Shown here one piece after another: positions 1 to 51,935 of a DNA stretch of 51,935 bases; position 1 is the stretch's first letter, and every line of letters begins with the position of its first letter. The stretch is from positions 1 to 51,935 of the IMG/VR virus record IMGVR_UViG_3300024344_000021. The stretch is one strand, 5' to 3'. A program made the translations under genes and the position numbers. The stretch is from a virus. The notes beneath the pieces were generated by a model. That model was not told the origin of the DNA. It ran no database searches and worked only from the letters and a program-made list of their open reading frames with translations.

Positions 1-58
1 GAAACTGGTTAAGATTAGTGTTTAGACCGCCTTGACATGATAAACCAAATGCTTGCAT
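1..58 (-). CDS. tail nozzle-like protein, N-terminal fragment (cut by window edge)
   Basis: Nineteen codons starting from ATG at 58 are present and the rest runs off the left edge. The sequence is identical to the first codons of the full gene at 49762-51369, so this is the same gene seen a second time because the window ends overlap on a circular map. It is not a separate or degraded gene. Confidence 0.9.
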   Translation of the reverse strand, partial: MQAFGLSCQGGLNTNLNQF

Positions 59-624
59 AGTTAATCAAACCTAACTCTGTCATCAGAAATAAATGTTGGA
101 ACAGTCCCTATTAAATTTTCCCTCATACTTTTTAATCCTTTTCTATAATCTTCTAAGGCAAAAGCAGCCATTTGAGGGTTGTCTTTAAATTGATGTGTGT
201 AATATCTAGCTTTAGATAATATTACTGTTTTATATAAATCAGGAAAAACTATAGCATCACTATGTGCAGATAGTTGTGTAGGAAGGTCATAAGCAAAAAA
301 CCAAACCTTATAAACTTTATCGGGTATAGGACTTAATCCAAACTTTCTAGAATCTGGACTTCTAATAACAAGATTAGGTTCTCCTCCTACTGCTTGATCA
401 GCATCATCAGCATTTTCTCTAGCCCTTCTAAAGTCTTTCCATTTTTCTATAGTTACAAATCTTAAATTTTTAGAAACGTAAGGTGCTGATTGACCACTTA
501 CACCCACTGTAGTTAAATAAAAATTATCCCAATCTATAGAGCCATAGTCATTTATTATAGATGAACTAGCAGCTTTTAATTCATACCATCTTGTACCTGC
601 TACAGTATCTACTGATACATTACC
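1..624. repeat. terminal overlap, left copy
   Basis: Bases 1-624 match 51312-51935 without gaps. The first 99 bases are identical. After that I count 18 substitutions, most of them synonymous in the tail adaptor gene. This is what a circularly closed assembly of a mixed population would give; a true direct terminal repeat of a virion genome would normally be identical. Confidence 0.9.
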
Positions 625-831
625 ATACATAGGATCGGTAGCACCGCTTTCACCTGTAGCTAAAAAAGGCCACTGAGGTTCTTCATTAACTATATCTAAG
701 TATGATCTATTAATACAATCTTTAGCGTGTGCTTGAATACCTACAGCACTAGAAAAAGTTGAGGAAGTTAATACTACTTCATTTAACTCCCTTAATAGTT
801 CATTTGTTAATTCTAAAAATGTAGTAGCCAT
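61..831 (-). CDS. tail adaptor / tail tubular protein A-like
   Basis: A 256-residue protein without signal peptide or membrane segment. It begins MATTFLELTNELLRELNEV and has the size of a podovirus head-to-tail adaptor of the gp11 (tail tubular A) type that joins portal and nozzle. The assignment rests on size, on the style of the N-terminus and on position: downstream of portal, scaffold and capsid and directly followed, across the circular join, by the nozzle-like gene at 49762-51369 whose start codon lies 2 bases past this stop. A second, slightly different partial copy lies at 51372-51935. Family membership is recalled, not computed. Confidence 0.7.
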   Translation of the reverse strand: MATTFLELTNELLRELNEVVLTSSTFSSAVGIQAHAKDCINRSYLDIVNEEPQWPFLATGESGATDPMYGNVSVDTVAGTRWYELKAASSSIINDYGSIDWDNFYLTTVGVSGQSAPYVSKNLRFVTIEKWKDFRRARENADDADQAVGGEPNLVIRSPDSRKFGLSPIPDKVYKVWFFAYDLPTQLSAHSDAIVFPDLYKTVILSKARYYTHQFKDNPQMAAFALEDYRKGLKSMRENLIGTVPTFISDDRVRFD

Positions 832-833
832 AA

Positions 834-1004
834 TTATTTTTTAAGCTCTTTATGATTTACGGGATTATTAGGATTTCTAAAAACACGATCATAATTATCA
901 TCGTATTTCTTTTTATCCTCACCTTTCATATAGGCAGCACGAATTTTAACTTTACCATTAACATTAAATCGCACTGGATTTTTTTCACTTCCTATTTGTG
1001 GCAT
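834..1004 (-). CDS. small basic protein, unknown function
   Basis: A 56-codon reading frame from ATG at 1004 to TAA at 834, just upstream of the tail adaptor start at 831. The product is Lys/Asn-rich (starts MPQIGSEKNP, ends HKELKK), with no membrane segment. The leader has a GGAAATAT-type ribosome site. I do not recognise the family. It sits in the late operon between the pqqA-like gene and the tail adaptor with only short gaps, which supports expression. Confidence 0.6.
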   Translation of the reverse strand: MPQIGSEKNPVRFNVNGKVKIRAAYMKGEDKKKYDDNYDRVFRNPNNPVNHKELKK

Positions 1005-1015
1005 ACTATATTTCC

Positions 1016-1087
1016 TTATCTATTGCTGTAATACATTGTGATTTCAAAACCAAGTCTAACATTTTCATAAGTAGGTTTAGTCCACAT
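1016..1087 (-). CDS. pqqA: PqqA-like precursor peptide of pyrroloquinoline quinone
   Basis: A 23-codon gene from ATG at 1087 to TAA at 1016. The peptide begins [14 protein letters not shown] and ends EITMYYSNR. Bacterial PqqA peptides of the Klebsiella and Pseudomonas kind are also about 23 residues, begin MW-K-P, carry R-x-G before the core and end -SNR or similar. Their Glu15 and Tyr19 are cross-linked by PqqE and become the PQQ cofactor. Here Glu15 and Tyr19 stand at exactly those positions (E-I-T-M-Y). A strong ribosome site (GGAGG at 1096-1100, 8 bases before ATG) makes expression likely. No PqqB, C, D or E gene is present, so maturation would need the host. The gene lies directly after a terminator hairpin behind the capsid gene. 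Chance matching is the main alternative but is unlikely given length, motif and ribosome site together. Confidence 0.85.
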
Positions 1088-1100
1088 AATAATTACCTCC

Positions 1101-1133
1101 AATAAAATTAAAGGGGGCATATTTCAGCCCCCC
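1101..1133 (-). terminator. rho-independent terminator after the major capsid gene
   Basis: On the minus strand a six-base GC stem (GGGGGC, loop of 8, GCCCCC; plus-strand arms 1113-1118 and 1127-1132) is followed by a T-rich run. It stands 8 bases past the capsid stop. It probably trims capsid transcripts and lowers expression of the genes behind it. Confidence 0.8.
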
Positions 1134-1140
1134 GTAATAT

Positions 1141-2130
1141 TTAGTCAATGCCGTAGAACGCAGAAACTAATGCCTCTGGACGTAGTACTTTAGCTCCATA
1201 TACATGAAGACCTCGTACTATATCACCAAAGCTATCAGGATCACGAATTACTTCAGTACTAGTAATAGTCTGAGCAGTTGCCGTAGATGACATATGACCT
1301 GCAATACACTTACCTGCTGCATTAGAGGTAGAAGCAATATTGTTAGTCTTGTACATATCAAATCCACGCAACTTACCAGTTGATACTAGTCCGTTACGGA
1401 TTGAACCTTGACCTGCGTTGTAATCAACAGACAGAAGTTTTGAACTGCTTTGTACAAGCTGCTCATAAAACTCTGGGTTTGCTGCGAACCAACGACCTTC
1501 TTCTGGAACATTTTGCTCATCAAGAAGACGAGCCATGTGTGAAAGAACGTCAATAGGATCATGCTCACCAGAAGCAAAACCTATGTCTAGATTACCAGTA
1601 CCATCAAAAGTACCTGCTGCTAGATCAGTTGCGTTGTCAGAACCTAAAATGTGATTAGGGCTAGAAGCTGATACACCTGCAAACATTACTGCAAGTACAC
1701 CTTGATCAAACGCATCTTTAATTGAATAAGCTGCTGAAGATGCAGCAACGTCACGAAAGTTAACGTGTGACATATTAGTTTCAATATCATCTACGATAAA
1801 CTTAAATGCGTTTGCTGTATCAACAACCAAATTAACTTCTTGGTCTGTCAACTTAGTCGCAGTTACGTCTTGTCCCCTTTCATACTGATAAACAGTAATT
1901 TCAGGTTCTTTGATAATTCTTACAGAATCACCGTATGCCGCAATCTCTCCCGCATAATCTGTATTAGTAATTGCTTCTACTACAGATGATTTTCTAAAAA
2001 AGTTTAAAACAGTTTTAGAATAAATTGCAGGTAAGAAATACGAGTTTGTTTGACCCGATACGGAATTTGCAAAGTTTGCATTAGTATCCGTAGACGGTTC
2101 AAAATATTGGTCAGATTGATTATAAGCCAT
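1141..2130 (-). CDS. major capsid protein
   Basis: A 329-residue protein following the scaffold gene by 20 bases, the canonical place of the head protein. It shows the style of podovirus HK97-fold capsid subunits: a short variable N-arm, then a segment with YGDSVRIIKEPEITVYQY and a VDDIETNMSHVNFRDVAASS stretch, ending in a beta-rich domain with LHVYGAKVLRPEALVSAFYG. A strong terminator follows at once, consistent with the most heavily expressed late gene. The fold is inferred from family resemblance and position. Confidence 0.88.
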   Translation of the reverse strand: MAYNQSDQYFEPSTDTNANFANSVSGQTNSYFLPAIYSKTVLNFFRKSSVVEAITNTDYAGEIAAYGDSVRIIKEPEITVYQYERGQDVTATKLTDQEVNLVVDTANAFKFIVDDIETNMSHVNFRDVAASSAAYSIKDAFDQGVLAVMFAGVSASSPNHILGSDNATDLAAGTFDGTGNLDIGFASGEHDPIDVLSHMARLLDEQNVPEEGRWFAANPEFYEQLVQSSSKLLSVDYNAGQGSIRNGLVSTGKLRGFDMYKTNNIASTSNAAGKCIAGHMSSTATAQTITSTEVIRDPDSFGDIVRGLHVYGAKVLRPEALVSAFYGID

Positions 2131-2150
2131 TGTAATATCCTCTCAAAAAC

Positions 2151-3005
2151 TTATTTAGCTATTCTGCCTTCTGCCAACGCTTGTTTGATTTCGTCTTCAT
2201 ACTTATCAAACTGGTCAATAGACATCTTAGCAATTTCACTTTCTGTCCAAACTTTAGGAGCTTTCGCATCCACCGCTGTAGTTTTTGTAGACACCATATC
2301 GGCAGCAGACCTATTCTCCTGTTGCTTGGACTGCCTCTTTTGTGGTGGCTGATTTATTCCCTTTTCCATTTTGTAAAGGTCAATAGCGCGACTAGCTAAA
2401 GTAGCATCACTGTTATTAGCATAAACCCATTTTTGTATATCTTCAGGTTGTTCTTTAGCCCATTCGTGAAAAGCATCATCACCCCGTATATCTTCAAAAT
2501 CTGGATGACGTTCCCTAAGAACTGTTTCAGCTTCTCGTTTCATAATGTCAGCTTCCCGTTCTTGCAAAGCTGTAAGTTGCTGTCTTAGTTCTTCAGTTTG
2601 ATTTTCACTTTGTAAATGAGCTACAGTTTCAACTGTCTCATACAAGTCTGGATTTTTTGCTTTGAACTGCTCTAGTTCTTCTAAAGTTTTAGGAGCCTGA
2701 TACTTAGGTGCTTTTTCAGCAGCCTCCGCAAGAAGCTCTTGTTCCTTTTGTTTAAACTCAGCAATTCTATTGTCGTAATGTTTCTTTAGATCATCATACC
2801 TTTTCTTATAATTTACATCCTTAGAATTTTTAGCAGGGGGCGTTTCTGATTCCTCAGAAGGCGTAGCCTGTTCTTCTTTAGGTCGTGCATAGAATAATCC
2901 ATCGGCATCACCCATTGATGGTTTATCAGGAGTGTGCCAATCTTTCTTTGCATTATAAGGGTTAGGTGCTTTTTCCTCCACAGGATTAGTTTGTGTTTCA
3001 GCCAT
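2151..3005 (-). CDS. capsid scaffolding protein
   Basis: A 284-residue, highly charged, mostly helical protein. The N-terminal 70 residues are Pro/Glu-rich and disordered. A Lys/Glu coiled coil follows around residues 75-160 (YDDLKKHYDNRIAEFKQKEQ), and the C-terminal tail is basic and charged. Size, composition and its position just upstream of the major capsid gene fit a podovirus scaffold that guides procapsid assembly and is then lost. A good GGAGG site precedes ATG at 3005. Confidence 0.85.
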   Translation of the reverse strand: MAETQTNPVEEKAPNPYNAKKDWHTPDKPSMGDADGLFYARPKEEQATPSEESETPPAKNSKDVNYKKRYDDLKKHYDNRIAEFKQKEQELLAEAAEKAPKYQAPKTLEELEQFKAKNPDLYETVETVAHLQSENQTEELRQQLTALQEREADIMKREAETVLRERHPDFEDIRGDDAFHEWAKEQPEDIQKWVYANNSDATLASRAIDLYKMEKGINQPPQKRQSKQQENRSAADMVSTKTTAVDAKAPKVWTESEIAKMSIDQFDKYEDEIKQALAEGRIAK

Positions 3006-3044
3006 AATACTTCCTCCACGGGGCTTGTAAGTTTTAAAAGGTAG

Positions 3045-3083
3045 CCATTACAATAAATTATTTGTACGGATAATTTATAATGG
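3045..3083 (-). other. AT-rich stem-loop in the scaffold leader
   Basis: Inverted repeat ATAAATTAT (3053-3061) and ATAATTTAT (3070-3078) with an 8-base loop, extended by an outer CCATT/AATGG pairing (3045-3049, 3079-3083). A nine-base direct repeat, AAGGTAGCC, occurs at 3038-3046 and 3096-3104. No good T-tract follows, so an RNA processing or stability element is more likely than a terminator. Confidence 0.5.
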
Positions 3084-3105
3084 TGCTTTTACTTCAAGGT
3101 AGCCG

Positions 3106-4227
3106 TTATCGTTGTCTAACATTTAGGCTAGGCATTTGATTAGAAGACATCATTACTTTATTCATGTCATCTTCTAAATCAGTTTCCTCGCCCTTCCTCA
3201 TTAAACCACCATCATAAGCACGTTCAGCTTCATCCATCATACGTTGAAGTCTGTCTGCACCTATTTGATCAGTGGCCTTTCTAGTCATCACAAATTCACC
3301 GTCAGATAATCTGGCAGGTATTGAATCTGAGACTCCCGTTCCCGGCCCTTCAACTTCTCCAGAGCCAGTAAACTCAGAAGCCGTTCCTACAACTTTGTCA
3401 AATATCATACTGAGTTGAGGATCGCCTTCTAAAGCGTTCATTAAATATGTTTGTTCTTCAGGCTGTAAAGCTTCGTTTAATACATAATCAATAAACTCAT
3501 CTTCCATTTGTTCATCTGGAAGTTGTGAAGCTTCTACTGCTGCCATTTCTTCCGGTGGTATATTAGGGTAAGTATCTACTGGAACTTCACCACCCTCTTG
3601 AAATACATCACGGCCTTTAAGAATATCAGCCTGTGTTACTTTTCCATCACCTGTTAAGTCTGGAAACTTACCACCTTCTGCCATCTCTTCTCTATTTACA
3701 GGAAGATCAGCAGTATAAGTTCTACCTTCAAATTCAAAAGTATCTGCTCTTGCTTCTCTTGCTTGTCTAAAAGCATCTTGAAAAGCATTAGCAGAATCAG
3801 TACCTCTTTCATAGGTAGGAAAATCATCAGGGTTAATTCTTTCATCTGGATTTTTTATTTCTACATCTATCTCACCTGCATCAGCAGCTTCAATAATTGT
3901 TTGACCTTTATCAGAATTAGCAGCATATCCAAGTCCTCCTGCTACTACTACTGCTCCTGTCATGTCTTGTGCATAAGCAGCCTGTTTCCTAGTCATAGGT
4001 CTAGTAGCTCTTTGATCAGCAGATAAAGGTTTTAATATTTTTTTAAGAAGTTGAACTAAGGCTCCGGCAGCATAACCCTCTCTTTCAGGAGGAACCATCA
4101 TACCCCCACCCATTTTCTTTTCTTTATCAGGTGCGGATACTGCTACAGTTACAGCAACATCAGGAGCAGCTAGTAAGGCTTCTTTTCTTTTTCTACGTTG
4201 TCTATTTCTTTTAGATTTACTAGCCAT
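3106..4227 (-). CDS. virion-associated protein with Ca-loop-like motif, unknown function
   Basis: A 373-residue protein between the small basic genes and the scaffold. It has a very basic N-terminus (MASKSKRNRQRRKRKE), a hydrophobic Gly/Ala segment near residues 90-105, a DLTGDGKVTQADIL motif near residue 190 that resembles a dockerin or EF-hand calcium loop, and a C-terminal GVSDSIPARLSDGEFVMT block that I recall in many phage virion-associated proteins. Two short EGG motifs (MAEGGKF, FQEGGEV) echo those in other late proteins here. A head-related role is inferred from position only. Confidence 0.6.
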   Translation of the reverse strand: MASKSKRNRQRRKRKEALLAAPDVAVTVAVSAPDKEKKMGGGMMVPPEREGYAAGALVQLLKKILKPLSADQRATRPMTRKQAAYAQDMTGAVVVAGGLGYAANSDKGQTIIEAADAGEIDVEIKNPDERINPDDFPTYERGTDSANAFQDAFRQAREARADTFEFEGRTYTADLPVNREEMAEGGKFPDLTGDGKVTQADILKGRDVFQEGGEVPVDTYPNIPPEEMAAVEASQLPDEQMEDEFIDYVLNEALQPEEQTYLMNALEGDPQLSMIFDKVVGTASEFTGSGEVEGPGTGVSDSIPARLSDGEFVMTRKATDQIGADRLQRMMDEAERAYDGGLMRKGEETDLEDDMNKVMMSSNQMPSLNVRQR

Positions 4228-4377
4228 TTATTTCCCCTTATGAACTTTCTGCACATCAAAGCTTGCATTTAATGTAGCACCTTTATGTGGCTTAAACTTA
4301 CCAGTATGTTTCATAAGTTTATAGCCACCATTTTTTTGTTTCATCCAATGGTATCCTGCGGGAGCTTTAACTTTCAT
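4228..4377 (-). CDS. small basic protein, unknown function
   Basis: A 49-codon frame from ATG at 4377 to TAA at 4228; it starts inside the end of the gene at 4367-4594 and stops exactly before the start codon of the 373-residue gene. The product is Lys/Gly/His-rich (MKVKAPAGYHWMKQKNGGYK at the N-terminus) with a C-terminal HKGK. The tight packing in the late operon supports it as a real gene. No function is recognised. Confidence 0.6.
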   Translation of the reverse strand: MKVKAPAGYHWMKQKNGGYKLMKHTGKFKPHKGATLNASFDVQKVHKGK

Positions 4378-4594
4378 CTTTTGTAAAATCTCTTAGTTTT
4401 AATAAGTCAGTTGCAATTTTATACTTTTCTTCTACTGCTGCTACTTCTGCTATTAGTTTATCTACTTCACCTATTAAGTCAGGATGTTCTGGAACACCTG
4501 TAGCATTAGTTAGATAATTTTCTATATTAACAGCAAGTACTTCTAACTCTGCTGAGTACTTAGAAGCTAAAGCATTAAGTATTAAATCTTTCAT
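4367..4594 (-). CDS. small helical protein, conserved phage type
   Basis: A 75-residue acidic, helical protein (MKDLILNALASKYSAELEVL), with a GVPEHPDLIGEVDKLIAEVA segment in the second half. I recall similar short proteins in marine and T4-like phages without a known role. Its start overlaps the stop of the preceding gene by 4 bases (ATGA-type coupling at 4591-4594), so it is co-translated with the basic-protein cluster between portal and scaffold. Confidence 0.65.
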   Translation of the reverse strand: MKDLILNALASKYSAELEVLAVNIENYLTNATGVPEHPDLIGEVDKLIAEVAAVEEKYKIATDLLKLRDFTKDES

Positions 4595-4836
4595 TTTTTT
4601 CTATACTTCCTTGTTTTCTTTGCAATACGTTTGGGTTGTTTTGAGTGTTGCTTTCCTTTTGCAGTATCTTCTCTTTTCTTTCTTGTTGTAGCAGCGTACT
4701 CTTTAGCAGATAAAGACTTTATAGCTTTTTCTGGTAAATATCTTTCACCTGTTTTAGCACTAGGTTTCCCAGACTTAGTACGCCACTTTTGTTTAGTCCA
4801 AGATTTAAGACTTTTTTGTGATTTCTTTAATGCCAT
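4591..4836 (-). CDS. small Lys-rich protein, conserved phage family
   Basis: An 81-residue, extremely basic protein (MALKKSQKSLKSWTKQKWRT, then GERYLPEKAIKSLSAKEYAA and a Lys/Arg-rich tail). Proteins of this exact style are widespread in marine phages as unknown-function families. High charge suggests nucleic-acid binding or packaging with DNA in the head, but this is inference. It is coupled to its downstream neighbour by a 4-base overlap. Confidence 0.7.
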   Translation of the reverse strand: MALKKSQKSLKSWTKQKWRTKSGKPSAKTGERYLPEKAIKSLSAKEYAATTRKKREDTAKGKQHSKQPKRIAKKTRKYRKK

Positions 4837-4838
4837 AA

Positions 4839-4994
4839 CTAATTAGGTTTAGCAACCTCACCACCCATTGAGTACTTCATTTTGCCACCACCCATCATTT
4901 TCTTTTTATTCATACCACCCATCATCATACCTTTTTTCTTTTTATTCATACCGCCCATCATTTTCTTTTTTCTATCACCATAGTGCTTTGGCAT
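4839..4994 (-). CDS. Met/Lys/Gly-repeat small protein
   Basis: A 51-codon frame from ATG at 4994 to TAG at 4839, filling the gap between two conserved genes. The product is low-complexity: three repeats of a KKKMMGGMN-like unit between an N-terminal MPKHYGDR and a C-terminal MKYSMGGEVAKPN. The SMGGEV motif resembles GG motifs in the large late proteins. The frame is open end to end and closely spaced, so it is probably translated. Function unknown. Confidence 0.55.
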   Translation of the reverse strand: MPKHYGDRKKKMMGGMNKKKKGMMMGGMNKKKMMGGGKMKYSMGGEVAKPN

Positions 4995-4996
4995 AG

Positions 4997-5299
4997 TTAT
5001 GTCCTCTTAGATTTAGATTTATGTTTATTGCGTAAAACTTCTTTACCTCTTTTAGCTATAGCAGCTTGTTGATTTTTTCCTGCTACTTTAGCTCTTTGTT
5101 CTAATACTGTTAATATTTGTATTTTTCTAGCAAAAGGTTTATTTATATTTTTAACTTTTTTAACAGTATCTCTTGCATCTTGAACTGTAGCATATTTTAT
5201 ACGAACAGTGTCTTTAGGATTTTCATCCGTGTATAAACGTCTTCCAGACCCTTTAGGTTTTTTACCTGTACCTACTTTGGGGTCTTTCTTCTTAGCCAT
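4997..5299 (-). CDS. small basic protein, conserved phage type
   Basis: A 100-residue basic protein with KKPKGSGRRLYTDENPKDTV near the N-terminus and a helical INKPFARKIQILTVLEQRAK core. I recall close relatives in marine phages next to the portal gene, without a function. The start codon overlaps the stop of the gene at 5299-5499 by one base. Likely DNA- or protein-binding in the head; not established. Confidence 0.7.
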   Translation of the reverse strand: MAKKKDPKVGTGKKPKGSGRRLYTDENPKDTVRIKYATVQDARDTVKKVKNINKPFARKIQILTVLEQRAKVAGKNQQAAIAKRGKEVLRNKHKSKSKRT

Positions 5300-5499
5300 T
5301 ATTTATATCCACCGCCTTTTGCTTTGTACTCTTTAGCTAACATTTGAGCTTTTCGAGCACTCCATTGTCCGGGCTTACCACCCTTTGAACCTGCTTTAAT
5401 TCTATTAAATAAATTTTTACGCATTGTAGGTTTGGTATAATTACCTGCTTCATTTACTCTCGATGTTTTTTTCTTGGTTGACTTTTTCTTTGTTGCCAT
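5299..5499 (-). CDS. small basic protein, conserved phage type
   Basis: A 66-residue basic protein. The core GNYTKPTMRKNLFNRIKAGS followed by GGKPGQWSARKAQMLAKEYK is a pattern I recall from many phages and some bacterial chromosomes. The first 50 bases overlap the end of the 53-codon frame at 5450-5611. Role unknown; composition fits nucleic-acid contact. Confidence 0.75.
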   Translation of the reverse strand: MATKKKSTKKKTSRVNEAGNYTKPTMRKNLFNRIKAGSKGGKPGQWSARKAQMLAKEYKAKGGGYK

Positions 5500-5611
5500 T
5501 ATACCATTCCTCTTTTATCCATTCATTATAACATATAAATTTTCTTTGAGGATAAGACCAATACTTTCCTTCATAGCGAGGAGTCTCTTCCTCTAGCTTC
5601 ACTAATTTCAT
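5450..5611 (-). CDS. small protein coupled to portal stop
   Basis: A 53-codon frame from ATG at 5611 to TGA at 5450. Its start overlaps the portal stop as ATGA, the classic translational-coupling arrangement. The product has the ordered-looking segment TPRYEGKYWSYPQRKFICYN and an EWIKEEWYNG stretch rich in Trp and Tyr, unlike random out-of-frame sequence. It overlaps the 77-residue frame at 5571-5804 by 41 bases and the next gene by 50 bases. Function unknown. Confidence 0.65.
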   Translation of the reverse strand: MKLVKLEEETPRYEGKYWSYPQRKFICYNEWIKEEWYNGNKEKVNQEKNIESK

Positions 5612-5804
5612 CCTTCAACTGCTCTAGGCGTTCCAGAGAATTGATCTTCCCCTGACTGCGGTACATTTCCAGTTCCGATGTTGCCCCCACCAGTACCCGT
5701 AACTCCAATGTCTTGAGGTTGTTCAGGTGTTGCTTCAGGGCTTCCCATAACTCCTTGTTGTTCGTTAGGAGTGAGAGGCGTTTCGCCAGTTGCTTGTCCA
5801 ACAT
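5571..5804 (-). CDS. conserved small helical protein overprinting the portal 3' end
   Basis: A 77-residue helical protein (MLDKQLAKRLSLLTNNKELW, then LKTLELRVLVGATSELEMYR and SQGKINSLERLEQL). I recall very similar proteins in other marine phages, which argues that this frame is real even though 197 bases lie inside the portal gene in another frame. In the overlap the portal frame encodes only a low-complexity Gly/Pro/Gln tail. A GGGA site lies a few bases before ATG at 5804. Function unknown. Confidence 0.7.
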   Translation of the reverse strand: MLDKQLAKRLSLLTNNKELWEALKQHLNNLKTLELRVLVGATSELEMYRSQGKINSLERLEQLKDEISEARGRDSSL

Positions 5805-7797
5805 TATTTTGCATCCCTATAATTTGAGCCATAATAGCTGCTTCTTCTGGATCATTGAGTATTTCATCAGGATCAAGATCAAGCGAGTATGCAAGCTCTC
5901 CAATGAGTTTATTAATCTTAACAAACGGAGCAATAGCAGGATTCTGTACACTTTGAAGAAAAGTAGTAAGCCTCTGGCTTCGTACTTCCTTTTGCATAAG
6001 ACTTGCTGTACCAGTAGCCTTAACTTCTAAATCTCCTTCTACGCCCAACTTACTTTCTAAGAATTGCATATTCCATTGAAAGTACGCCTCACCTAACGGC
6101 TTTAAAAGAAAGTCATCAAGATTTTTAATAACAGTCTTTATGTTTAGTGAAGCTGCTCCAAGTAACATCGACATACCTGATGCTGTTCTTGTCATGCTTT
6201 GAACACCTGTTTGTCCATGAGAGTAACTAGGTATTCCTGTTTGTTCGTCTGCAAGTTGTCTAAACTTATCAAACATCATCATGTTTTCTGTAGATGTATT
6301 AGGAAACTTTAAACCATTTATAGCTGTACCCGGAACTCCTGCTTGTCTGCGAAATACTTTGCCCGGATATATTTCCATGCTTTGTCCACCTACAAGGGCA
6401 GTTTCATCTACATCAAATACTAGTGATCCTGATAGTGCTAGATTATCTATTGCCATACGAGCATGACCATTCATAATCTTTTGAGAGTCATCCATGTTTT
6501 CAGCAACACCAATACCAAAAAAACTATAAGGATTCTTTTCATAAGAAAAAGCATGGTAAGGAATACGGTGTGGCGTAAATGGATTTACAACTGCTCTTAG
6601 TACTTTACCATTTGAAATCCAAGCATTAATTTGAACTTCGTCTAAATCATCTACATCATCACTTAATTCCATACCTACTTCTCTAGCGTATTGAGCATCC
6701 ATAATGCCCCAATATTCTAGTACTTCATACTTAGCAGAACCCATGTCAGACATTCTATTATCGTCTTTTAGTTCATACTCATAATCTTTTTCTTCGTAGC
6801 TTGGCCCCATTTCAAGGCACATTCTTATTTGATCTTTATTAAAATAAGGAAGCTTAGATAAACTTCTAAATTGTGAACGATTAAGTTTATGTCTATGAAT
6901 TACATATTCACATTCATCTATGCTAGTTGCATTAGGGTCTGGAAAAAAATCCCATATACTTACAAACTCAATTCGAGGTACACGAACTTGAACAGGATTA
7001 TAAGTACGATCTCCATCTTCATTAGTCCATCTATTTAATGTTTTATTAAAATTAAATGGGCCTTTAACAATTCCTGTTCCAAATAAAGATGCTTCAAACA
7101 AAGAACTTCTTATTTCACTAGCACCATTAGATTCTTCTATTTGATCATGGATTAACTTTTCCATGCGTCTTGCTGCTTTTTGTGCAGGTTTTATTTCTGG
7201 AAGTTGTGGATTTGCAGAAGCTCCTTCAGTTAAGGAGTCTTGAGCTTTTTTATCTAAGTATCCTTCAAACTTACCAGAGCCATAAGTAGCTCCGGGTTTT
7301 AAAGTTTTACCATCTCCTTCATAACCTACATCATAAGGATTTTCTAATTCTTCATCACCTTCGTCACCCATGCTAGTTTCAATTCCCGGCACAGGATTAT
7401 TAGTATCTAGATGTGCAATTTCTGGAATACCTTCTGGTATTTTAGTTTCTGACACACCTATAGGAAACTTATTGCCTCCAAAGATAACATCTACTAATTG
7501 ACCAAAAGCTGCAAGAACTTTTGTTTTAGTAACTTTTACAAATACTCTAGATTTTTCTGATTCTCTAAACTTTACATTTTTAGGATATAGCCCACGATAA
7601 TTATGGTAGGCTGTCATCCATCTATTTTCATCAGCATCTCTAGCTAACTCAGCAGAAGTAAATCTGTCTTGTATAAGTCCAGCAAGTTTATTATTTAAAT
7701 CTTCTTCAAGATTTAAGTTCATACCTTCTTCATCATCTACTGATTCAAAGTAAAGACCATCAGCATTTTGTATTAAAGTATTTTCTTCTTCAGCCAT
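5608..7797 (-). CDS. portal protein
   Basis: A 729-residue protein in the portal position between large terminase and scaffold/capsid. It has the size and style of large podovirus portals: an acidic N-terminus, an early RFTSAELARDADENRWM helix with YHNYRGLYP, a central WDFFPDPNATSIDECEY block, and the NPFSFFGIG-like motif (here KNPYSFFGIGVAENMDDSQK) typical of phage portals. A dodecamer would form the DNA channel and dock the terminase. The C-terminal 65 residues are low complexity and are overprinted by another gene. Confidence 0.9.
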   Translation of the reverse strand: MAEEENTLIQNADGLYFESVDDEEGMNLNLEEDLNNKLAGLIQDRFTSAELARDADENRWMTAYHNYRGLYPKNVKFRESEKSRVFVKVTKTKVLAAFGQLVDVIFGGNKFPIGVSETKIPEGIPEIAHLDTNNPVPGIETSMGDEGDEELENPYDVGYEGDGKTLKPGATYGSGKFEGYLDKKAQDSLTEGASANPQLPEIKPAQKAARRMEKLIHDQIEESNGASEIRSSLFEASLFGTGIVKGPFNFNKTLNRWTNEDGDRTYNPVQVRVPRIEFVSIWDFFPDPNATSIDECEYVIHRHKLNRSQFRSLSKLPYFNKDQIRMCLEMGPSYEEKDYEYELKDDNRMSDMGSAKYEVLEYWGIMDAQYAREVGMELSDDVDDLDEVQINAWISNGKVLRAVVNPFTPHRIPYHAFSYEKNPYSFFGIGVAENMDDSQKIMNGHARMAIDNLALSGSLVFDVDETALVGGQSMEIYPGKVFRRQAGVPGTAINGLKFPNTSTENMMMFDKFRQLADEQTGIPSYSHGQTGVQSMTRTASGMSMLLGAASLNIKTVIKNLDDFLLKPLGEAYFQWNMQFLESKLGVEGDLEVKATGTASLMQKEVRSQRLTTFLQSVQNPAIAPFVKINKLIGELAYSLDLDPDEILNDPEEAAIMAQIIGMQNNVGQATGETPLTPNEQQGVMGSPEATPEQPQDIGVTGTGGGNIGTGNVPQSGEDQFSGTPRAVEG

Positions 7798-7860
7798 ATT
7801 AAAACCTTAAACAACCACGAACGCCACCAAAGGCAGCGTCCATGATTAAACAGTTATGAT
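7798..7860 (-). other. short intergenic leader of portal
   Basis: A 63-base gap between portal and the upstream structural gene. I see no promoter, terminator or reading frame in it. Confidence 0.4.
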
Positions 7861-8451
7861 CTATTGATCAGGTGTTGTACCCATGTGTAAGAACTGAACT
7901 AAGTAAGTCACAGTCGTTGCTGCCGTAGCAAGATCATTTGCTAATGGCGTAAGACGAGCATGAAGTGTTCTTGCACTAGCTGTATACAAAGTACCTGCTA
8001 TAACAATAGCTTCACTTGTAGCAGGGCCACCAACCACACCTGCTGTAGTAGATGTACTTACAAATTGGTTTGCTGCATGACCATGTGAGTTTTGAATAAT
8101 ATACAAAGGTGCATTAGCTGTCCAAGTTACTGCTGAACCACCATCATCTAAGATAGCTTTTTGATCAATAATTTGACCACCACCTGCTGAAGTACCTAAA
8201 TCAAAATCAACATCATCACCTGAAGCTCCTGCTGTAACAATGTTACCTGCCGGAATAGCAATAAGGTTACGAATAATTGTATCGGCAGGTTGTGTAAAAC
8301 TAACATCAGTATTTGTGTCAGCTGTAACTGCAATAGTTCCTGTAGTTACAGAAGTCCAAGAATGTACCATATTCTCAGCCATCTCTCTTACATCACCTGT
8401 TCTAGCAGAGTTTCTGCCTGTATCTCTAACATTATATACTGGATTTGCCAT
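7861..8451 (-). CDS. probable virion structural protein (head decoration-like)
   Basis: A 196-residue Thr/Ala/Gly-rich, beta-type protein without Cys, signal peptide or membrane segment. Its composition (runs such as TADTNTDVSFTQPAD and ATSEAIVIAGTLYTA) is that of a capsid decoration or fibre-like protein. It lies between large terminase and portal. I do not recognise a family, so the call is based on composition and position. Confidence 0.5.
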   Translation of the reverse strand: MANPVYNVRDTGRNSARTGDVREMAENMVHSWTSVTTGTIAVTADTNTDVSFTQPADTIIRNLIAIPAGNIVTAGASGDDVDFDLGTSAGGGQIIDQKAILDDGGSAVTWTANAPLYIIQNSHGHAANQFVSTSTTAGVVGGPATSEAIVIAGTLYTASARTLHARLTPLANDLATAATTVTYLVQFLHMGTTPDQ

Positions 8452-8487
8452 TGGTTATTTCCTCGCTTGAGTTATAAAATTATTTTA

Positions 8488-10164
8488 CTAATAGCCAAAT
8501 TCGCTATCAGCCGGGGTATAAGCCTGTTCCAAATGTAGATTTCTTATTCTGCTAAAAGAATCTTGTATTCTTGGTCTAGACATTATTAAGTAGCGCAGAG
8601 CATCATAAGCGTGATCTGGCGCGTGAGTATCAACATCTTCTGGATTATTTTTATCCAGAGGAATACTTTGAAGTTCGCGTATCAGGTTAGGGCAAGTATT
8701 AAATATTTGTAGTCGTGGCCTTCCGCTTTGCTGCACTTTCAAGTATTCATGAATTTGTACTTTACCTTGAACCCTATTCTTGTCAGCCCTTCGTAGTTTA
8801 TGACCTGCACGAATTAAGGACTCCCCTACTGTTGGACCTGTAGTTCCTGTCCTAGCCCACGCTGCCGTGTCTAAAACTCCTTGAACCGAATAAGGATCAT
8901 TTAATTCCATTTGAGTAATCTTTTCTCCTAAGTCTACTCCTGTCAATCCTTTTTGATATAGCTCTCTATAAATTATAAGAGTACCATCTGAAGCGTCTAC
9001 TGCTCCCCATATACAAGCACTCTCAGAAGCATAACCATAGTCAATACCTTTAACACGTTCCCATGATATAGGAATTTCAAAAGGTGTAATAACGTGTACG
9101 TCTTGTTCAAACTCGGTAAAGGCTGCTCCTTCATTAACATCCCAATTACCTTCTAACAGTTGTTTCCTTTGAGTAGGTGGTAATGCTTGTAGCATTTCTT
9201 CATACCTACCATCTTCAGCTAAGTAAGGGTTATCATCTAACCTAGCCGGAATAAACTTTCTACTTAATCTATCTTCACCTACAAACGATTCATTAGGTGG
9301 ATGTGGATCAATATACCTTTTCTTTACCCATGTAGCTCCAACACCACCGGGGTTTGCTGTACACCGCATATAGGGTGTAATCTCAGGGTCGGTCGTTCTT
9401 AGGCGAGAAGCGAGATAGTTCCATCCAAACTCAGTAGGTAAGTGAGTAATCTCGTCAAAACCAATCCAAGAATAGGCTTGGCCTTGATACCGATAGACAT
9501 CGGCATCTCGCTCTAAGAAGCCGAACTCTACTTTGGCTCCGCTTGGGAAGTTCCAAAGTTTTTCAACCTCTTTGTACTTACACCCCGGAAATGCTTTGGG
9601 GTAAAGCTCCCTACTTTTATCTATAAGCTCTCGCAGTTCAGGCATAGACCTTCTAAGTATTAATGCCCTGTGTGCTGCCCTATGTGCAAAACGTAGTGGG
9701 TCAATAAGCATAGCATAAGACTTTCCACCACCTGCTGCACCACCATAAAGTACATCACGCTCTGGTGCTGCTAAGAAGTCTGTCTGTGGCCCATTGTTAG
9801 GCTTGAATATAACATTGTCATCGACTTCTTGCTTTAGAGCTTTAGGTACTTTATCTAGTAAATCTTCAGTAACAACCTTATTAGTTGTTTCTTTTTCTAG
9901 CTTCTTTAAAGTTTCTTTAGAAGCATTTAACGAATCTCGTTTAGCGTTTAATCTTTGTTTTAGTTGTTCTGCTTTCTTTTCTTTGGTTCGTATAGCTCGT
10001 CTTGCTTTAATCTTTGCCTTAGTCTCAGAGTGGTAGTTATACCCTCTACCTTTAGACCCTTTGGGCCTTCCGGTCTTTTTACGGGGAGTACCGTCCTTTT
10101 TAAGTATGAAGTTCCCGTCTTCATCAGTCAGGTAGTTCTGTGGGTTCTTTATCCAATCTTCCAT
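8488..10164 (-). CDS. terL: terminase large subunit
   Basis: A 558-residue DNA-packaging motor. The first 100 residues are a basic, coiled extension. The ATPase domain shows Walker A GGAAGGGKS at 141-149 and Walker B WIGFDE ending at Asp237-Glu238. The nuclease domain shows GIDYGYA (Asp375), LDTAAW (Asp432) and DHAYDALRY (Asp517, Asp521), the acidic residues of the RNase H-like fold that cuts concatemers. It overlaps the 85-residue gene upstream by 41 bases. All key residues are present. Confidence 0.96.
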   Translation of the reverse strand: MEDWIKNPQNYLTDEDGNFILKKDGTPRKKTGRPKGSKGRGYNYHSETKAKIKARRAIRTKEKKAEQLKQRLNAKRDSLNASKETLKKLEKETTNKVVTEDLLDKVPKALKQEVDDNVIFKPNNGPQTDFLAAPERDVLYGGAAGGGKSYAMLIDPLRFAHRAAHRALILRRSMPELRELIDKSRELYPKAFPGCKYKEVEKLWNFPSGAKVEFGFLERDADVYRYQGQAYSWIGFDEITHLPTEFGWNYLASRLRTTDPEITPYMRCTANPGGVGATWVKKRYIDPHPPNESFVGEDRLSRKFIPARLDDNPYLAEDGRYEEMLQALPPTQRKQLLEGNWDVNEGAAFTEFEQDVHVITPFEIPISWERVKGIDYGYASESACIWGAVDASDGTLIIYRELYQKGLTGVDLGEKITQMELNDPYSVQGVLDTAAWARTGTTGPTVGESLIRAGHKLRRADKNRVQGKVQIHEYLKVQQSGRPRLQIFNTCPNLIRELQSIPLDKNNPEDVDTHAPDHAYDALRYLIMSRPRIQDSFSRIRNLHLEQAYTPADSEFGY

Positions 10165-10381
10165 TATCTATAATCTTCTTTAACCCAACGTGACTTAGTG
10201 ACCTTCCTGTCTTATAAGTAACCCATTCGCTACCTTCTCTAAGAGACAGGCCGTTATTCTTTATTAGTTCAGCTACAGTTTTTATAGCATCTATCTCATC
10301 TTGAACAGGCTTTAAAGTTCTGTTGTCTGAATCTAGCTCATACCCAAAAGGTATAGTGCTACTCGTCCTCTGCTTGTACAT
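10124..10381 (-). CDS. small HTH-like protein between the terminase genes
   Basis: An 85-residue protein (MYKQRTSSTIPFGYELDSDN) with the IPFGYELD and SLREGSEWVTYKTGRSLSH segments. The second half resembles the helix-turn-helix region found C-terminal to the catalytic domain of serine recombinases, but no recombinase catalytic domain is present. I recall similar short proteins beside small terminases in marine phages. It overlaps both neighbours (23 bases with terS, 41 with terL). A DNA-binding packaging accessory is plausible. Confidence 0.65.
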   Translation of the reverse strand: MYKQRTSSTIPFGYELDSDNRTLKPVQDEIDAIKTVAELIKNNGLSLREGSEWVTYKTGRSLSHVGLKKIIDNGRLDKEPTELPD

Positions 10382-10751
10382 CTATTACAATCTCTTCTTT
10401 GGCAGGAAGTATAAACAAACCTCCCTCTACCTTATGATTAACATCTAAACTTTCTTTTTTGCCAAGACCTGTTCGGTCTAGTATTGTCTGGGCTGCTTGC
10501 ATTCTAACATTAGCTTGTGGTATAGGATCATCAGAGTCCATAATGTTCACAAGCTTCATAGCAGCTTTCGGAGCAGACTGAGCTAAGATACCGGATGCCA
10601 TTTCGATGATCTCATGTTTGAGTGCTTTAGCGACTTGCCAATGCCCGTTCTCAGCATAACCAGAAAGCTCCGCAGCCTTCCTTAGATCACCCCCTGTAGT
10701 CATCAAGTTGTCCAGAAAGTTTTGTTGTTTAGTTGTTAATTCTTTTGCCAT
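10359..10751 (-). CDS. terS: terminase small subunit-like protein
   Basis: A 130-residue protein starting MAKELTTKQQNFLDNLMTTG. It has an N-terminal helix-turn-helix of the terminase small-subunit kind (QNFLDNLMTTGGDLRKAAEL...GYAE) and a helical oligomerisation region, with QANVRMQAAQTILDRTGLG near the C-terminus. It would recognise the packaging site and recruit terL. I prefer ATG 10751; the longer frame to 10787 would run through the promoter. That promoter's predicted start site is within about one base of this ATG, so the message may be leaderless. Confidence 0.8.
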   Translation of the reverse strand: MAKELTTKQQNFLDNLMTTGGDLRKAAELSGYAENGHWQVAKALKHEIIEMASGILAQSAPKAAMKLVNIMDSDDPIPQANVRMQAAQTILDRTGLGKKESLDVNHKVEGGLFILPAKEEIVIDVQAEDE

Positions 10752-10758
10752 TTTATAT

Positions 10759-10787
10759 ATTATACACCTGTTTGAGCAATCTGTCAA
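10759..10787 (-). promoter_or_regulatory. late leftward promoter P-L1 (sigma-70 consensus)
   Basis: On the minus strand TTGACA (10782-10787), 17-base spacer, TATAAT (10759-10764): full consensus with ideal spacing. The end of the spacer and the -10 box read AGGTGTATAATA, the same 12 bases as in the opposing promoter at 10837-10865. It would drive terS and the whole late block. Confidence 0.8.
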
Positions 10788-10836
10788 GTAAAATCGTATT
10801 TAAATTGTAATAAATTGTAACGTAATACGAAAGTAC

Positions 10837-10865
10837 TTGACAAAATGGATTTCTAGGTGTATAAT
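10837..10865 (+). promoter_or_regulatory. rightward promoter P-R1 (sigma-70 consensus)
   Basis: TTGACA (10837-10842), 17-base spacer, TATAAT (10860-10865). It points into the gene-free control region, so its transcript would begin as non-coding leader carrying the hairpin at 10921 and the AAAGACTT repeats. Confidence 0.75.
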
Positions 10866-10920
10866 AGTATTATGTAGCCCACCGGGGTGCATATATATAT
10901 CTGTAACCTCCCTCCCCCTT

Positions 10921-10939
10921 AAAGTCTACCAGAGACTTT
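10921..10939. other. perfect 7-bp inverted repeat (AAAGTCT / AGACTTT)
   Basis: AAAGTCT (10921-10927) and AGACTTT (10933-10939) separated by ACCAG. The arms are the same word as the direct repeats downstream, so this may be a paired binding site as well as an RNA hairpin. Confidence 0.6.
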
Positions 10940-11046
10940 GTAGTTCCGCATCAAACTAGTTAACGACCAAACCCTCTGAAAATGTATATGATTTAGTATA
11001 TATAGGGGGTCTGGGGGGTGGCCTCCTGCCTAGCCCCTCTTACTTC

Positions 11047-11177
11047 AAAGACTTGTCAAGATTCCATCATCTTTTTTCATCAAAGACTCTGAAAACTTCA
11101 AAGACTTTTAAAGTGCAAGTCTAGTTTACAGAAAATTCCAAAGACTTTTGAAGTTATAGAGTAAACTTTAAAGACTT
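11047..11177 (+). repeat. AAAGACTT direct-repeat array (iteron-like)
   Basis: Copies of AAAGACTT or AAAGACTC begin at 11047, 11082, 11100, 11140 and 11170. Most are preceded by TC or TTC (for example TTCAAAGACTTTT). Spacing between starts is 35, 18, 40 and 30 bases, too irregular for CRISPR and typical of protein-binding iterons. Confidence 0.65.
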
Positions 11178-11239
11178 TGGAAATCTTTATAATTCAATCA
11201 CTTCAATAATTATACCTCCCATTTTTATTAGACTCTATA

Positions 11240-11267
11240 AGTATATAGTATTCTCAGAAATTGTCAA
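11240..11267 (-). promoter_or_regulatory. leftward promoter P-L2 with operator-like spacer
   Basis: On the minus strand TTGACA (11262-11267), 16-base spacer, TATACT (11240-11245). The spacer contains TTTCTGAGAAT, a near-palindrome matching the one in P-R2. Transcription would run through the repeat array into terS. Confidence 0.65.
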
Positions 11268-11379
11268 GTAAAAAATTTATTTTTTTTCGATTGACATTGT
11301 TGCGGATTTATGCTATTCGCGTATGTGTGTGTGCATATAAATGTATATTGATTTGTTGCATTCTGTTACAATTTAATTG

Positions 11380-11407
11380 TTGACAAATTCTGAGAATAGT
11401 TTATTAT
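11380..11407 (+). promoter_or_regulatory. rightward promoter P-R2 with operator-like spacer
   Basis: TTGACA (11380-11385), 16-base spacer, TATTAT (11402-11407). The spacer holds ATTCTGAGAAT (11387-11397), a perfect palindrome around a central G, which is where a repressor or activator would compete with polymerase. It shares 18 of 19 bases with P-L2 from the -35 box onward. Confidence 0.65.
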
Positions 11408-11470
11408 GGTTGACAGTTTCAAATGATTACTTAAAGGACAAACGAACTAAAAAATAATTTCAAAAACTTC

Positions 11471-11499
11471 TTGACAATAATTATTTCTTAGTATATTAT
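11471..11499 (+). promoter_or_regulatory. early promoter P-R3
   Basis: TTGACA (11471-11476), 17-base spacer, TATTAT (11494-11499), about 30 bases before the first early gene. Like P-R2 it is followed by a further TTGACA and a CTTAAAGG word, so the two look like a duplicated promoter module. Confidence 0.7.
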
Positions 11500-11529
11500 G
11501 ATTGACACTTAAAACTTAAAGGTAACAAT

Positions 11530-11715
11530 ATGAATTTAGCACTTAAAAGGGTCTACAAAAAGCCCCAGTCAAGTAGCATCAAAAAAGACTGGTCTAAAAA
11601 ACATACACTAAGTACTGTAAAATTTCACAGTATTAGAAGTGAGAGAAGTCTGCCGAATCAGAGAGTACGCAGAAATGAATTCGGAGAATTCGAGATATAC
11701 GAAGTATACTCATAA
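11530..11715 (+). CDS. first early gene, small basic protein
   Basis: A 61-residue basic protein (MNLALKRVYKKPQSSSIKKD) with an acidic C-terminal tail ending EFGEFEIYEVYS. AAAGG lies 7 bases before the ATG. It is the first cistron behind promoter P-R3, and its stop codon directly abuts the first hammerhead ribozyme. No family is recognised; first early genes of phages often encode host-takeover factors, but nothing here proves that. Confidence 0.65.
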   Translation: MNLALKRVYKKPQSSSIKKDWSKKHTLSTVKFHSIRSERSLPNQRVRRNEFGEFEIYEVYS

Positions 11716-11774
11716 TCCATACTGATGAGTGCCAGATGGTAACTGGCCGAAACCAAAAGGATTTGGTCTATGGA
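11716..11774 (+). ncRNA. type I hammerhead ribozyme, copy 1
   Basis: All core parts are present. Stem I is TCCATA (11716-11721) with TATGGA (11769-11774). CTGATGA is at 11722-11728. Stem II is GCCAG/CTGGC (11731-11735, 11743-11747), closed by the standard G-C pair with one bulged T. GAA follows at 11749-11751. Stem III is ACCAAA/TTTGGT (11752-11757, 11762-11767) with loop AGGA. The cleavage base is C at 11768 (GTC triplet). Stems II and III are closed hairpins and stem I is open, which makes it type I. Cleavage would leave a 5'-OH message 29 bases upstream of the ATG at 11798. Confidence 0.9.
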
Positions 11775-11797
11775 AACCAATAATATAGGTAAAATCT

Positions 11798-11974
11798 ATG
11801 GGTGCAAAATACGCCATAATTGGTAGAGATTTGGATGCGAGATATTTCGATACTTTTAGTGAAGCGCATTCGTTTTTCTTCAAAGAAATATTAGTGAAAA
11901 AACTAAGGAATGGTTATCCGATTAGAAATATTCATAAGGATATGAAAAATGAATATCCTATTATTAAATTATGA
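11798..11974 (+). CDS. small early protein after hammerhead 1
   Basis: A 58-codon frame from ATG at 11798 to TGA at 11974. The product starts MGAKYAIIGRDLDARYFDTF and has a Lys-rich second half. An ATAGGTAAAA ribosome site lies upstream, within the segment repeated behind hammerhead 2. No family is recognised. It is bracketed by genes of the same kind in one polycistron. Confidence 0.55.
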   Translation: MGAKYAIIGRDLDARYFDTFSEAHSFFFKEILVKKLRNGYPIRNIHKDMKNEYPIIKL

Positions 11975-11984
11975 GGTGAAGTCT

Positions 11985-12080
11985 ATGTATGCTCCAACAT
12001 GCAAGGTAGTGAATTACAATGGCAATTTGGTCTGGTATCGTAGGGATACTAAAACTGGTGGATGGACTCGTATATCATAA
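11985..12080 (+). CDS. very small early protein
   Basis: A 31-codon frame from ATG at 11985 to TAA at 12080 with an AGGTGAAG ribosome site 5 bases upstream. The peptide starts MYAPTCKVVNYNGNLVWYRR and ends GGWTRIS; it looks like a short beta-hairpin protein. The same AGGTGAAGNCTATG leader recurs before the gene at 12163, which supports translation. The second hammerhead begins 3 bases after the stop. Confidence 0.5.
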   Translation: MYAPTCKVVNYNGNLVWYRRDTKTGGWTRIS

Positions 12081-12082
12081 AA

Positions 12083-12138
12083 CCATACTGATGAGACTAG
12101 ATGGTCACTAGTCGAAACCAAACGGACTTGGTATATGG
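12083..12138 (+). ncRNA. type I hammerhead ribozyme, copy 2
   Basis: Stem I is CCATA (12083-12087) with TATGG (12134-12138). CTGATGA is at 12088-12094. Stem II is GACTAG/CTAGTC (12095-12100, 12108-12113), six perfect pairs with loop ATGGTCA. GAA is at 12114-12116. Stem III is ACCAA/TTGGT with loop ACGGAC. The cleavage base is A at 12133 (GTA triplet). The stem II sequence differs from copy 1 by compensating changes while the core is identical, which is good evidence for selection on structure. Cleavage again falls 29 bases before the next ATG. Confidence 0.9.
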
Positions 12139-12162
12139 GAACCAATAATACAGGTGAAGACT

Positions 12163-12351
12163 ATGTTTTTTCTAAAGATATTCTTAACCCATCTGGATTT
12201 TAGATGGAGACTAGCAGAGATACGCACTAATTATTTTAGTGGATCGCATGAGAAATATATTGATGTAGTTGATATTGCTAACAATAAAATTGGACTAAAG
12301 AAGAAAATTAGTCATGGTAAGTATACTAGAGTATGGGTAAAAAAAGTTTAA
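12163..12351 (+). CDS. small early protein after hammerhead 2
   Basis: A 62-codon frame from ATG at 12163; an AGGTGAAG site precedes it, so I prefer this start to GTG 12154, which lies in the ribosome site. The protein is basic (MFFLKIFLTHLDFRWRLAEI; C-terminus KYTRVWVKKV). No family is recognised. A new promoter starts 9 bases after its stop. Confidence 0.55.
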   Translation: MFFLKIFLTHLDFRWRLAEIRTNYFSGSHEKYIDVVDIANNKIGLKKKISHGKYTRVWVKKV

Positions 12352-12359
12352 GAAAGTAC

Positions 12360-12387
12360 TTGACAAATATTTTAAACGTGGTATTAT
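12360..12387 (+). promoter_or_regulatory. early promoter before the GP88-like gene group
   Basis: TTGACA (12360-12365), 16-base spacer, TATTAT (12382-12387); an overlapping TATACT is also possible. A TTTAAAGGTATAGG leader follows, similar to the first early leader. Confidence 0.65.
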
Positions 12388-12413
12388 ACTTACAAGTTTA
12401 AAGGTATAGGAAT

Positions 12414-12530
12414 ATGTGCAAACAAAAATTAATTAAACCGGCTGCCTGTTATACACGGCCATACAAACCCATAAAATTTGATATTAATAAATGGATAAGG
12501 AAACATAATGAAAAAAATAACAATAGGTAA
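12414..12530 (+). CDS. possible small early protein
   Basis: A 38-codon frame from ATG at 12414, with AAAGGTATAGG upstream, to TAA at 12530. It would overlap the next gene by 23 bases. The peptide (MCKQKLIKPAACYTRPYKPI...) is basic with two Cys. It fills an otherwise empty leader behind a promoter, but the overlap lowers confidence. Confidence 0.4.
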   Translation: MCKQKLIKPAACYTRPYKPIKFDINKWIRKHNEKNNNR

Positions 12531-12729
12531 ACAGCGTAAAGATGGTAAATTTCCAGTGACATACTGGTATCAAGGTGCTGAGAATATGTTTGGTGGTAGG
12601 GATCATCCAAGTGTATTCAGAAAGATACATAGTCTTGATAAGATTGTAGATCATAATCTATATCATGGTGATATTTTTGAGAATCATTCTGGATTACCAA
12701 ATAACTATTTTAATTTCAAGAGATCATAG
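12508..12729 (+). CDS. small early protein, unknown function
   Basis: A 73-residue protein (MKKITIGKQRKDGKFPVTYW) rich in Tyr, His and Asn, with ENMFGGRDHPSVFRKIHSLD in the middle. AAGGAAAC lies upstream of the ATG. Its stop (TAG, 12727-12729) is one base before the ATG of the GP88-like gene, so the two are translationally coupled and may work together. Family not recognised. Confidence 0.6.
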   Translation: MKKITIGKQRKDGKFPVTYWYQGAENMFGGRDHPSVFRKIHSLDKIVDHNLYHGDIFENHSGLPNNYFNFKRS

Positions 12730-12730
12730 C

Positions 12731-13459
12731 ATGATTAAAATATCTAAGACAAGTAAACTCGGCTGCCATTCGTGGAGTTTACAAGCACTGACTACGTGTC
12801 CTGCTGCTAGGAAACAAGATGGTAGCTTAGTCGATGCCTGTAAAGGATGCTATGCTAGGGGTGGGAACTATAGATTCCCTAACGTAAAAGCACCACGAAT
12901 CCATAATCAAGAGGATTGGAAACGTGATGGATGGGTAGATGATATGGTATCTGAATTGGATAATCACAGATACTTTCGATGGTTTGATAGTGGTGATATG
13001 TATCATATCAAACTAGCAGAGAAAATCTATCAAGTGATGAAGCGTACTCAATGGGTTAAACATTGGTTACCTACTAGACAGTACAAGTTTAGTAAGTTTA
13101 AAGATGTAATTGAACGAATGAATCAACTAGACAATGTAGTGGTTAGACTGTCAAGTGATTCGGTTCAAGGTAAGAAAGTGAATTTCAGTACATGGAGATT
13201 GAATAGTATCAAGACTAGTAGCACAATACTACCAAAAGATACTGATCATGTATTCTCTAGTGATCATACTGGAGTTAAGGTAGATAAGAGTCATGTAGTA
13301 TGTAGGGCATATGAGAACGATGGTAAATGCGGATCATGTAGAGAATGTTGGAATAAAGATACGCACACTATAGCCTATGTAGCGCATGGTAAATCAATGG
13401 GTAAAGTCTTAAAGGATATAAACGAATTAGGCTATACAAGGTTAACTATGGTGGGATAA
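12731..13459 (+). CDS. GP88-family protein (phage gene product 88-like)
   Basis: A 242-residue protein; I choose ATG 12731 (MIKISKTSKLGCHSWSLQAL) because it follows the upstream stop by one base and the family begins there. Conserved Cys are at 12, 23, 37 and 40 (the last two in CKGCYARGG), with FRWFDSGDMY and HWLPTRQYKF blocks in the centre and a second Cys cluster (CRAYENDGKCGSCRECW) near the C-terminus. This is the layout of the GP88 phage family, whose biochemical function is not known to me. The Cys clusters suggest metal or iron-sulfur binding. Confidence 0.7.
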   Translation: MIKISKTSKLGCHSWSLQALTTCPAARKQDGSLVDACKGCYARGGNYRFPNVKAPRIHNQEDWKRDGWVDDMVSELDNHRYFRWFDSGDMYHIKLAEKIYQVMKRTQWVKHWLPTRQYKFSKFKDVIERMNQLDNVVVRLSSDSVQGKKVNFSTWRLNSIKTSSTILPKDTDHVFSSDHTGVKVDKSHVVCRAYENDGKCGSCRECWNKDTHTIAYVAHGKSMGKVLKDINELGYTRLTMVG

Positions 13460-13614
13460 TGTTAGACGATTTAAAGTGTAGTGATTGTAAGAAAAATAAT
13501 ATAATAGTTTATAGAGAAGATAAGTATTACTGTGCAAAATGTTACACTAAATATTTAAAACAGTTACATCCGACAATTAAACAGACTATATTTAGAGGTG
13601 CTATGAATGGATGA
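13459..13614 (+). CDS. zinc-ribbon mini-protein
   Basis: A 51-codon frame whose ATG (13459-13461) overlaps the GP88 stop as TAATG. It carries CSDC and CAKC pairs at residues 7-10 and 25-28 separated by 14 residues, a classic zinc-ribbon knuckle pair, followed by a basic helix. It ends 8 bases inside the next gene. Probably a nucleic-acid or protein-binding zinc protein; the partner is unknown. Confidence 0.7.
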   Translation: MLDDLKCSDCKKNNIIVYREDKYYCAKCYTKYLKQLHPTIKQTIFRGAMNG

Positions 13615-13897
13615 TATTCGACAAACAATAAAATATAATCATGCTAACTGGTCTGGTGGTGAATCTCTTTTGACCGTAGGCACTGAGAAATTCTGGAGTG
13701 ATCACGGGTATAATGGGAGTTATAAACTTCTTAATGATGAGACTGCTACTGTCAAGGTGTTAGATGATGGTAGTGAGATAGCTGATTTACTAGTCTTTCA
13801 TGATGGTTCTGGATGGTATTGTTATGATGGTGGAGTAGCTAGACTAGCAGAGAATCCTATCGTAGCAGCACTACAAGTAATACATAATACATACTAA
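13607..13897 (+). CDS. hypothetical early protein
   Basis: A 96-residue acidic protein (MDDIRQTIKYNHANWSGGES) with several Trp and a VLDDGSEIADLLVFHDGSGW segment that looks beta-rich. No family is recognised. It overlaps the zinc-ribbon gene by 8 bases, indicating coupled translation. Confidence 0.65.
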   Translation: MDDIRQTIKYNHANWSGGESLLTVGTEKFWSDHGYNGSYKLLNDETATVKVLDDGSEIADLLVFHDGSGWYCYDGGVARLAENPIVAALQVIHNTY

Positions 13898-13909
13898 GAG
13901 GGTAACACT

Positions 13910-14182
13910 ATGAGTAATGTAGTTGATATAAAAAAGGCTAAGAAAATCAAGAAGATAGCAGATGGTATAACTTCTGATGAGGCTCAAAGGTTATATGATG
14001 AAATGAAAGATGAAATTTTAACCATTGAATCTACCCTAGCAGAAACATTTGACAAATTAAATCCAAGCATGATAGGTGCTGCTGTAGCTATGCACATATT
14101 TACTAAGAGAATATGTGAGGTTTCAGGGTACTCAATGGAGTATATTCAAAAAGGATCAGAGTTTTATTATAAGAGTGAATGA
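13910..14182 (+). CDS. hypothetical early protein
   Basis: A 90-residue helical protein (MSNVVDIKKAKKIKKIADGI) with an acidic middle (RLYDEMKDEILTIESTLAET) and a mildly hydrophobic MIGAAVAMHIFTKRICEVSG segment. GAGGG precedes the ATG. I do not recognise it. It is the last gene before the promoter at 14202. Confidence 0.65.
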   Translation: MSNVVDIKKAKKIKKIADGITSDEAQRLYDEMKDEILTIESTLAETFDKLNPSMIGAAVAMHIFTKRICEVSGYSMEYIQKGSEFYYKSE

Positions 14183-14201
14183 AACAAATTGTAACAAGTG
14201 C

Positions 14202-14230
14202 TTTACATTAATCGTAATCTATGCTACTAT
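14202..14230 (+). promoter_or_regulatory. internal early promoter
   Basis: TTTACA (14202-14207), 17-base spacer, TACTAT (14225-14230). It stands 40 bases before the ATG at 14270, so a start further upstream at 14198 is unlikely. Confidence 0.6.
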
Positions 14231-14269
14231 AGATTATATAATCTTTTAAGTATTAACAAAGGTATTATT

Positions 14270-14476
14270 ATGAACATTGATTTAAATCCAACTAATGATA
14301 ATCAATTATTAGTTGAAGTTAAAAAGGTTTATGGAGTTGATAGAGTTTATCCTGCTTGTAGTAGGTCACTTGCACTATCGAAGTTGATAGGTAAAAAGAC
14401 TTTCAGTAAGCAAGAAGTCAACATTATCAGGGAAGAACTGGGTTACATTCTTAAACATAAAACCTATGAGGTGTAA
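14270..14476 (+). CDS. small early protein, unknown function
   Basis: A 68-residue protein starting MNIDLNPTNDNQLLVEVKKV at ATG 14270, behind the promoter at 14202. It has a KLIGKKTFSKQEVNIIREEL helical region. No family is recognised. Its stop is one base before the next ATG. Confidence 0.6.
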   Translation: MNIDLNPTNDNQLLVEVKKVYGVDRVYPACSRSLALSKLIGKKTFSKQEVNIIREELGYILKHKTYEV

Positions 14477-14477
14477 G

Positions 14478-14657
14478 ATGAAAACAATCTACCGAGTTAG
14501 ATCAATCAAGAACCGTAATGGTATCTCCAATGGTCCTGTTTTTATGGGGTTTCATATGGGTAAGCGATCATTCTATATTCAAAAGCTTAATGCTACTCGC
14601 AAGATGAATGTATCTATCAGTGATAAGTGGGGTAATAGTGTTGTCTCAGCCCGATAA
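14478..14657 (+). CDS. small basic early protein
   Basis: A 59-residue basic protein from ATG 14478 (MKTIYRVRSIKNRNGISNGP), preceded by GAGGTG. A second half with FHMGKRSFYIQKLNATRKMN suggests a beta-rich nucleic-acid-binding fold. I recall similar short proteins in marine podoviruses. Function unknown. Confidence 0.6.
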   Translation: MKTIYRVRSIKNRNGISNGPVFMGFHMGKRSFYIQKLNATRKMNVSISDKWGNSVVSAR

Positions 14658-14805
14658 GATTTGTTGTGTGTCAGGCTGCGATAACAGGGGTACAATAGCA
14701 GTTGGCCCAGTTAAGATGTACTGCGCTAACTGTTATACCTTTGTTTTCTCAAGACTTTTAATAAGAGGTAAAGGACATGGACATTCTAAAAGAGTGGTCA
14801 GATAA
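14641..14805 (+). CDS. Cys-rich small protein (zinc-binding)
   Basis: About 54 residues if started at TTG 14641 (GTG 14638 is equally possible; a GGGG site lies before both). An ATG at 14608 would overlap the previous gene by 50 bases. The motif ICCVSGC...MYCANCY gives two Cys pairs as in a short zinc finger. It is followed by a Lys/Arg/Gly-rich tail. This is the second zinc-knuckle mini-protein in the early block. Confidence 0.55.
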   Translation: MSQPDKICCVSGCDNRGTIAVGPVKMYCANCYTFVFSRLLIRGKGHGHSKRVVR

Positions 14806-15079
14806 TAAGAAGCGTTACTATCTAACCATAGATCAGATGTGGACTGTTTTCTGGCATAACAATCATGTGTCTCCACCCAAAGATCACATTAAAGACAAGT
14901 TTATAAAGTACATTGATAGTGCATTAGGTATTAATAGTAATACAACTGATGAGCGATTCATTAAGATGATAGAAAAGAAATATCCGCATGAAGATACCTA
15001 TCATTATTTTGAAGATATGATTTGCCATATTGTTGTCATGTTTATAAATAATAATATAAAGGGTAATGATGATGAGTGA
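14777..15079 (+). CDS. hypothetical early protein
   Basis: A 100-residue helical protein (MDILKEWSDNKKRYYLTIDQ) rich in His, Asp and Asn, with a hydrophobic CHIVVMFINNN segment near the C-terminus. Its start overlaps the previous gene by 29 bases; AGAGGTAAAGG precedes the ATG. Family not recognised. Confidence 0.6.
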   Translation: MDILKEWSDNKKRYYLTIDQMWTVFWHNNHVSPPKDHIKDKFIKYIDSALGINSNTTDERFIKMIEKKYPHEDTYHYFEDMICHIVVMFINNNIKGNDDE

Positions 15080-15287
15080 AGTAAAAAAGAGTGGTGACTA
15101 TAGAGTATTATACTATGGTGAGTGGAGGATAATTGGTTCTAAAAAGGTAGGCTATGAATGTCATATGCCTCCATTAAATATGGCAGCCCAGTTTCGTAAG
15201 GCTAGGGATAATGGTAAGCCTTTATGGGCGCCCACCATAGACACGGTGCTAAGTACGATAGATGAGATAGAGGGCAGTGATGTTTAG
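15066..15287 (+). CDS. hypothetical early protein
   Basis: Up to 73 residues; three consecutive ATG-like starts (15066, 15069, 15072), of which ATG 15072 (MSEVKKSGDYRVLYYGEWRI) is the likeliest because AAAGGGTAATG lies just before. It overlaps the upstream gene by a few bases. No family is recognised. Confidence 0.6.
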   Translation: MMMSEVKKSGDYRVLYYGEWRIIGSKKVGYECHMPPLNMAAQFRKARDNGKPLWAPTIDTVLSTIDEIEGSDV

Positions 15288-15453
15288 AGATACACCATAC
15301 AAGTTCAAGAATTTAAAATCAGCCTATGAATCTATGAAGTTAGGGTTCGATTCAAAGTATGAGTATGATATAATCACTGATGAAGACGGTGATATAATTG
15401 TAAAGGTAACTGATTCAGAAAATAAATTGTTAGGATATTTAGAGGACTATTAA
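15280..15453 (+). CDS. small acidic early protein
   Basis: A 57-codon frame from ATG 15280 to TAA 15453, overlapping the preceding gene by 8 bases and ending one base before the tRNA. The product (MFRDTPYKFKNLKSAYESMK, then an Asp/Glu-rich half with DIITDEDGDIIVKV) looks folded. Function unknown. Confidence 0.55.
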   Translation: MFRDTPYKFKNLKSAYESMKLGFDSKYEYDIITDEDGDIIVKVTDSENKLLGYLEDY

Positions 15454-15454
15454 A

Positions 15455-15528
15455 GGGTAAGTGACAGAGTGGTTATGTGATGGACTGCAACCCCATTTAT
15501 GTTGGTTCGATTCCAATCTTACCCTCCA
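15455..15528 (+). tRNA. tRNA-Cys (GCA)
   Basis: Acceptor stem GGGTAAG/CTTACCC, anticodon loop CTGCAAC (anticodon GCA), T arm GTTGG-TTCGATT-CCAAT, discriminator T and an encoded CCA end at 15526-15528. U73 is the identity base of tRNA-Cys. The body resembles bacterial tRNA-Cys from the D loop (GGTTATG) onward. The anticodon stem has one A-C mismatch next to the loop. It is transcribed with the early genes. Confidence 0.93.
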
Positions 15529-15535
15529 ATTTTAT

Positions 15536-15612
15536 GTGAGTATGGCTTGCAGTAATGCGTAGCCTCCACCGGATGCTTGGAATATGCAATCCCTATTACC
15601 CTACTCACACCA
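15536..15612 (+). ncRNA. tRNA-sized structured element without a T arm
   Basis: Seven perfect pairs, GTGAGTA (15536-15542) with TACTCAC (15602-15608), then ACCA. Between them a hairpin GGCTtGCA-GTAA-TGCgtAGCC and a second GGATGC/GCAATCC hairpin can form. It begins 7 bases after the tRNA-Cys. The 77-base length and ACCA end mimic a tRNA, but there is no GTTCRA T loop and no U33 anticodon loop. It could be a degenerate tRNA, a tRNA mimic or a leader element of the DUF932 gene. Confidence 0.5.
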
Positions 15613-15634
15613 GTTTTATTTTAAGGAGCGTGAT

Positions 15635-16555
15635 ATGTTACATTCAATGTTTAAAAACTCGATACATATTAATAACTTACGAGCATCGGGGTATGGTGAG
15701 GCTGACTTTCCTATAGAAGTTAAGCCTGTCTATATGCCGATTAGTGAGAATGAATGGTCGTTCTCTACCTCTGATCGTTACAAGGAATTAGAGGGTCGGG
15801 TCGTATCTATTAGACCTGACACTGGTGATGTACTAGGTTATCACAGTAAGAACTATAAGATAACTGAACACAAACCAGTGATAGAATCTATTCGGTCAGC
15901 CGTTGAGAGGGCATCAGTGAATGCTACTAACGTCAGAGAAAAGATTACAGTAGCTCATAGGGGTGCTAGGATGATCTATCAACTAGAGTTACCTGAACAC
16001 GTTATAAAAACTCCTGATGGTGATACTGCTACGCTATCCTTTTTAGGTGTCAATAGTTTTGATGGATCGTTCCCACTACTACTAAGTGTAGGTGCTAAAC
16101 AATGGGCGTGTCATAATATGCAGACATTTACTGATGATGCACTAGCTGTCTATAAATCTAGACATACTAAGGGTCTTGACATTGAGCAGGGTTCTAGGAT
16201 TATAAGCAAGGGCATGGAAGTCTTAGAAAAAGAGGCAGAGCTATGGCATTACTGGGCCAAACAAAAAGTCACTGACCATAGGAAAGTGATAGCCAATATG
16301 CTTGGTATTGAAACTGATTTGGATGGCACTAGAACTATAGTGAATACTAAAAGCACTATGTATAATTACATACTCAGTAAGTATTGCTTGCACTATGCTA
16401 AATCTATGGGTACAAATTACTGGGCGTTGTATAATGCTGTCACTGATTGGTGTACTCATGCACCATCTAAAGGTGATAAAGGTAATGTATTCTTGATGAG
16501 AAAAAAGAAAGTTAGTAAGATGTTGAATATATTTCCTAAGAGAGTAGCAGCATGA
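15635..16555 (+). CDS. DUF932 / phage-plasmid-like protein
   Basis: A 306-residue protein from ATG 15635 (MLHSMFKNSIHINNLRASGY), chosen because AAGGAG stands at 15623-15628; an upstream ATG at 15584 would lie inside the tRNA-like element. Blocks such as GYHSKNYKITEHKPVIESIR, SFDGSFPLLLSVGAKQWACH and an NMQTFT stretch match the DUF932 family found on phages and plasmids. The molecular role is not established; it travels with replication genes. Confidence 0.8.
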   Translation: MLHSMFKNSIHINNLRASGYGEADFPIEVKPVYMPISENEWSFSTSDRYKELEGRVVSIRPDTGDVLGYHSKNYKITEHKPVIESIRSAVERASVNATNVREKITVAHRGARMIYQLELPEHVIKTPDGDTATLSFLGVNSFDGSFPLLLSVGAKQWACHNMQTFTDDALAVYKSRHTKGLDIEQGSRIISKGMEVLEKEAELWHYWAKQKVTDHRKVIANMLGIETDLDGTRTIVNTKSTMYNYILSKYCLHYAKSMGTNYWALYNAVTDWCTHAPSKGDKGNVFLMRKKKVSKMLNIFPKRVAA

Positions 16556-16698
16556 TACTAGCTAACACTTATCAAGACTTAAAACTTTTACTGGATACTC
16601 TAGATGGGTTACCTTTTGAAAAAGAAAAAGATATAGAGTTTAGAGAGGCAGTAAGAACTGTGATAGAATACTACGAGGAAAATAATAATGAACATTAA
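16552..16698 (+). CDS. small helical protein
   Basis: A 48-codon frame from ATG 16552, overlapping the DUF932 stop (ATGA), to TAA 16698. The product (MILANTYQDLKLLLDTLDGL, then EKEKDIEFREAVRTVIEYYE) is an acidic helical pair. Overlaps at both ends support translation. Function unknown. Confidence 0.55.
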   Translation: MILANTYQDLKLLLDTLDGLPFEKEKDIEFREAVRTVIEYYEENNNEH

Positions 16699-16852
16699 CG
16701 AAGCACTAAAGGTAATGCTAAACTATTCAGACTATAACCCTGACGATATAGAATGGCAGAAAGCTTTTAATGATATTACTGAGGCTCTTGGTGTATACTA
16801 TGATAAGAGATCAGGTAACTTTGTAACTAAAGATACAGGTAATGTGATATGA
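16688..16852 (+). CDS. small acidic protein
   Basis: A 54-codon frame from ATG 16688 to TGA 16852, with GAGGAAAATAATA before the ATG. The product begins MNINEALKVMLNYSDYNPDD and contains EWQKAFNDITEALGVYY. It overlaps the genes on both sides by 11 and 4 bases. Family not recognised. Confidence 0.55.
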   Translation: MNINEALKVMLNYSDYNPDDIEWQKAFNDITEALGVYYDKRSGNFVTKDTGNVI

Positions 16853-17091
16853 ATGTATATATGTTAGCGACCGTACAGGCATCAAACTTTATAGCTGACA
16901 GCCATAAGATGTGTTATATAAATAAAAAAAATGCTGAGTATATTCAAAAGCTTATGAAAGATAAACATGATACTGACTTTAAATTGTTAGAGATAGAGAT
17001 CATGGATACTGGTAATTTGGAAATGCAAACAAATATAAATATTAACGATGATAAATACGAGTGGGGTAGCCTATGCTCACAGGTTACATAA
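16849..17091 (+). CDS. hypothetical protein
   Basis: An 80-residue protein (MNVYMLATVQASNFIADSHK), coupled by an ATGA overlap to the gene before it. Rich in Lys, Asp and Asn; KNAEYIQKLMKDKHDTDFKL is a likely helix. No family is recognised. Confidence 0.6.
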   Translation: MNVYMLATVQASNFIADSHKMCYINKKNAEYIQKLMKDKHDTDFKLLEIEIMDTGNLEMQTNININDDKYEWGSLCSQVT

Positions 17092-17219
17092 TGTTTTTAG
17101 TTATATTACTAGTAGATTTTTTCTTGTACGGTATGATTACCGCTTACTTTGATGGAACTCTAGAGAGGTTAGAGAATAAATTTTATGAGAAGATTACCAC
17201 CAAATCAACTAAGGAATAA
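17073..17219 (+). CDS. small single-span membrane protein
   Basis: A 48-codon frame from ATG 17073 to TAA 17219. Residues about 5-24 (YIMFLVILLVDFFLYGMITA) are a strong membrane segment; a charged helical tail follows. A GTGGGGT site precedes the ATG. It may act at the cell membrane during early infection; nothing more specific can be said. Confidence 0.55.
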   Translation: MLTGYIMFLVILLVDFFLYGMITAYFDGTLERLENKFYEKITTKSTKE

Positions 17220-17334
17220 AAACTTGGTAGCTAAACACGCACATAAATTCAATAAGAATCAAGTACATAAAGATAAGCTAAAAGAAAATAAAAAAGGTTA
17301 TAAAAAACATAAAAAAATAGTTGACACAGACTAA
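17185..17334 (+). CDS. small basic protein of a conserved phage/bacterial type
   Basis: A 49-codon frame from ATG 17185 to TAA 17334. The motif LPPNQLRNKNLVAKHAHKFN followed by KNQVHKDK is one I recall from short conserved proteins in phages and proteobacteria (a DUF7230-like family, from memory). The last codons carry the -35 box of the next promoter. Likely nucleic-acid-binding from charge. Confidence 0.65.
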   Translation: MRRLPPNQLRNKNLVAKHAHKFNKNQVHKDKLKENKKGYKKHKKIVDTD

Positions 17335-17349
17335 ATAGTATTGTATAAT
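17321..17349 (+). promoter_or_regulatory. replication-module promoter (full sigma-70 consensus)
   Basis: TTGACA (17321-17326), 17-base spacer, TATAAT (17344-17349). This is a perfect consensus promoter about 30 bases before the ssDNA-binding gene, so the replication genes can be made independently of the small early ORFs. Confidence 0.8.
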
Positions 17350-17379
17350 TTACATAGTTTTTAATAAATGGAGGTAAGT

Positions 17380-17817
17380 ATGGCAGTAATAAATGGTGAA
17401 GCCCACTGGGCGAACATCCTAACGCCTAACACTAAGTTCCCCGATCACTATTGGGGTGTAGAATTAGTAGTAGATAGAGATGTGGCAGAGGATTTTGCTA
17501 GTCGTGGGTTCAAGATAAAAGAACTTGAGGCAGGTCCGGCTCTTACTATTAAGAGAAAAGTAAACTGGACTGACAAGTCTGGTACTGTACACACCCGTCA
17601 GGCTCCTAGCCTTTACGACAGTAAGAAGCAATTCATAGACTGTCAGGTTGGTAACGGCTCTAAGGTTAGGGTTCAGTATAAAGAATGGCATAGCGGTCAA
17701 TGGCAGGGACTAGACCTAATAGCTATGCAGGTCATTGATCTTGTAGAGTATAACAATTCTACAGCAGGTTCAGAGTTCGAGGTTGAGGACACTGGTGGAG
17801 AGGAGGATGAACTATGA
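17380..17817 (+). CDS. ssb: single-stranded DNA-binding protein
   Basis: A 145-residue protein from ATG 17380 (GGAGG at 17370-17374). It starts MAVINGEAHWANILTPNTKF, has the TIKRKVNWTDKSG and KVRVQYKEWHSGQWQGLDLI blocks of phage OB-fold ssDNA-binding proteins of the gp2.5-like/DUF2815 kind, and ends in an acidic tail (EVEDTGGEEDEL) that typically contacts polymerase and helicase. First gene of the replication module. Confidence 0.8.
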   Translation: MAVINGEAHWANILTPNTKFPDHYWGVELVVDRDVAEDFASRGFKIKELEAGPALTIKRKVNWTDKSGTVHTRQAPSLYDSKKQFIDCQVGNGSKVRVQYKEWHSGQWQGLDLIAMQVIDLVEYNNSTAGSEFEVEDTGGEEDEL

Positions 17818-18131
17818 GTACAGAGTCCATGACTCCAAAGTTTAGAACAGATGAGGGAGACTATGATGTCACCCTTTTCTCTGATGAAGGTAAACTTAAA
17901 TTTAAGTTAGCTCAGAAAGCTATTACTGAACTAGCTGACTTGAGTGATAGAGTTATGATTCAGAGAGAAGCATTACAATCATTACGCCAAAGCATTATGG
18001 ACGATGAATGTAATGATGATACACTTATCAAACCTGAAAGAGCGAGGACTGCTACAGGACAATACAAAGCTGACGATCCTTCTACACCGGATGTAAACGA
18101 AGCATACGTTCAGCCTGACAAAGAGGACTAG
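17814..18131 (+). CDS. small replication-module protein, unknown function
   Basis: A 105-residue acidic protein overlapping the SSB stop by 4 bases (ATGA). A helical core (KAITELADLSDRVMIQREAL) sits between an N-terminal beta stretch and a disordered C-terminal tail. It resembles short coiled proteins found beside phage SSBs (DUF6447-like, low certainty). It is followed after 2 bases by the primase-helicase. Confidence 0.6.
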   Translation: MSTESMTPKFRTDEGDYDVTLFSDEGKLKFKLAQKAITELADLSDRVMIQREALQSLRQSIMDDECNDDTLIKPERARTATGQYKADDPSTPDVNEAYVQPDKED

Positions 18132-18133
18132 CA

Positions 18134-19795
18134 ATGTCTTTTGCTAAATATCATTTACCCTGCCCTAGCTGTGGTGGGAGTGATCCTGTTGCCTTGAATG
18201 AAGATGGTTCGGCTTGGTGTTTTAGTTGTGACACTAGGTTTCCTAATTATGACAAGGCTGTCGAAGGTGTGGATGTTGCACCTAAAACTAGTGATATACA
18301 AACATACCGGAACAATGCTATGAATGATATTGAGGGAAGTTTTGTTGCTCTTGATGACAGAAGTATATCAGTAGACACAGCTAAGAAGTATGGTGTTAAG
18401 GCTGTAAAGAATACAAGCTCTAACGTAATCATGCGTCATTACTATCCTTACTATGTAGCAAACGAGATCACAGGATACAAGGTGCGTGAACCAAATAAAA
18501 TGTTTTCTTGGAGAGGGAACCCACAGGGAAGTGGACTTTTTGGTGAGCAGTTGTTTCAGTCTGGAGGTAAGTACATCACCATAACAGAGGGTGAATGTGA
18601 TGCCATGTCAGCCTATGAATTACTAGGTTCTAAGTGGCCTGTCGTTTCAATTAAGAATGGTGCGTCTGGTGCTGTGAGAGATATTAGAAACTCACTTGAG
18701 TTTATAGAATCTTTCGATAACGTAATCATTAATTTTGATAATGACAAGCAGGGTAGGGATGCTGCTGTTAAGGTAGCTAGACTACTCAGTCCTGCTAAAG
18801 CTAAGATACTTACCCTGCCTACTGACTTCAAAGATGCTAACGATATGCTGCGTCAGGGTAGACACAGGAGTTATGTTAGTGAGTGGTGGGCAGCAAAAAC
18901 TTACACACCTTCTGGTGTACTTAATGTAACAGATAACAAAGAGAAGTTTGATAACAGGGAACGTAAAGAATCTGTACCTTACCCGTGGGAAGGACTCAAT
19001 GATAAGCTATACGGACTTAGACAGGGAGAGCTTGTAACTCTGACGGGTGGTACAGGTCTTGGTAAATCTTCTATCACCAGAGAACTAGAACACTGGCTGA
19101 TAACACAGACCAAAGATAACGTGGGTGTCATAGCATTAGAGGAAGATTGGAAACGAACAGTAGATGGTATCATGTCTATTGAATCTAATGCTAGACTTTA
19201 TGTGGATCAGGTCAGAGAAGAGTTTACTAAACAGCAGTTAGACGATACATTTAACAGGATGTTTGATGGTGATAATAAAGATAGGGTGTGGATACACGCT
19301 CACTTTGGAGCCACTGATCTAGATGAAATCTTTTCTAAGATTAGGTTTATGATCGTAGGTTGTAACTGTAAGTGGGTAGTAGTTGATCACTTACATATGC
19401 TAGTATCCTCTGCTACTGAGGGAGATGAGAGGCGTACTATCGACAGCATTATGACTAAGCTACGATCTATAGTTGAGGAGACAGGGGCAGGGATGATACT
19501 AGTCTCTCACCTACGAAGGGTCGAGGGTAACAGAGGACATGAGAATGGTGTGACAGTAGGACTCAATCACCTTAGAGGTTCTCAGTCTATCGCTCAGTTA
19601 TCTGACTGTGTAATAGCACTTGAAAGGAATCAACAGTCGGACGATCAGATAGAGTCTAACACTACACACCTTAGAATACTGAAGTCTAGATACACCGGAG
19701 ATGTTGGTATGGCTACACATCTATTGTATGATAGGGAGACAGGCAGACTATCTGAGGTTGATGCGGAGGAGTCAGATGAACTCGCTAGTATTTGA
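18134..19795 (+). CDS. primase-helicase, T7 gp4-like
   Basis: A 553-residue bifunctional replication protein. An N-terminal zinc-binding domain carries Cys10, Cys13, Cys29 and Cys32. A TOPRIM primase domain follows with ITEGECDAMSA near residue 150 and INFDNDKQGRDAA near 200. The C-terminal RecA-like helicase has Walker A GGTGLGKSS near 305 and Walker B VVVDHLHML near 415, then the ILVSHLRRVEG and LRGSQSIAQLSDCVIALER blocks. It unwinds DNA and makes primers for the polymerase, whose gene overlaps its end by 17 bases. Confidence 0.95.
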   Translation: MSFAKYHLPCPSCGGSDPVALNEDGSAWCFSCDTRFPNYDKAVEGVDVAPKTSDIQTYRNNAMNDIEGSFVALDDRSISVDTAKKYGVKAVKNTSSNVIMRHYYPYYVANEITGYKVREPNKMFSWRGNPQGSGLFGEQLFQSGGKYITITEGECDAMSAYELLGSKWPVVSIKNGASGAVRDIRNSLEFIESFDNVIINFDNDKQGRDAAVKVARLLSPAKAKILTLPTDFKDANDMLRQGRHRSYVSEWWAAKTYTPSGVLNVTDNKEKFDNRERKESVPYPWEGLNDKLYGLRQGELVTLTGGTGLGKSSITRELEHWLITQTKDNVGVIALEEDWKRTVDGIMSIESNARLYVDQVREEFTKQQLDDTFNRMFDGDNKDRVWIHAHFGATDLDEIFSKIRFMIVGCNCKWVVVDHLHMLVSSATEGDERRTIDSIMTKLRSIVEETGAGMILVSHLRRVEGNRGHENGVTVGLNHLRGSQSIAQLSDCVIALERNQQSDDQIESNTTHLRILKSRYTGDVGMATHLLYDRETGRLSEVDAEESDELASI

Positions 19796-21602
19796 CATAG
19801 AGACAGACGATATAGATGCAACTAAAATATGGTGCATGAGTATCTGTGATGTAGAGACTGAACACGTTTCTTCTTATTGGGGTGATAAACTTGATGAGGG
19901 ATTAGAGAAACTAAACAAGGCTAAGAAAGTAATAGGTCACAACATCATAGGTTTTGATATACCTGTTCTCAATAGGCTACATCCTGAAACATCTTCTATC
20001 TTTAAAGATACTGCTATCGTAGATACACTGGCTATATCTAGGCTACTTAACCCTGTCAGGGAGGGAGGTCATTCTTTACAGGCATGGGGTAGTAAGTTAG
20101 GATTACCTAAGATAGAGTTTGATGACTATGATAATTTCTCTATTGATATGGTTAAGTATTGTGAACGTGATGTACTGCTTAACAAAAGAGTTTACGACAT
20201 ACTCAGGAGAGAGGCCAAAGGATTTGGTGCTGAGTCTATTAAACTAGAACAAGAGACTGCTCGTATCATAGCAGACCAACGGAAACACGGGTTCTTGTTT
20301 GACCAGAAAGCAGCATCTCTTTTAAATGCTGAGTTGAATGAGAAGCTTACTGATGTAGTAAAAGAAGTACATAAAGAATTTAAACCGCACACCACCTATC
20401 ATATACTTAGACCATCATACAAGAAGGATGGTTCTATTTCTAGGATGGGAGAGTTTCGTAACGAGAAGAATAAATCCGGTACAGTTAGAAAGTCTAGACT
20501 ATCAGATGAAGAGTTTGAAACCATGCAGTCTGATGGGGAGGTGGTAAGATCAGAGGTCATTCCCTTTAACTTAGGTTCTAGAAAACAGATAGGTGAGTAC
20601 TTACAAGAGTTTGGTTGGAAGCCTAGTAAGTTCACACCAACTGGTCAACCTATTGTAGATGAGGGTACTTTAAAAACCATAAAGGATATACCTCAAGCTC
20701 AGTTGATAGCTGATTATCTTTTATATCAGAAGCGTATAGCACAGATTGATTCTTGGTTTGATAAGGTACAGGATGACGGCAGAGTACATGGGTTTGTTAT
20801 TTCCAACGGTACTATAACTGGACGTATGACCCACCGTGATCCTAATATGGCTCAAGTACCTAGCATTTATTCTCCTTTTGGTAAGGAGTGTAGGTCTTGT
20901 TGGATTGTACCTGATGGATACAAACTGGTAGGCATAGACGCTTCAGGACTAGAACTTAGAATGTTAGCACACTATATGAATGATGAGGATTACATAAATG
21001 AAATCATCCACGGAGACATACACACCACTAATCAAAAGCTTGCAGGACTTGAATCTAGAACTCAGGCGAAGACTTTCATCTATGCCCTCATATACGGAGC
21101 CGGAGATGCAAAGCTTGGGACAGTGGTTGGAGGAAACAAAAAAGATGGTGCAGAACTTAAACAACGCTTCCTTAATAATCTCCCATCACTTAAATCTCTT
21201 AGAGACAGAGTTTCGAGAGCGGCAGGAAAGGGTTCGATTAAGTCATTAGATGGTCGAAAACTATTTGTTAGATCACAGCACAGCGCACTTAACACTTTGT
21301 TACAGGGTGGAGGTGCTGTTGTTATGAAGAGAGCCTTAGTTATTTTAAACAACTCAATACAGACTATGATGCAACATTCAAAAAGTCTGATGAAAAAAAG
21401 TTATGGAGAATATAGGATAATGGATGCACACTTTGTTGCTAACATTCACGATGAATGGCAATTAGAGGTTGACGAGGAACGTGCTGATATGGTAGGATGT
21501 CTTGGTGTAGATGCAATAAAACAAACAGCAGAATACTATAACCTTAATTGTCCTCTTGATGGGGAATACAAGGTGGGGAGTAACTGGAGTGAAACACACT
21601 AG
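19779..21602 (+). CDS. DNA polymerase, family A (T7-like)
   Basis: A 607-residue polymerase from ATG 19779 (MNSLVFDIETD). The 3'-5' exonuclease is intact: DIE at residues 7-9, NIIGFD ending at Asp60, and YCERD of motif III. Polymerase motif A is GIDASGLELR near 386, motif B RTQAKTFIYALIYG near 427, and motif C NIHDEWQLEV near 555. The position equivalent to E. coli Pol I Phe762 is Tyr, as in T7. No 5' nuclease domain is present. It overlaps the helicase gene, and the following nuclease gene overlaps its stop. Confidence 0.95.
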   Translation, partial: NSLVFDIETDDIDATKIWCMSICDVETEHVSSYWGDKLDEGLEKLNKAKKVIGHNIIGFDIPVLNRLHPETSSIFKDTAIVDTLAISRLLNPVREGGHSLQAWGSKLGLPKIEFDDYDNFSIDMVKYCERDVLLNKRVYDILRREAKGFGAESIKLEQETARIIADQRKHGFLFDQKAASLLNAELNEKLTDVVKEVHKEFKPHTTYHILRPSYKKDGSISRMGEFRNEKNKSGTVRKSRLSDEEFETMQSDGEVVRSEVIPFNLGSRKQIGEYLQEFGWKPSKFTPTGQPIVDEGTLKTIKDIPQAQLIADYLLYQKRIAQIDSWFDKVQDDGRVHGFVISNGTITGRMTHRDPNMAQVPSIYSPFGKECRSCWIVPDGYKLVGIDASGLELRMLAHYMNDEDYINEIIHGDIHTTNQKLAGLESRTQAKTFIYALIYGAGDAKLGTVVGGNKKDGAELKQRFLNNLPSLKSLRDRVSRAAGKGSIKSLDGRKLFVRSQHSALNTLLQGGGAVVMKRALVILNNSIQTMMQHSKSLMKKSYGEYRIMDAHFVANIHDEWQLEVDEERADMVGCLGVDAIKQTAEYYNLNCPLDGEYKVGSNWSETH

Positions 21603-21885
21603 TAGTAGGGCCGGAGATTTATCAGAGTACTATGCGGTAACTTGGTTGTGGGATCAAGGTTATGAAGTCTTTCCAAATGCAGGTAGTCAAGGCATGGTTG
21701 ACATGATAGCGTGGAATCCTGAGACTCAACAAACAATATTAATAGATGTAAAAACAGAAGGCGATAGATCAAAGGGACATGGTAATCATGTTAGAACTAA
21801 ACGACAAAAATCTAAGAACGTAAGAATACTTCTTTACAATAGAGAAACTCGTAAGCTTAGATTCATGGAGCACAAAGATGCCTAA
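21589..21885 (+). CDS. PD-(D/E)XK nuclease-like protein (resolvase-like)
   Basis: About 98 residues from GTG 21589 (GGAG just upstream; ATG 21556 is possible but lies deeper in the polymerase gene). The fold signature is GDLSEYYAVTWLWDQGYEV, then VDMIAWN and LIDVKTE: the Asp and D-x-K of a PD-(D/E)XK nuclease core with a first-helix Glu, as in archaeal-type Holliday-junction resolvases. A basic patch (NHVRTKRQKSKN) could bind DNA. Likely acts in replication or recombination intermediates. Confidence 0.7.
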   Translation: MKHTSSRAGDLSEYYAVTWLWDQGYEVFPNAGSQGMVDMIAWNPETQQTILIDVKTEGDRSKGHGNHVRTKRQKSKNVRILLYNRETRKLRFMEHKDA

Positions 21886-22729
21886 CATAGTAGATGATAT
21901 ATATGAAGCACTAATGCCTTTAACCAAAGGTAAACACTTAGATATATCAGATCAAGATATAGAACAGTTTGGGGAACGCATGAAGTCTGCGTTAAACGCT
22001 TGGGCTAGACCGCCTAGAAGAGATTCTTCATTCTCTCTTAGGATGTCAAACATAGGTAAGCCTGTCCGTAGGTTATGGTTTGACAAGAACAATCAAGTAA
22101 AAGAAGACAAGCCCCACCCTAAAACATTTATAAAGTTTTTGTACGGTCATCTACTTGAAGAAGTATTACTCATGTTATCTAGACTAACAGATAATGAAGT
22201 AGGTTCTGAACAGAAAGAAGTCGTAGTGGATGGTGTGTGTGGTCACATGGACTGTAAAATAAATGGTGAGGTTGTCGATATAAAGACAGCATCAGGCTTT
22301 GCATTTAGAAAATTTAAAGATGGGTCACTAAGAGAGGATGATCCCTTTGGATATATCAGTCAACTAACAGGTTATGAAGAAGCAGAGGGAACCGAAAATG
22401 GTGGTTTCTTAGTAATAAATAAAGAGAACGGAGAGTTATGTTTCTTTTCACCTGACGATTTAGATAAGCCTGTTATCAGGAGACAAATATCTAGTGTAAT
22501 AAAAGCTATAAATAAAACTAAACCACCTGAAGAACTTTGTTATGAACCTGTTGATGATGGTAAAAAAGGTAATAAAAAATTACACAAGAACTGTACATTT
22601 TGCCCTCACAAGTTTGAATGTTTTAAAGATTCTAATGATGGTGAAGGTCTAAGAACTTTTAAATATAACAGAGGGTTAACTTACTTTACTAAAGTAGTTT
22701 CGACACCAAGAGTTGAGGAAGTTTTATGA
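21878..22729 (+). CDS. PD-(D/E)XK exonuclease (RecB/Cas4-like)
   Basis: A 283-residue nuclease. Motifs in order: LYGHLLEEVLLML (first helix), GHMDCKINGEVVDIKTAS (Asp and D-x-K catalytic core), YISQLTGYEE (QxxxY) and a C-terminal Cys cluster CTFCPHKFEC. These are the hallmarks of the RecB/Cas4 exonuclease superfamily, which in phages degrades host DNA or resects ends for recombination. The clustered Cys may bind zinc or part of an iron-sulfur centre. It overlaps both neighbours by 4-8 bases. Confidence 0.85.
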   Translation: MPNIVDDIYEALMPLTKGKHLDISDQDIEQFGERMKSALNAWARPPRRDSSFSLRMSNIGKPVRRLWFDKNNQVKEDKPHPKTFIKFLYGHLLEEVLLMLSRLTDNEVGSEQKEVVVDGVCGHMDCKINGEVVDIKTASGFAFRKFKDGSLREDDPFGYISQLTGYEEAEGTENGGFLVINKENGELCFFSPDDLDKPVIRRQISSVIKAINKTKPPEELCYEPVDDGKKGNKKLHKNCTFCPHKFECFKDSNDGEGLRTFKYNRGLTYFTKVVSTPRVEEVL

Positions 22730-23001
22730 ATAGGAGAACAAGTAAAAAAATTAATCGTAGAGCAAAAGAACTTTTGTTAGGGTGGATGCAATCTTTAGTT
22801 GACAAAGAGTCAGCAAAGAAGTATAATATGAATAACGTCCTTTCATTCACACCAAAACAAACCCACCTATATTATAATGATGGTACTTATCATGTAAGTG
22901 CTTATACATATAAGTGGTTTATCAATCAAATTAAAAAATTATATTCTCATAAAGAACTACAATCAATTACTCTTGCTGATTGTAAGGAAGTTGCTTCTTG
23001 A
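22726..23001 (+). CDS. hypothetical basic protein
   Basis: A 91-residue basic protein (MNRRTSKKINRRAKELLLGW) placed between two nuclease genes and overlapping both by 4 bases. A TPKQTHLYYNDGTYHVSAYT segment looks beta-rich. Family not recognised; a DNA-linked accessory role is inferred from context. Confidence 0.65.
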   Translation: MNRRTSKKINRRAKELLLGWMQSLVDKESAKKYNMNNVLSFTPKQTHLYYNDGTYHVSAYTYKWFINQIKKLYSHKELQSITLADCKEVAS

Positions 23002-23441
23002 AAATAAGAAAAGGATACAGAAAACGTAGGGTTATAAGACCTGTAGAAAAAGATGTACCTGCTACTTATGATTCCAAGTGGGAGTATTCTTTACATCAAG
23101 GAACTTTAAAGAACTGGAAACATCATAGTGATACAGTTGAGTACACTATTGAACATAAGTATCATCCTGATTTTATAAGGGTGATGGGTAAGAAAACAAT
23201 TTTACTAGAAGCTAAAGGTAGGTTCTGGGATTACCAAGAGTATAATAAATATACATGGGTAAGAAAAGCTTTACCTAAAAACACTGAACTAGTGTTCTTG
23301 TTCTCTGATCCTTATGCTCCTATGCCTCAAGCTAAAAAGAGAAAAGATGGATCAAAACGTAGTCATGCTGAGTGGGCTGAAACAAATGGTTTCACTTGGT
23401 ACAGTGAAGAAACACTACCTGATGATTGGACGGAGAAGTAA
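22998..23441 (+). CDS. endonuclease I (T7 gp3-like Holliday-junction resolvase)
   Basis: A 147-residue enzyme beginning at TTG 22998, overlapping the upstream gene. The active-site pattern is that of T7 endonuclease I: an early Glu (TYDSKWEYSL), then EHKYHPDFIRV and ILLEAKGRFWDYQ, giving Glu, Asp, Glu and Lys. It cuts branched DNA during replication and packaging and helps degrade host DNA. N-terminus is strongly basic (MKIRKGYRKRRVI). Length matches the family. Confidence 0.9.
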   Translation: MKIRKGYRKRRVIRPVEKDVPATYDSKWEYSLHQGTLKNWKHHSDTVEYTIEHKYHPDFIRVMGKKTILLEAKGRFWDYQEYNKYTWVRKALPKNTELVFLFSDPYAPMPQAKKRKDGSKRSHAEWAETNGFTWYSEETLPDDWTEK

Positions 23442-23780
23442 ATGAGTATTGATAATGCAACACCTAAAGAGTGGGATGATGTAAACAACGAACTACAAAA
23501 AGATGAAAGTACTTGGTCAACTAAAGTAATAGCTGATGTTGTTAATGAAACATTTAAAGATATAAATAACCCTAGTCACTACAATAGTGGAGATGTAGAA
23601 TGTATTGATGGGATAAAGGCATCACTTTCTAAAGAAGAGTTTGAAGGTTACTTGCATGGTAACATTATAAAATATGTATGGAGATTTAGATACAAAGGCG
23701 GTATCAAAGATTTACGGAAAGCAGAATGGTACTTAAAAAAACTAATAGAAGAGATTGATAATGTGGGATCGAAAAGCTGA
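23442..23780 (+). CDS. DUF3310 protein
   Basis: A 112-residue protein following endonuclease I without gap. The DUF3310 domain is clear: NPSHYNSGDVECIDGIKASL and a YLHGNIIKYVWRFRYKGGIK...DLRKAEWYLKKLIE region. The family is common beside phage nucleotide-metabolism genes and is sometimes labelled nucleotide kinase-like, but no activity is proven and no P-loop is present here. Confidence 0.88.
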   Translation: MSIDNATPKEWDDVNNELQKDESTWSTKVIADVVNETFKDINNPSHYNSGDVECIDGIKASLSKEEFEGYLHGNIIKYVWRFRYKGGIKDLRKAEWYLKKLIEEIDNVGSKS

Positions 23781-23901
23781 ACGTATAGCTAAGTATAATA
23801 GAAAGAAACAAAACACTTCCTACAAAAAAACTAGTAAAGGAAATAAAATTAAACACGATGAATCAGAGCAAGATAGGCGAACAAGATTATTTAGGAATTA
23901 A
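23761..23901 (+). CDS. small basic protein before ribonucleotide reductase
   Basis: A 46-codon frame from ATG 23761 to TAA 23901, overlapping DUF3310 by 20 bases and the reductase start by 44 bases. The product (MWDRKAERIAKYNRKKQNTS...) is Lys/Arg-rich. Composition differs from random out-of-frame sequence, but the overlaps make the call tentative. Confidence 0.45.
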   Translation: MWDRKAERIAKYNRKKQNTSYKKTSKGNKIKHDESEQDRRTRLFRN

Positions 23902-25690
23902 AATAAACTATGATCTAGAAGATTATCTAGATTCTTTTACTCTATCTACAATAAAAGATAGGTATCTTTGGGAGAATGAAACTCATGCTCAAGAGGCTTT
24001 TGCTCGCGCCAGTATATTTGGTTCTACTTTTAAGGGACATACTGATTACGATCTTGCACAAAGACTTTATTCATACGCTAGTGTTCACTGGTTCATGTTT
24101 AGCACTCCTATCCTTAGTAACGGGGGTACTAGCCGTGGCCTACCTATCAGTTGCTTTCTTAATTTTGTTCCTGATTCCCGCAATGGGTTATCTACTCATT
24201 ATGATGAGAACATATGGCTCGCAAGTGGAGGTGGAGGCATCGGTGGATGTTGGAGTAGTGTGCGGAGTAATGGCGTGGACACTTCTAACGGTTCTAAGTC
24301 TACTGGTTCCATCCCTTTCATGCACGTTGTAGACTCTCAGATGTTAGCCTTTAATCAAGGCGTTACAAGGCGAGGAAGTTATGCAGCATATATGGATGTG
24401 TCTCACCCTGAGATAGAAGAGTTTATAAACATGAGGAAAACTACAGGTGGAGACTTAAATAGGAAATGTTTGAATCTTCATAATGCAGTTAGTATATCCA
24501 ATGAGTTTTTAGAGGCTGTTAAGTTAGATAAAGATTGGAGATTGATTGATCCTAAAACTAACACAGCAGTTAAGACCATCTCTTCCCGTGATCTATGGTT
24601 TCAGATAATACAAACAAGAATGGAGACAGGAGAGCCTTACATTGTTAATCTTGATATATGTAACGAGGCTCTACCAGAAGAACAAAAGAAACTAGGATTA
24701 GAGATTAAACAAAGTAACTTATGTTCTGAAATAACTTTACCTACCAATGAAGAGAGGACAGCAGTTTGTTGTTTGTCTAGCGTAAACTTAGAACACTTTG
24801 ATGATTGGTCTAAAGATGATCAGTTCATTCCTGATCTAATTACTATGTTAGATAATGTTCTTCAAAACTTTGTTGATAGTGTTCAAGGTAAAGGAGGTTA
24901 CGATAAAGCTGCTTACTCTGCTATGCGTGAGAGGTCTATAGGTTTAGGTGCTATGGGTTTTCATAGTTATCTTCAAAGAAACAACATAGCTTTTGAAAGT
25001 ATGTACGCTTCTTCTTTTAACAACAAGGCTTTCTCTTACATAAAAGACAGAGCATCTGCGACCACTCGTAAGCTTGCAGAAGAAAGAGGAGAAGCTCCTG
25101 ACATGAAGGGTAGTGGTAAACGTAACGCACACCTTCTTGCTATAGCTCCTAATGCTTCTAGCTCTATCATATGTGGTGGTACTAGCCCATCTATAGAACC
25201 TATCAGAGCTAATGTTTATACACACAAAACTTTAACTGGGAGTTTTAAAGTTAAGAACAAGTACTTGGATGATCTTCTACTTGAACTTGTTCCTACTAAA
25301 AAGAAACGTGATGAAATATGGAAAGACATAGCAGCGCATGAAGGATCAGTGCAGCACTTAGATATACTGTCAGATTCACAGAAAGAAATATTTAAAACTG
25401 CTCCTGAGATAAATCAAATATGGATAATAGAACACGCTGACATGAGACAAAATTATGTTTGTCAAAGTCAGAGTGTAAATTTATTTTTTAAACCACCCCA
25501 TTACGAGGCTGATCAAGAAACACACGATGAGTTTCTACAGTACGTCAATGATGTACATTGGGCGGGAGCAACTAAATTAAAATCACTTTACTATTTAAGG
25601 TCTGACTCTGCTAGGTCTACAGAAAATGTTAATATAAAAATACCTAGAATAAAGTTAGATGAAGAGGGGTGTCTAAGTTGTGAAGGGTAA
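23858..25690 (+). CDS. nrdA: class I ribonucleotide reductase, alpha subunit
   Basis: A 610-residue reductase large subunit that makes deoxynucleotides for phage DNA. Visible residues: Cys99 (PISCF), Asn287-Cys289-Glu291 (SNLCSE, the radical Cys), Cys305 (VCCLSS), a SLYYLR tyrosine pair near 585 for radical transfer, and a C-terminal CLSC pair (605, 608) for reduction by thioredoxin or glutaredoxin. It lacks the N-terminal ATP-cone of the roughly 760-residue E. coli enzyme, so dATP feedback at that site is absent. The partner beta subunit lies 0.24 kb downstream. Confidence 0.95.
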   Translation: MNQSKIGEQDYLGIKINYDLEDYLDSFTLSTIKDRYLWENETHAQEAFARASIFGSTFKGHTDYDLAQRLYSYASVHWFMFSTPILSNGGTSRGLPISCFLNFVPDSRNGLSTHYDENIWLASGGGGIGGCWSSVRSNGVDTSNGSKSTGSIPFMHVVDSQMLAFNQGVTRRGSYAAYMDVSHPEIEEFINMRKTTGGDLNRKCLNLHNAVSISNEFLEAVKLDKDWRLIDPKTNTAVKTISSRDLWFQIIQTRMETGEPYIVNLDICNEALPEEQKKLGLEIKQSNLCSEITLPTNEERTAVCCLSSVNLEHFDDWSKDDQFIPDLITMLDNVLQNFVDSVQGKGGYDKAAYSAMRERSIGLGAMGFHSYLQRNNIAFESMYASSFNNKAFSYIKDRASATTRKLAEERGEAPDMKGSGKRNAHLLAIAPNASSSIICGGTSPSIEPIRANVYTHKTLTGSFKVKNKYLDDLLLELVPTKKKRDEIWKDIAAHEGSVQHLDILSDSQKEIFKTAPEINQIWIIEHADMRQNYVCQSQSVNLFFKPPHYEADQETHDEFLQYVNDVHWAGATKLKSLYYLRSDSARSTENVNIKIPRIKLDEEGCLSCEG

Positions 25691-25946
25691 AGTCATAGAG
25701 GTAAAATGGGATGATGCTTGGATTGATACTGAAGATGTGCTAATATCTGAGGCGAGAAAATTAAAAGCGGTATCCCGTTCTACCGTAGGTTGGTTAGTAT
25801 CTGATAATGAAAATGAACTTATACTTGCTACCGATATGTATCACAATGATAAAGACAAAGAATATGTTAATGCAATTATGGTTATACCAAAAGGTATGAT
25901 AATAGATTATTGGGAGTATGAAGTAGATGAGCCTATTAGGAACTAG
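25680..25946 (+). CDS. small protein between the reductase subunits
   Basis: An 88-residue acidic protein starting at GTG 25680 inside the last codons of nrdA and overlapping nrdB by 20 bases. The beta-rich sequence (VIEVKWDDAWIDTEDVLISE...VGWLVSDNENELILATDMYH) resembles a phage family of unknown function with a GWL-x(3-12)-ILA-type core. Its tight insertion in the nrd operon suggests co-regulation rather than a proven role in the reductase. Confidence 0.7.
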   Translation: MKGKVIEVKWDDAWIDTEDVLISEARKLKAVSRSTVGWLVSDNENELILATDMYHNDKDKEYVNAIMVIPKGMIIDYWEYEVDEPIRN

Positions 25947-26895
25947 AGATTATTACAAACCGTTTGATTATCCGTGGATGTTTAACTACTACGTCCAACA
26001 GAATCAAATGATGTGGTTGCCAGAAGATGTACCACTTCACAATGATGTTAAGGATTGGCAGGACATGACATCACATGAAAAGAATTTACTAACTCAGATA
26101 TTTAGATTGTTTACACAGTCAGATGTAGACGTAGCCTCTGGTTACATAGACAAGTACATGAGAGTTTTTAAAAAGCCAGAAGCTAGGATGATGATGTCTT
26201 CATTTGCTAACATGGAGTCTATACATCAACACGCTTACAGTCTACTATTAGATACTGTAGGAATGCCAGAGATGGAGTACAAGGCGTTTGCTGAGTACGA
26301 GGCTATGGCTGATAAGCATGAGTATTTAAGTGGCTCTACGCTCAAGATAAACAACAAAGAATCTATAGCTAGAAACTTAGCAATCTACTCAGGGTTTACA
26401 GAGGGCTTGCAATTATTCAGTAGTTTTGTTATACTATTAAACTTTCCTAGATTCGGAAAGATGAAAGGGATGGGGCAGATAGTTACTTACAGTATACGAG
26501 ATGAGTCACTACACGTTGAAGCTATGACTCAACTCTTTAGAGAGTTTATAAAAGAGAACGTAGATATTTGGACAGATGATTTTAAAAAAGAAATCTACTC
26601 TGTGTGCAGAGAGATGGTTAAACTAGAGGATAAGTTTCTTGATTTAGTATTTGAAATGGGAGACATACAAGGATTGACTAAGACTGAGATGAAAGAATAT
26701 ATTAGATATATAGCAGACAGACGGTTACTACAGCTAGGATTAAAACCTAACTATGGTATTAAAGATAATCCTCTTGATTGGCTTGATGATGTACTAGGTG
26801 TCGAACACCAAAACTTTTTTGAAGGTAGGGCTACTACTTACATGAAAGCAGGGTTGAAAGGTAATGTAGAAAATATAAGTTTTGCAAGTGTATAG
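25927..26895 (+). CDS. nrdB: class I ribonucleotide reductase, beta subunit
   Basis: A 322-residue radical-generating subunit. Metal ligands and radical site are all present: Asp66 (QSDVDVAS), Glu97 and His100 (MESIHQHAY), Tyr104 at the position of E. coli Tyr122, Glu159 (GFTEG), and Glu193/His196 (RDESLH). The Tyr indicates a tyrosyl-radical di-metal enzyme rather than a Tyr-less subclass. Length is slightly shorter than in E. coli (about 375). Confidence 0.95.
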   Translation: MSLLGTRDYYKPFDYPWMFNYYVQQNQMMWLPEDVPLHNDVKDWQDMTSHEKNLLTQIFRLFTQSDVDVASGYIDKYMRVFKKPEARMMMSSFANMESIHQHAYSLLLDTVGMPEMEYKAFAEYEAMADKHEYLSGSTLKINNKESIARNLAIYSGFTEGLQLFSSFVILLNFPRFGKMKGMGQIVTYSIRDESLHVEAMTQLFREFIKENVDIWTDDFKKEIYSVCREMVKLEDKFLDLVFEMGDIQGLTKTEMKEYIRYIADRRLLQLGLKPNYGIKDNPLDWLDDVLGVEHQNFFEGRATTYMKAGLKGNVENISFASV

Positions 26896-26899
26896 TATT

Positions 26900-27115
26900 A
26901 TGGACAATAACCAAGAAGCAAACTTAGTATCTTTCAAAGTAGTACTCACAAGGGACGGTACAATTATGACTGAGTTTAGTCATCTTCCTTTAGGTCATGC
27001 TGAGAAAATATTTCACAAAGAAGACTTTGATGTTATATCTAGGATTATATCTGAGGGTAGAAAAAAACTAGAACCTATGCACGAATACATTGAAAAAGAA
27101 ATACAATCTATTTAG
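26900..27115 (+). CDS. small protein ending the plus-strand block
   Basis: A 71-residue protein from ATG 26900, 4 bases after nrdB; a TTG at 26882 would overlap nrdB and is less likely. The sequence (MDNNQEANLVSFKVVLTRDG) is acidic and looks beta-alpha. Not recognised. Its last 8 bases overlap the opposing gene at 27108, so the two blocks converge tail to tail with no visible terminator. Confidence 0.6.
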   Translation: MDNNQEANLVSFKVVLTRDGTIMTEFSHLPLGHAEKIFHKEDFDVISRIISEGRKKLEPMHEYIEKEIQSI

Positions 27116-27461
27116 TAGCTTTGTGGTGCATAAATGCGGTAGCTCCCATGTATGTACCTACAATACCGCACATAGAAAAATAAAAAAGCCCCAACAAATC
27201 TGACAGAGCATTCACTCTACTATCAGATATGAGGGGCGTAAATAAAACTACCGTAGTTACTACCATGATAATGATAGCTAACCAAGCCATCATCTTTTGA
27301 GCCTCAGACTTTTCTTCTCTTAGTTCTAAGTCTACCATTTCTTTAGCTCGATCTAGTTCTTCATCACTGATGATGCCATCATTGTTTAGATCAAACTTCT
27401 CGTACTTAGACTGTAGTTCTAGTTTCTTTGGAGACATCTTAGTGCGTGTTTCCCTCACCAT
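27108..27461 (-). CDS. EF-hand membrane protein
   Basis: A 117-residue protein with one EF-hand near residues 24-35 (DLNNDGIISDEE: Asp, Asn, Asp, Gly, Ile, Asp/Glu in the loop positions), a charged helix, then two membrane segments (MMAWLAIIIMVVTTVVLFT and a LGLFYFSMCGIVGTYMGATA region). Calcium binding is expected on the soluble side. I recall EF-hand membrane proteins near lysis genes of marine phages, without a proven role; a lysis regulator or virion membrane factor is possible. Start could also be the Met at residue 9. Confidence 0.65.
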   Translation of the reverse strand: MVRETRTKMSPKKLELQSKYEKFDLNNDGIISDEELDRAKEMVDLELREEKSEAQKMMAWLAIIIMVVTTVVLFTPLISDSRVNALSDLLGLFYFSMCGIVGTYMGATAFMHHKATK

Positions 27462-27618
27462 TAAATATTTTATGAGGCTCTGACATAGCTACAAATTGAG
27501 TCTCAAATAGTTCTCTGTAGGTTTCAAAGTCTACTATGTCTAGCCCTCTAGCAGCGTGTGTTCTAGCATATATTTGATACGCTGCCCCTAGTTGATCTTC
27601 CGTGTATAGTGCTAACAT
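27439..27618 (-). CDS. small late protein, unknown function
   Basis: A 59-codon frame from ATG 27618 to TAA 27439 with a GGAG site 8 bases upstream. The product (MLALYTEDQLGAAYQIYART, then DIVDFETYRELFETQF) is an acidic helical protein. It overlaps the EF-hand gene start by 23 bases. Family not identified with certainty, though similar short proteins occur in related phages. Confidence 0.65.
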   Translation of the reverse strand: MLALYTEDQLGAAYQIYARTHAARGLDIVDFETYRELFETQFVAMSEPHKIFNGEGNTH

Positions 27619-27619
27619 A

Positions 27620-28096
27620 TTATTCTCCTACTCCCATTACGATGTTAACTATAAATCCTAGAAATCCTATTCCTATTAAAACTACAGAACCTATTAGTAA
27701 CATATCTAAAAGAAATTTTTTATGTTCTGCTTGTCGCCTAGCTACGGCTAGTCTTCTTTGTCTTTCTTTTTGTCTAGCTCTCATCATAGATTTATAAACA
27801 TCTCCCTGACCAGAATAGACAAATAGTTCTCTTAATTGTTTTTCTAACTCTTTAGCTTTATGTTCTGCTAGTGCTACCTCAAGTGCATGAGCCTCTACAG
27901 ACTGAGCATCAAACATTTTTTTCCCTATGGGAGTATGATCTGAATCTGCTTTAGCTTTATCTATTTTGTCTTTTGCATCAAAGAATTGTGCAAACTGAGA
28001 TGATAACTCTTGGGTGTCCTTACCTAATGCAAGACCTTTTTTTATTACTGTAATTGCTTTTGAGGCAGCAGCAATGGCTACTGTTACTTCTATCAT
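27620..28096 (-). CDS. coiled-coil protein with C-terminal membrane anchor
   Basis: A 158-residue protein: an N-terminal Ala-rich amphipathic region (VTVAIAAASKAITVIKKGLA), a long charged coiled coil with Arg-rich end (RARQKERQRRLAVARRQAEH), and a membrane segment near residues 130-153 (MLLIGSVVLIGIGFLGFIV). It resembles unassigned proteins in marine phage lysis or virion regions. With the lipoprotein gene next door it could belong to an envelope-disrupting pair, but this is speculative. Confidence 0.55.
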   Translation of the reverse strand: MIEVTVAIAAASKAITVIKKGLALGKDTQELSSQFAQFFDAKDKIDKAKADSDHTPIGKKMFDAQSVEAHALEVALAEHKAKELEKQLRELFVYSGQGDVYKSMMRARQKERQRRLAVARRQAEHKKFLLDMLLIGSVVLIGIGFLGFIVNIVMGVGE

Positions 28097-28113
28097 TACT
28101 GCCCCCTTTAAAT

Positions 28114-28296
28114 TTAGTATCTTCTAAATAAATCTTCAGCAGCACAGTGATCCATAGCTCTGCAAATCCTTACGTTTTGCATATATAATTGTTGATCTAT
28201 ATAGTTCCATTCAGGATACTCTGACATCTGCATACTGACTTTGCTTAACGAACATCCTGTAAGTGATAGTAAAATTATTATTAATAGTCTACTCAT
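28114..28296 (-). CDS. small lipoprotein (outer-membrane spanin candidate)
   Basis: A 60-residue protein with a clear lipoprotein signal: MSRLLIIILLSLTGCS, lipobox LTGC with Cys15 as the acylated residue. The mature part is about 45 residues with two more Cys. Small late lipoproteins near endolysin genes are often outer-membrane spanin subunits, but the typical Pro-rich stretch is missing. It overlaps the next gene by 4 bases. Confidence 0.6.
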   Translation of the reverse strand: MSRLLIIILLSLTGCSLSKVSMQMSEYPEWNYIDQQLYMQNVRICRAMDHCAAEDLFRRY

Positions 28297-29579
28297 TGTC
28301 CTGCTATCATTCTCCTGTTTTCTCTTTCAGTTAAAATTTCTTGGTAGCCTTTTTCATCAAGATGGGTTACTGCTATCCAAGCATGAGTCATTTCATCTCC
28401 TGTTCTGCTGCCTCCATACACCCACTGATCTGCATCAGGGTTGTTAGGATTATCTTCAGTGTTGTCATACCACTGTTTAAGAACTAGTACTGCTCCTGTT
28501 GGTATCAGAGGTGCAAAGTCTGGATCGTATATGTGGCTATGATGCCAAGTTGCACTCCAGTTAGATACCTGACTAATCTGTTCTGTCACCCCAGTATCAG
28601 GGTAAAAGATTTCAAAGCTTGCTGCATTCATTCTAAGGTGTCCGTGAGGTTGCCATGAATCAATGCGAACAGGGTGATCAAAGGAGTGGAATCCTTGAGT
28701 CATGTGATAACCATGAGGAGGAATAACAATATCATCTTGATCGCTTATCCTGTAAAGCTTGAGGTCTTGAGCATATGTAAGTTCTTTAGATTCCTCTGGC
28801 GAGTATAGCCACAGTCCTATCTCTACAACATTATCTTCAATAATAGTTCCGGGTGCTATAGCTCCTAAACCACCGGGGAACATATGAATGTCCCAAGCTA
28901 TCTCAGAGTTAGCAGGTATAGTACGACAGACACCTTCCGGTACTATCTCGCCCCACTTACCCATAGCATACTCTGTCAGCATCCCATACCTCTCACCATC
29001 AACATTAACGGAGCTATTGGCATGATGCACTACACTCTTAGCATCACCTCTTGGTTTAACTTGAATAGCTTTAATACATCTATCCTCTGTCAATCCACTA
29101 GCTACGTTATGTTTATGCCATAGATCATTACCACTGGCAGGTATATCTATAGGAATAGAAGGGATAACCATAGTAGGCTCTCCAAAGTCTTCGTAGAAGT
29201 TCCACTGGTTAGGGTCTGAGAGATTAGCAGAGGGGGCTATAACGTCAGTATCGCCATACTCTGACCCAGTGTTTACCCATTCTACTATCGTGGCTATATC
29301 GGCCTCTGAGAGCCTCCAATCACCATGTAATTCCTGTATCCCTATACCCTGATCGTAAGCATATGGAGGCATCTCTCTGTTAGCTACCTTCATCTGTATC
29401 AAAGGACTCCACGGTCTAACTTGTTCATAGGTTTCAAACTGCATTGGGCCTATACCACCATCACGATGACAGACTACACAGTTGTTATTGATTATTTCAG
29501 CAACATCATCTACATAAGTAGGCACTCCATGAGCCATAGAACTTAGTAGTAATGTTCCGCTTAGTAGTAAATTTTTCAT
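28293..29579 (-). CDS. secreted cytochrome c / copper type II monooxygenase-like fusion
   Basis: A 428-residue exported protein. Signal peptide about 1-18 (MKNLLLSGTLLLSSMAHG). A cytochrome c domain has the heme site CVVCH at 34-38 and a probable axial Met70 (REMPPY). The larger part matches ascorbate-dependent copper type II monooxygenases (PHM/DBH-like): paired His185-His186 (VVHHANSS), His232 (IHMF), His312-x-His314 (PHGHLRM) and Met397 in GDEM, the expected ligands of the CuH and CuM sites. Cys168 and Cys218 may form a disulfide. Bacterial proteins with this fusion exist but their substrate is unknown. It sits among lysis and virion genes, just after the endolysin, as a likely auxiliary metabolic gene acting in the periplasm. 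Confidence 0.88.
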   Translation of the reverse strand: MKNLLLSGTLLLSSMAHGVPTYVDDVAEIINNNCVVCHRDGGIGPMQFETYEQVRPWSPLIQMKVANREMPPYAYDQGIGIQELHGDWRLSEADIATIVEWVNTGSEYGDTDVIAPSANLSDPNQWNFYEDFGEPTMVIPSIPIDIPASGNDLWHKHNVASGLTEDRCIKAIQVKPRGDAKSVVHHANSSVNVDGERYGMLTEYAMGKWGEIVPEGVCRTIPANSEIAWDIHMFPGGLGAIAPGTIIEDNVVEIGLWLYSPEESKELTYAQDLKLYRISDQDDIVIPPHGYHMTQGFHSFDHPVRIDSWQPHGHLRMNAASFEIFYPDTGVTEQISQVSNWSATWHHSHIYDPDFAPLIPTGAVLVLKQWYDNTEDNPNNPDADQWVYGGSRTGDEMTHAWIAVTHLDEKGYQEILTERENRRMIAGQ

Positions 29580-29580
29580 A

Positions 29581-29949
29581 TTAGTAACTCCATACTGTCG
29601 GCCTCGGCCTTTCTGGTGAATTTTCTATATCATCTAAATGTATAAATCTACCGCTACTACCTTTCTGATTTATTCCTATACCCGTAAACCCTGCTTCCGT
29701 AGCAGCGTCTAAAAGCATATGAGCCTTCTCTCCACGCACACCTATATCTATTGCGTGTCCTGTAGAGTGTGCTCCTGCCTTACTCTTACGAGCTTCTATG
29801 GGGTGATCTGGACAACGGTAAGCACTGTTCACAGGGAAAGGGAACCCCAACTGTTCTCTGAGTGCTTCTATCCTAGCCATAAAGTTTGGGTCCATACCAC
29901 TCTTACCACAGTGAGAGCATTTCAGTTCATCTTCTGTGAAGTATTTCAT
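29581..29949 (-). CDS. endolysin, peptidase M15-type
   Basis: A 122-residue peptidase of the D-Ala-D-Ala carboxypeptidase / M15 kind. Key motifs: SAYRCPDHP, AHSTGHAIDI (zinc His and Asp in H-x(6)-D) and RFIHLDD (second His). Cys11 and Cys14 form a CSHC pair near the N-terminus. It would cut peptidoglycan cross-links at lysis. There is no signal peptide, so it needs the holin; it overlaps the large upstream gene by 4 bases. Confidence 0.9.
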   Translation of the reverse strand: MKYFTEDELKCSHCGKSGMDPNFMARIEALREQLGFPFPVNSAYRCPDHPIEARKSKAGAHSTGHAIDIGVRGEKAHMLLDAATEAGFTGIGINQKGSSGRFIHLDDIENSPERPRPTVWSY

Positions 29950-32552
29950 CTCTCTTCTTTCCTCATAATATCATATGGATTAAGAATTACATCTCTACCA
30001 AATATTAATCTTTCTCCACGTTGTAATTTATCTTGAGTTCTTTGTACAGCTTTGGCTAACTCCATATCAAACTCTGTTCTACTTAAACCTTTTGATCTTT
30101 GAATAATACCAAATTGATTATTATAAGCATCTTTAGCCTGTGTTCTCCAATCTCTACCCTGTAAGGCTTCTTTAGTTCCTTGATAAAGTTCTTTAAGTTG
30201 ACCACCTACAGCAGCTACAGGATTACTTCCAGTTTCATAACCAAATAAAGAATGATTAACTGTATCAAATAATTCTTCGTTTCCTGATAATCCTATTTGA
30301 TCTCGATTAGATTTTAAATTTCTAAGTTGATCCGTAGTAATAGGTTTACCTTGGTGCATCCAAGTAACTTCTCTGTTAGGGTCTATTTGTTTAGTTAAGT
30401 CTGTTGCGTCTGCTGATATTCTTAATTGTTTTTCATCATCAAATCCTAATAACTTAGCACCTTTTTTTATACCTCTTTCAATAGCTCCTAATACACCACC
30501 TTCAGCCCTACGAGTTCTTCCAAGACTTCGTAGTACTCTGCCTCCGGTTGCATAGGGGTATAAAGATCTATCAGCATAAGTAGCTTTCTTAGCCAGTACT
30601 AGTGGCCCCACCTGTATTACTTCTTCTGCTGTAGCTACTGGCTGTCCTGTAACCCTGTCGTAAAAGAATGAATGCCTTCTAGGATCAAAGCCTACCTGTA
30701 TCCACTCGTCACTATCTAGGGCTTCAACCGCAGCATCATAGTTTTGTTTAGCATTTCTATCAATATATTTACCCATCATCTGAGCAAAAGGAGATTTTGG
30801 TTTACCTTCCATAACTCCTTGAGCCAACTCAGCAGTTGAGTATTTTTTTGAAACACTCTTCGTAAAATCAACATCTCTTATTGCAGCAGTAGATTGATGT
30901 CCCTTCGGTTTTCCATTAACGTGTATTGTAGGAACCCATGCAGAGTTTTCTTTTCTTAAATATGCAGGAATGTCCAATCTCAGCCCTACTTCTTGCCCTT
31001 CCTCAAATGGAGTGTTAAGATTTTTTCGTTTAGGTTCAGCCAATGCGGTAAACATTGCTTCATCTGTTTCTGGAATAGGTACATTCTCGTATGGATAAAC
31101 AGTATTGTTTACTATCTTATCATATTCATCAGATGTAATAGTACCTGCTTTTAAATCGTCATACGCTTTTTGTACTTCAGGAATAGTTTCTTTTAATGTT
31201 CTTGGTTGTCTCATAAAAGGGGCATCAGCAGCTTGTCTAGGGGCAGGAACAAAGTCAGTAGCAAACTGATCTTCTTTGAAAAGTATATAAGAGTTACCAC
31301 CCGCCTGACGTTCAGAAACTCTTGTAAGCTCTCCTAGATTCCTGTACTGAATACTATCAAACCCCAAGTCCTCTAGCATATTTCTAGTTACTATGTTAAT
31401 GTTGTGATCGTAAGCAGCATTCAAAAGCTTTCCTGAGTTCATATCCTTCTTACGAATAATAGAATCTATTTGTGCAGAAGCATCATCTACTATCTGAGTA
31501 AACTGTGCGTCAGGTAATTTTACTTGTTTGTTCAAAGCATCTACAAAAGTCTGTGCTTGTTCTGCTAGTTTAAGATTACCAGAAGGATCAGAACCACCAA
31601 GAAACTTAGCAGGGTTCCAGTTAATCATATCAGTATCTAACACTAAAGGATTCTTTACGTTTATAAATCCCTGCTGTAATGAAGGCTCTACACCTATAGG
31701 AACGCTTTCGTTTAACTCCTTAACAATGAAATCCATAACTTCATCAGGGACTCCTTCTTCTACTACAGCTACCCTTGCCTGTGATTCAGTCATTCCATCA
31801 TCCATATACTTAGCAATAGCTACTCGCTCTATCATGTTTTCAGCAGTAGGGTGTGTGCCTCGCATTAAGATAGTTTCAGACTGACCTTTAGTACCTATGT
31901 GCATACCTAACTCTCTTGGTATACGGGCCGACAAAGGATTATCATATCTAGTCTCTGAAAAAAACCTACCATTATATTGTGGCTTCTGCTCTACAGAGCC
32001 TTGTAAAAATTCTTCTTTGCTTACACTTGATGGCACTGGAGGTCTATCAGAAACTTTAGGAATATCGTCAACGTATCTTTGAACTAAGTCTAGGTCATCT
32101 TCAGGTATCGCATTAAACTCATCGTCTAATTCTTTTGCTAGTCTATCTTCTGCTGACCTTCTAGCCTCAAAGTATCTGTTGTCTGGTTGTTGATACTCAA
32201 TATTATTATCTGCATTATCTTTACTAACTCTAGTAACACTATAGTCAGGAGAGTTAGGGTCTACAAAATTTTCTGGCTCTCTGTATCTAAAGTCTCTAAG
32301 AGTTTCCCTAGTTCCATCGTCTGCATTAAACCTTGTAGTAGGTCTAGTGTCCTCAACAATATCATCTACACCCCTTGATAGCCTTTTGATAATAGCAATC
32401 AAACCTCCGGCTGCAAAACCAAACCTGTCCTCTTCATCTATAAAGGCTTCTCCGGCCTGTACATCGTAAGGCATACCTGTCATCTTGTCTATGCGCTCGT
32501 CTGGTTCTTCAGGAGCCTTCGGTACATTAACCTGTTCGTAATACTCTTTCAC
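29946..32552 (-). CDS. large internal virion / polyvalent-type protein
   Basis: An 868-residue protein of unknown enzyme class. It has an acidic N-terminus with GFAAGGLIAIIKRLSRGVDD, many charged helical segments, a QVGFDPRRHSFFYDRVTG block near residues 620-640 that I recall from the large polyvalent proteins injected by phages and mobile elements, and further GG motifs (YATGGRV, RAEGGVL). Together with the neighbours at 32552-42671 it forms a run of big late proteins, which in podoviruses are usually ejected with the DNA. Function is inferred from this context. Confidence 0.6.
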   Translation of the reverse strand: MKEYYEQVNVPKAPEEPDERIDKMTGMPYDVQAGEAFIDEEDRFGFAAGGLIAIIKRLSRGVDDIVEDTRPTTRFNADDGTRETLRDFRYREPENFVDPNSPDYSVTRVSKDNADNNIEYQQPDNRYFEARRSAEDRLAKELDDEFNAIPEDDLDLVQRYVDDIPKVSDRPPVPSSVSKEEFLQGSVEQKPQYNGRFFSETRYDNPLSARIPRELGMHIGTKGQSETILMRGTHPTAENMIERVAIAKYMDDGMTESQARVAVVEEGVPDEVMDFIVKELNESVPIGVEPSLQQGFINVKNPLVLDTDMINWNPAKFLGGSDPSGNLKLAEQAQTFVDALNKQVKLPDAQFTQIVDDASAQIDSIIRKKDMNSGKLLNAAYDHNINIVTRNMLEDLGFDSIQYRNLGELTRVSERQAGGNSYILFKEDQFATDFVPAPRQAADAPFMRQPRTLKETIPEVQKAYDDLKAGTITSDEYDKIVNNTVYPYENVPIPETDEAMFTALAEPKRKNLNTPFEEGQEVGLRLDIPAYLRKENSAWVPTIHVNGKPKGHQSTAAIRDVDFTKSVSKKYSTAELAQGVMEGKPKSPFAQMMGKYIDRNAKQNYDAAVEALDSDEWIQVGFDPRRHSFFYDRVTGQPVATAEEVIQVGPLVLAKKATYADRSLYPYATGGRVLRSLGRTRRAEGGVLGAIERGIKKGAKLLGFDDEKQLRISADATDLTKQIDPNREVTWMHQGKPITTDQLRNLKSNRDQIGLSGNEELFDTVNHSLFGYETGSNPVAAVGGQLKELYQGTKEALQGRDWRTQAKDAYNNQFGIIQRSKGLSRTEFDMELAKAVQRTQDKLQRGERLIFGRDVILNPYDIMRKEER

Positions 32553-35500
32553 TAGTCTTCCTCATCAGGTGTGTTTAGTAATGTCCTACTCATGTCAGAA
32601 TAAATTTTTTCAAGTTCTCTTTCTATTGCATCATATTCTTTAATAGTTCCTTTTTTTGGAGTATCGCCTACTTCAGAAGCAATCTCTCGTAAGAATGGAA
32701 TATTAATATCTTCAGGAATAAATCTACCTTTTAATAATTCTCTGGAGTCATCTCTACTTATTCCTAAATCTTGTAATTGATTTAATATTTCTCTATCACT
32801 TCTAAAATACTGAGAAGCTTGTAGATTACGATATAATTCTTTTTGAATTTCATATCTTGATCGTTGTCTATCTTTATACTGTTGCGTAAGAGTTCCAAAA
32901 CTTTCTCTGTAGTTTGGTTCTGTTTCTGTAAGACTAGACATTTTATTTCTGTAATCAATTATTTTAAAATTAAGTTGTTGTTCTGGATCAAACTCTGTCC
33001 ATCTAACTCCTGTTGCTAAAGCTTTAACTTCATTACCTAAATCATAAAGAGGTTTTCCAGTATACGGATTACGTTCTTCATCTGCTGCAAGTATCATTCT
33101 TTCAGCACTCTCAAGTGTTCCCGGCAAAAGATTATCTAACAAATGATAACCTACATCTCCTACTTTATCTAAGCTAGTAGCATTAGGAGAAAACAAAACT
33201 TTTCCATCTGGAGTTCTACCATTAGGATTATTTACAGCAAAGTATATATCAGTTACAGTTTTAGTAAAAATTTCTTCTGACACAAAAGGAGCAAGTAAAG
33301 GTTTTGCTCCTTCTACTATCATATTAAATCCTGTTTCAATTACATCTTTATCTTCCATTCTTCCTTTTTGTAATTCTCGATAAGCAGAAATTATAGGTTC
33401 TTTTACTGTGTTATAAGCATCTAAATACTTTGTATCAGTTACATAAATTTTTCCTGTATCTTCATCTTGCCTCCATAACCTTACATTCTCAGAGCCACTC
33501 CACGGAGTTTCTGAAAGAACTGTAGCTGATTTACGTTGATCATCTGACCAACCTAATGAAGATGCCGTTATTTCCCCTGCTGCATCAAAGCCTATTGCGG
33601 TAGCAGATAAACCTATGCCGCGCATAACTCCTCTTCCTGCTAAAACTTTATTACCTGATCCAATTTCTTTAGCAGTTTGTCTAAATATATTATATGTAGT
33701 TCTTAGTATTTCGGCAGGAAAAGAAACAAACGAACCTATAGGTAAGTTTCTCAAAGCTTTAATGCCCGGAGGAACTCTGTCATAGTTTGGCATAGTGTTT
33801 TTTACTATGTCGGCTGCTTCTAATTCTAAAGATTCTAATTTTCTGCTGCTACCATACGCTCTCTTTAACCAATTTAATTCGCTATTAAAAGAATTAATTT
33901 TAAAAAGATCATCAGTGCCTATATAAAGTTTTTCAGCACCTCTAGAAACTTTATTAGAAAATCCTGCCATAAAATTATCTACACTAGTAGCATCAATACC
34001 TTCATTTATTAATGCTCTAAAATCACCTACTCTAACATTAGTATTTATTATTCCAAGATTTAAATACTTTTCATGCAACTCATTTAATGCTTTATCACCA
34101 CTTAATTTTGCTTCTTGACCTAAAACTCTTAAATTATTTATAGCACTTTTTTCTGACATAACCCCTAAAGAAAAAGGATTCAAACCATTTGCTAAACCAA
34201 ACTGCACTCCACCTAAAAAGTTTCTCATGTGGGTTGTCCAGTTAAAAACTGTAGCTGCTCTATTTGCAAAAGATTTAATAGATAAGAAATTTTTATAAAA
34301 ACTATTAGCTACATCAGGATCACCAAACATAGAAATTTCTTTTTCCATAATAACTTTTTCCATGTTCTCAGTAGTCCACTTACCATCTAATTTTTTACTA
34401 CCTGTATTTTTTAGTTGAACTAACCCATCCATACCTTCAGGTATATCTTTAAAAAGCCAACCTTGTTTATTTCCTATTTTATTCATGTCATCTAAAAATC
34501 TAGCTCTTTCATAAAACTTAGACATTTTATCTACAGAAATAATAAGAGCATCTTCAGGACTTTTAACTTCTCCTAATAGTTCTCTTATGGGTTGTCCTAT
34601 ATCTTTTCTTTGTCTAAATATTTTAGATTGTATACCCTTTACTACATCAAATTTCTTTTGAGCCATAATACTTCTAACAATAGAAGCTGCTCTATCATCT
34701 AAATTTGTTTTTACTTTATAAGTTTTACCTTTCTTTAACGCTTCATCAAGACGAAATGCTTCATTTTCTTGAAGTATTTTTAACATATGTTGTTCTGCTT
34801 TAGCTATAACTTGAGCAGTAGGAATAAATTCTTTGTCTTCAAATTGCCTGTAAGACCTTCTTAAATAATTATTTAAGTTATTATCTATTGTGTCTTTAAT
34901 TTTTTTATTAGGAGCAAATTGTCTTAGCTCTAAACTTAATTCATCTACTAAGTTTCGTGCTTCTACTACACTTTCAGCAACTTCAGTATTTAATTTAAAA
35001 TTAGATGTTAGATAATTAGTAAGTTCCTCACCTTCTAAATTTTTAAAAGCATTTTTATTAGCTTCACTAGTAGAAGTTAAAGCATCATAAACTCTATCTA
35101 TTGTATTTGTATCATCTGTATTTTTTACAGCATTATTTATAGCTTGTTGAAGTCTACCTGAAATATGTTGAGAACGATTCCTATACTTACGAGCAGCCTG
35201 TTGACTTTGTTCAAAAGCATCTTGACCTGCATAAGTATTAAAACCTCTAGACTGAGTAAACTTTTGCCATAGTCCTTTAATAGTACCTTCTTGATTAAAC
35301 ACCTGTGCTTGTTCAGTAGCATCATCTACAACTTTAGAACTTGATAGTGTTGTTGTACCTGTAGGAGTTTCAGCTTTAGTTCGTTTTAAACCTTCTACTG
35401 CTTTGTCTACTATTTCTTCTTTAGATAACTCATCTATATTTTTACCAAGACTTCCTGAAATTACTCCACCAAGACCACCTAAAACTATTTCAAGTGGTAA

Positions 35501-36283
35501 ATTACCAATCAACATTTTAAGTCTTTTTTCTGCATCACTATCATCTTCTTCAGGAGCTTGTAAGTATTCTCCTATTCCTAACAATGCAGAATCAGGTATG
35601 TCTGGAAACAAAGAAGAAATAATACTCCCTTCATTTGGGTTACTAATCCATTGATCAGTGGCTACTCCAGTAGCTATACCTGCTGCTGTATCCGCAGATA
35701 TTTTATATTTTCTAGTTAATTCTCTAAATGCTCTAGGAGAACTAGTAGCTAATCTACGCATCCCATTTAAAATACCTATGCCTCCTGCTACATAACTACT
35801 AAGATTTAATATAGCTCCTCCTGTAGTTTCTGTTCTTGTAGCATAACCATCTCTATCAACTATAGTACTCAACTCTTCTGTTGTAGGATTTACTAAAGAA
35901 CCTATAGCAGAATCATCAGCAGCTTTAGCTCTAGCTGTTCTTACTCTCCCCATACGTTCTCCTATGCTTAAATCATAGAAGTCATCCCCGTATAAATCTT
36001 CGGCTGTTTTATTTATATTTAAAGCGGCATTTGCAGGAACAACTGCTTCAAGAAAATCAGAAGCTTGTCCCACTGTACTTCTGTACACTCTTTTAACATC
36101 TCTCCCAAAACCACCATACTCTTCTGGCTTTTTAGGTTCAACACGATCTTCAAAAACAGTAGGAGGTAATCTATTTGGAGAGTTCATATATTCTTCATAC
36201 TCTTCAAAAGTTCTTATATCAATAGGAACATTATCTCTAGTTTCACCATTTTCAAATGTAACTGTTCTTGTTGGTAAAGGCAT
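32552..36283 (-). CDS. giant internal virion protein (ejection-type)
   Basis: A 1243-residue, mostly helical protein, the largest in the window. It contains Gly-rich hydrophobic patches (LPLEIVLGGLGGVISGSLG near residue 265; GGIGILNGM near 165) and long charged helices, as in the ejected inner-core proteins of podoviruses that cross the host envelope. No enzymatic motif such as a lytic transglycosylase Glu-Ser is obvious to me. It overlaps its downstream neighbour by one base and is followed closely on the other side. Confidence 0.65.
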   Translation of the reverse strand: MPLPTRTVTFENGETRDNVPIDIRTFEEYEEYMNSPNRLPPTVFEDRVEPKKPEEYGGFGRDVKRVYRSTVGQASDFLEAVVPANAALNINKTAEDLYGDDFYDLSIGERMGRVRTARAKAADDSAIGSLVNPTTEELSTIVDRDGYATRTETTGGAILNLSSYVAGGIGILNGMRRLATSSPRAFRELTRKYKISADTAAGIATGVATDQWISNPNEGSIISSLFPDIPDSALLGIGEYLQAPEEDDSDAEKRLKMLIGNLPLEIVLGGLGGVISGSLGKNIDELSKEEIVDKAVEGLKRTKAETPTGTTTLSSSKVVDDATEQAQVFNQEGTIKGLWQKFTQSRGFNTYAGQDAFEQSQQAARKYRNRSQHISGRLQQAINNAVKNTDDTNTIDRVYDALTSTSEANKNAFKNLEGEELTNYLTSNFKLNTEVAESVVEARNLVDELSLELRQFAPNKKIKDTIDNNLNNYLRRSYRQFEDKEFIPTAQVIAKAEQHMLKILQENEAFRLDEALKKGKTYKVKTNLDDRAASIVRSIMAQKKFDVVKGIQSKIFRQRKDIGQPIRELLGEVKSPEDALIISVDKMSKFYERARFLDDMNKIGNKQGWLFKDIPEGMDGLVQLKNTGSKKLDGKWTTENMEKVIMEKEISMFGDPDVANSFYKNFLSIKSFANRAATVFNWTTHMRNFLGGVQFGLANGLNPFSLGVMSEKSAINNLRVLGQEAKLSGDKALNELHEKYLNLGIINTNVRVGDFRALINEGIDATSVDNFMAGFSNKVSRGAEKLYIGTDDLFKINSFNSELNWLKRAYGSSRKLESLELEAADIVKNTMPNYDRVPPGIKALRNLPIGSFVSFPAEILRTTYNIFRQTAKEIGSGNKVLAGRGVMRGIGLSATAIGFDAAGEITASSLGWSDDQRKSATVLSETPWSGSENVRLWRQDEDTGKIYVTDTKYLDAYNTVKEPIISAYRELQKGRMEDKDVIETGFNMIVEGAKPLLAPFVSEEIFTKTVTDIYFAVNNPNGRTPDGKVLFSPNATSLDKVGDVGYHLLDNLLPGTLESAERMILAADEERNPYTGKPLYDLGNEVKALATGVRWTEFDPEQQLNFKIIDYRNKMSSLTETEPNYRESFGTLTQQYKDRQRSRYEIQKELYRNLQASQYFRSDREILNQLQDLGISRDDSRELLKGRFIPEDINIPFLREIASEVGDTPKKGTIKEYDAIERELEKIYSDMSRTLLNTPDEED

Positions 36284-36284
36284 A

Positions 36285-37793
36285 TTATTGTCCTACTTGT
36301 CCTAATGTCTCAAGTCGAAAACGTCCAAAATTAATAAAGCCATCATACATTAGTTTATAATCAAGAGCTTTTTCTGCTAAATCTCTATATGCAAGATAGT
36401 CTTTAGGTTTTTCTAGTTCATCTACAAGTGATGGATCAATAGCTATTCTTTCTACATACTCAGCAGTCGCTTGATATTCTGGTCTACCTATATATTGATC
36501 TATTCCTAATTTTTCTAATTCATCTCTTGCATTAGTTAAGTCTCTACTTTCTCTAGCCAGAGACCTTCCGATTAGTACCCATTCTCTTTGCATCGCTGCC
36601 ATTTCAGGATCAATAATTTTATCTGTATTCTCACCTATCCAATCATTCCATTTTGATAAAACTATATTATACTCTGTTAAATTTTGTACATCACTAGGAA
36701 GAATCCTAGAGCCATCAGCTCTTTTTTGTGTTAGTTTAGGTAAAAACTCTGTAGCAAATACTTTAGCACCTACCATACGCCCACCATCTGTAACAACATT
36801 AAACCCTGCTCTTGCTGAAGCTAACTCTGCTCTTTTTTCAGCAGGAGACATTTGTGGCCCTAACCCCGGAATACCCATAGACTCAGACTTAAATTCGTAT
36901 TCTCCTTTTGTTCCGTCTTCATTAATATCTCTTGTAAGCCTTACTAATTTAACAGAACCGTCTGGTCTATTCACCATCCGTACATCTTCTTCTACATCTA
37001 TTCTTCTAGGAACATACTCATCTATTTCTTTTGCCATGTTTCCATATTCTAGAGCATCTCTAATACTTCTTGAGTTTTCGTACTCTTTATTAAAAGCACT
37101 AAGGGCTGTTGCACTTGTAGAAAAATGATGGTTACGAATATCGTTAAGGGCCATATTTTGTCTTTCTTCTGTAGATGTACCCCCAAACATAGTATTTATT
37201 TTCCTACCTATAGCATCTACTATAGTGGTAGGCGTAGAGTCTTTTAGTTTGTTAGCCATCATAGAATCAAACTGCTCAGAGCTTACTATACTTTCAGCAG
37301 CCGATAAAGATTCTCTATAACCTTTAGCTCTTTCTTCAGCAAGTTCGGTAGCTGCTCCCTTTATAGAACCTATTAATGATTGATTAAGGTTCTCACCCGT
37401 TTGCATATTTCTACCTAATAAATTTATTCCTTCTTCTTGTTGTCTTGCTCTAGCAGCATCCATCATTTCAGACTCAACTGTACCATACACTTGATCATAA
37501 AAATATTCTTCAGGAGATTGACTAGCAGCAGCTATAGCATCTCTTGTTGCAAAAATACTATTAGCTTCACGTACTGCTTTAGAGTGTTGACGCTTTAAAT
37601 TTAAAACTTCTTCTTGATTAAAGAAGTCTTGAGCCTTCTGTTGCAGGTTATCTTCAATAATCCTACCTGCTACTGGCACAGCTATCTGAGCTATAGCAGC
37701 CCTAGTTTGGAATCTCTCTTGTCTCTTACGTTGACGATCCCTTCTTCTTCTACCTTCTCTGACAAGTCGAGTGCCTAGTTCATCAATACTCAT
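36285..37793 (-). CDS. internal virion protein candidate
   Basis: A 502-residue helical protein with a very basic start (RLVREGRRRRDRQRKRQERF) and an Ala-rich second helix (AAIAQIAVPVAGRII). The remainder is charged and coil-forming with no recognised domain. Position in the string of large late proteins between scaffold-free tail and lysis genes points to an inner-core or ejected protein. Confidence 0.55.
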   Translation of the reverse strand: MSIDELGTRLVREGRRRRDRQRKRQERFQTRAAIAQIAVPVAGRIIEDNLQQKAQDFFNQEEVLNLKRQHSKAVREANSIFATRDAIAAASQSPEEYFYDQVYGTVESEMMDAARARQQEEGINLLGRNMQTGENLNQSLIGSIKGAATELAEERAKGYRESLSAAESIVSSEQFDSMMANKLKDSTPTTIVDAIGRKINTMFGGTSTEERQNMALNDIRNHHFSTSATALSAFNKEYENSRSIRDALEYGNMAKEIDEYVPRRIDVEEDVRMVNRPDGSVKLVRLTRDINEDGTKGEYEFKSESMGIPGLGPQMSPAEKRAELASARAGFNVVTDGGRMVGAKVFATEFLPKLTQKRADGSRILPSDVQNLTEYNIVLSKWNDWIGENTDKIIDPEMAAMQREWVLIGRSLARESRDLTNARDELEKLGIDQYIGRPEYQATAEYVERIAIDPSLVDELEKPKDYLAYRDLAEKALDYKLMYDGFINFGRFRLETLGQVGQ

Positions 37794-37795
37794 AT

Positions 37796-38380
37796 CTATG
37801 TCCTTCCTAGTAAGCTGTCTGTTGGTTTCTCTTCTTCGGGTTTAGATAACAAACCAGAAGTAGGAAGCTCCTCAATCTGTTGTTCTATGTCTTGGGGTAT
37901 CATACCCTTTGGTATGTCTTTAGCACCAGACACACTTTGTAACTCTTTTAGTTTCTGCTTATCAACTTCAACATTAAACAATGTAGCTTCATCGTCATCG
38001 TCTTCTTCCTCGCCTCTGTAGACTTTGAAGTCTATGTCGGCTCTCTCAGCTAAAGCCATAAGCATATAGGCAGTAGGTTCTGCAAGAAGCATCATTAGGT
38101 CTGGATTCCATTTACCTTCTGTAAATCCTTTAAACAATATTCCTTGAGTAACATCCATCAAAGGAGTGCCGTCATCTATTACATTCATAATAGAAGTATA
38201 GGCTTCAGGCTCTATCAAACGCCCAAACACATACTGTATACCTTCCTCTAGGTTTGTATACACTGGAGGCTTTTCCCACGGCCACGGGCTATCAGGATCG
38301 CTAGTAAGCCCTTGTCCGGGTATTGGTCTGTTTAATGTAATTGTAGAAGCTACAGGATTATCTATCGTATCTATTGACAT
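37796..38380 (-). CDS. conserved virion-region protein
   Basis: A 194-residue acidic protein. The N-terminal pattern PIPGQGLTSDPDSPWPWEKP followed by a helical LEEGIQYVFGRLIEPEA region recalls a family seen in cyanophages and other marine phages (PGxSLTxxPxxxPWExPP). A Glu/Asp-rich linker (EEEDDDDEA) separates it from a C-terminal tail. Function unknown; probably a minor structural component. Confidence 0.6.
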   Translation of the reverse strand: MSIDTIDNPVASTITLNRPIPGQGLTSDPDSPWPWEKPPVYTNLEEGIQYVFGRLIEPEAYTSIMNVIDDGTPLMDVTQGILFKGFTEGKWNPDLMMLLAEPTAYMLMALAERADIDFKVYRGEEEDDDDEATLFNVEVDKQKLKELQSVSGAKDIPKGMIPQDIEQQIEELPTSGLLSKPEEEKPTDSLLGRT

Positions 38381-38390
38381 TGTTAGCTCC

Positions 38391-39536
38391 TTATGTTAAA
38401 CCCATTGCATTCATGTACTGCATATAAGTATTGTTGTTACCTACTCCATAGCCATATGAACCTTGAGGATCACGATAACCCATGTAAGGATCGGCTGCTG
38501 CTTGCATAAAGTCTTGCTGTGGTGTTGCAGGAGATACTGGAGCAAATCCTGCGTCTACTAATTGACCATAACCCATTTCAGGAGGATCACCTGCTAAAGC
38601 TCCCATAGCTGCCTGAGAAGCTACATTAACTCCTACCTGTGTAGCTGCTGAACCCAAGCTAGGCATACTTAATAAGCTACCGCCACCTGTGTCTGTTCCT
38701 ATAGTATCTACTGCACTTTCAGGTAATTTAAAAGGAACCTCTACAGTTGGTTTAGGTACTATCTTTTCTCCAGTTAATAAATTAGTATCAGGGTCTAATA
38801 AAGAAGGAGTCTGAGGTTGAGTCATTGTTGCTGTTGACTTTAAAGGACTAACTCCAAACACTTGAGAAACATTATCAGGGTCTAAGTTTATAGCCTTACC
38901 ACTAATGTCATCCCAGTTTTGTATTTGAGGATTTAATTGTTTTATTTCATCTACTGGTTTAAAAGTACTATCAGATAAAGTATCTAAAGTAGCACCGGAA
39001 TCTGCTACTACACTTTTTCTAAATGGATCAAGAATCTTATTAGCATTGTCAGTAATGTTTGTAGTTACTTTATTCCAAGCATCTCCAAAGGTTTGATCTT
39101 TACCAGACTTAACCCAAGTATCAAAACTACCATCTGCTGACCAACCAAATTTAGTAGGATCAAAACCCATCTTGTTAAGAGCAGTCTTAGTAAACTCACC
39201 TGCAAAAGTTTTAACACCTTGAGTAATAGTTCTAAAAGTATTCTTTACTCCACCTGCAAACGCACTAGCTTTACCTATGACAAACTTTGCTCCACTAAGT
39301 ATAGCATTACCTACAGTACCCATACTACCCAGTGCTGTAGCAGCTACGCCCCCTAATCCTTTGAGCATCCCCGACAGCATCGGCCCTATCCCCGGAACAA
39401 ACATAAGAGCAATTTGACCTGCAACACCAATCTTATTCATGAATTTTCCAATGCCTTTAAAAACACCTTTGATACCTTTACCAATCTTTTTAAAGACTTT
39501 TTTAACACCCTTGAATATTTTACTAAAAAATCCCAT
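38391..39536 (-). CDS. virion protein with amphipathic Lys/Phe N-terminus
   Basis: A 381-residue protein. Residues 1-37 are a series of short GxF-K-x-I repeats (MGFFSKIFKGVKKVFKKIGK...), like a membrane-active cationic peptide, followed by a hydrophobic Gly/Met region to about residue 85 (FVPGIGPMLSGMLKGLGGVA). The rest is soluble with a Gly/Tyr/Gln/Asn-rich end. This layout fits an ejected protein that inserts into the host membrane. No family name can be given. Confidence 0.6.
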   Translation of the reverse strand: MGFFSKIFKGVKKVFKKIGKGIKGVFKGIGKFMNKIGVAGQIALMFVPGIGPMLSGMLKGLGGVAATALGSMGTVGNAILSGAKFVIGKASAFAGGVKNTFRTITQGVKTFAGEFTKTALNKMGFDPTKFGWSADGSFDTWVKSGKDQTFGDAWNKVTTNITDNANKILDPFRKSVVADSGATLDTLSDSTFKPVDEIKQLNPQIQNWDDISGKAINLDPDNVSQVFGVSPLKSTATMTQPQTPSLLDPDTNLLTGEKIVPKPTVEVPFKLPESAVDTIGTDTGGGSLLSMPSLGSAATQVGVNVASQAAMGALAGDPPEMGYGQLVDAGFAPVSPATPQQDFMQAAADPYMGYRDPQGSYGYGVGNNNTYMQYMNAMGLT

Positions 39537-39545
39537 TGCTTTCTC

Positions 39546-42500
39546 CTAGTCTATAATTCCGTCTACAATATCTACTATGGGTTGAATACCAACTGCACCT
39601 GTATCAATGTCATTAGAAATAGCTGTTGCATATAAAGTAGTTTTACGTTGCTCATTATTTTCATAAGCCTGTCTTAAATAAGCAGCTTCATCTCTTAATG
39701 TTTGCCATATAAAGTTTTGATCGGCTGCTGAAATCTGAAAAGACTTAGCTGCGTTTTCTTGATTAGCTGCATTCTGAGCAGCAGTATCTATAGTGTTAGC
39801 TTGTCTTCTCCACTGTATATTAGATTGTTCTACAGCTTGAGCATTAGCAGCATTCCACTGTTCTCTCTGTAAATCCATAGATTCATTAAACTGTTTTAGT
39901 TGTGTTGTTAGTTGATTGTTAAACTTTGCAGCATCTATAGCGTTACCTGCATTTATAGCTGCTACTCTGTTTGCTTCAGTAGCGTTAAACTGAGCCATCG
40001 CATTTGATTGGCTTGTATTAAACTGTTCAATTTGTGTAGCTAAACTTTCATTAAACTGATTAACTTGATTATCTGATGTAGCATTAAATTGTCTAGACGC
40101 ATTTTGAGATGCTTGATTAGATAGTAGTCTTTGTTGTTCTACTTGTGTATCTAATATTAAAGACTGTTGTTCATTACTTAAATCAGCCATATCTCTACTT
40201 AAAAAGTTTTGAGCTTGACTAATAGCTAGTCTAGTTCTTTGATCTGCTGTAGCTGCATCTAACCCTGCAAGTGCTGTAGCATTTTGCATAACAGCCTGTT
40301 GTCTTGCATTAAAGTCTGTAATAGTAGCTGTCTGCATAAAACGACTATTAGCTAACTCTACTTGTTGAGCATCATTAAACTTAGTTAAGTCCATCCTAGC
40401 TACTGTAGTAGCATTTTGAACAGCACGTTGTTGGTCTGCACTAAGTAAAGCTACGCCCATTGTTTGAGCTATACGTCCTTGAGCAATATTAGTTTGCATC
40501 CTAGCATTTAAATTAGCTAGTTCAGTCTGTTGTGCTGCTGTTAAGTTTTGTGATCCTGCTTGATTCTGTGCAGTTAGATTAGCTAGTCTTGTTTGTTGAT
40601 CAGCACTAAGATTAGCAATCTCCATCTGTTGTGCGAACCCTGCATTTCTAGACAAGAAGTCTGCTGCTACTTGCATTTCAGCAAGACGCTCTTGATTCTC
40701 AGCAGTCATGTTCTGCTGTTCTGTTTGATTCTTTATCTGTAAATTAGCAAGTTCTATTTGTTGTTCATTACCTAAGTTCTGTGATTTAGATGCAGCTTCA
40801 TTCTGTGCATTAAGTTCAGCAGTTCTCTGTTGGTTCTGAAGATTCTGTAGTCTAACCTGTTGTTGCTGTTGAGCAGATAAAGTATCTCTTTCTTGATTAA
40901 ACTGACTTTGAAGAACATTTAAGTTCTGTGCAAACTGCGCTGACTGTGACTCTGCTGTCTGACGATTTGCTAAGTTATTCATTCTTCTAGTAGCATCTAG
41001 CTGTGATCTTTGTAGATTAGCCTGTTGCTCATTAGAAAGATTTTGTGCTGCTCTAGTCTGTAAAGCCTGTGCATTACTTTGAGCTATAGGTATAGCACTT
41101 TGTATAATAGCATTAAATAAAGCATCTCGTCCTACAGTAGAAGCATCTATACCTCGTTGAGTCATGTTTTGATTAACAGCATCATAAGCAGGTCTAGCCC
41201 ATGTAGGTATATTACCAGACTCCATACCTGCTAAAAGTGTTTCCATCTGTGAAGATACTAAAGCTTCTTGAGGTAACGCTGCTACTGCTGCAATAACTTC
41301 AGGAGCTTCATTATCTATCTGTGCTTCTACTTTAGCAGGGTCTTCTACTATAGTCCTTGCTAAGTTAGCAGGTATATTAGCTGTCTCTGCTGTAAACTGA
41401 ACTGCTGCATCTTTAGCTGCAACTCCCGTAACTTCTCTACGTTTATAAGATTCATAGTCTATAGTGTCTGTAATTCTAGCAGCATCACCTGTAGCTGATG
41501 TACCTGTTATAGCTTCTCTAGTTTGCTTTTCAGCTTCTTTAGTTGGTGATAAAGTTATTTGATCTCTTGGTTCTACTTTTTCTACGAACGCAGTATCAGA
41601 TAAAGTAACGTCTGTTGTCCTTCTACCTAGTCCAGTTTTTAATTGTTCTGCACTAAACTGTGCTGCCTGTGCTCGTTCAGTTAGTGCGTTAATTTCATCT
41701 ACTGTAATAGGAGGTCTGTTTCTATTTTGTGCAAACTGTGGACTGTTTAAAACATCTACTAAAGCTGCGTTATAGTTTGCAGGGGTTACTGTACCTGCTT
41801 CGGCTGCTTGATCTACATTAGCCTTTGCTACTGTAAAAGCTGACTTAGATACTCCTGTAGGTGGCTGTACATCTGTATACTTAGATACTGCCTCTATATC
41901 TGCCTTTGCAGTTATACCTGTACTTGGATCAATAGTAGTTGCTATTCTATCATCAACTAATAAATTAGGATTAACTCTTTGATAATCAGATATAAAAGCT
42001 CCTGTTGCTGCTGTACCATCTGCCTTAGTTGCAGTATCAATAGCAGCCATTTGTGCTTGAGTTGCTTTATCTAATAGTTGAGTTCTAGTAGCTGCTTGAA
42101 CTCCTCCTACTCCCCCTACTGTTGGGAATGGATCAGGTGTAGTAACAGTTTGTCCTGCTGCCTGTTGATTTTGCCTAGCTAGTTCTGCTTCTATTTGTGC
42201 TACAGTAGCTCCAAATTGATCAGCAACTTGATCTGAAGTTATTGTTCCTGCATTAAGAGCATCAACTACTTGTTGTGTTTCAGCCTGAGTATATTTACCA
42301 TCGGCAGGTATATCAGCTATTTGATTGGCAGATTGTATGTTAGAAGTAATTTGAGCAGCAGGTATACCATATCTTTGTTCTAGTTGACTAGCATCTACTT
42401 TTCCTGCATTAAACGCAGCAACAACATCATTCATTTCTTGAGCAGTATAATTACCGTCATCTCTTTTAGGTGCTAAACCTTCAAAGGGATCAGGAGCAGG

Positions 42501-42671
42501 ATCAACAGTATCTCCACCACCAATCACCCTAACCGGGCCTCCAATGACACCTATTCCAGTATCAGGCTCAAAATTTTGTCTATCTTCATCAGTCATACCA
42601 CCAATTTGATAAGAAACTCTACCACCCTTACGATAGTCTACTCTTTTCTTGTATGCTCTTTTTCTAGCCAT
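39546..42671 (-). CDS. long Gln/Asn-rich coiled virion protein
   Basis: A 1041-residue protein. A basic start (RKRAYKKRVDYRKGGRVSYQ) precedes two tandem repeats of about 40 residues (NYTAQEMNDVVAAFNAGKVD... and KYTQAETQQVVDALNAGTIT...), which look like small helical bundles. From about residue 540 to the end the chain is an almost uninterrupted Gln/Asn/Ala coiled region with units such as QNLTAAQQTELANLNA and FNATEANRVAAINA. Such rods occur in phage ejection proteins and tail spikes. No catalytic motif seen. Confidence 0.6.
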   Translation of the reverse strand: MARKRAYKKRVDYRKGGRVSYQIGGMTDEDRQNFEPDTGIGVIGGPVRVIGGGDTVDPAPDPFEGLAPKRDDGNYTAQEMNDVVAAFNAGKVDASQLEQRYGIPAAQITSNIQSANQIADIPADGKYTQAETQQVVDALNAGTITSDQVADQFGATVAQIEAELARQNQQAAGQTVTTPDPFPTVGGVGGVQAATRTQLLDKATQAQMAAIDTATKADGTAATGAFISDYQRVNPNLLVDDRIATTIDPSTGITAKADIEAVSKYTDVQPPTGVSKSAFTVAKANVDQAAEAGTVTPANYNAALVDVLNSPQFAQNRNRPPITVDEINALTERAQAAQFSAEQLKTGLGRRTTDVTLSDTAFVEKVEPRDQITLSPTKEAEKQTREAITGTSATGDAARITDTIDYESYKRREVTGVAAKDAAVQFTAETANIPANLARTIVEDPAKVEAQIDNEAPEVIAAVAALPQEALVSSQMETLLAGMESGNIPTWARPAYDAVNQNMTQRGIDASTVGRDALFNAIIQSAIPIAQSNAQALQTRAAQNLSNEQQANLQRSQLDATRRMNNLANRQTAESQSAQFAQNLNVLQSQFNQERDTLSAQQQQQVRLQNLQNQQRTAELNAQNEAASKSQNLGNEQQIELANLQIKNQTEQQNMTAENQERLAEMQVAADFLSRNAGFAQQMEIANLSADQQTRLANLTAQNQAGSQNLTAAQQTELANLNARMQTNIAQGRIAQTMGVALLSADQQRAVQNATTVARMDLTKFNDAQQVELANSRFMQTATITDFNARQQAVMQNATALAGLDAATADQRTRLAISQAQNFLSRDMADLSNEQQSLILDTQVEQQRLLSNQASQNASRQFNATSDNQVNQFNESLATQIEQFNTSQSNAMAQFNATEANRVAAINAGNAIDAAKFNNQLTTQLKQFNESMDLQREQWNAANAQAVEQSNIQWRRQANTIDTAAQNAANQENAAKSFQISAADQNFIWQTLRDEAAYLRQAYENNEQRKTTLYATAISNDIDTGAVGIQPIVDIVDGIID

Positions 42672-42673
42672 AA

Positions 42674-43081
42674 TTATTTCTCTCTTTGAACACCTTTAAC
42701 CTTTTCAAAAGTTCTTAGTCCACCTAGACCAAGCATACCTAAAAGAACAGGCATCATAGTTTGTAAATCAATTAATGGTATAACTATATCTGTGTCAGCT
42801 AACGCTAATGCAAAGTTAGCAAATGGGATTATAAGAAAGTTACCGACCATACCTAAACAACAAGACCATCCTATAGCGGGTCGCCACCCTGCCACAAATA
42901 AACTGTTATGTGCTGCTTCAGTTTTATTTATTTCTAATTGAGCTTGTATAGTTTCTTGAGCGTGTCGTTCGCTCATAGTTGCTATTTCATGTGCCAACAA
43001 TGAACGCTGATCTTTATCTTCTACAAATTTATCTAAGATACTTGATACAGGCCCAATTAATTTATCTACAAGTCCAATCAT
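42674..43081 (-). CDS. holin, 3TM family
   Basis: A 135-residue membrane protein with NKTEAAHNSLFVAGWRPAIG, the signature of the GTA/phage 3TM holin family. The membrane segments follow (WSCCLGMVGNFLIIPFANFA, a central one with DIVIPLIDLQ, and MMPVLLGMLGLGGL). The N-terminus is an amphipathic helical arm. It would open the inner membrane for the endolysin at 29581-29949, which has no signal peptide. Confidence 0.88.
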   Translation of the reverse strand: MIGLVDKLIGPVSSILDKFVEDKDQRSLLAHEIATMSERHAQETIQAQLEINKTEAAHNSLFVAGWRPAIGWSCCLGMVGNFLIIPFANFALALADTDIVIPLIDLQTMMPVLLGMLGLGGLRTFEKVKGVQREK

Positions 43082-43094
43082 AATTTATGTCCTT

Positions 43095-43250
43095 TTAAAT
43101 TGCTAATGCGATTCCAAGAAGTATAACGACTACAACACCTGCATAGACTAATACTCTATTATCTAAATTAGATGGCGAGTCTAGTTTATCTTTAGTGCGT
43201 GTTAAAAATCCTTGAAGTTTTTCTAGTAATGCGTTTAGTGCTGTCAACAT
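43095..43250 (-). CDS. small tail-anchored membrane protein
   Basis: A 51-codon frame from ATG 43250 to TAA 43095, with GGAG 7 bases upstream. A charged helix (MLTALNALLEKLQGFLTRTK) is followed by a C-terminal membrane segment (VLVYAGVVVVILLGIALAI). It lies between the holin and another small membrane protein and may take part in lysis timing. Not recognised as a known family. Confidence 0.65.
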   Translation of the reverse strand: MLTALNALLEKLQGFLTRTKDKLDSPSNLDNRVLVYAGVVVVILLGIALAI

Positions 43251-43252
43251 AG

Positions 43253-43492
43253 TTATTCTCCCCATCCCATGTAAATACCAACCGCTAGTGCAGTCAGTAA
43301 CGCTGTTGTTATCATTCTAGCTATAGTCTGTCCTACTGTAGTTTTAGTAGCTCTCCAAGAGTCTAGTAAACTTCTAAGTTCTTTAACATCGTCATAGGCT
43401 TCTTCATCAGACAAGCCTACTTCTTTAAGAGCTTGTTTAGCTCCCTCTTGGGCTGCTTTATGTATAAGTGCTTCTAATTCCTGTTCAGTCAT
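43253..43492 (-). CDS. DUF6127-like small membrane protein
   Basis: About 79 residues from ATG 43492 (GGAAG upstream). The pattern GAKQALKEVGLSDEEAYDDV, then KELRSLLDSWRATKTTVGQT and a C-terminal membrane segment (ALLTALAVGIYMGWG) fits DUF6127, a family common beside phage holins. Likely associated with the inner membrane at the lysis stage. Longer start at 43507 is possible. Confidence 0.75.
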   Translation of the reverse strand: MTEQELEALIHKAAQEGAKQALKEVGLSDEEAYDDVKELRSLLDSWRATKTTVGQTIARMITTALLTALAVGIYMGWGE

Positions 43493-43494
43493 GA

Positions 43495-43788
43495 TTAACA
43501 CTTCCACCTTTTTCTAGCCTGACGTAACCTAGAATTAGGATCTTTAGCAGCTTTGGGAAACTTTTTCATCTGCCCCGCAGAACGAGCACAAAAAGACTTA
43601 CGCCTCTTTGCATCCTTGCTGCCTTTCTTGACCTTGCCCGTAACTGCTGTTTGCAACTTAGAGCCGGGATTGTCCCTACGATATTTAGCTACACCCTTCT
43701 TGGTCATACCTGCGCCAGATTTAGTCGGACGCTTATGACCACCTTTAATGGTGTGGCCTTTCATAGTCCCCTTTTTCTTAGTTGCCAT
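43495..43788 (-). CDS. DUF6321-like basic protein
   Basis: A 97-residue, strongly basic protein from ATG 43788 (MATKKKGTMKGHTIKGGHKR). The core TKSGAGMTKKGVAKYRRDNP and the KDAKRRKSFCARSAGQMKKF block match DUF6321, a small phage protein family of unknown function. Charge suggests association with DNA. Longer start at 43821 would lie in the preceding gene. Confidence 0.8.
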   Translation of the reverse strand: MATKKKGTMKGHTIKGGHKRPTKSGAGMTKKGVAKYRRDNPGSKLQTAVTGKVKKGSKDAKRRKSFCARSAGQMKKFPKAAKDPNSRLRQARKRWKC

Positions 43789-43789
43789 A

Positions 43790-43978
43790 CTACTTATCCT
43801 CACTAAATGATAAAAGTTCAAGAGTTATATTAGTTTTATAAACATCTAAAAGACCTATGATAGCTTCAAGAGGTACACCTCTATCTGCTTGAGTAACAAG
43901 ATAATCTACTAGTTCTTTAGTGGCAGTTTCAATTAATTTATCTTTATTTTTAGGATTTAAATAAACAATGTTTTCCAT
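43790..43978 (-). CDS. small acidic protein, unknown function
   Basis: About 62 residues from ATG 43978 (MENIVYLNPKNKDKLIETAT), the start with the better ribosome site (AAGGTGG upstream). A helical ELVDYLVTQADRGVPLEAII region follows. No family is recognised. It is separated by 1 base from its neighbours on both sides. Confidence 0.6.
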   Translation of the reverse strand: MENIVYLNPKNKDKLIETATKELVDYLVTQADRGVPLEAIIGLLDVYKTNITLELLSFSEDK

Positions 43979-43979
43979 A

Positions 43980-44177
43980 CTATTTGTACCACCTTGAGTC
44001 TTCATCAACATTAATATGCTGACAATGAGCTTTAATGTCTGGATACTCTGGCTGATTACTTAACCTTTGAGCAAAGTACAAACATCTATTTATATCTTGA
44101 AAGCAAAGAGCTTGCTCACAAGTTTGATCTACTCTTTGACCGCCTATAGTAACTATTAGAATAAATAAAACTTTCAT
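43980..44177 (-). CDS. small exported Cys-rich protein
   Basis: A 65-residue protein with a short hydrophobic N-terminus (MKVLFILIVTIGG) that looks like a signal peptide or anchor, then four Cys (CEQALCFQDINRC and AHC) that could form disulfides in the periplasm. Could be part of the lysis or virion set. Function unknown. Confidence 0.55.
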   Translation of the reverse strand: MKVLFILIVTIGGQRVDQTCEQALCFQDINRCLYFAQRLSNQPEYPDIKAHCQHINVDEDSRWYK

Positions 44178-44179
44178 AG

Positions 44180-44689
44180 TTACTCAGGCTTTTCAGGCCA
44201 ATCATCTTCTGTTAAGTTATGTGGAAAATTACTGTGTGTAGTTATATCTCTTAATGCTTGCCTATAAGTAGCCCAATCAGAAGACATTGTAACATCCGAC
44301 AACCCCATCCAATCTGTTTCAGCAAGCAATCCATCACGCTTAGTTCTTACTGCCGCAGCAGCTTCAGCATCTAACTTAGCCTGATAGGCTGCCTCATGTT
44401 CTGCTTTAATCGTAGTCACACCATCAACAGTCGTATCAACAAACATATCTTGTTCAACCCAAGCCTGTACCCACTGGTCATTGTCGTTTTGTTCAACACC
44501 ATTGCGTACATAGTGCTTGTAAGCCTCAGAACTTGTAGGCTTTGGGGTTTCAAAAACTATGTCAACTCCTAAAAATTCATATACTTCATCATTCCAAACT
44601 TTAGGAAAAGAAGTATTAGCATTAGCAGCTATTAGTTCTTCCTTAGTTTTAATTTCTCCATTTGATTGTAACCTGTATTCATTTGCCAT
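44180..44689 (-). CDS. tail fibre assembly / tail assembly chaperone-like protein
   Basis: A 169-residue protein whose second half carries the phage tail-assembly chaperone pattern: RDGLLAETDWMGLSDVTMSS, then DWATYRQALRDITTHSNFPH and a WPEKPE end. It follows the fibre genes, the usual place for proteins that help fibres fold or attach. A GGAG site precedes ATG 44689. It is a short, soluble, acidic protein. Confidence 0.8.
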   Translation of the reverse strand: MANEYRLQSNGEIKTKEELIAANANTSFPKVWNDEVYEFLGVDIVFETPKPTSSEAYKHYVRNGVEQNDNDQWVQAWVEQDMFVDTTVDGVTTIKAEHEAAYQAKLDAEAAAAVRTKRDGLLAETDWMGLSDVTMSSDWATYRQALRDITTHSNFPHNLTEDDWPEKPE

Positions 44690-44698
44690 TGTTATCTC

Positions 44699-46729
44699 CT
44701 ACGCAAAAGCTAAATATATATATTTGCCACCACTAGCGTTTAAAGCAGCAGGAGCAGAAGAAGTTATTGTAAAACCTGACGAATGAGGGTCTATATAATC
44801 TGTGTTTGTAACTTCAGCAGCGGTGCTATTCCATAAAATATAAGGATCATTTCCTGATACAATTCCGCTTGTTGTATCAAAAACATACCAACCACCTGCA
44901 CCAGCAACGCCATCATCTGCTCTTTTAATTAACACAAATCTTGCAGCAGCACCTAAATCTGTTAGATTTATGTCATTACCTGTCCCAGTGTATGATCCAA
45001 CATGAGAAATACCAGATAAACTTGCAAAACCCAACCAAAGATAAGACCCACTTGAATTATTAACCATATCATTTGTGCCAACTTTAAAAACTGAAGCAGT
45101 TGGAGTAGCACGAAAAATAGTTGTGCTTCCAAAAACACCAACGGAACCATCTGCTAAAAACAAATATTGACCATTGAAGCTGCCAGTAAAAGGAACATCT
45201 TTATGATACACGCCCCAATCCCCACTAGAACTAGAGTCTAATCGCTTAATTATTTGCATTTCAGGAACAACTTTTAAATTGTGAGTAACATCAAGGTTGC
45301 TGCCTGTTCCTGAGTAGACTACTACATCAAATACTTTTGGATATCTTCTAAACGAATAGTAAGCTCTTGGTGAGCTTGTACCGTCAAAATTTCCTGTAAC
45401 TTCTATAACATCTTGTTTGTGTCCGAAATCAAAAAGCGGCCCTGCTGCTGCATCATTAGCATGAGTATAAAGATTCTTACCACCTAATAATCTGGTTATA
45501 AGATAATTACTGTAATTTGAATCTCTCCATGAACCAAATTGTATGTCAGCTGGAAATCCAGTAGCAGGTAATTCTGTTCCATTTTGTAAATTGGTTGTAT
45601 TTTCTGCTATATGCAATACATCAGTACCCGCAGAAGGTTCTTTCATAGGGCCACGACGGATTGCCATGTAAACATATGTTGAGCCAGAATTACTTACATT
45701 TGAATCATTTACAATAAAACCTGTGCTTGTTAATTTACCTCTGTATGAATTTAAATCTTCATCTTCAGATGAGTTCCAAAATAAAGTAGCTTGATCATTG
45801 CCTGTTGCTGTATAACCCCTCATGTTGTCAAAGATCATCCAAGAATTTGCCTGAGAATTTCCTGTATCATTACCAGTACTTCTTTTTATCATTAACCATT
45901 GTGGTTCAAATCCAACATCTACCGTTACATCTGTTGAGCCATTTCCATTATAATAACCACACTTTATAATAGCTTCATCGCCATCATCACCAAAAATTTG
46001 ACTATCTGAGTCACCTTGACCCGCAAATAAATACGCAATATAGGTTGCCCCATTTTGATTTGTATCATCAACCCGACTTCCCTGACCTAAAGTAAAATTA
46101 CTAGCGTTCCCATTTGCATCGTAAAATGCTGAATTATCACCACCAGTGTTAGTAAAAGCTGCGTCAGTGTTTAGAACACCGTAGCTATAACTAAGTTGAC
46201 TATATCTGTGCCAAACTCTCCAATCAGCACTAGAATCTGTTCGCTTTACCATAATCATTCCGGGTTTACACCCAAGATTGTGATTTACCGTTCTAGCTGA
46301 AGTACCATCACCAGTGTAAGTGACAACATCAAAAAATCCTTCTTGTTTTCGGAATGTCCAAGAAGTGTATATATAATTATCATTATTTGTTATTCCAGTT
46401 GCAGTGTTTAAATCAAATCCAGTTGAAGTAAAAGCATTTGATGTATCATTTTTTAAAGGAGTGTAGTTATCTTGTGCAGCATTTGAGCTTGAATGAATAA
46501 CATTGTTAGAATTTCGTTCCGTATCATATAAAGCGTGGTCAGCAGCATCTTCTCTAGATTTAATCCAAACAAGACCACCTTCTCCCGCAAGATCAATACC
46601 ATTGTTAATGGATTGTGAACCAGAATTTCCATTATAAAGATGCGTAGAAAATACATCTTCAACATAAACTTTATCACCACTAGCAGAACCCGCAGCAGCG
46701 TGTAATAATTTTTTGGCTGATCCTGACAT
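44699..46729 (-). CDS. tail fibre / receptor-binding protein (DUF7483-type repeats)
   Basis: A 676-residue beta-rich protein with repeated modules of the form FDVVTYTGDGTSARTVNHNL-G-x-x-PGMIMVKR-x(n)-W-x-V-x-H; I see about four copies, the second as VVVYSGTGSNLDVTHNL. This matches lectin-like phage tail fibre proteins annotated as DUF7483. It would bind the host surface. Located next to the other fibre gene and the tail-assembly chaperone. Confidence 0.8.
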   Translation of the reverse strand: MSGSAKKLLHAAAGSASGDKVYVEDVFSTHLYNGNSGSQSINNGIDLAGEGGLVWIKSREDAADHALYDTERNSNNVIHSSSNAAQDNYTPLKNDTSNAFTSTGFDLNTATGITNNDNYIYTSWTFRKQEGFFDVVTYTGDGTSARTVNHNLGCKPGMIMVKRTDSSADWRVWHRYSQLSYSYGVLNTDAAFTNTGGDNSAFYDANGNASNFTLGQGSRVDDTNQNGATYIAYLFAGQGDSDSQIFGDDGDEAIIKCGYYNGNGSTDVTVDVGFEPQWLMIKRSTGNDTGNSQANSWMIFDNMRGYTATGNDQATLFWNSSEDEDLNSYRGKLTSTGFIVNDSNVSNSGSTYVYMAIRRGPMKEPSAGTDVLHIAENTTNLQNGTELPATGFPADIQFGSWRDSNYSNYLITRLLGGKNLYTHANDAAAGPLFDFGHKQDVIEVTGNFDGTSSPRAYYSFRRYPKVFDVVVYSGTGSNLDVTHNLKVVPEMQIIKRLDSSSSGDWGVYHKDVPFTGSFNGQYLFLADGSVGVFGSTTIFRATPTASVFKVGTNDMVNNSSGSYLWLGFASLSGISHVGSYTGTGNDINLTDLGAAARFVLIKRADDGVAGAGGWYVFDTTSGIVSGNDPYILWNSTAAEVTNTDYIDPHSSGFTITSSAPAALNASGGKYIYLAFA

Positions 46730-46735
46730 ACTATT

Positions 46736-49700
46736 TTATCCCATTGCTTGTCCGGCAGTAAAGCCGTACCAAATTGTACCACCATCATTAGTTAAAAATA
46801 CAAATACGTCAACTCCTGCATTTGATGAAGTTAATGTAGGTGCAGTTGCAGCCGGCCAATCAACTGTGTTGGGCCAAGTAATCGTTCTAGCTGAAGAATC
46901 TTGAACTATTTTTAATGTCCATATACACGCTTCAGTAGGAGGATTACTAAATGTAAAAGTAGTATTTTCAGTAAGAGTGTGTAAAAAATTTGTACCATCT
47001 CTTAAATTTACAGTAGTTGCATTAGAGGAAGAGGTTACAGTTACAGCTTCTTCATGTATACCACCTGTAAATCTTACAACATTATTAGCATCTGCTGATA
47101 CAACCTTAGAAGCTGCTGTGCTTCCTAGTGTTGCTAAATCTAAATAGTTTAGCTCTGCTGTAGTTGCTGTAACCCCATCAAGGATATTAAGTTCAGCAGC
47201 AGTTGATGTTACCCCATCTAATATATTAAGTTCTGCTGTAGTACTTGTAACACCATCAAGGATATTAAGTTCAGTAGCAGTACTTGTAACACCATCAAGA
47301 ATGTTAAGTTCAGCAGCAGTACTAGTTACATTAGTTCCTCCAATGTCTAAAGTAGTTACAGAAATTTCTCCTGCTACAGTAGCTATACCATCAGCTAATG
47401 TTATTAAATCAGTATCATCTGTGTGTCCTATAGTTGTACCATTAACAATAACATTATCAACTGTTAAAGTTGTTAAAGTTCCTAAACTAGTAATATTAGA
47501 TTGTGCTGCTCCTGTAACTGTAGCTGCTGTGCCTGATACATTACCTGTAACATCTCCTGTTAATGGCCCTGCAAAAGCATCTGCTGTGACTGTTCCATCA
47601 AAAAAAGCATCTTTAAATTCATTATCAGATTTACCAAGATCAATAATATTATCAGAACCGGGATACAATGCACCGTCTTCTAAAATTAATTGTTTTTCAT
47701 TTCCTGCATAAAAGTTAATTTTATCAGCATCTTCAAAATCTATTTTTGTTTGATCGTCTTCACCAATCTTTATATCAGTTGCAAGTAATGAAGTGATTCC
47801 TGTTTGTGCTGCGTCTACTGTAAAAGTTAAATCATACGGATCACCATCTGTACCATTATCCGTATCTGTCCAGTTTGTAGTTATTCCTGAACCAATAAAT
47901 TTTACTTCTTTAGCATTAGAAACAGTAACTTCTGTACCATCATCATCTTCAAGAACAAACTCTGTACTGTCAACCTGAGAGTCTACATAAGCTTTAATAG
48001 ATTGTTGTGTGGCTAATTTAGTTGCTGAATCAGAAGCCATGTTATCTTCATCAAGAACTGCTGAACCACTTACTCCAGTATTTAAAACAGGACTTGTTAG
48101 TGTTTTATTTGTAAGAGTATCAGTAGTTGCTTTACCTACTAAAGTGTCTGTAGATGGAGGTAGAGTTAGTGTTACGTTACCACTATAATCACTATGCGCT
48201 GCTGATTGTAGTTGTGTATAGTGAGCATTAGAAGATTCACAATAAAACTTAACATTAGATACTGAACCTGCATTTTTTAATACAATTTCTCCAGATTGAA
48301 TATCTACATTACCATCTAATCTAACTACACCTGTTCCATTTGGAGTTAAAGCAATATTACCATTTGATGTAGAAGTTAAAGCATTTCCATTAACATCTAA
48401 GTCACCACCTAGTTGTGGTGTAGAATCATCTGCTACATTTGAAATAGCTCCTGATGAAGCTAGTCCTGAAACCAATGTGCTTCTTGCAATTTTCTTTAAT
48501 CCACCACCAGAAGTATCTACTGCAAGTAATACATCATCATTAGCTACTGTAGATATTTCTGACAAATCTCCTACTGCTGTAGGATTAAAATTAGTACCGT
48601 CTGCTATTAGTAAATGTCCAGATGTATTAGTACCCATCGTAAGATCATCACCACTAATAGTAAGATCACCAGAAAGAGTAAGATTTCTTATACCTGTATA
48701 ATCTTTATTAGAATCTAATACAACTGCTTTAGAAGCTACGGCTGTTCCTACTGCGGTGCTGCCTAAGTCTAAATAATTTAATTCTCCTACAACTGCGGTA
48801 ACACCATCTAAAGTGTTAAGCTCTGCTGCTGTACTCGTTACTCCATCAAGAATATTAAGTTCTGCTGCGGTGCTTGTAACACCATCAAGTATATTAAGTT
48901 CTGCTGTGGTAGCTGTTACACCATCAAGAAGATTTAATTCTGCTGTAGTACTAGTTACACCATCTAAAATGTTTAGCTCGGCTGTGCTTGAAGTAACCCC
49001 ATCAAGTATATTTAATTCTGCTGCCGTTGAAGTAACTCCATCCATAATGTTAAGTTCTGCTGTAGTTGCAGTAACTCCATCCATTATGTTAAGTTCTGAA
49101 GCTGTAGCAGTTACTCCATCTAATATATTTATTTCTGCTGCTGTTGCACTAATAGCTGTGCCATTAAAATTTATAGCATCTAAATACGCTGTACCATCAA
49201 TATATAAATCACGCCATTCTTGACTAGAAGAACCTAAATCATAAGCACTATCTGTATTAGGAATAATATTACTGTTTACATCTGCACCAAATACAACATT
49301 GTCATCTGCTGCATCTCCTAAAGTAAGAGTACCTCCATTAAAAGTTGTAGTGCCTGTTACCGTAAGATTCCCACCAACAGATACATTACCTGTAGTTGTA
49401 ATACTATCTATATAAGCATCTTTAAAATATTTACTTGATGTTCCTAAATCTAAGTCACTATCAGCATTGGGTACTAACGCTCCATCTTGTAATACCATTT
49501 GTTTTGCAGCAGCACTAGAAACTTCTACATAGAACTCCCAAGTATTACTAGTAGTAAGAATTTTATTTAAAAAATCTTGATCACCAATAGTATGTATATT
49601 GCCGCCTTCCCCGGCAGTACCATCGTGTTGATGACCTGTAGTACTACTAGAAGCATATGAAAAAGCAGTTAGTAGTCTATTAAATTCATCATTAAATAAA

Positions 49701-49759
49701 GCGGCAGTTATAGTATCTCCATCTGCCATTGAGCTTTGTCTTACATAACTTGTACCCAT
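46736..49759 (-). CDS. tail fibre protein with 13-residue repeat arrays
   Basis: A 1007-residue fibre. The N-terminus (about 1-110) is an attachment region with QHDGTAGEGGNIHTI, then a beta-rich spacer with the VTGTTTFNG motif of trimeric fibres. A first array of 10 copies and a second of 5 copies of the 13-residue unit (AELNILDGVTSTT) follow, separated by about 470 residues of beta-helix-like sequence. The C-terminal 100 residues (NAGVDVFVFLTNDGGTIWYG at the end) are a probable receptor-facing tip. The repeats probably extend the fibre and can change in copy number. Confidence 0.88.
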   Translation of the reverse strand: MGTSYVRQSSMADGDTITAALFNDEFNRLLTAFSYASSSTTGHQHDGTAGEGGNIHTIGDQDFLNKILTTSNTWEFYVEVSSAAAKQMVLQDGALVPNADSDLDLGTSSKYFKDAYIDSITTTGNVSVGGNLTVTGTTTFNGGTLTLGDAADDNVVFGADVNSNIIPNTDSAYDLGSSSQEWRDLYIDGTAYLDAINFNGTAISATAAEINILDGVTATASELNIMDGVTATTAELNIMDGVTSTAAELNILDGVTSSTAELNILDGVTSTTAELNLLDGVTATTAELNILDGVTSTAAELNILDGVTSTAAELNTLDGVTAVVGELNYLDLGSTAVGTAVASKAVVLDSNKDYTGIRNLTLSGDLTISGDDLTMGTNTSGHLLIADGTNFNPTAVGDLSEISTVANDDVLLAVDTSGGGLKKIARSTLVSGLASSGAISNVADDSTPQLGGDLDVNGNALTSTSNGNIALTPNGTGVVRLDGNVDIQSGEIVLKNAGSVSNVKFYCESSNAHYTQLQSAAHSDYSGNVTLTLPPSTDTLVGKATTDTLTNKTLTSPVLNTGVSGSAVLDEDNMASDSATKLATQQSIKAYVDSQVDSTEFVLEDDDGTEVTVSNAKEVKFIGSGITTNWTDTDNGTDGDPYDLTFTVDAAQTGITSLLATDIKIGEDDQTKIDFEDADKINFYAGNEKQLILEDGALYPGSDNIIDLGKSDNEFKDAFFDGTVTADAFAGPLTGDVTGNVSGTAATVTGAAQSNITSLGTLTTLTVDNVIVNGTTIGHTDDTDLITLADGIATVAGEISVTTLDIGGTNVTSTAAELNILDGVTSTATELNILDGVTSTTAELNILDGVTSTAAELNILDGVTATTAELNYLDLATLGSTAASKVVSADANNVVRFTGGIHEEAVTVTSSSNATTVNLRDGTNFLHTLTENTTFTFSNPPTEACIWTLKIVQDSSARTITWPNTVDWPAATAPTLTSSNAGVDVFVFLTNDGGTIWYGFTAGQAMG
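47143..47335 (-). repeat. in-gene 39-bp tandem repeat, 5 copies
   Basis: Five tandem copies of about 39 bases, each encoding a unit of the form AELNILDGVTSTT, near the 3' end of the fibre gene. DNA copies differ mostly at silent positions. Confidence 0.8.
48769..49152 (-). repeat. in-gene 39-bp tandem repeat, 10 copies
   Basis: About ten tandem copies of the same 39-base coding unit in the N-terminal third of the fibre. There are no spacers, so this is a protein repeat and not a CRISPR array. Confidence 0.8.
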
Positions 49760-49761
49760 TA

Positions 49762-51369
49762 TTATCTCCTACCGGAAGGTCTATAGTCTACATAGAAACC
49801 ATTTATTGAATAAGGTGCATTAGTATCCTGACTAAATATTTTAAAGGCTATATTATGTCCACTTCCTTGTACTGCCTGTCTTGCCATAGGATCACTTGAA
49901 GCTCCAAATACTGCTGTATTAAAAGTTGAATCTCCAAAAACTGCCGGAGTTGGTATTGAATCTAAAGTATAGTTTAGAGGCTGTGGTCTATTAGTATCAT
50001 CAAAATCATATGTTATCTTTAATGTAGGCTGTACTGTTCCTTCAGGTGTAAAAGATATTTTTGTATAATGTAGTGTTTTTAATGTTCCTGCATCTCCAAA
50101 ATCTAAATTAGGTGTCTTATATCTTGCATCTATATTTGTTTCTGTTCCTGCTGGATTAAAAGAATTACCTGTATTATGGTTATAAACATAGCCATCTTTA
50201 TCACCATGATAAATTTGTTCTACACTATCATTATCAAAACCTGATGTAAAACCATGAGCTTGTATTCCTATTGTTTCAGACCACTCAAAACCTTGTGGTG
50301 TTATTGTTCCTATGATTCCTTTTGCTGTAGTAGTAGAGGCTGAACTTGCACTATAAAATAATCTATATTGAGACTTACTTCTTAATACTGCACTAGATAT
50401 AACTAAAGAACCTATGTTAGAAGCTAAAGAAGCTACAATAGATTGTATTTGTCTTGATACTGAACTTAACTCTACGTCACCAATACGAGCCGTACCTGCA
50501 ACTAAACGAAATCCATCAGGACTTAAAAATATAAGATCGCCACCAATTTCTTGAATACTATTACCGTCTAAACAACCTACGTTTTTAGTTATAGGTGTAA
50601 TAGCTATAGAATTTGAATCATTTATATTTACTAATTTATAAATACTGTTTTTACAAAATATAATTAAATCGCCACGGAAACTTTTTAGTCCTACTACTTG
50701 ATCATCTAATGCAATACTTCCAGAACCCGTTGAAGTAAAATCATTTATATCACTTGTGCCACTATAGAATATAGTATTAGGTGCTGTAGCTGCTCCTGCA
50801 ACTACTAAGTGTTTATCATGTATAGTACAAAACTTTGGATAGTGTGTACCGCTTACTGTAATTTCTTCATAAAAATAAGTTCTATCTGACAAGTTACCTG
50901 TGCCTGTCATTTTAAATAAAGCAGGTTTTACACCAGAACCTATATCAGTTATTACTACTTCACCATAAGTAGTATTTCCTTCAAATAATGTAAAGTTTGC
51001 ATACGATTGACTTGTTCTAGCTGCTGTGCTTCTTCCTGTAAATGTAGAGTAATTATCTCCTGACCCACTTACACTAGAACGATTTATTTGTAGCCAACTT
51101 GTACCATCTAAACTAAAATAAAGATTAGTACCTGATGCTGCAATAACACCATCGGCATAAACAAAAAGTCCTAATATTGCATTAGAACTATTAGGTCTTG
51201 CTGCACTACTACCACCATAAAGTGTATAACCATTTATTCTTCTGTAACCGCCATCAGGATCAACTTCAAAGTTTTGTAGCTCTGTAGCAAATCCCGGTTG
51301 CTGTAACATTTGAAACTGGTTAAGATTAGTGTTTAGACCGCCTTGACATGATAAACCAAATGCTTGCAT
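49762..51369 (-). CDS. tail nozzle / tail tubular protein B-like
   Basis: A 535-residue beta-rich protein that starts MQAFGLSCQGGLNTNLNQFQ. Sequence style (repeated GTNLYFSLDGT, GDLIIFCKNSIYKLV and PNTIFYSGTSDINDF blade-like segments) suggests a beta-propeller such as podovirus nozzle proteins (gp12 or gp10-like). It lies after the tail adaptor and before the fibres, the order expected in the tail module. Its N-terminal codons appear again at 1-58 because the ends overlap. Confidence 0.7.
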   Translation of the reverse strand: MQAFGLSCQGGLNTNLNQFQMLQQPGFATELQNFEVDPDGGYRRINGYTLYGGSSAARPNSSNAILGLFVYADGVIAASGTNLYFSLDGTSWLQINRSSVSGSGDNYSTFTGRSTAARTSQSYANFTLFEGNTTYGEVVITDIGSGVKPALFKMTGTGNLSDRTYFYEEITVSGTHYPKFCTIHDKHLVVAGAATAPNTIFYSGTSDINDFTSTGSGSIALDDQVVGLKSFRGDLIIFCKNSIYKLVNINDSNSIAITPITKNVGCLDGNSIQEIGGDLIFLSPDGFRLVAGTARIGDVELSSVSRQIQSIVASLASNIGSLVISSAVLRSKSQYRLFYSASSASTTTAKGIIGTITPQGFEWSETIGIQAHGFTSGFDNDSVEQIYHGDKDGYVYNHNTGNSFNPAGTETNIDARYKTPNLDFGDAGTLKTLHYTKISFTPEGTVQPTLKITYDFDDTNRPQPLNYTLDSIPTPAVFGDSTFNTAVFGASSDPMARQAVQGSGHNIAFKIFSQDTNAPYSINGFYVDYRPSGRR

Positions 51370-51935
51370 AGTTAATCAAACCTAACTCTGTCATCAGAAA
51401 TAAATGTTGGCACAGTCCCTATTAAGTTTTCCCTCATGCTTTTTAATCCTTTTCTATAATCTTCTAAGGCAAAAGCAGCCATTTGAGGGTTATCTTTAAA
51501 TTGATGTGTATAATATCTAGCTTTAGCTAATATTACTGTTTTATATAAATCAGGAAAAACTATAGCATCGCTATGTGCAGATAGTTGTGTAGGGAGATCA
51601 AAAGCAAAAAACCAAACCTTATAAACTTTATCGGGTATAGGACTTAATCCAAACTTTCTAGAATCTGGACTTCTAATAACAATATTAGGTTCTCCTCCTA
51701 CTGCTTGATCAGCATCATCAGCATTTTCTCTAGCCCTTCTAAAGTCTTTCCATTTTTCTATAGTTACAAATCTTAAATTTTTAGAAACGTAAGGAGCTGA
51801 TTCACCACTTACACTTACTGTAGTTAAATAAAAGTTATCCCAATCTATAGAGCCATAGTCATTTATTATAGATGAACTAGCTGCTTTTAACTCATACCAT
51901 CTTGTACCTGCTACAGTATCTACTGATACATTACC
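51312..51935. repeat. terminal overlap, right copy
   Basis: Matches 1-624 with 18 substitutions and no indels. Together with the left copy it shows that the window ends join into a circle of about 51.3 kb. Confidence 0.9.
51372..51935 (-). CDS. tail adaptor, second copy, N-terminus cut by window edge
   Basis: Codons for about the last 187 residues of the adaptor at 61-831, with the stop TAA at 51372. Compared with the full copy I see five amino-acid changes (for example Tyr to Phe, Ser to Ala, Leu to Ile, Gln to Glu and Gly to Ser) and about 13 silent ones, so it is an intact allele from a related genome and not a decaying duplicate. Confidence 0.85.
   Translation of the reverse strand, partial: GNVSVDTVAGTRWYELKAASSSIINDYGSIDWDNFYLTTVSVSGESAPYVSKNLRFVTIEKWKDFRRARENADDADQAVGGEPNIVIRSPDSRKFGLSPIPDKVYKVWFFAFDLPTQLSAHSDAIVFPDLYKTVILAKARYYTHQFKDNPQMAAFALEDYRKGLKSMRENLIGTVPTFISDDRVRFD

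Follow-up and report, generated by a model that had tools for sequence, protein, structure and literature searches.

The capsid-tail locus

The window, by which we mean the whole stretch of DNA analysed, is a virus record of 51,935 bases. A 23-codon frame identified as pqqA lies between its capsid and tail genes. The features of this region are as follows.

1141..2130, minus strand: major capsid protein gene (phrog_267 major head protein, E 2e-70), upstream neighbour of pqqA
1112..1133, minus strand: terminator-like hairpin of the rho-independent type (z -2.75), between the capsid gene and pqqA
1088..1100, minus strand: ribosome-binding region of pqqA, with GGAGG 8 bases before the ATG (read from the sequence itself)
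1016..1087, minus strand: pqqA, 23 codons and a stop (PF08042, TIGR02107); the same peptide occurs in sister phages
834..1004, minus strand: conserved 56-aa frame, downstream neighbour of pqqA
61..831, minus strand: tail protein gene (phrog_10775, E 5e-70)

The frame starts with the ATG at 1087 and its stop codon ends at 1016, on the minus strand; no sensible peptide was found in a plus-strand reading of 1016-1087. Residues W2, K4, P5, R11, G13, E15 and Y19 are present. Thus, the exact 23-codon frame, the MW-x-K-P start, R11-x-G13, Glu15 and Tyr19, the strong GGAGG site and the placement between capsid and tail genes, all proposed in the initial annotation, were found as claimed. The frame encodes a free-standing short peptide with its own ribosome site, of a length expected for the class (approximately 22-24 residues), and the PQQ-forming pair, Glu and Tyr, stand three residues apart. 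Both curated PqqA models matched strongly: Pfam PF08042 with 39.4 bits (cut-off 21.1, E 5e-10) and the NCBI equivalog model TIGR02107 with 44.2 bits (cut-off 20, E 1e-11). PF08042 gave no match in any of 14 control genomes. A chance frame was rejected on the basis of these scores, both above cut-off, and of the controls. By the two curated models and its near identity to marine bacterial PqqA, the window peptide is identified as PqqA. As a host-like metabolic gene situated in a virus record between capsid and tail genes, pqqA is a putative auxiliary metabolic gene.

The cultivated phages nearest to the window by capsid protein are the pelagiphages HTVC115P (60%) and HTVC103P/104P (49%), followed by those of the HMO-2011 type (45%). 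Of 80 viral contigs whose capsid genes are closely related to that of the window, six have pqqA immediately after the capsid terminator; in the remainder, the terminator runs directly to the 56-aa frame, or another short frame occupies the slot. A hairpin like that at 1112-1133, a feature absent from the initial annotation, is kept in capsid relatives both with and without pqqA. The six contigs with pqqA have two peptide types, that of the window and MKWSKPTYQK[IL]RLGFEVTMYFKQV, and a later, larger contig set contained further PqqA types at the same capsid-tail slot. These bacterial-like types at one slot differ between phages, and all key residues are kept. The window's exact peptide occupies the same slot in three long, near-complete sister records (46-53 kb; capsid 97-99% identical). 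Five long records of sister clades (44-52 kb) all lack pqqA.

Other small frames were observed nearby. In L140, L148 and L154, a very short Cys-rich frame with a ribosome site (for example MCECKNCTCK or MSCTNKSCECKHCTCK) lies just after the capsid gene, in the place of pqqA. In the window, a 51-aa frame between the portal and capsid genes (4839-4994, minus strand) contains Met/Lys/Gly-rich repeats (MMGGMNKKKKGMMMGGMNKKKMMGGGK).

Bacterial relatives and candidate host

A gamma-type PqqA pattern was scanned across one genome per bacterial and archaeal species. The 32 loci found are nearly all from marine Gammaproteobacteria, and other pqq genes lie nearby in 29 of them. The window pqqA shares 65 of 69 bases and 22 of 23 residues with that of L236, a marine single-cell genome titled uncultured Pseudohongiella sp. 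AG-439-P13, in which pqqB lies beside pqqA. It shares 63 of 69 bases with the pqqA of L243, which also has pqqB, C, D and E. From the similarity to these two genomes, on which the host assignment rests, we infer that the window pqqA is a phage-borne copy of a host gene and that the host is of the 'Pseudohongiella' type. A PQQ alcohol dehydrogenase model gave 38 and 41 matched stretches (stretches, not genes) in approximately 2 Mb of these candidate-host genomes (G001 and G002).

The window peptide resembles classical bacterial PqqA (Acinetobacter type) in length, in the MW-x-K-P start and in the R-x-G-x-E-[VI]-T-x-Y core. Unlike the classical gene, it stands alone in the phage genome rather than before pqqBCDE. 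Stand-alone pqqA copies exist in bacteria too (PMC9851590), and an operon, though common in bacteria, is not required for a peptide to be PqqA.

Occurrence and constraint in viral sequences

Matches to a degenerate PqqA DNA pattern were identified in at least 120 viral contigs. All of the matches listed have a short frame, and a purine-rich ribosome site precedes nearly all of these copies. A second pattern, in which positions 15 and 19 were left free, likewise matched at least 120 viral contigs; all 120 of the matches listed have both Glu15 and Tyr19. Loss of either residue in related phages, which the initial annotation had named as evidence against its reading, was not seen, and the lack of a significant PqqA-model match, named there too, is contradicted by the strong scores given above. 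The gamma-type pattern matched 110 viral contigs with 40 distinct peptides, nine of the contigs carrying the window's own peptide. The viral contigs with pqqA are related to each other, and none of these counts is of independent events. The gene is under purifying selection (pooled dN/dS 0.078 for 49 distinct 23-codon viral genes, the pairs not being independent).

The genomic settings of viral pqqA are varied. Contexts were defined by flanking genes, as linking loci via shared proteins merged nearly everything; 172 flank combinations were distinguished, of which 24 occur in at least three contigs each. In other phages, pqqA adjoins genes for lysis, recombination and metabolism, and in several it is found among virion genes. 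None of 280 viral pqqA loci has pqqB, C, D or E, compared with 29 positives among the 32 bacterial control loci, and a complete operon (pqqA followed by pqqBCDE) was found at none of the viral loci. Thus, phages repeatedly carry the consumed precursor alone. The same count led us to reject contamination of the viral collection by bacterial pqq operons. Two records titled 'Acinetobacter phage MD-2021a' (CAKLQF020000010.1 and CAKLQH020000055.1) have bacterial-type pqq genes, the longer holding pqqA-E; they resemble pieces of bacterial chromosome and were not counted. Overall, hundreds of viral sequences contain pqqA, and genes for exported copper enzymes are often its neighbours. No PHROGs family covers pqqA.

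One T4-like contig has, on the downstream side of pqqA (L324:4143-4535), a frame with a C-terminal CGCG motif that resembles an A-type iron-sulphur carrier.

Cultivated phages and earlier reports

A tblastn search of 50,697 phage records identified PqqA in one environmental podovirus genome and in nine records of Methylophilales/Methylophilaceae phages (Venkman, MEP301, MEP401, MEP402, P19250A and four Melnitz variants), a tally that leaves out MEP431-434, HIM624-A and Venkman EXVC038S, which are named in the taxonomy. The peptide is annotated in none of these records; the frames fall between annotated genes or are overlapped by a gene on the opposite strand. The papers on MEP301, MEP401/402 and Melnitz report no PQQ gene. 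Thus, the suggestion that such a frame is easily missed by gene callers was borne out: pqqA has been overlooked even in cultivated, published phages because it is only 23 codons long.

The initial annotation knew of no established case in phages, and this has to be corrected. Phage pqqA has been known since 2020, when VP_266, a methylophage population from Lake Baikal, was reported to carry it along with methanol dehydrogenase (Coutinho et al., 2020; PMC7678222), and the window is not the first case. According to the same paper, the metabolic genes that it reports are all absent from phage P19250A; P19250A (KX815270.1) does encode an unannotated PqqA, at 28085-28153 (L006:5001-5069). A PQQ alcohol dehydrogenase, scoring above the model cut-off, is encoded at 34049-35731 of G120, a 72-kb viral contig with methylophage-type pqqA (the record of L066). 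As far as the literature was searched, we found no description of the unannotated pqqA in the nine cultivated methylophage records, of its occurrence among phages of other marine Gammaproteobacteria and in many different genomic settings, or of its linkage with the family of copper monooxygenases described below.

A companion gene for a predicted cytochrome c-copper monooxygenase

A second host-like gene was identified elsewhere in the window.

28293..29579, minus strand: predicted exported protein of 428 aa, with a signal-peptide-like start, a haem site and a predicted PHM/DBM fold

The c-type haem site is N-terminal (C34-x-x-C37-H38). The AlphaFold model (mean pLDDT 71, with lower confidence for the haem domain) resembles PHM in a Foldseek search (E 3e-11) and dopamine beta-hydroxylase (VIA; Z 17.9 over 257 residues, 3.8 A). 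H185, H186, H232, H312, H314 and M397, together with the haem residues, are invariant in all 28 family members. Knowing PHM and the order of the motifs, we take these six residues (His,His,His and His,His,Met) to be the copper ligands. Judged from the structural model, the protein has the two-domain fold of PHM/DBM-like copper monooxygenases. It shares this fold and the six presumed ligands with the peptidylglycine alpha-hydroxylating and dopamine beta-monooxygenases, but differs from them in its N-terminal c-type haem domain, in being bacterial or viral and in its low identity (approximately 13-15%). The window protein has no match to the Pfam models Cu2_monooxygen and Cu2_monoox_C, and therefore resembles these families but is not filed in them; a host relative matches PF03712 weakly (E 0.007).

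Sequence comparison identifies the gene as host-derived, with many paralogues in candidate-host genomes: six of seven genomes of the candidate-host type carry 11-21 matches each, the best being 67-74% identical. The family was found in approximately 95 viral stretches and in none of the cultivated phage records searched, and PHROGs has no family for it. It occurs on 16 of 50 records with gamma-type pqqA, versus none of 50 with methylophage-type pqqA (Fisher 7e-6, uncorrected for relatedness) and none of 35 capsid relatives, mostly without pqqA (Fisher 1e-4, likewise uncorrected). At 24 of the 110 gamma-type viral loci, a family member lies within 180 bases of pqqA, usually in the order oxidase, second oxidase and then, some 10-20 bases on, pqqA. 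The sister records of the window have both pqqA and the companion oxidase. Thus, viral pqqA is linked to the copper oxidase. A more elaborate cassette is encoded at L509:6841-10527 (G092), comprising an oxidase, a cytochrome c (class I, PF00034), a redox fragment, part of an oxidase, pqqA and CopC (PF04234, 58.8 bits).

A further frame of the window (27108-27461, minus strand; 117 aa) matches the EF-hand weakly and below the cut-off (E 7e-4). Other phages have Asp-rich, EF-hand-like frames close to pqqA, at L509:11451 and, directly adjoining the gene, in L024.

Proposed function of viral pqqA

PqqA is made on the ribosome, and PQQ is formed from its Glu and Tyr. Each cofactor uses up one peptide, whereas the enzymes PqqB-E are reusable. 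With PqqD as chaperone, PqqE links these two conserved residues of PqqA to each other (PMC5715301). We infer that the phage gene most likely feeds this consumed precursor to the PqqB-E of the host late in infection. The phage would bring only the consumable part, and the host enzymes would do the rest. If the phage shuts down host expression, PqqB-E may persist as PqqA runs out, and pqqA alone would therefore be the cheapest PQQ supply. Given its position after the capsid gene and terminator, pqqA may be transcribed late, by read-through or from a local promoter. Processing of the peptide by PqqD and PqqE would be expected to raise PQQ and to benefit the phage, with periplasmic PQQ-dependent dehydrogenases and respiration sustained as host expression declines. 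The exported cytochrome c-copper monooxygenases of the same genomes presumably act in the same oxidative chemistry of the periplasm.

Acetic acid bacteria make more PQQ when pqqA or pqqAB is over-expressed (PMC7936290). The gain from pqqAB in Acetobacter was only 29%, versus an eightfold increase with pqqABCDE (PMC7936290), and thus PqqA may not be the limiting component in all hosts. The 51,935 bases of the window yielded no PQQ-dependent enzyme, and the companion copper oxidase is not known to depend on PQQ. The terminator before pqqA could also count against supply, as the transcript level may be low.

The initial annotation had offered a decoy substrate and a structural micro-peptide as alternatives to PQQ supply; of the three, supply is the best supported, and no support was obtained for the other two. 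A decoy would occupy host PqqD/PqqE or PqqB, lowering PQQ and shutting down periplasmic oxidation. Enzymes can be titrated by over-expressed substrate analogues, and the recognition part of PqqA is conserved; yet a decoy need not retain the cross-linked residues, which are both kept throughout the matches listed, and the window peptide is nearly identical to a candidate host's own PqqA. In addition, phages pair pqqA with oxidases or a PQQ dehydrogenase, which would give more oxidation rather than less. The oxidases, the PQQ dehydrogenase of G120 and the methanol dehydrogenase of the Baikal population all support boosting, not blocking, of oxidation, and we consider a decoy highly improbable. 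It is improbable, too, that the peptide is cross-linked by the host for a purpose other than PQQ, for instance as a modified peptide for signalling or for the virion. RiPPs are used in many ways and pqqA lies among virion genes in several phages, but the sequence is that of an ordinary PqqA, the C-terminal region included, and the lysis, recombination and metabolic neighbours of pqqA in other phages indicate that a virion link is not general. A virion micro-peptide was rejected as a general explanation in view of these many non-virion contexts.

Least probable of all, in our estimation, is that pqqA represents a functionless host fragment that was recently picked up. Its near identity to candidate-host DNA and its presence in just six of the 80 close capsid relatives would fit such an origin. 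However, the gene is found again and again by itself, with no pqqB-E, in diverse contexts; its ribosome sites are strong, its dN/dS is 0.08, and the differing sequences at the same slot retain all key residues.

Comparison with known systems

As in the Lake Baikal population VP_266, in which phage-encoded PqqA was proposed to raise PQQ for host oxidation (PMC7678222), the window encodes the precursor peptide. VP_266, however, is a freshwater methylophage of the T4-like kind that encodes methanol dehydrogenase itself, whereas the window comes from a marine relative of the short-tailed phage HTVC115P and has a gamma-type PqqA, with a predicted cytochrome-copper monooxygenase in place of the dehydrogenase. 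Cyanophage auxiliary genes such as psbA supply a host component that runs short as other host machinery stays in place. The component supplied here differs in being a sacrificial cofactor precursor of 23 residues, which places pqqA among the smallest metabolic genes that a phage could carry.

The wide distribution of pqqA, often beside genes for exported copper enzymes, indicates that the viruses bearing it probably keep part of host energy metabolism going during infection. This suggests that periplasmic oxidation of the alcohol type is sustained in infected methylotrophs and PQQ-rich marine Gammaproteobacteria by their phages. A second influence of phages on periplasmic oxidation in the ocean, as yet undescribed, is indicated by the linked cytochrome-copper monooxygenases. 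We lean, by a little, towards the broader view that a periplasmic-oxidation cassette, made up of the sacrificial PQQ precursor and exported cytochrome c-copper monooxygenases (with a separate cytochrome c and CopC in one lineage), has been acquired repeatedly by unrelated phages of aquatic bacteria that use PQQ. Such a cassette would feed the only component of the pathway that is spent stoichiometrically and add an oxidase absent from the cultivated phages searched. Existing isolates that carry pqqA, including MEP301, MEP401/402, Venkman, Melnitz and P19250A, allow direct testing.

Follow-up and report, generated by a model that had tools for sequence, protein, structure and literature searches.

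A predicted heme-fed copper monooxygenase gene in the late block of HMO-2011-type podophages

We analyzed a 51,935-nucleotide stretch of viral DNA (the window) whose late block carries a gene (gene A; 28293..29579, minus strand) for a 428-aa secreted protein in which a cytochrome c precedes a PHM/DBH-like copper monooxygenase domain. Among HMO-2011-type phages, gene A is fixed in one subclade; more distant relatives lack it. It is probably a horizontally acquired auxiliary metabolic gene (AMG) that encodes an intact, periplasmic, heme-fed two-copper monooxygenase. As is expected of an AMG, a host-derived metabolic gene is here fixed in a bona fide phage and held under purifying selection. On this reading, one subclade of an abundant marine phage group would have a complete soluble copper-heme oxygenase among its core genes, and other phages would carry the enzyme recurrently.

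Gene A in its phage and in other phages

Gene A is a real open reading frame on the minus strand, running from an ATG at 29579 to a stop codon that ends at 28293. It is packed directly behind the gene for a peptidase M15 endolysin of the same late block (29581..29949, minus; Pfam PF08291, E=4.6e-14; phrog_894 endolysin), has a GGAG ribosome-binding site (29588..29591, minus) 8 nt before its ATG, and shares a 4-nt ATGA overlap with the start of f1 (28114..28296, minus), a phage-only partner gene that encodes a 60-aa lipoprotein with an LTGC lipobox. These features agree with the late-operon position assigned to the gene in a first-pass annotation of the sequence. The ribonucleotide reductase (RNR) genes (23858..26895, plus; alpha, 23858-25690; beta, 25927-26895) are conserved convergent neighbors and were used as an anchor. 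Downstream, phages of this group also conserve a small protein (27108-27461, minus) that weakly matches EF-hand, and the sole tRNA of the window is a tRNA-Cys(GCA) (15455-15528, plus).

Phage-type genes in the window encode a major capsid protein, portal, terminase, primase/helicase, DNA polymerase, and RNR. Portal identity is 62% with HTVC115P and 51% with HMO-2011; for RNR alpha, identity with the HTVC115P protein is 59%. These values imply an HMO-2011-type podophage and bear out the podovirus-like character first given to the late block. The nearest isolated relatives infect SAR11. The window shares its portal, RNR, and genome layout with the HMO-2011-type phages of PMC9038755, but in HTVC115P the late slot of gene A is occupied by small ORFs and an Hsp20 gene. 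In its main text, PMC9038755 says nothing of a monooxygenase or a cytochrome, and the main text of PMC11360552 does not mention gene A. No published report of gene A in phages was found in a literature search beyond which lay subscription papers and preprints.

IMG/VR was sampled by RNR as an anchor, independently of gene A. Gene A was present in the same slot in all 19 contigs, several of them near duplicates, with an RNR identity of 82% or more and no less than 3.7 kb of downstream sequence. It was present in none of the 16 contigs with an RNR 68.6-74.8% identical and at least 3.5 kb downstream, seven of which extended more than 6 kb. Two contigs with the RNR at 74% carry a second type of A. 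Gene A was also absent from all 50,697 deposited phage records. The earlier claim that such a gene is very unusual for a podovirus-like phage needs amending: the gene is core within the subclade and recurs in unrelated phages.

A first IMG/VR scan returned at least 95 relatives of gene A, and scans seeded with other family members matched 246-248 encoding stretches. The gene, sought in other phages, is thus found in about 250 IMG/VR stretches, including unrelated T4-like and jumbo phages, and in at least eight unrelated contexts. Genes for an SbcC-type endonuclease, clamp loader, tail fibre, and DNA polymerase lie on various carrier contigs; phages with T4-like replication genes are among the carriers, as are contigs of 117-340 kb. 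One contig binned in a Neomarinimicrobiota MAG (L082; PBPT01000016.1, 335 kb) looks like a T4-like jumbo phage and carries A and f1; it was treated as a phage contig because of its clamp loader, endolysin, f1, and the single A copy in the genome. A sequence from a Flavobacteriales MAG (L111) groups with viral sequence.

In many viral loci, A is adjacent to B, a second cytochrome-PHM paralog that is ~28% identical to A. A set of 298 loci, which is redundant over scans and draws on one scan seeded by B, contained 151 loci with A and B, 97 with A and f1, 15 with A, B, and f1, and 29 with A alone. Where f1 is present, it directly adjoins A in 107 of 114 occurrences. This association was also seen in a search by an f1-anchored DNA pattern, where A lay directly beside f1 in 34 of 36 contigs, and the others comprised one contig cut at its edge and one exception. 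In the latter (L475:7398-7571), f1 has no A nearby and is located downstream of a ClpX-like gene, beside an Hsp20-like ORF. The f1 protein (~60 aa) has two further invariant Cys residues near its C-terminus and evolves fast, and f1 was absent from 13 candidate host genomes in which the controls were found. A function of f1 as a simple o-spanin was dropped, because f1 accompanies A into phages that lack the f12 neighbor of the window.

The signal sequences of f1 (L045, L048, L065) and of the unrelated B (L039, L040) start nearly identically (MKKLILLVSS and MKNLILLVSS), which suggests that the downstream module behind gene A may have been exchanged at a signal-sequence joint. We tentatively propose, as one possibility, that A together with f1 or a trimmed B forms a phage-evolved, two-part periplasmic oxidation module that is passed as a cassette between unrelated phages, with f1 or B anchoring, loading, or reducing A. 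If so, phages would have re-engineered a host enzyme and not simply copied a host gene.

Phage lipoproteins often act in exclusion or as o-spanins. The placement of gene A in the lysis/late block beside the endolysin gene, and its close association with a phage-only lipoprotein, would also fit a system in which A and the outer-membrane-type f1 oxidize a surface molecule (lipid, glycan, or receptor) or a signal, blocking other phages or aiding lysis. We consider envelope modification or superinfection exclusion of this kind unlikely, since many phages have the second enzyme B instead of f1, and not another envelope protein, and since a T4-like carrier (L062) has recombination genes, not lysis genes, beside A. 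Moreover, the donor family is found in catabolic-looking bacterial redox clusters.

Cofactor residues and relation to DBH and PHM

For the monooxygenase reading that we favor, each cofactor residue was located in the protein (all coordinates on the minus strand). Inspection of the translation confirmed a Sec signal peptide (MKNLLLSGTLLLSSMAHG, residues ~1-18; 29526..29579), a hydrophobic N-terminus that ends in MAHG-VPT and has no lipobox. The annotated CVVCH heme-c attachment motif follows at residues 34-38 (C34/C37/H38; 29466..29480) and is invariant in the alignment of A and B. The best candidate for the axial Met, of which the annotation had spoken as probable, is M70 in an MPP motif (29370..29372). 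A role of M70 as heme ligand is likely because it is invariant in all A and B paralogs, whereas M46 is invariant in the A subfamily only. Gene A thus has the CXXCH motif, distal Met, and export signal (the last by inspection) of a c-type cytochrome, and its cytochrome Pfam matches are sub-threshold (PF13442, 18.9 bits against a cut-off of 27; PF00034, 19.6 bits against 21.3).

Proteins of the PHM/DBH superfamily have two beta-sandwich domains, with two coppers about 11 Å apart, and catalyze a two-electron, O2-dependent hydroxylation. All six copper ligands predicted at first reading are present in gene A, are invariant, and align one to one with those of human DBH, whose residue numbers are given here as 4zel chain numbers plus 39. 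By invariance and profile alignment, the CuH ligands would be H185-H186 (29022..29027) and H232 (28884..28886), which correspond to DBH H262, H263, and H333, and two CuM ligands would be those of the H312-G-H314 motif (28638..28646), which correspond to H412 and H414. These five residues were placed by hmmalign. M397 in a GDEM motif (28389..28391) pairs with the methionine of the DBH EEM motif (M487), the third CuM position, in the hmmsearch alignment and is left unaligned by hmmalign. The corresponding ligands of PHM are H107/H108/H172 at CuH and H242/H244/M314 at CuM (PMC6123673).

This alignment was obtained with a 27-sequence family profile (A4), which matched human DBH (4zel) with E=9.1e-8 in a search of the PDB. 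A narrow viral-only profile (A3) failed to reach DBH, and gene A as a single query against Pfam, NCBIfam, PHROGs, and the PDB gave no oxygenase match. For the curated Pfam families PF01082/PF03712, gene A gave no hit, and one viral B (L026) scored 20.0 bits for PF03712 against a cut-off of 23. We therefore call gene A DBH/PHM-like and not a curated family member. Like DBH and PHM, it keeps the order HH...H...HxH...M in a core of similar length, and, like DBH, it has an extra N-terminal domain ahead of this core, which is a DOMON domain in DBH and a c-type cytochrome in gene A. Some members of the A4 set match AhpC-TSA/redoxin.

Conservation of the ten cofactor residues (C34, C37, H38, M70, H185, H186, H232, H312, H314, and M397) is strict. 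All are invariant in an alignment of 22 viral A and 6 viral B proteins, and all ten are kept in 95 of 100 viral rows of a wider set, where the other 5 are truncated or gapped. Median pairwise dN/dS values were 0.10 for A, 0.075 for B, 0.078 for RNR, and 0.43 for f1. Gene A is therefore under purifying selection, with a dN/dS close to that of RNR. The invariance of the ligands across paralogs only ~28% identical exceeds what chance would give, and the ligands are intact, as stated in the annotation, where this was taken to argue against decay.

In bacterial paralogs of greater length (561-634 aa in most cases), the HxH pair is missing and R/N or similar residues stand at the positions of H312 and H314, which implies that the CuM His pair can be lost in the family; such loss is not seen in phages. 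One example, with equivalents elsewhere, is L083:4570-6387 (minus), in which a cytochrome c is fused to a PHM-like core with R/N in place of this pair. The persistence of these paralogs indicates that the scaffold is usable without an oxygenase site, and gene A could accordingly act in copper/heme electron transfer, copper buffering, or peroxide/oxygen scavenging that protects the infected cell or its respiratory chain. Such a non-oxygenase role is improbable: both copper sites are retained in every complete viral A and B protein, and the pair would be superfluous in a protein that only carries electrons.

Bacterial relatives and capture by phages

Relatives with the paired cytochrome and PHM-like domains number in the hundreds of viral and bacterial loci. 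The bacterial relatives (374 stretches) are mostly from marine gammaproteobacteria (Pseudohongiella, OM182, and others) and are up to 74-75% identical to gene A. These uncharacterized proteins of the Pseudohongiellaceae/OM182 type have the same domain pair and all of the ligands. They are multicopy in chromosomal redox clusters, with 13-40 family matches in each of 13 gammaproteobacterial genomes, whereas a phage has a single A accompanied by f1 or a trimmed B. Among other sampled genomes of the class, 4 of 184 had any match.

As foreseen in the annotation, a tree with the bacterial fusion proteins points to the donors. The closest bacterial sequences to the main phage clade are L083/L084/L088/L093, and the L077-L081 phages, which have the same slot and f1, group instead with L149/L157. 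A single viral clade was rejected (AU p=1.7e-6; L080 is a long branch), which implies that gene A was captured by phages at least twice. The most likely donors are Pseudohongiellaceae-like marine gammaproteobacteria, judging from these groupings. The four host genomes closest to the main phage clade also supply the best homologues of B (53-55%), which are proteins with additional sequence at the N-terminus. It is gene ancestry alone that suggests marine gammaproteobacteria as the phage host as well; the GC content (window, 36.7%; gene A, 42.7%; loci of the nearest bacterial clade, 45.7-57.4%) and the SAR11-infecting relatives of the phage argue against this assignment.

Clear bacterial ancestry would also be expected of a passive or transient host gene or of a host-phage assembly chimera, but the identical slot in 19 of 19 close relatives, the long phage-only branches with a dN/dS of 0.10, the phage-specific partner f1, and the presence of the gene in at least 246 viral stretches make this explanation extremely improbable.

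Neighbors of the bacterial copies encode a GMC oxidoreductase, Gluconate_2-dh3, MFS, cupin, and PQQ dehydrogenase proteins, and these redox functions fit periplasmic oxidative catabolism. A secreted protein of ~312 aa (g1) is encoded beside bacterial cytochrome-PHM genes at L083:6746-7681 (plus) and at 49 further loci; searches for g1 found no known relative or family.

Proposed reaction and comparison with known systems

In the AMG reading, the gene A protein would be exported by Sec, its heme c would be attached by the Ccm machinery of the host, and copper would be loaded in the periplasm. By analogy with DBH and PHM, the N-terminal cytochrome may draw electrons from the periplasmic/quinol chain of the host and pass them to CuH, and CuM with bound O2 would hydroxylate a small organic substrate at a C-H bond. 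Late in infection, oxidation of a dissolved organic compound in the host periplasm could thus be raised or sustained, with the product passed to host oxidoreductases of the kinds whose genes adjoin the bacterial homologues (GMC oxidoreductase, Gluconate_2-dh3, PQQ dehydrogenase).

The first-pass annotation had allowed either a peptide or a small molecule as substrate, and the first of these is disfavored. We take the peptide carboxylate clamp of rat PHM to be R240, N316, and Y318. The aligned positions in gene A are Q310/H399/W401, which are near-invariant in A-type proteins. This replacement makes a peptidylglycine substrate unlikely, and the enzyme is probably not a peptide-amidating PHM. 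An NHL-propeller protein (g7), weakly PAL-of-PAM-like, is encoded near some bacterial copies (L085:12218-13348 and 15 others). A PHM-PAL peptide-amidation pathway was not adopted, because g7 matches TRIM NHL better than the PAL domain and is not regularly adjacent.

If the proposed function is correct, gene A would suggest that phage production in marine gammaproteobacteria is limited by an oxidation step in the periplasm. Among the many paralogs in each host genome, carriage by phages singles out one family to assay, and the function of a large uncharacterized family of bacterial enzymes is thereby made testable.

To our knowledge, the copper oxygenase genes previously known from viruses (pmoC, amoC) encode membrane subunits. 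The pmoC gene of large freshwater phages was likewise captured from a host and augments a copper oxygenase (PMC7674155). Viral amoC resembles gene A in the same two respects, and these genes are among many examples of AMGs. Both differ from gene A in sequence family, to which they are unrelated, and in encoding membrane subunits that need host partners, whereas the putative enzyme encoded by gene A is complete and soluble and has an electron-transfer domain of its own.
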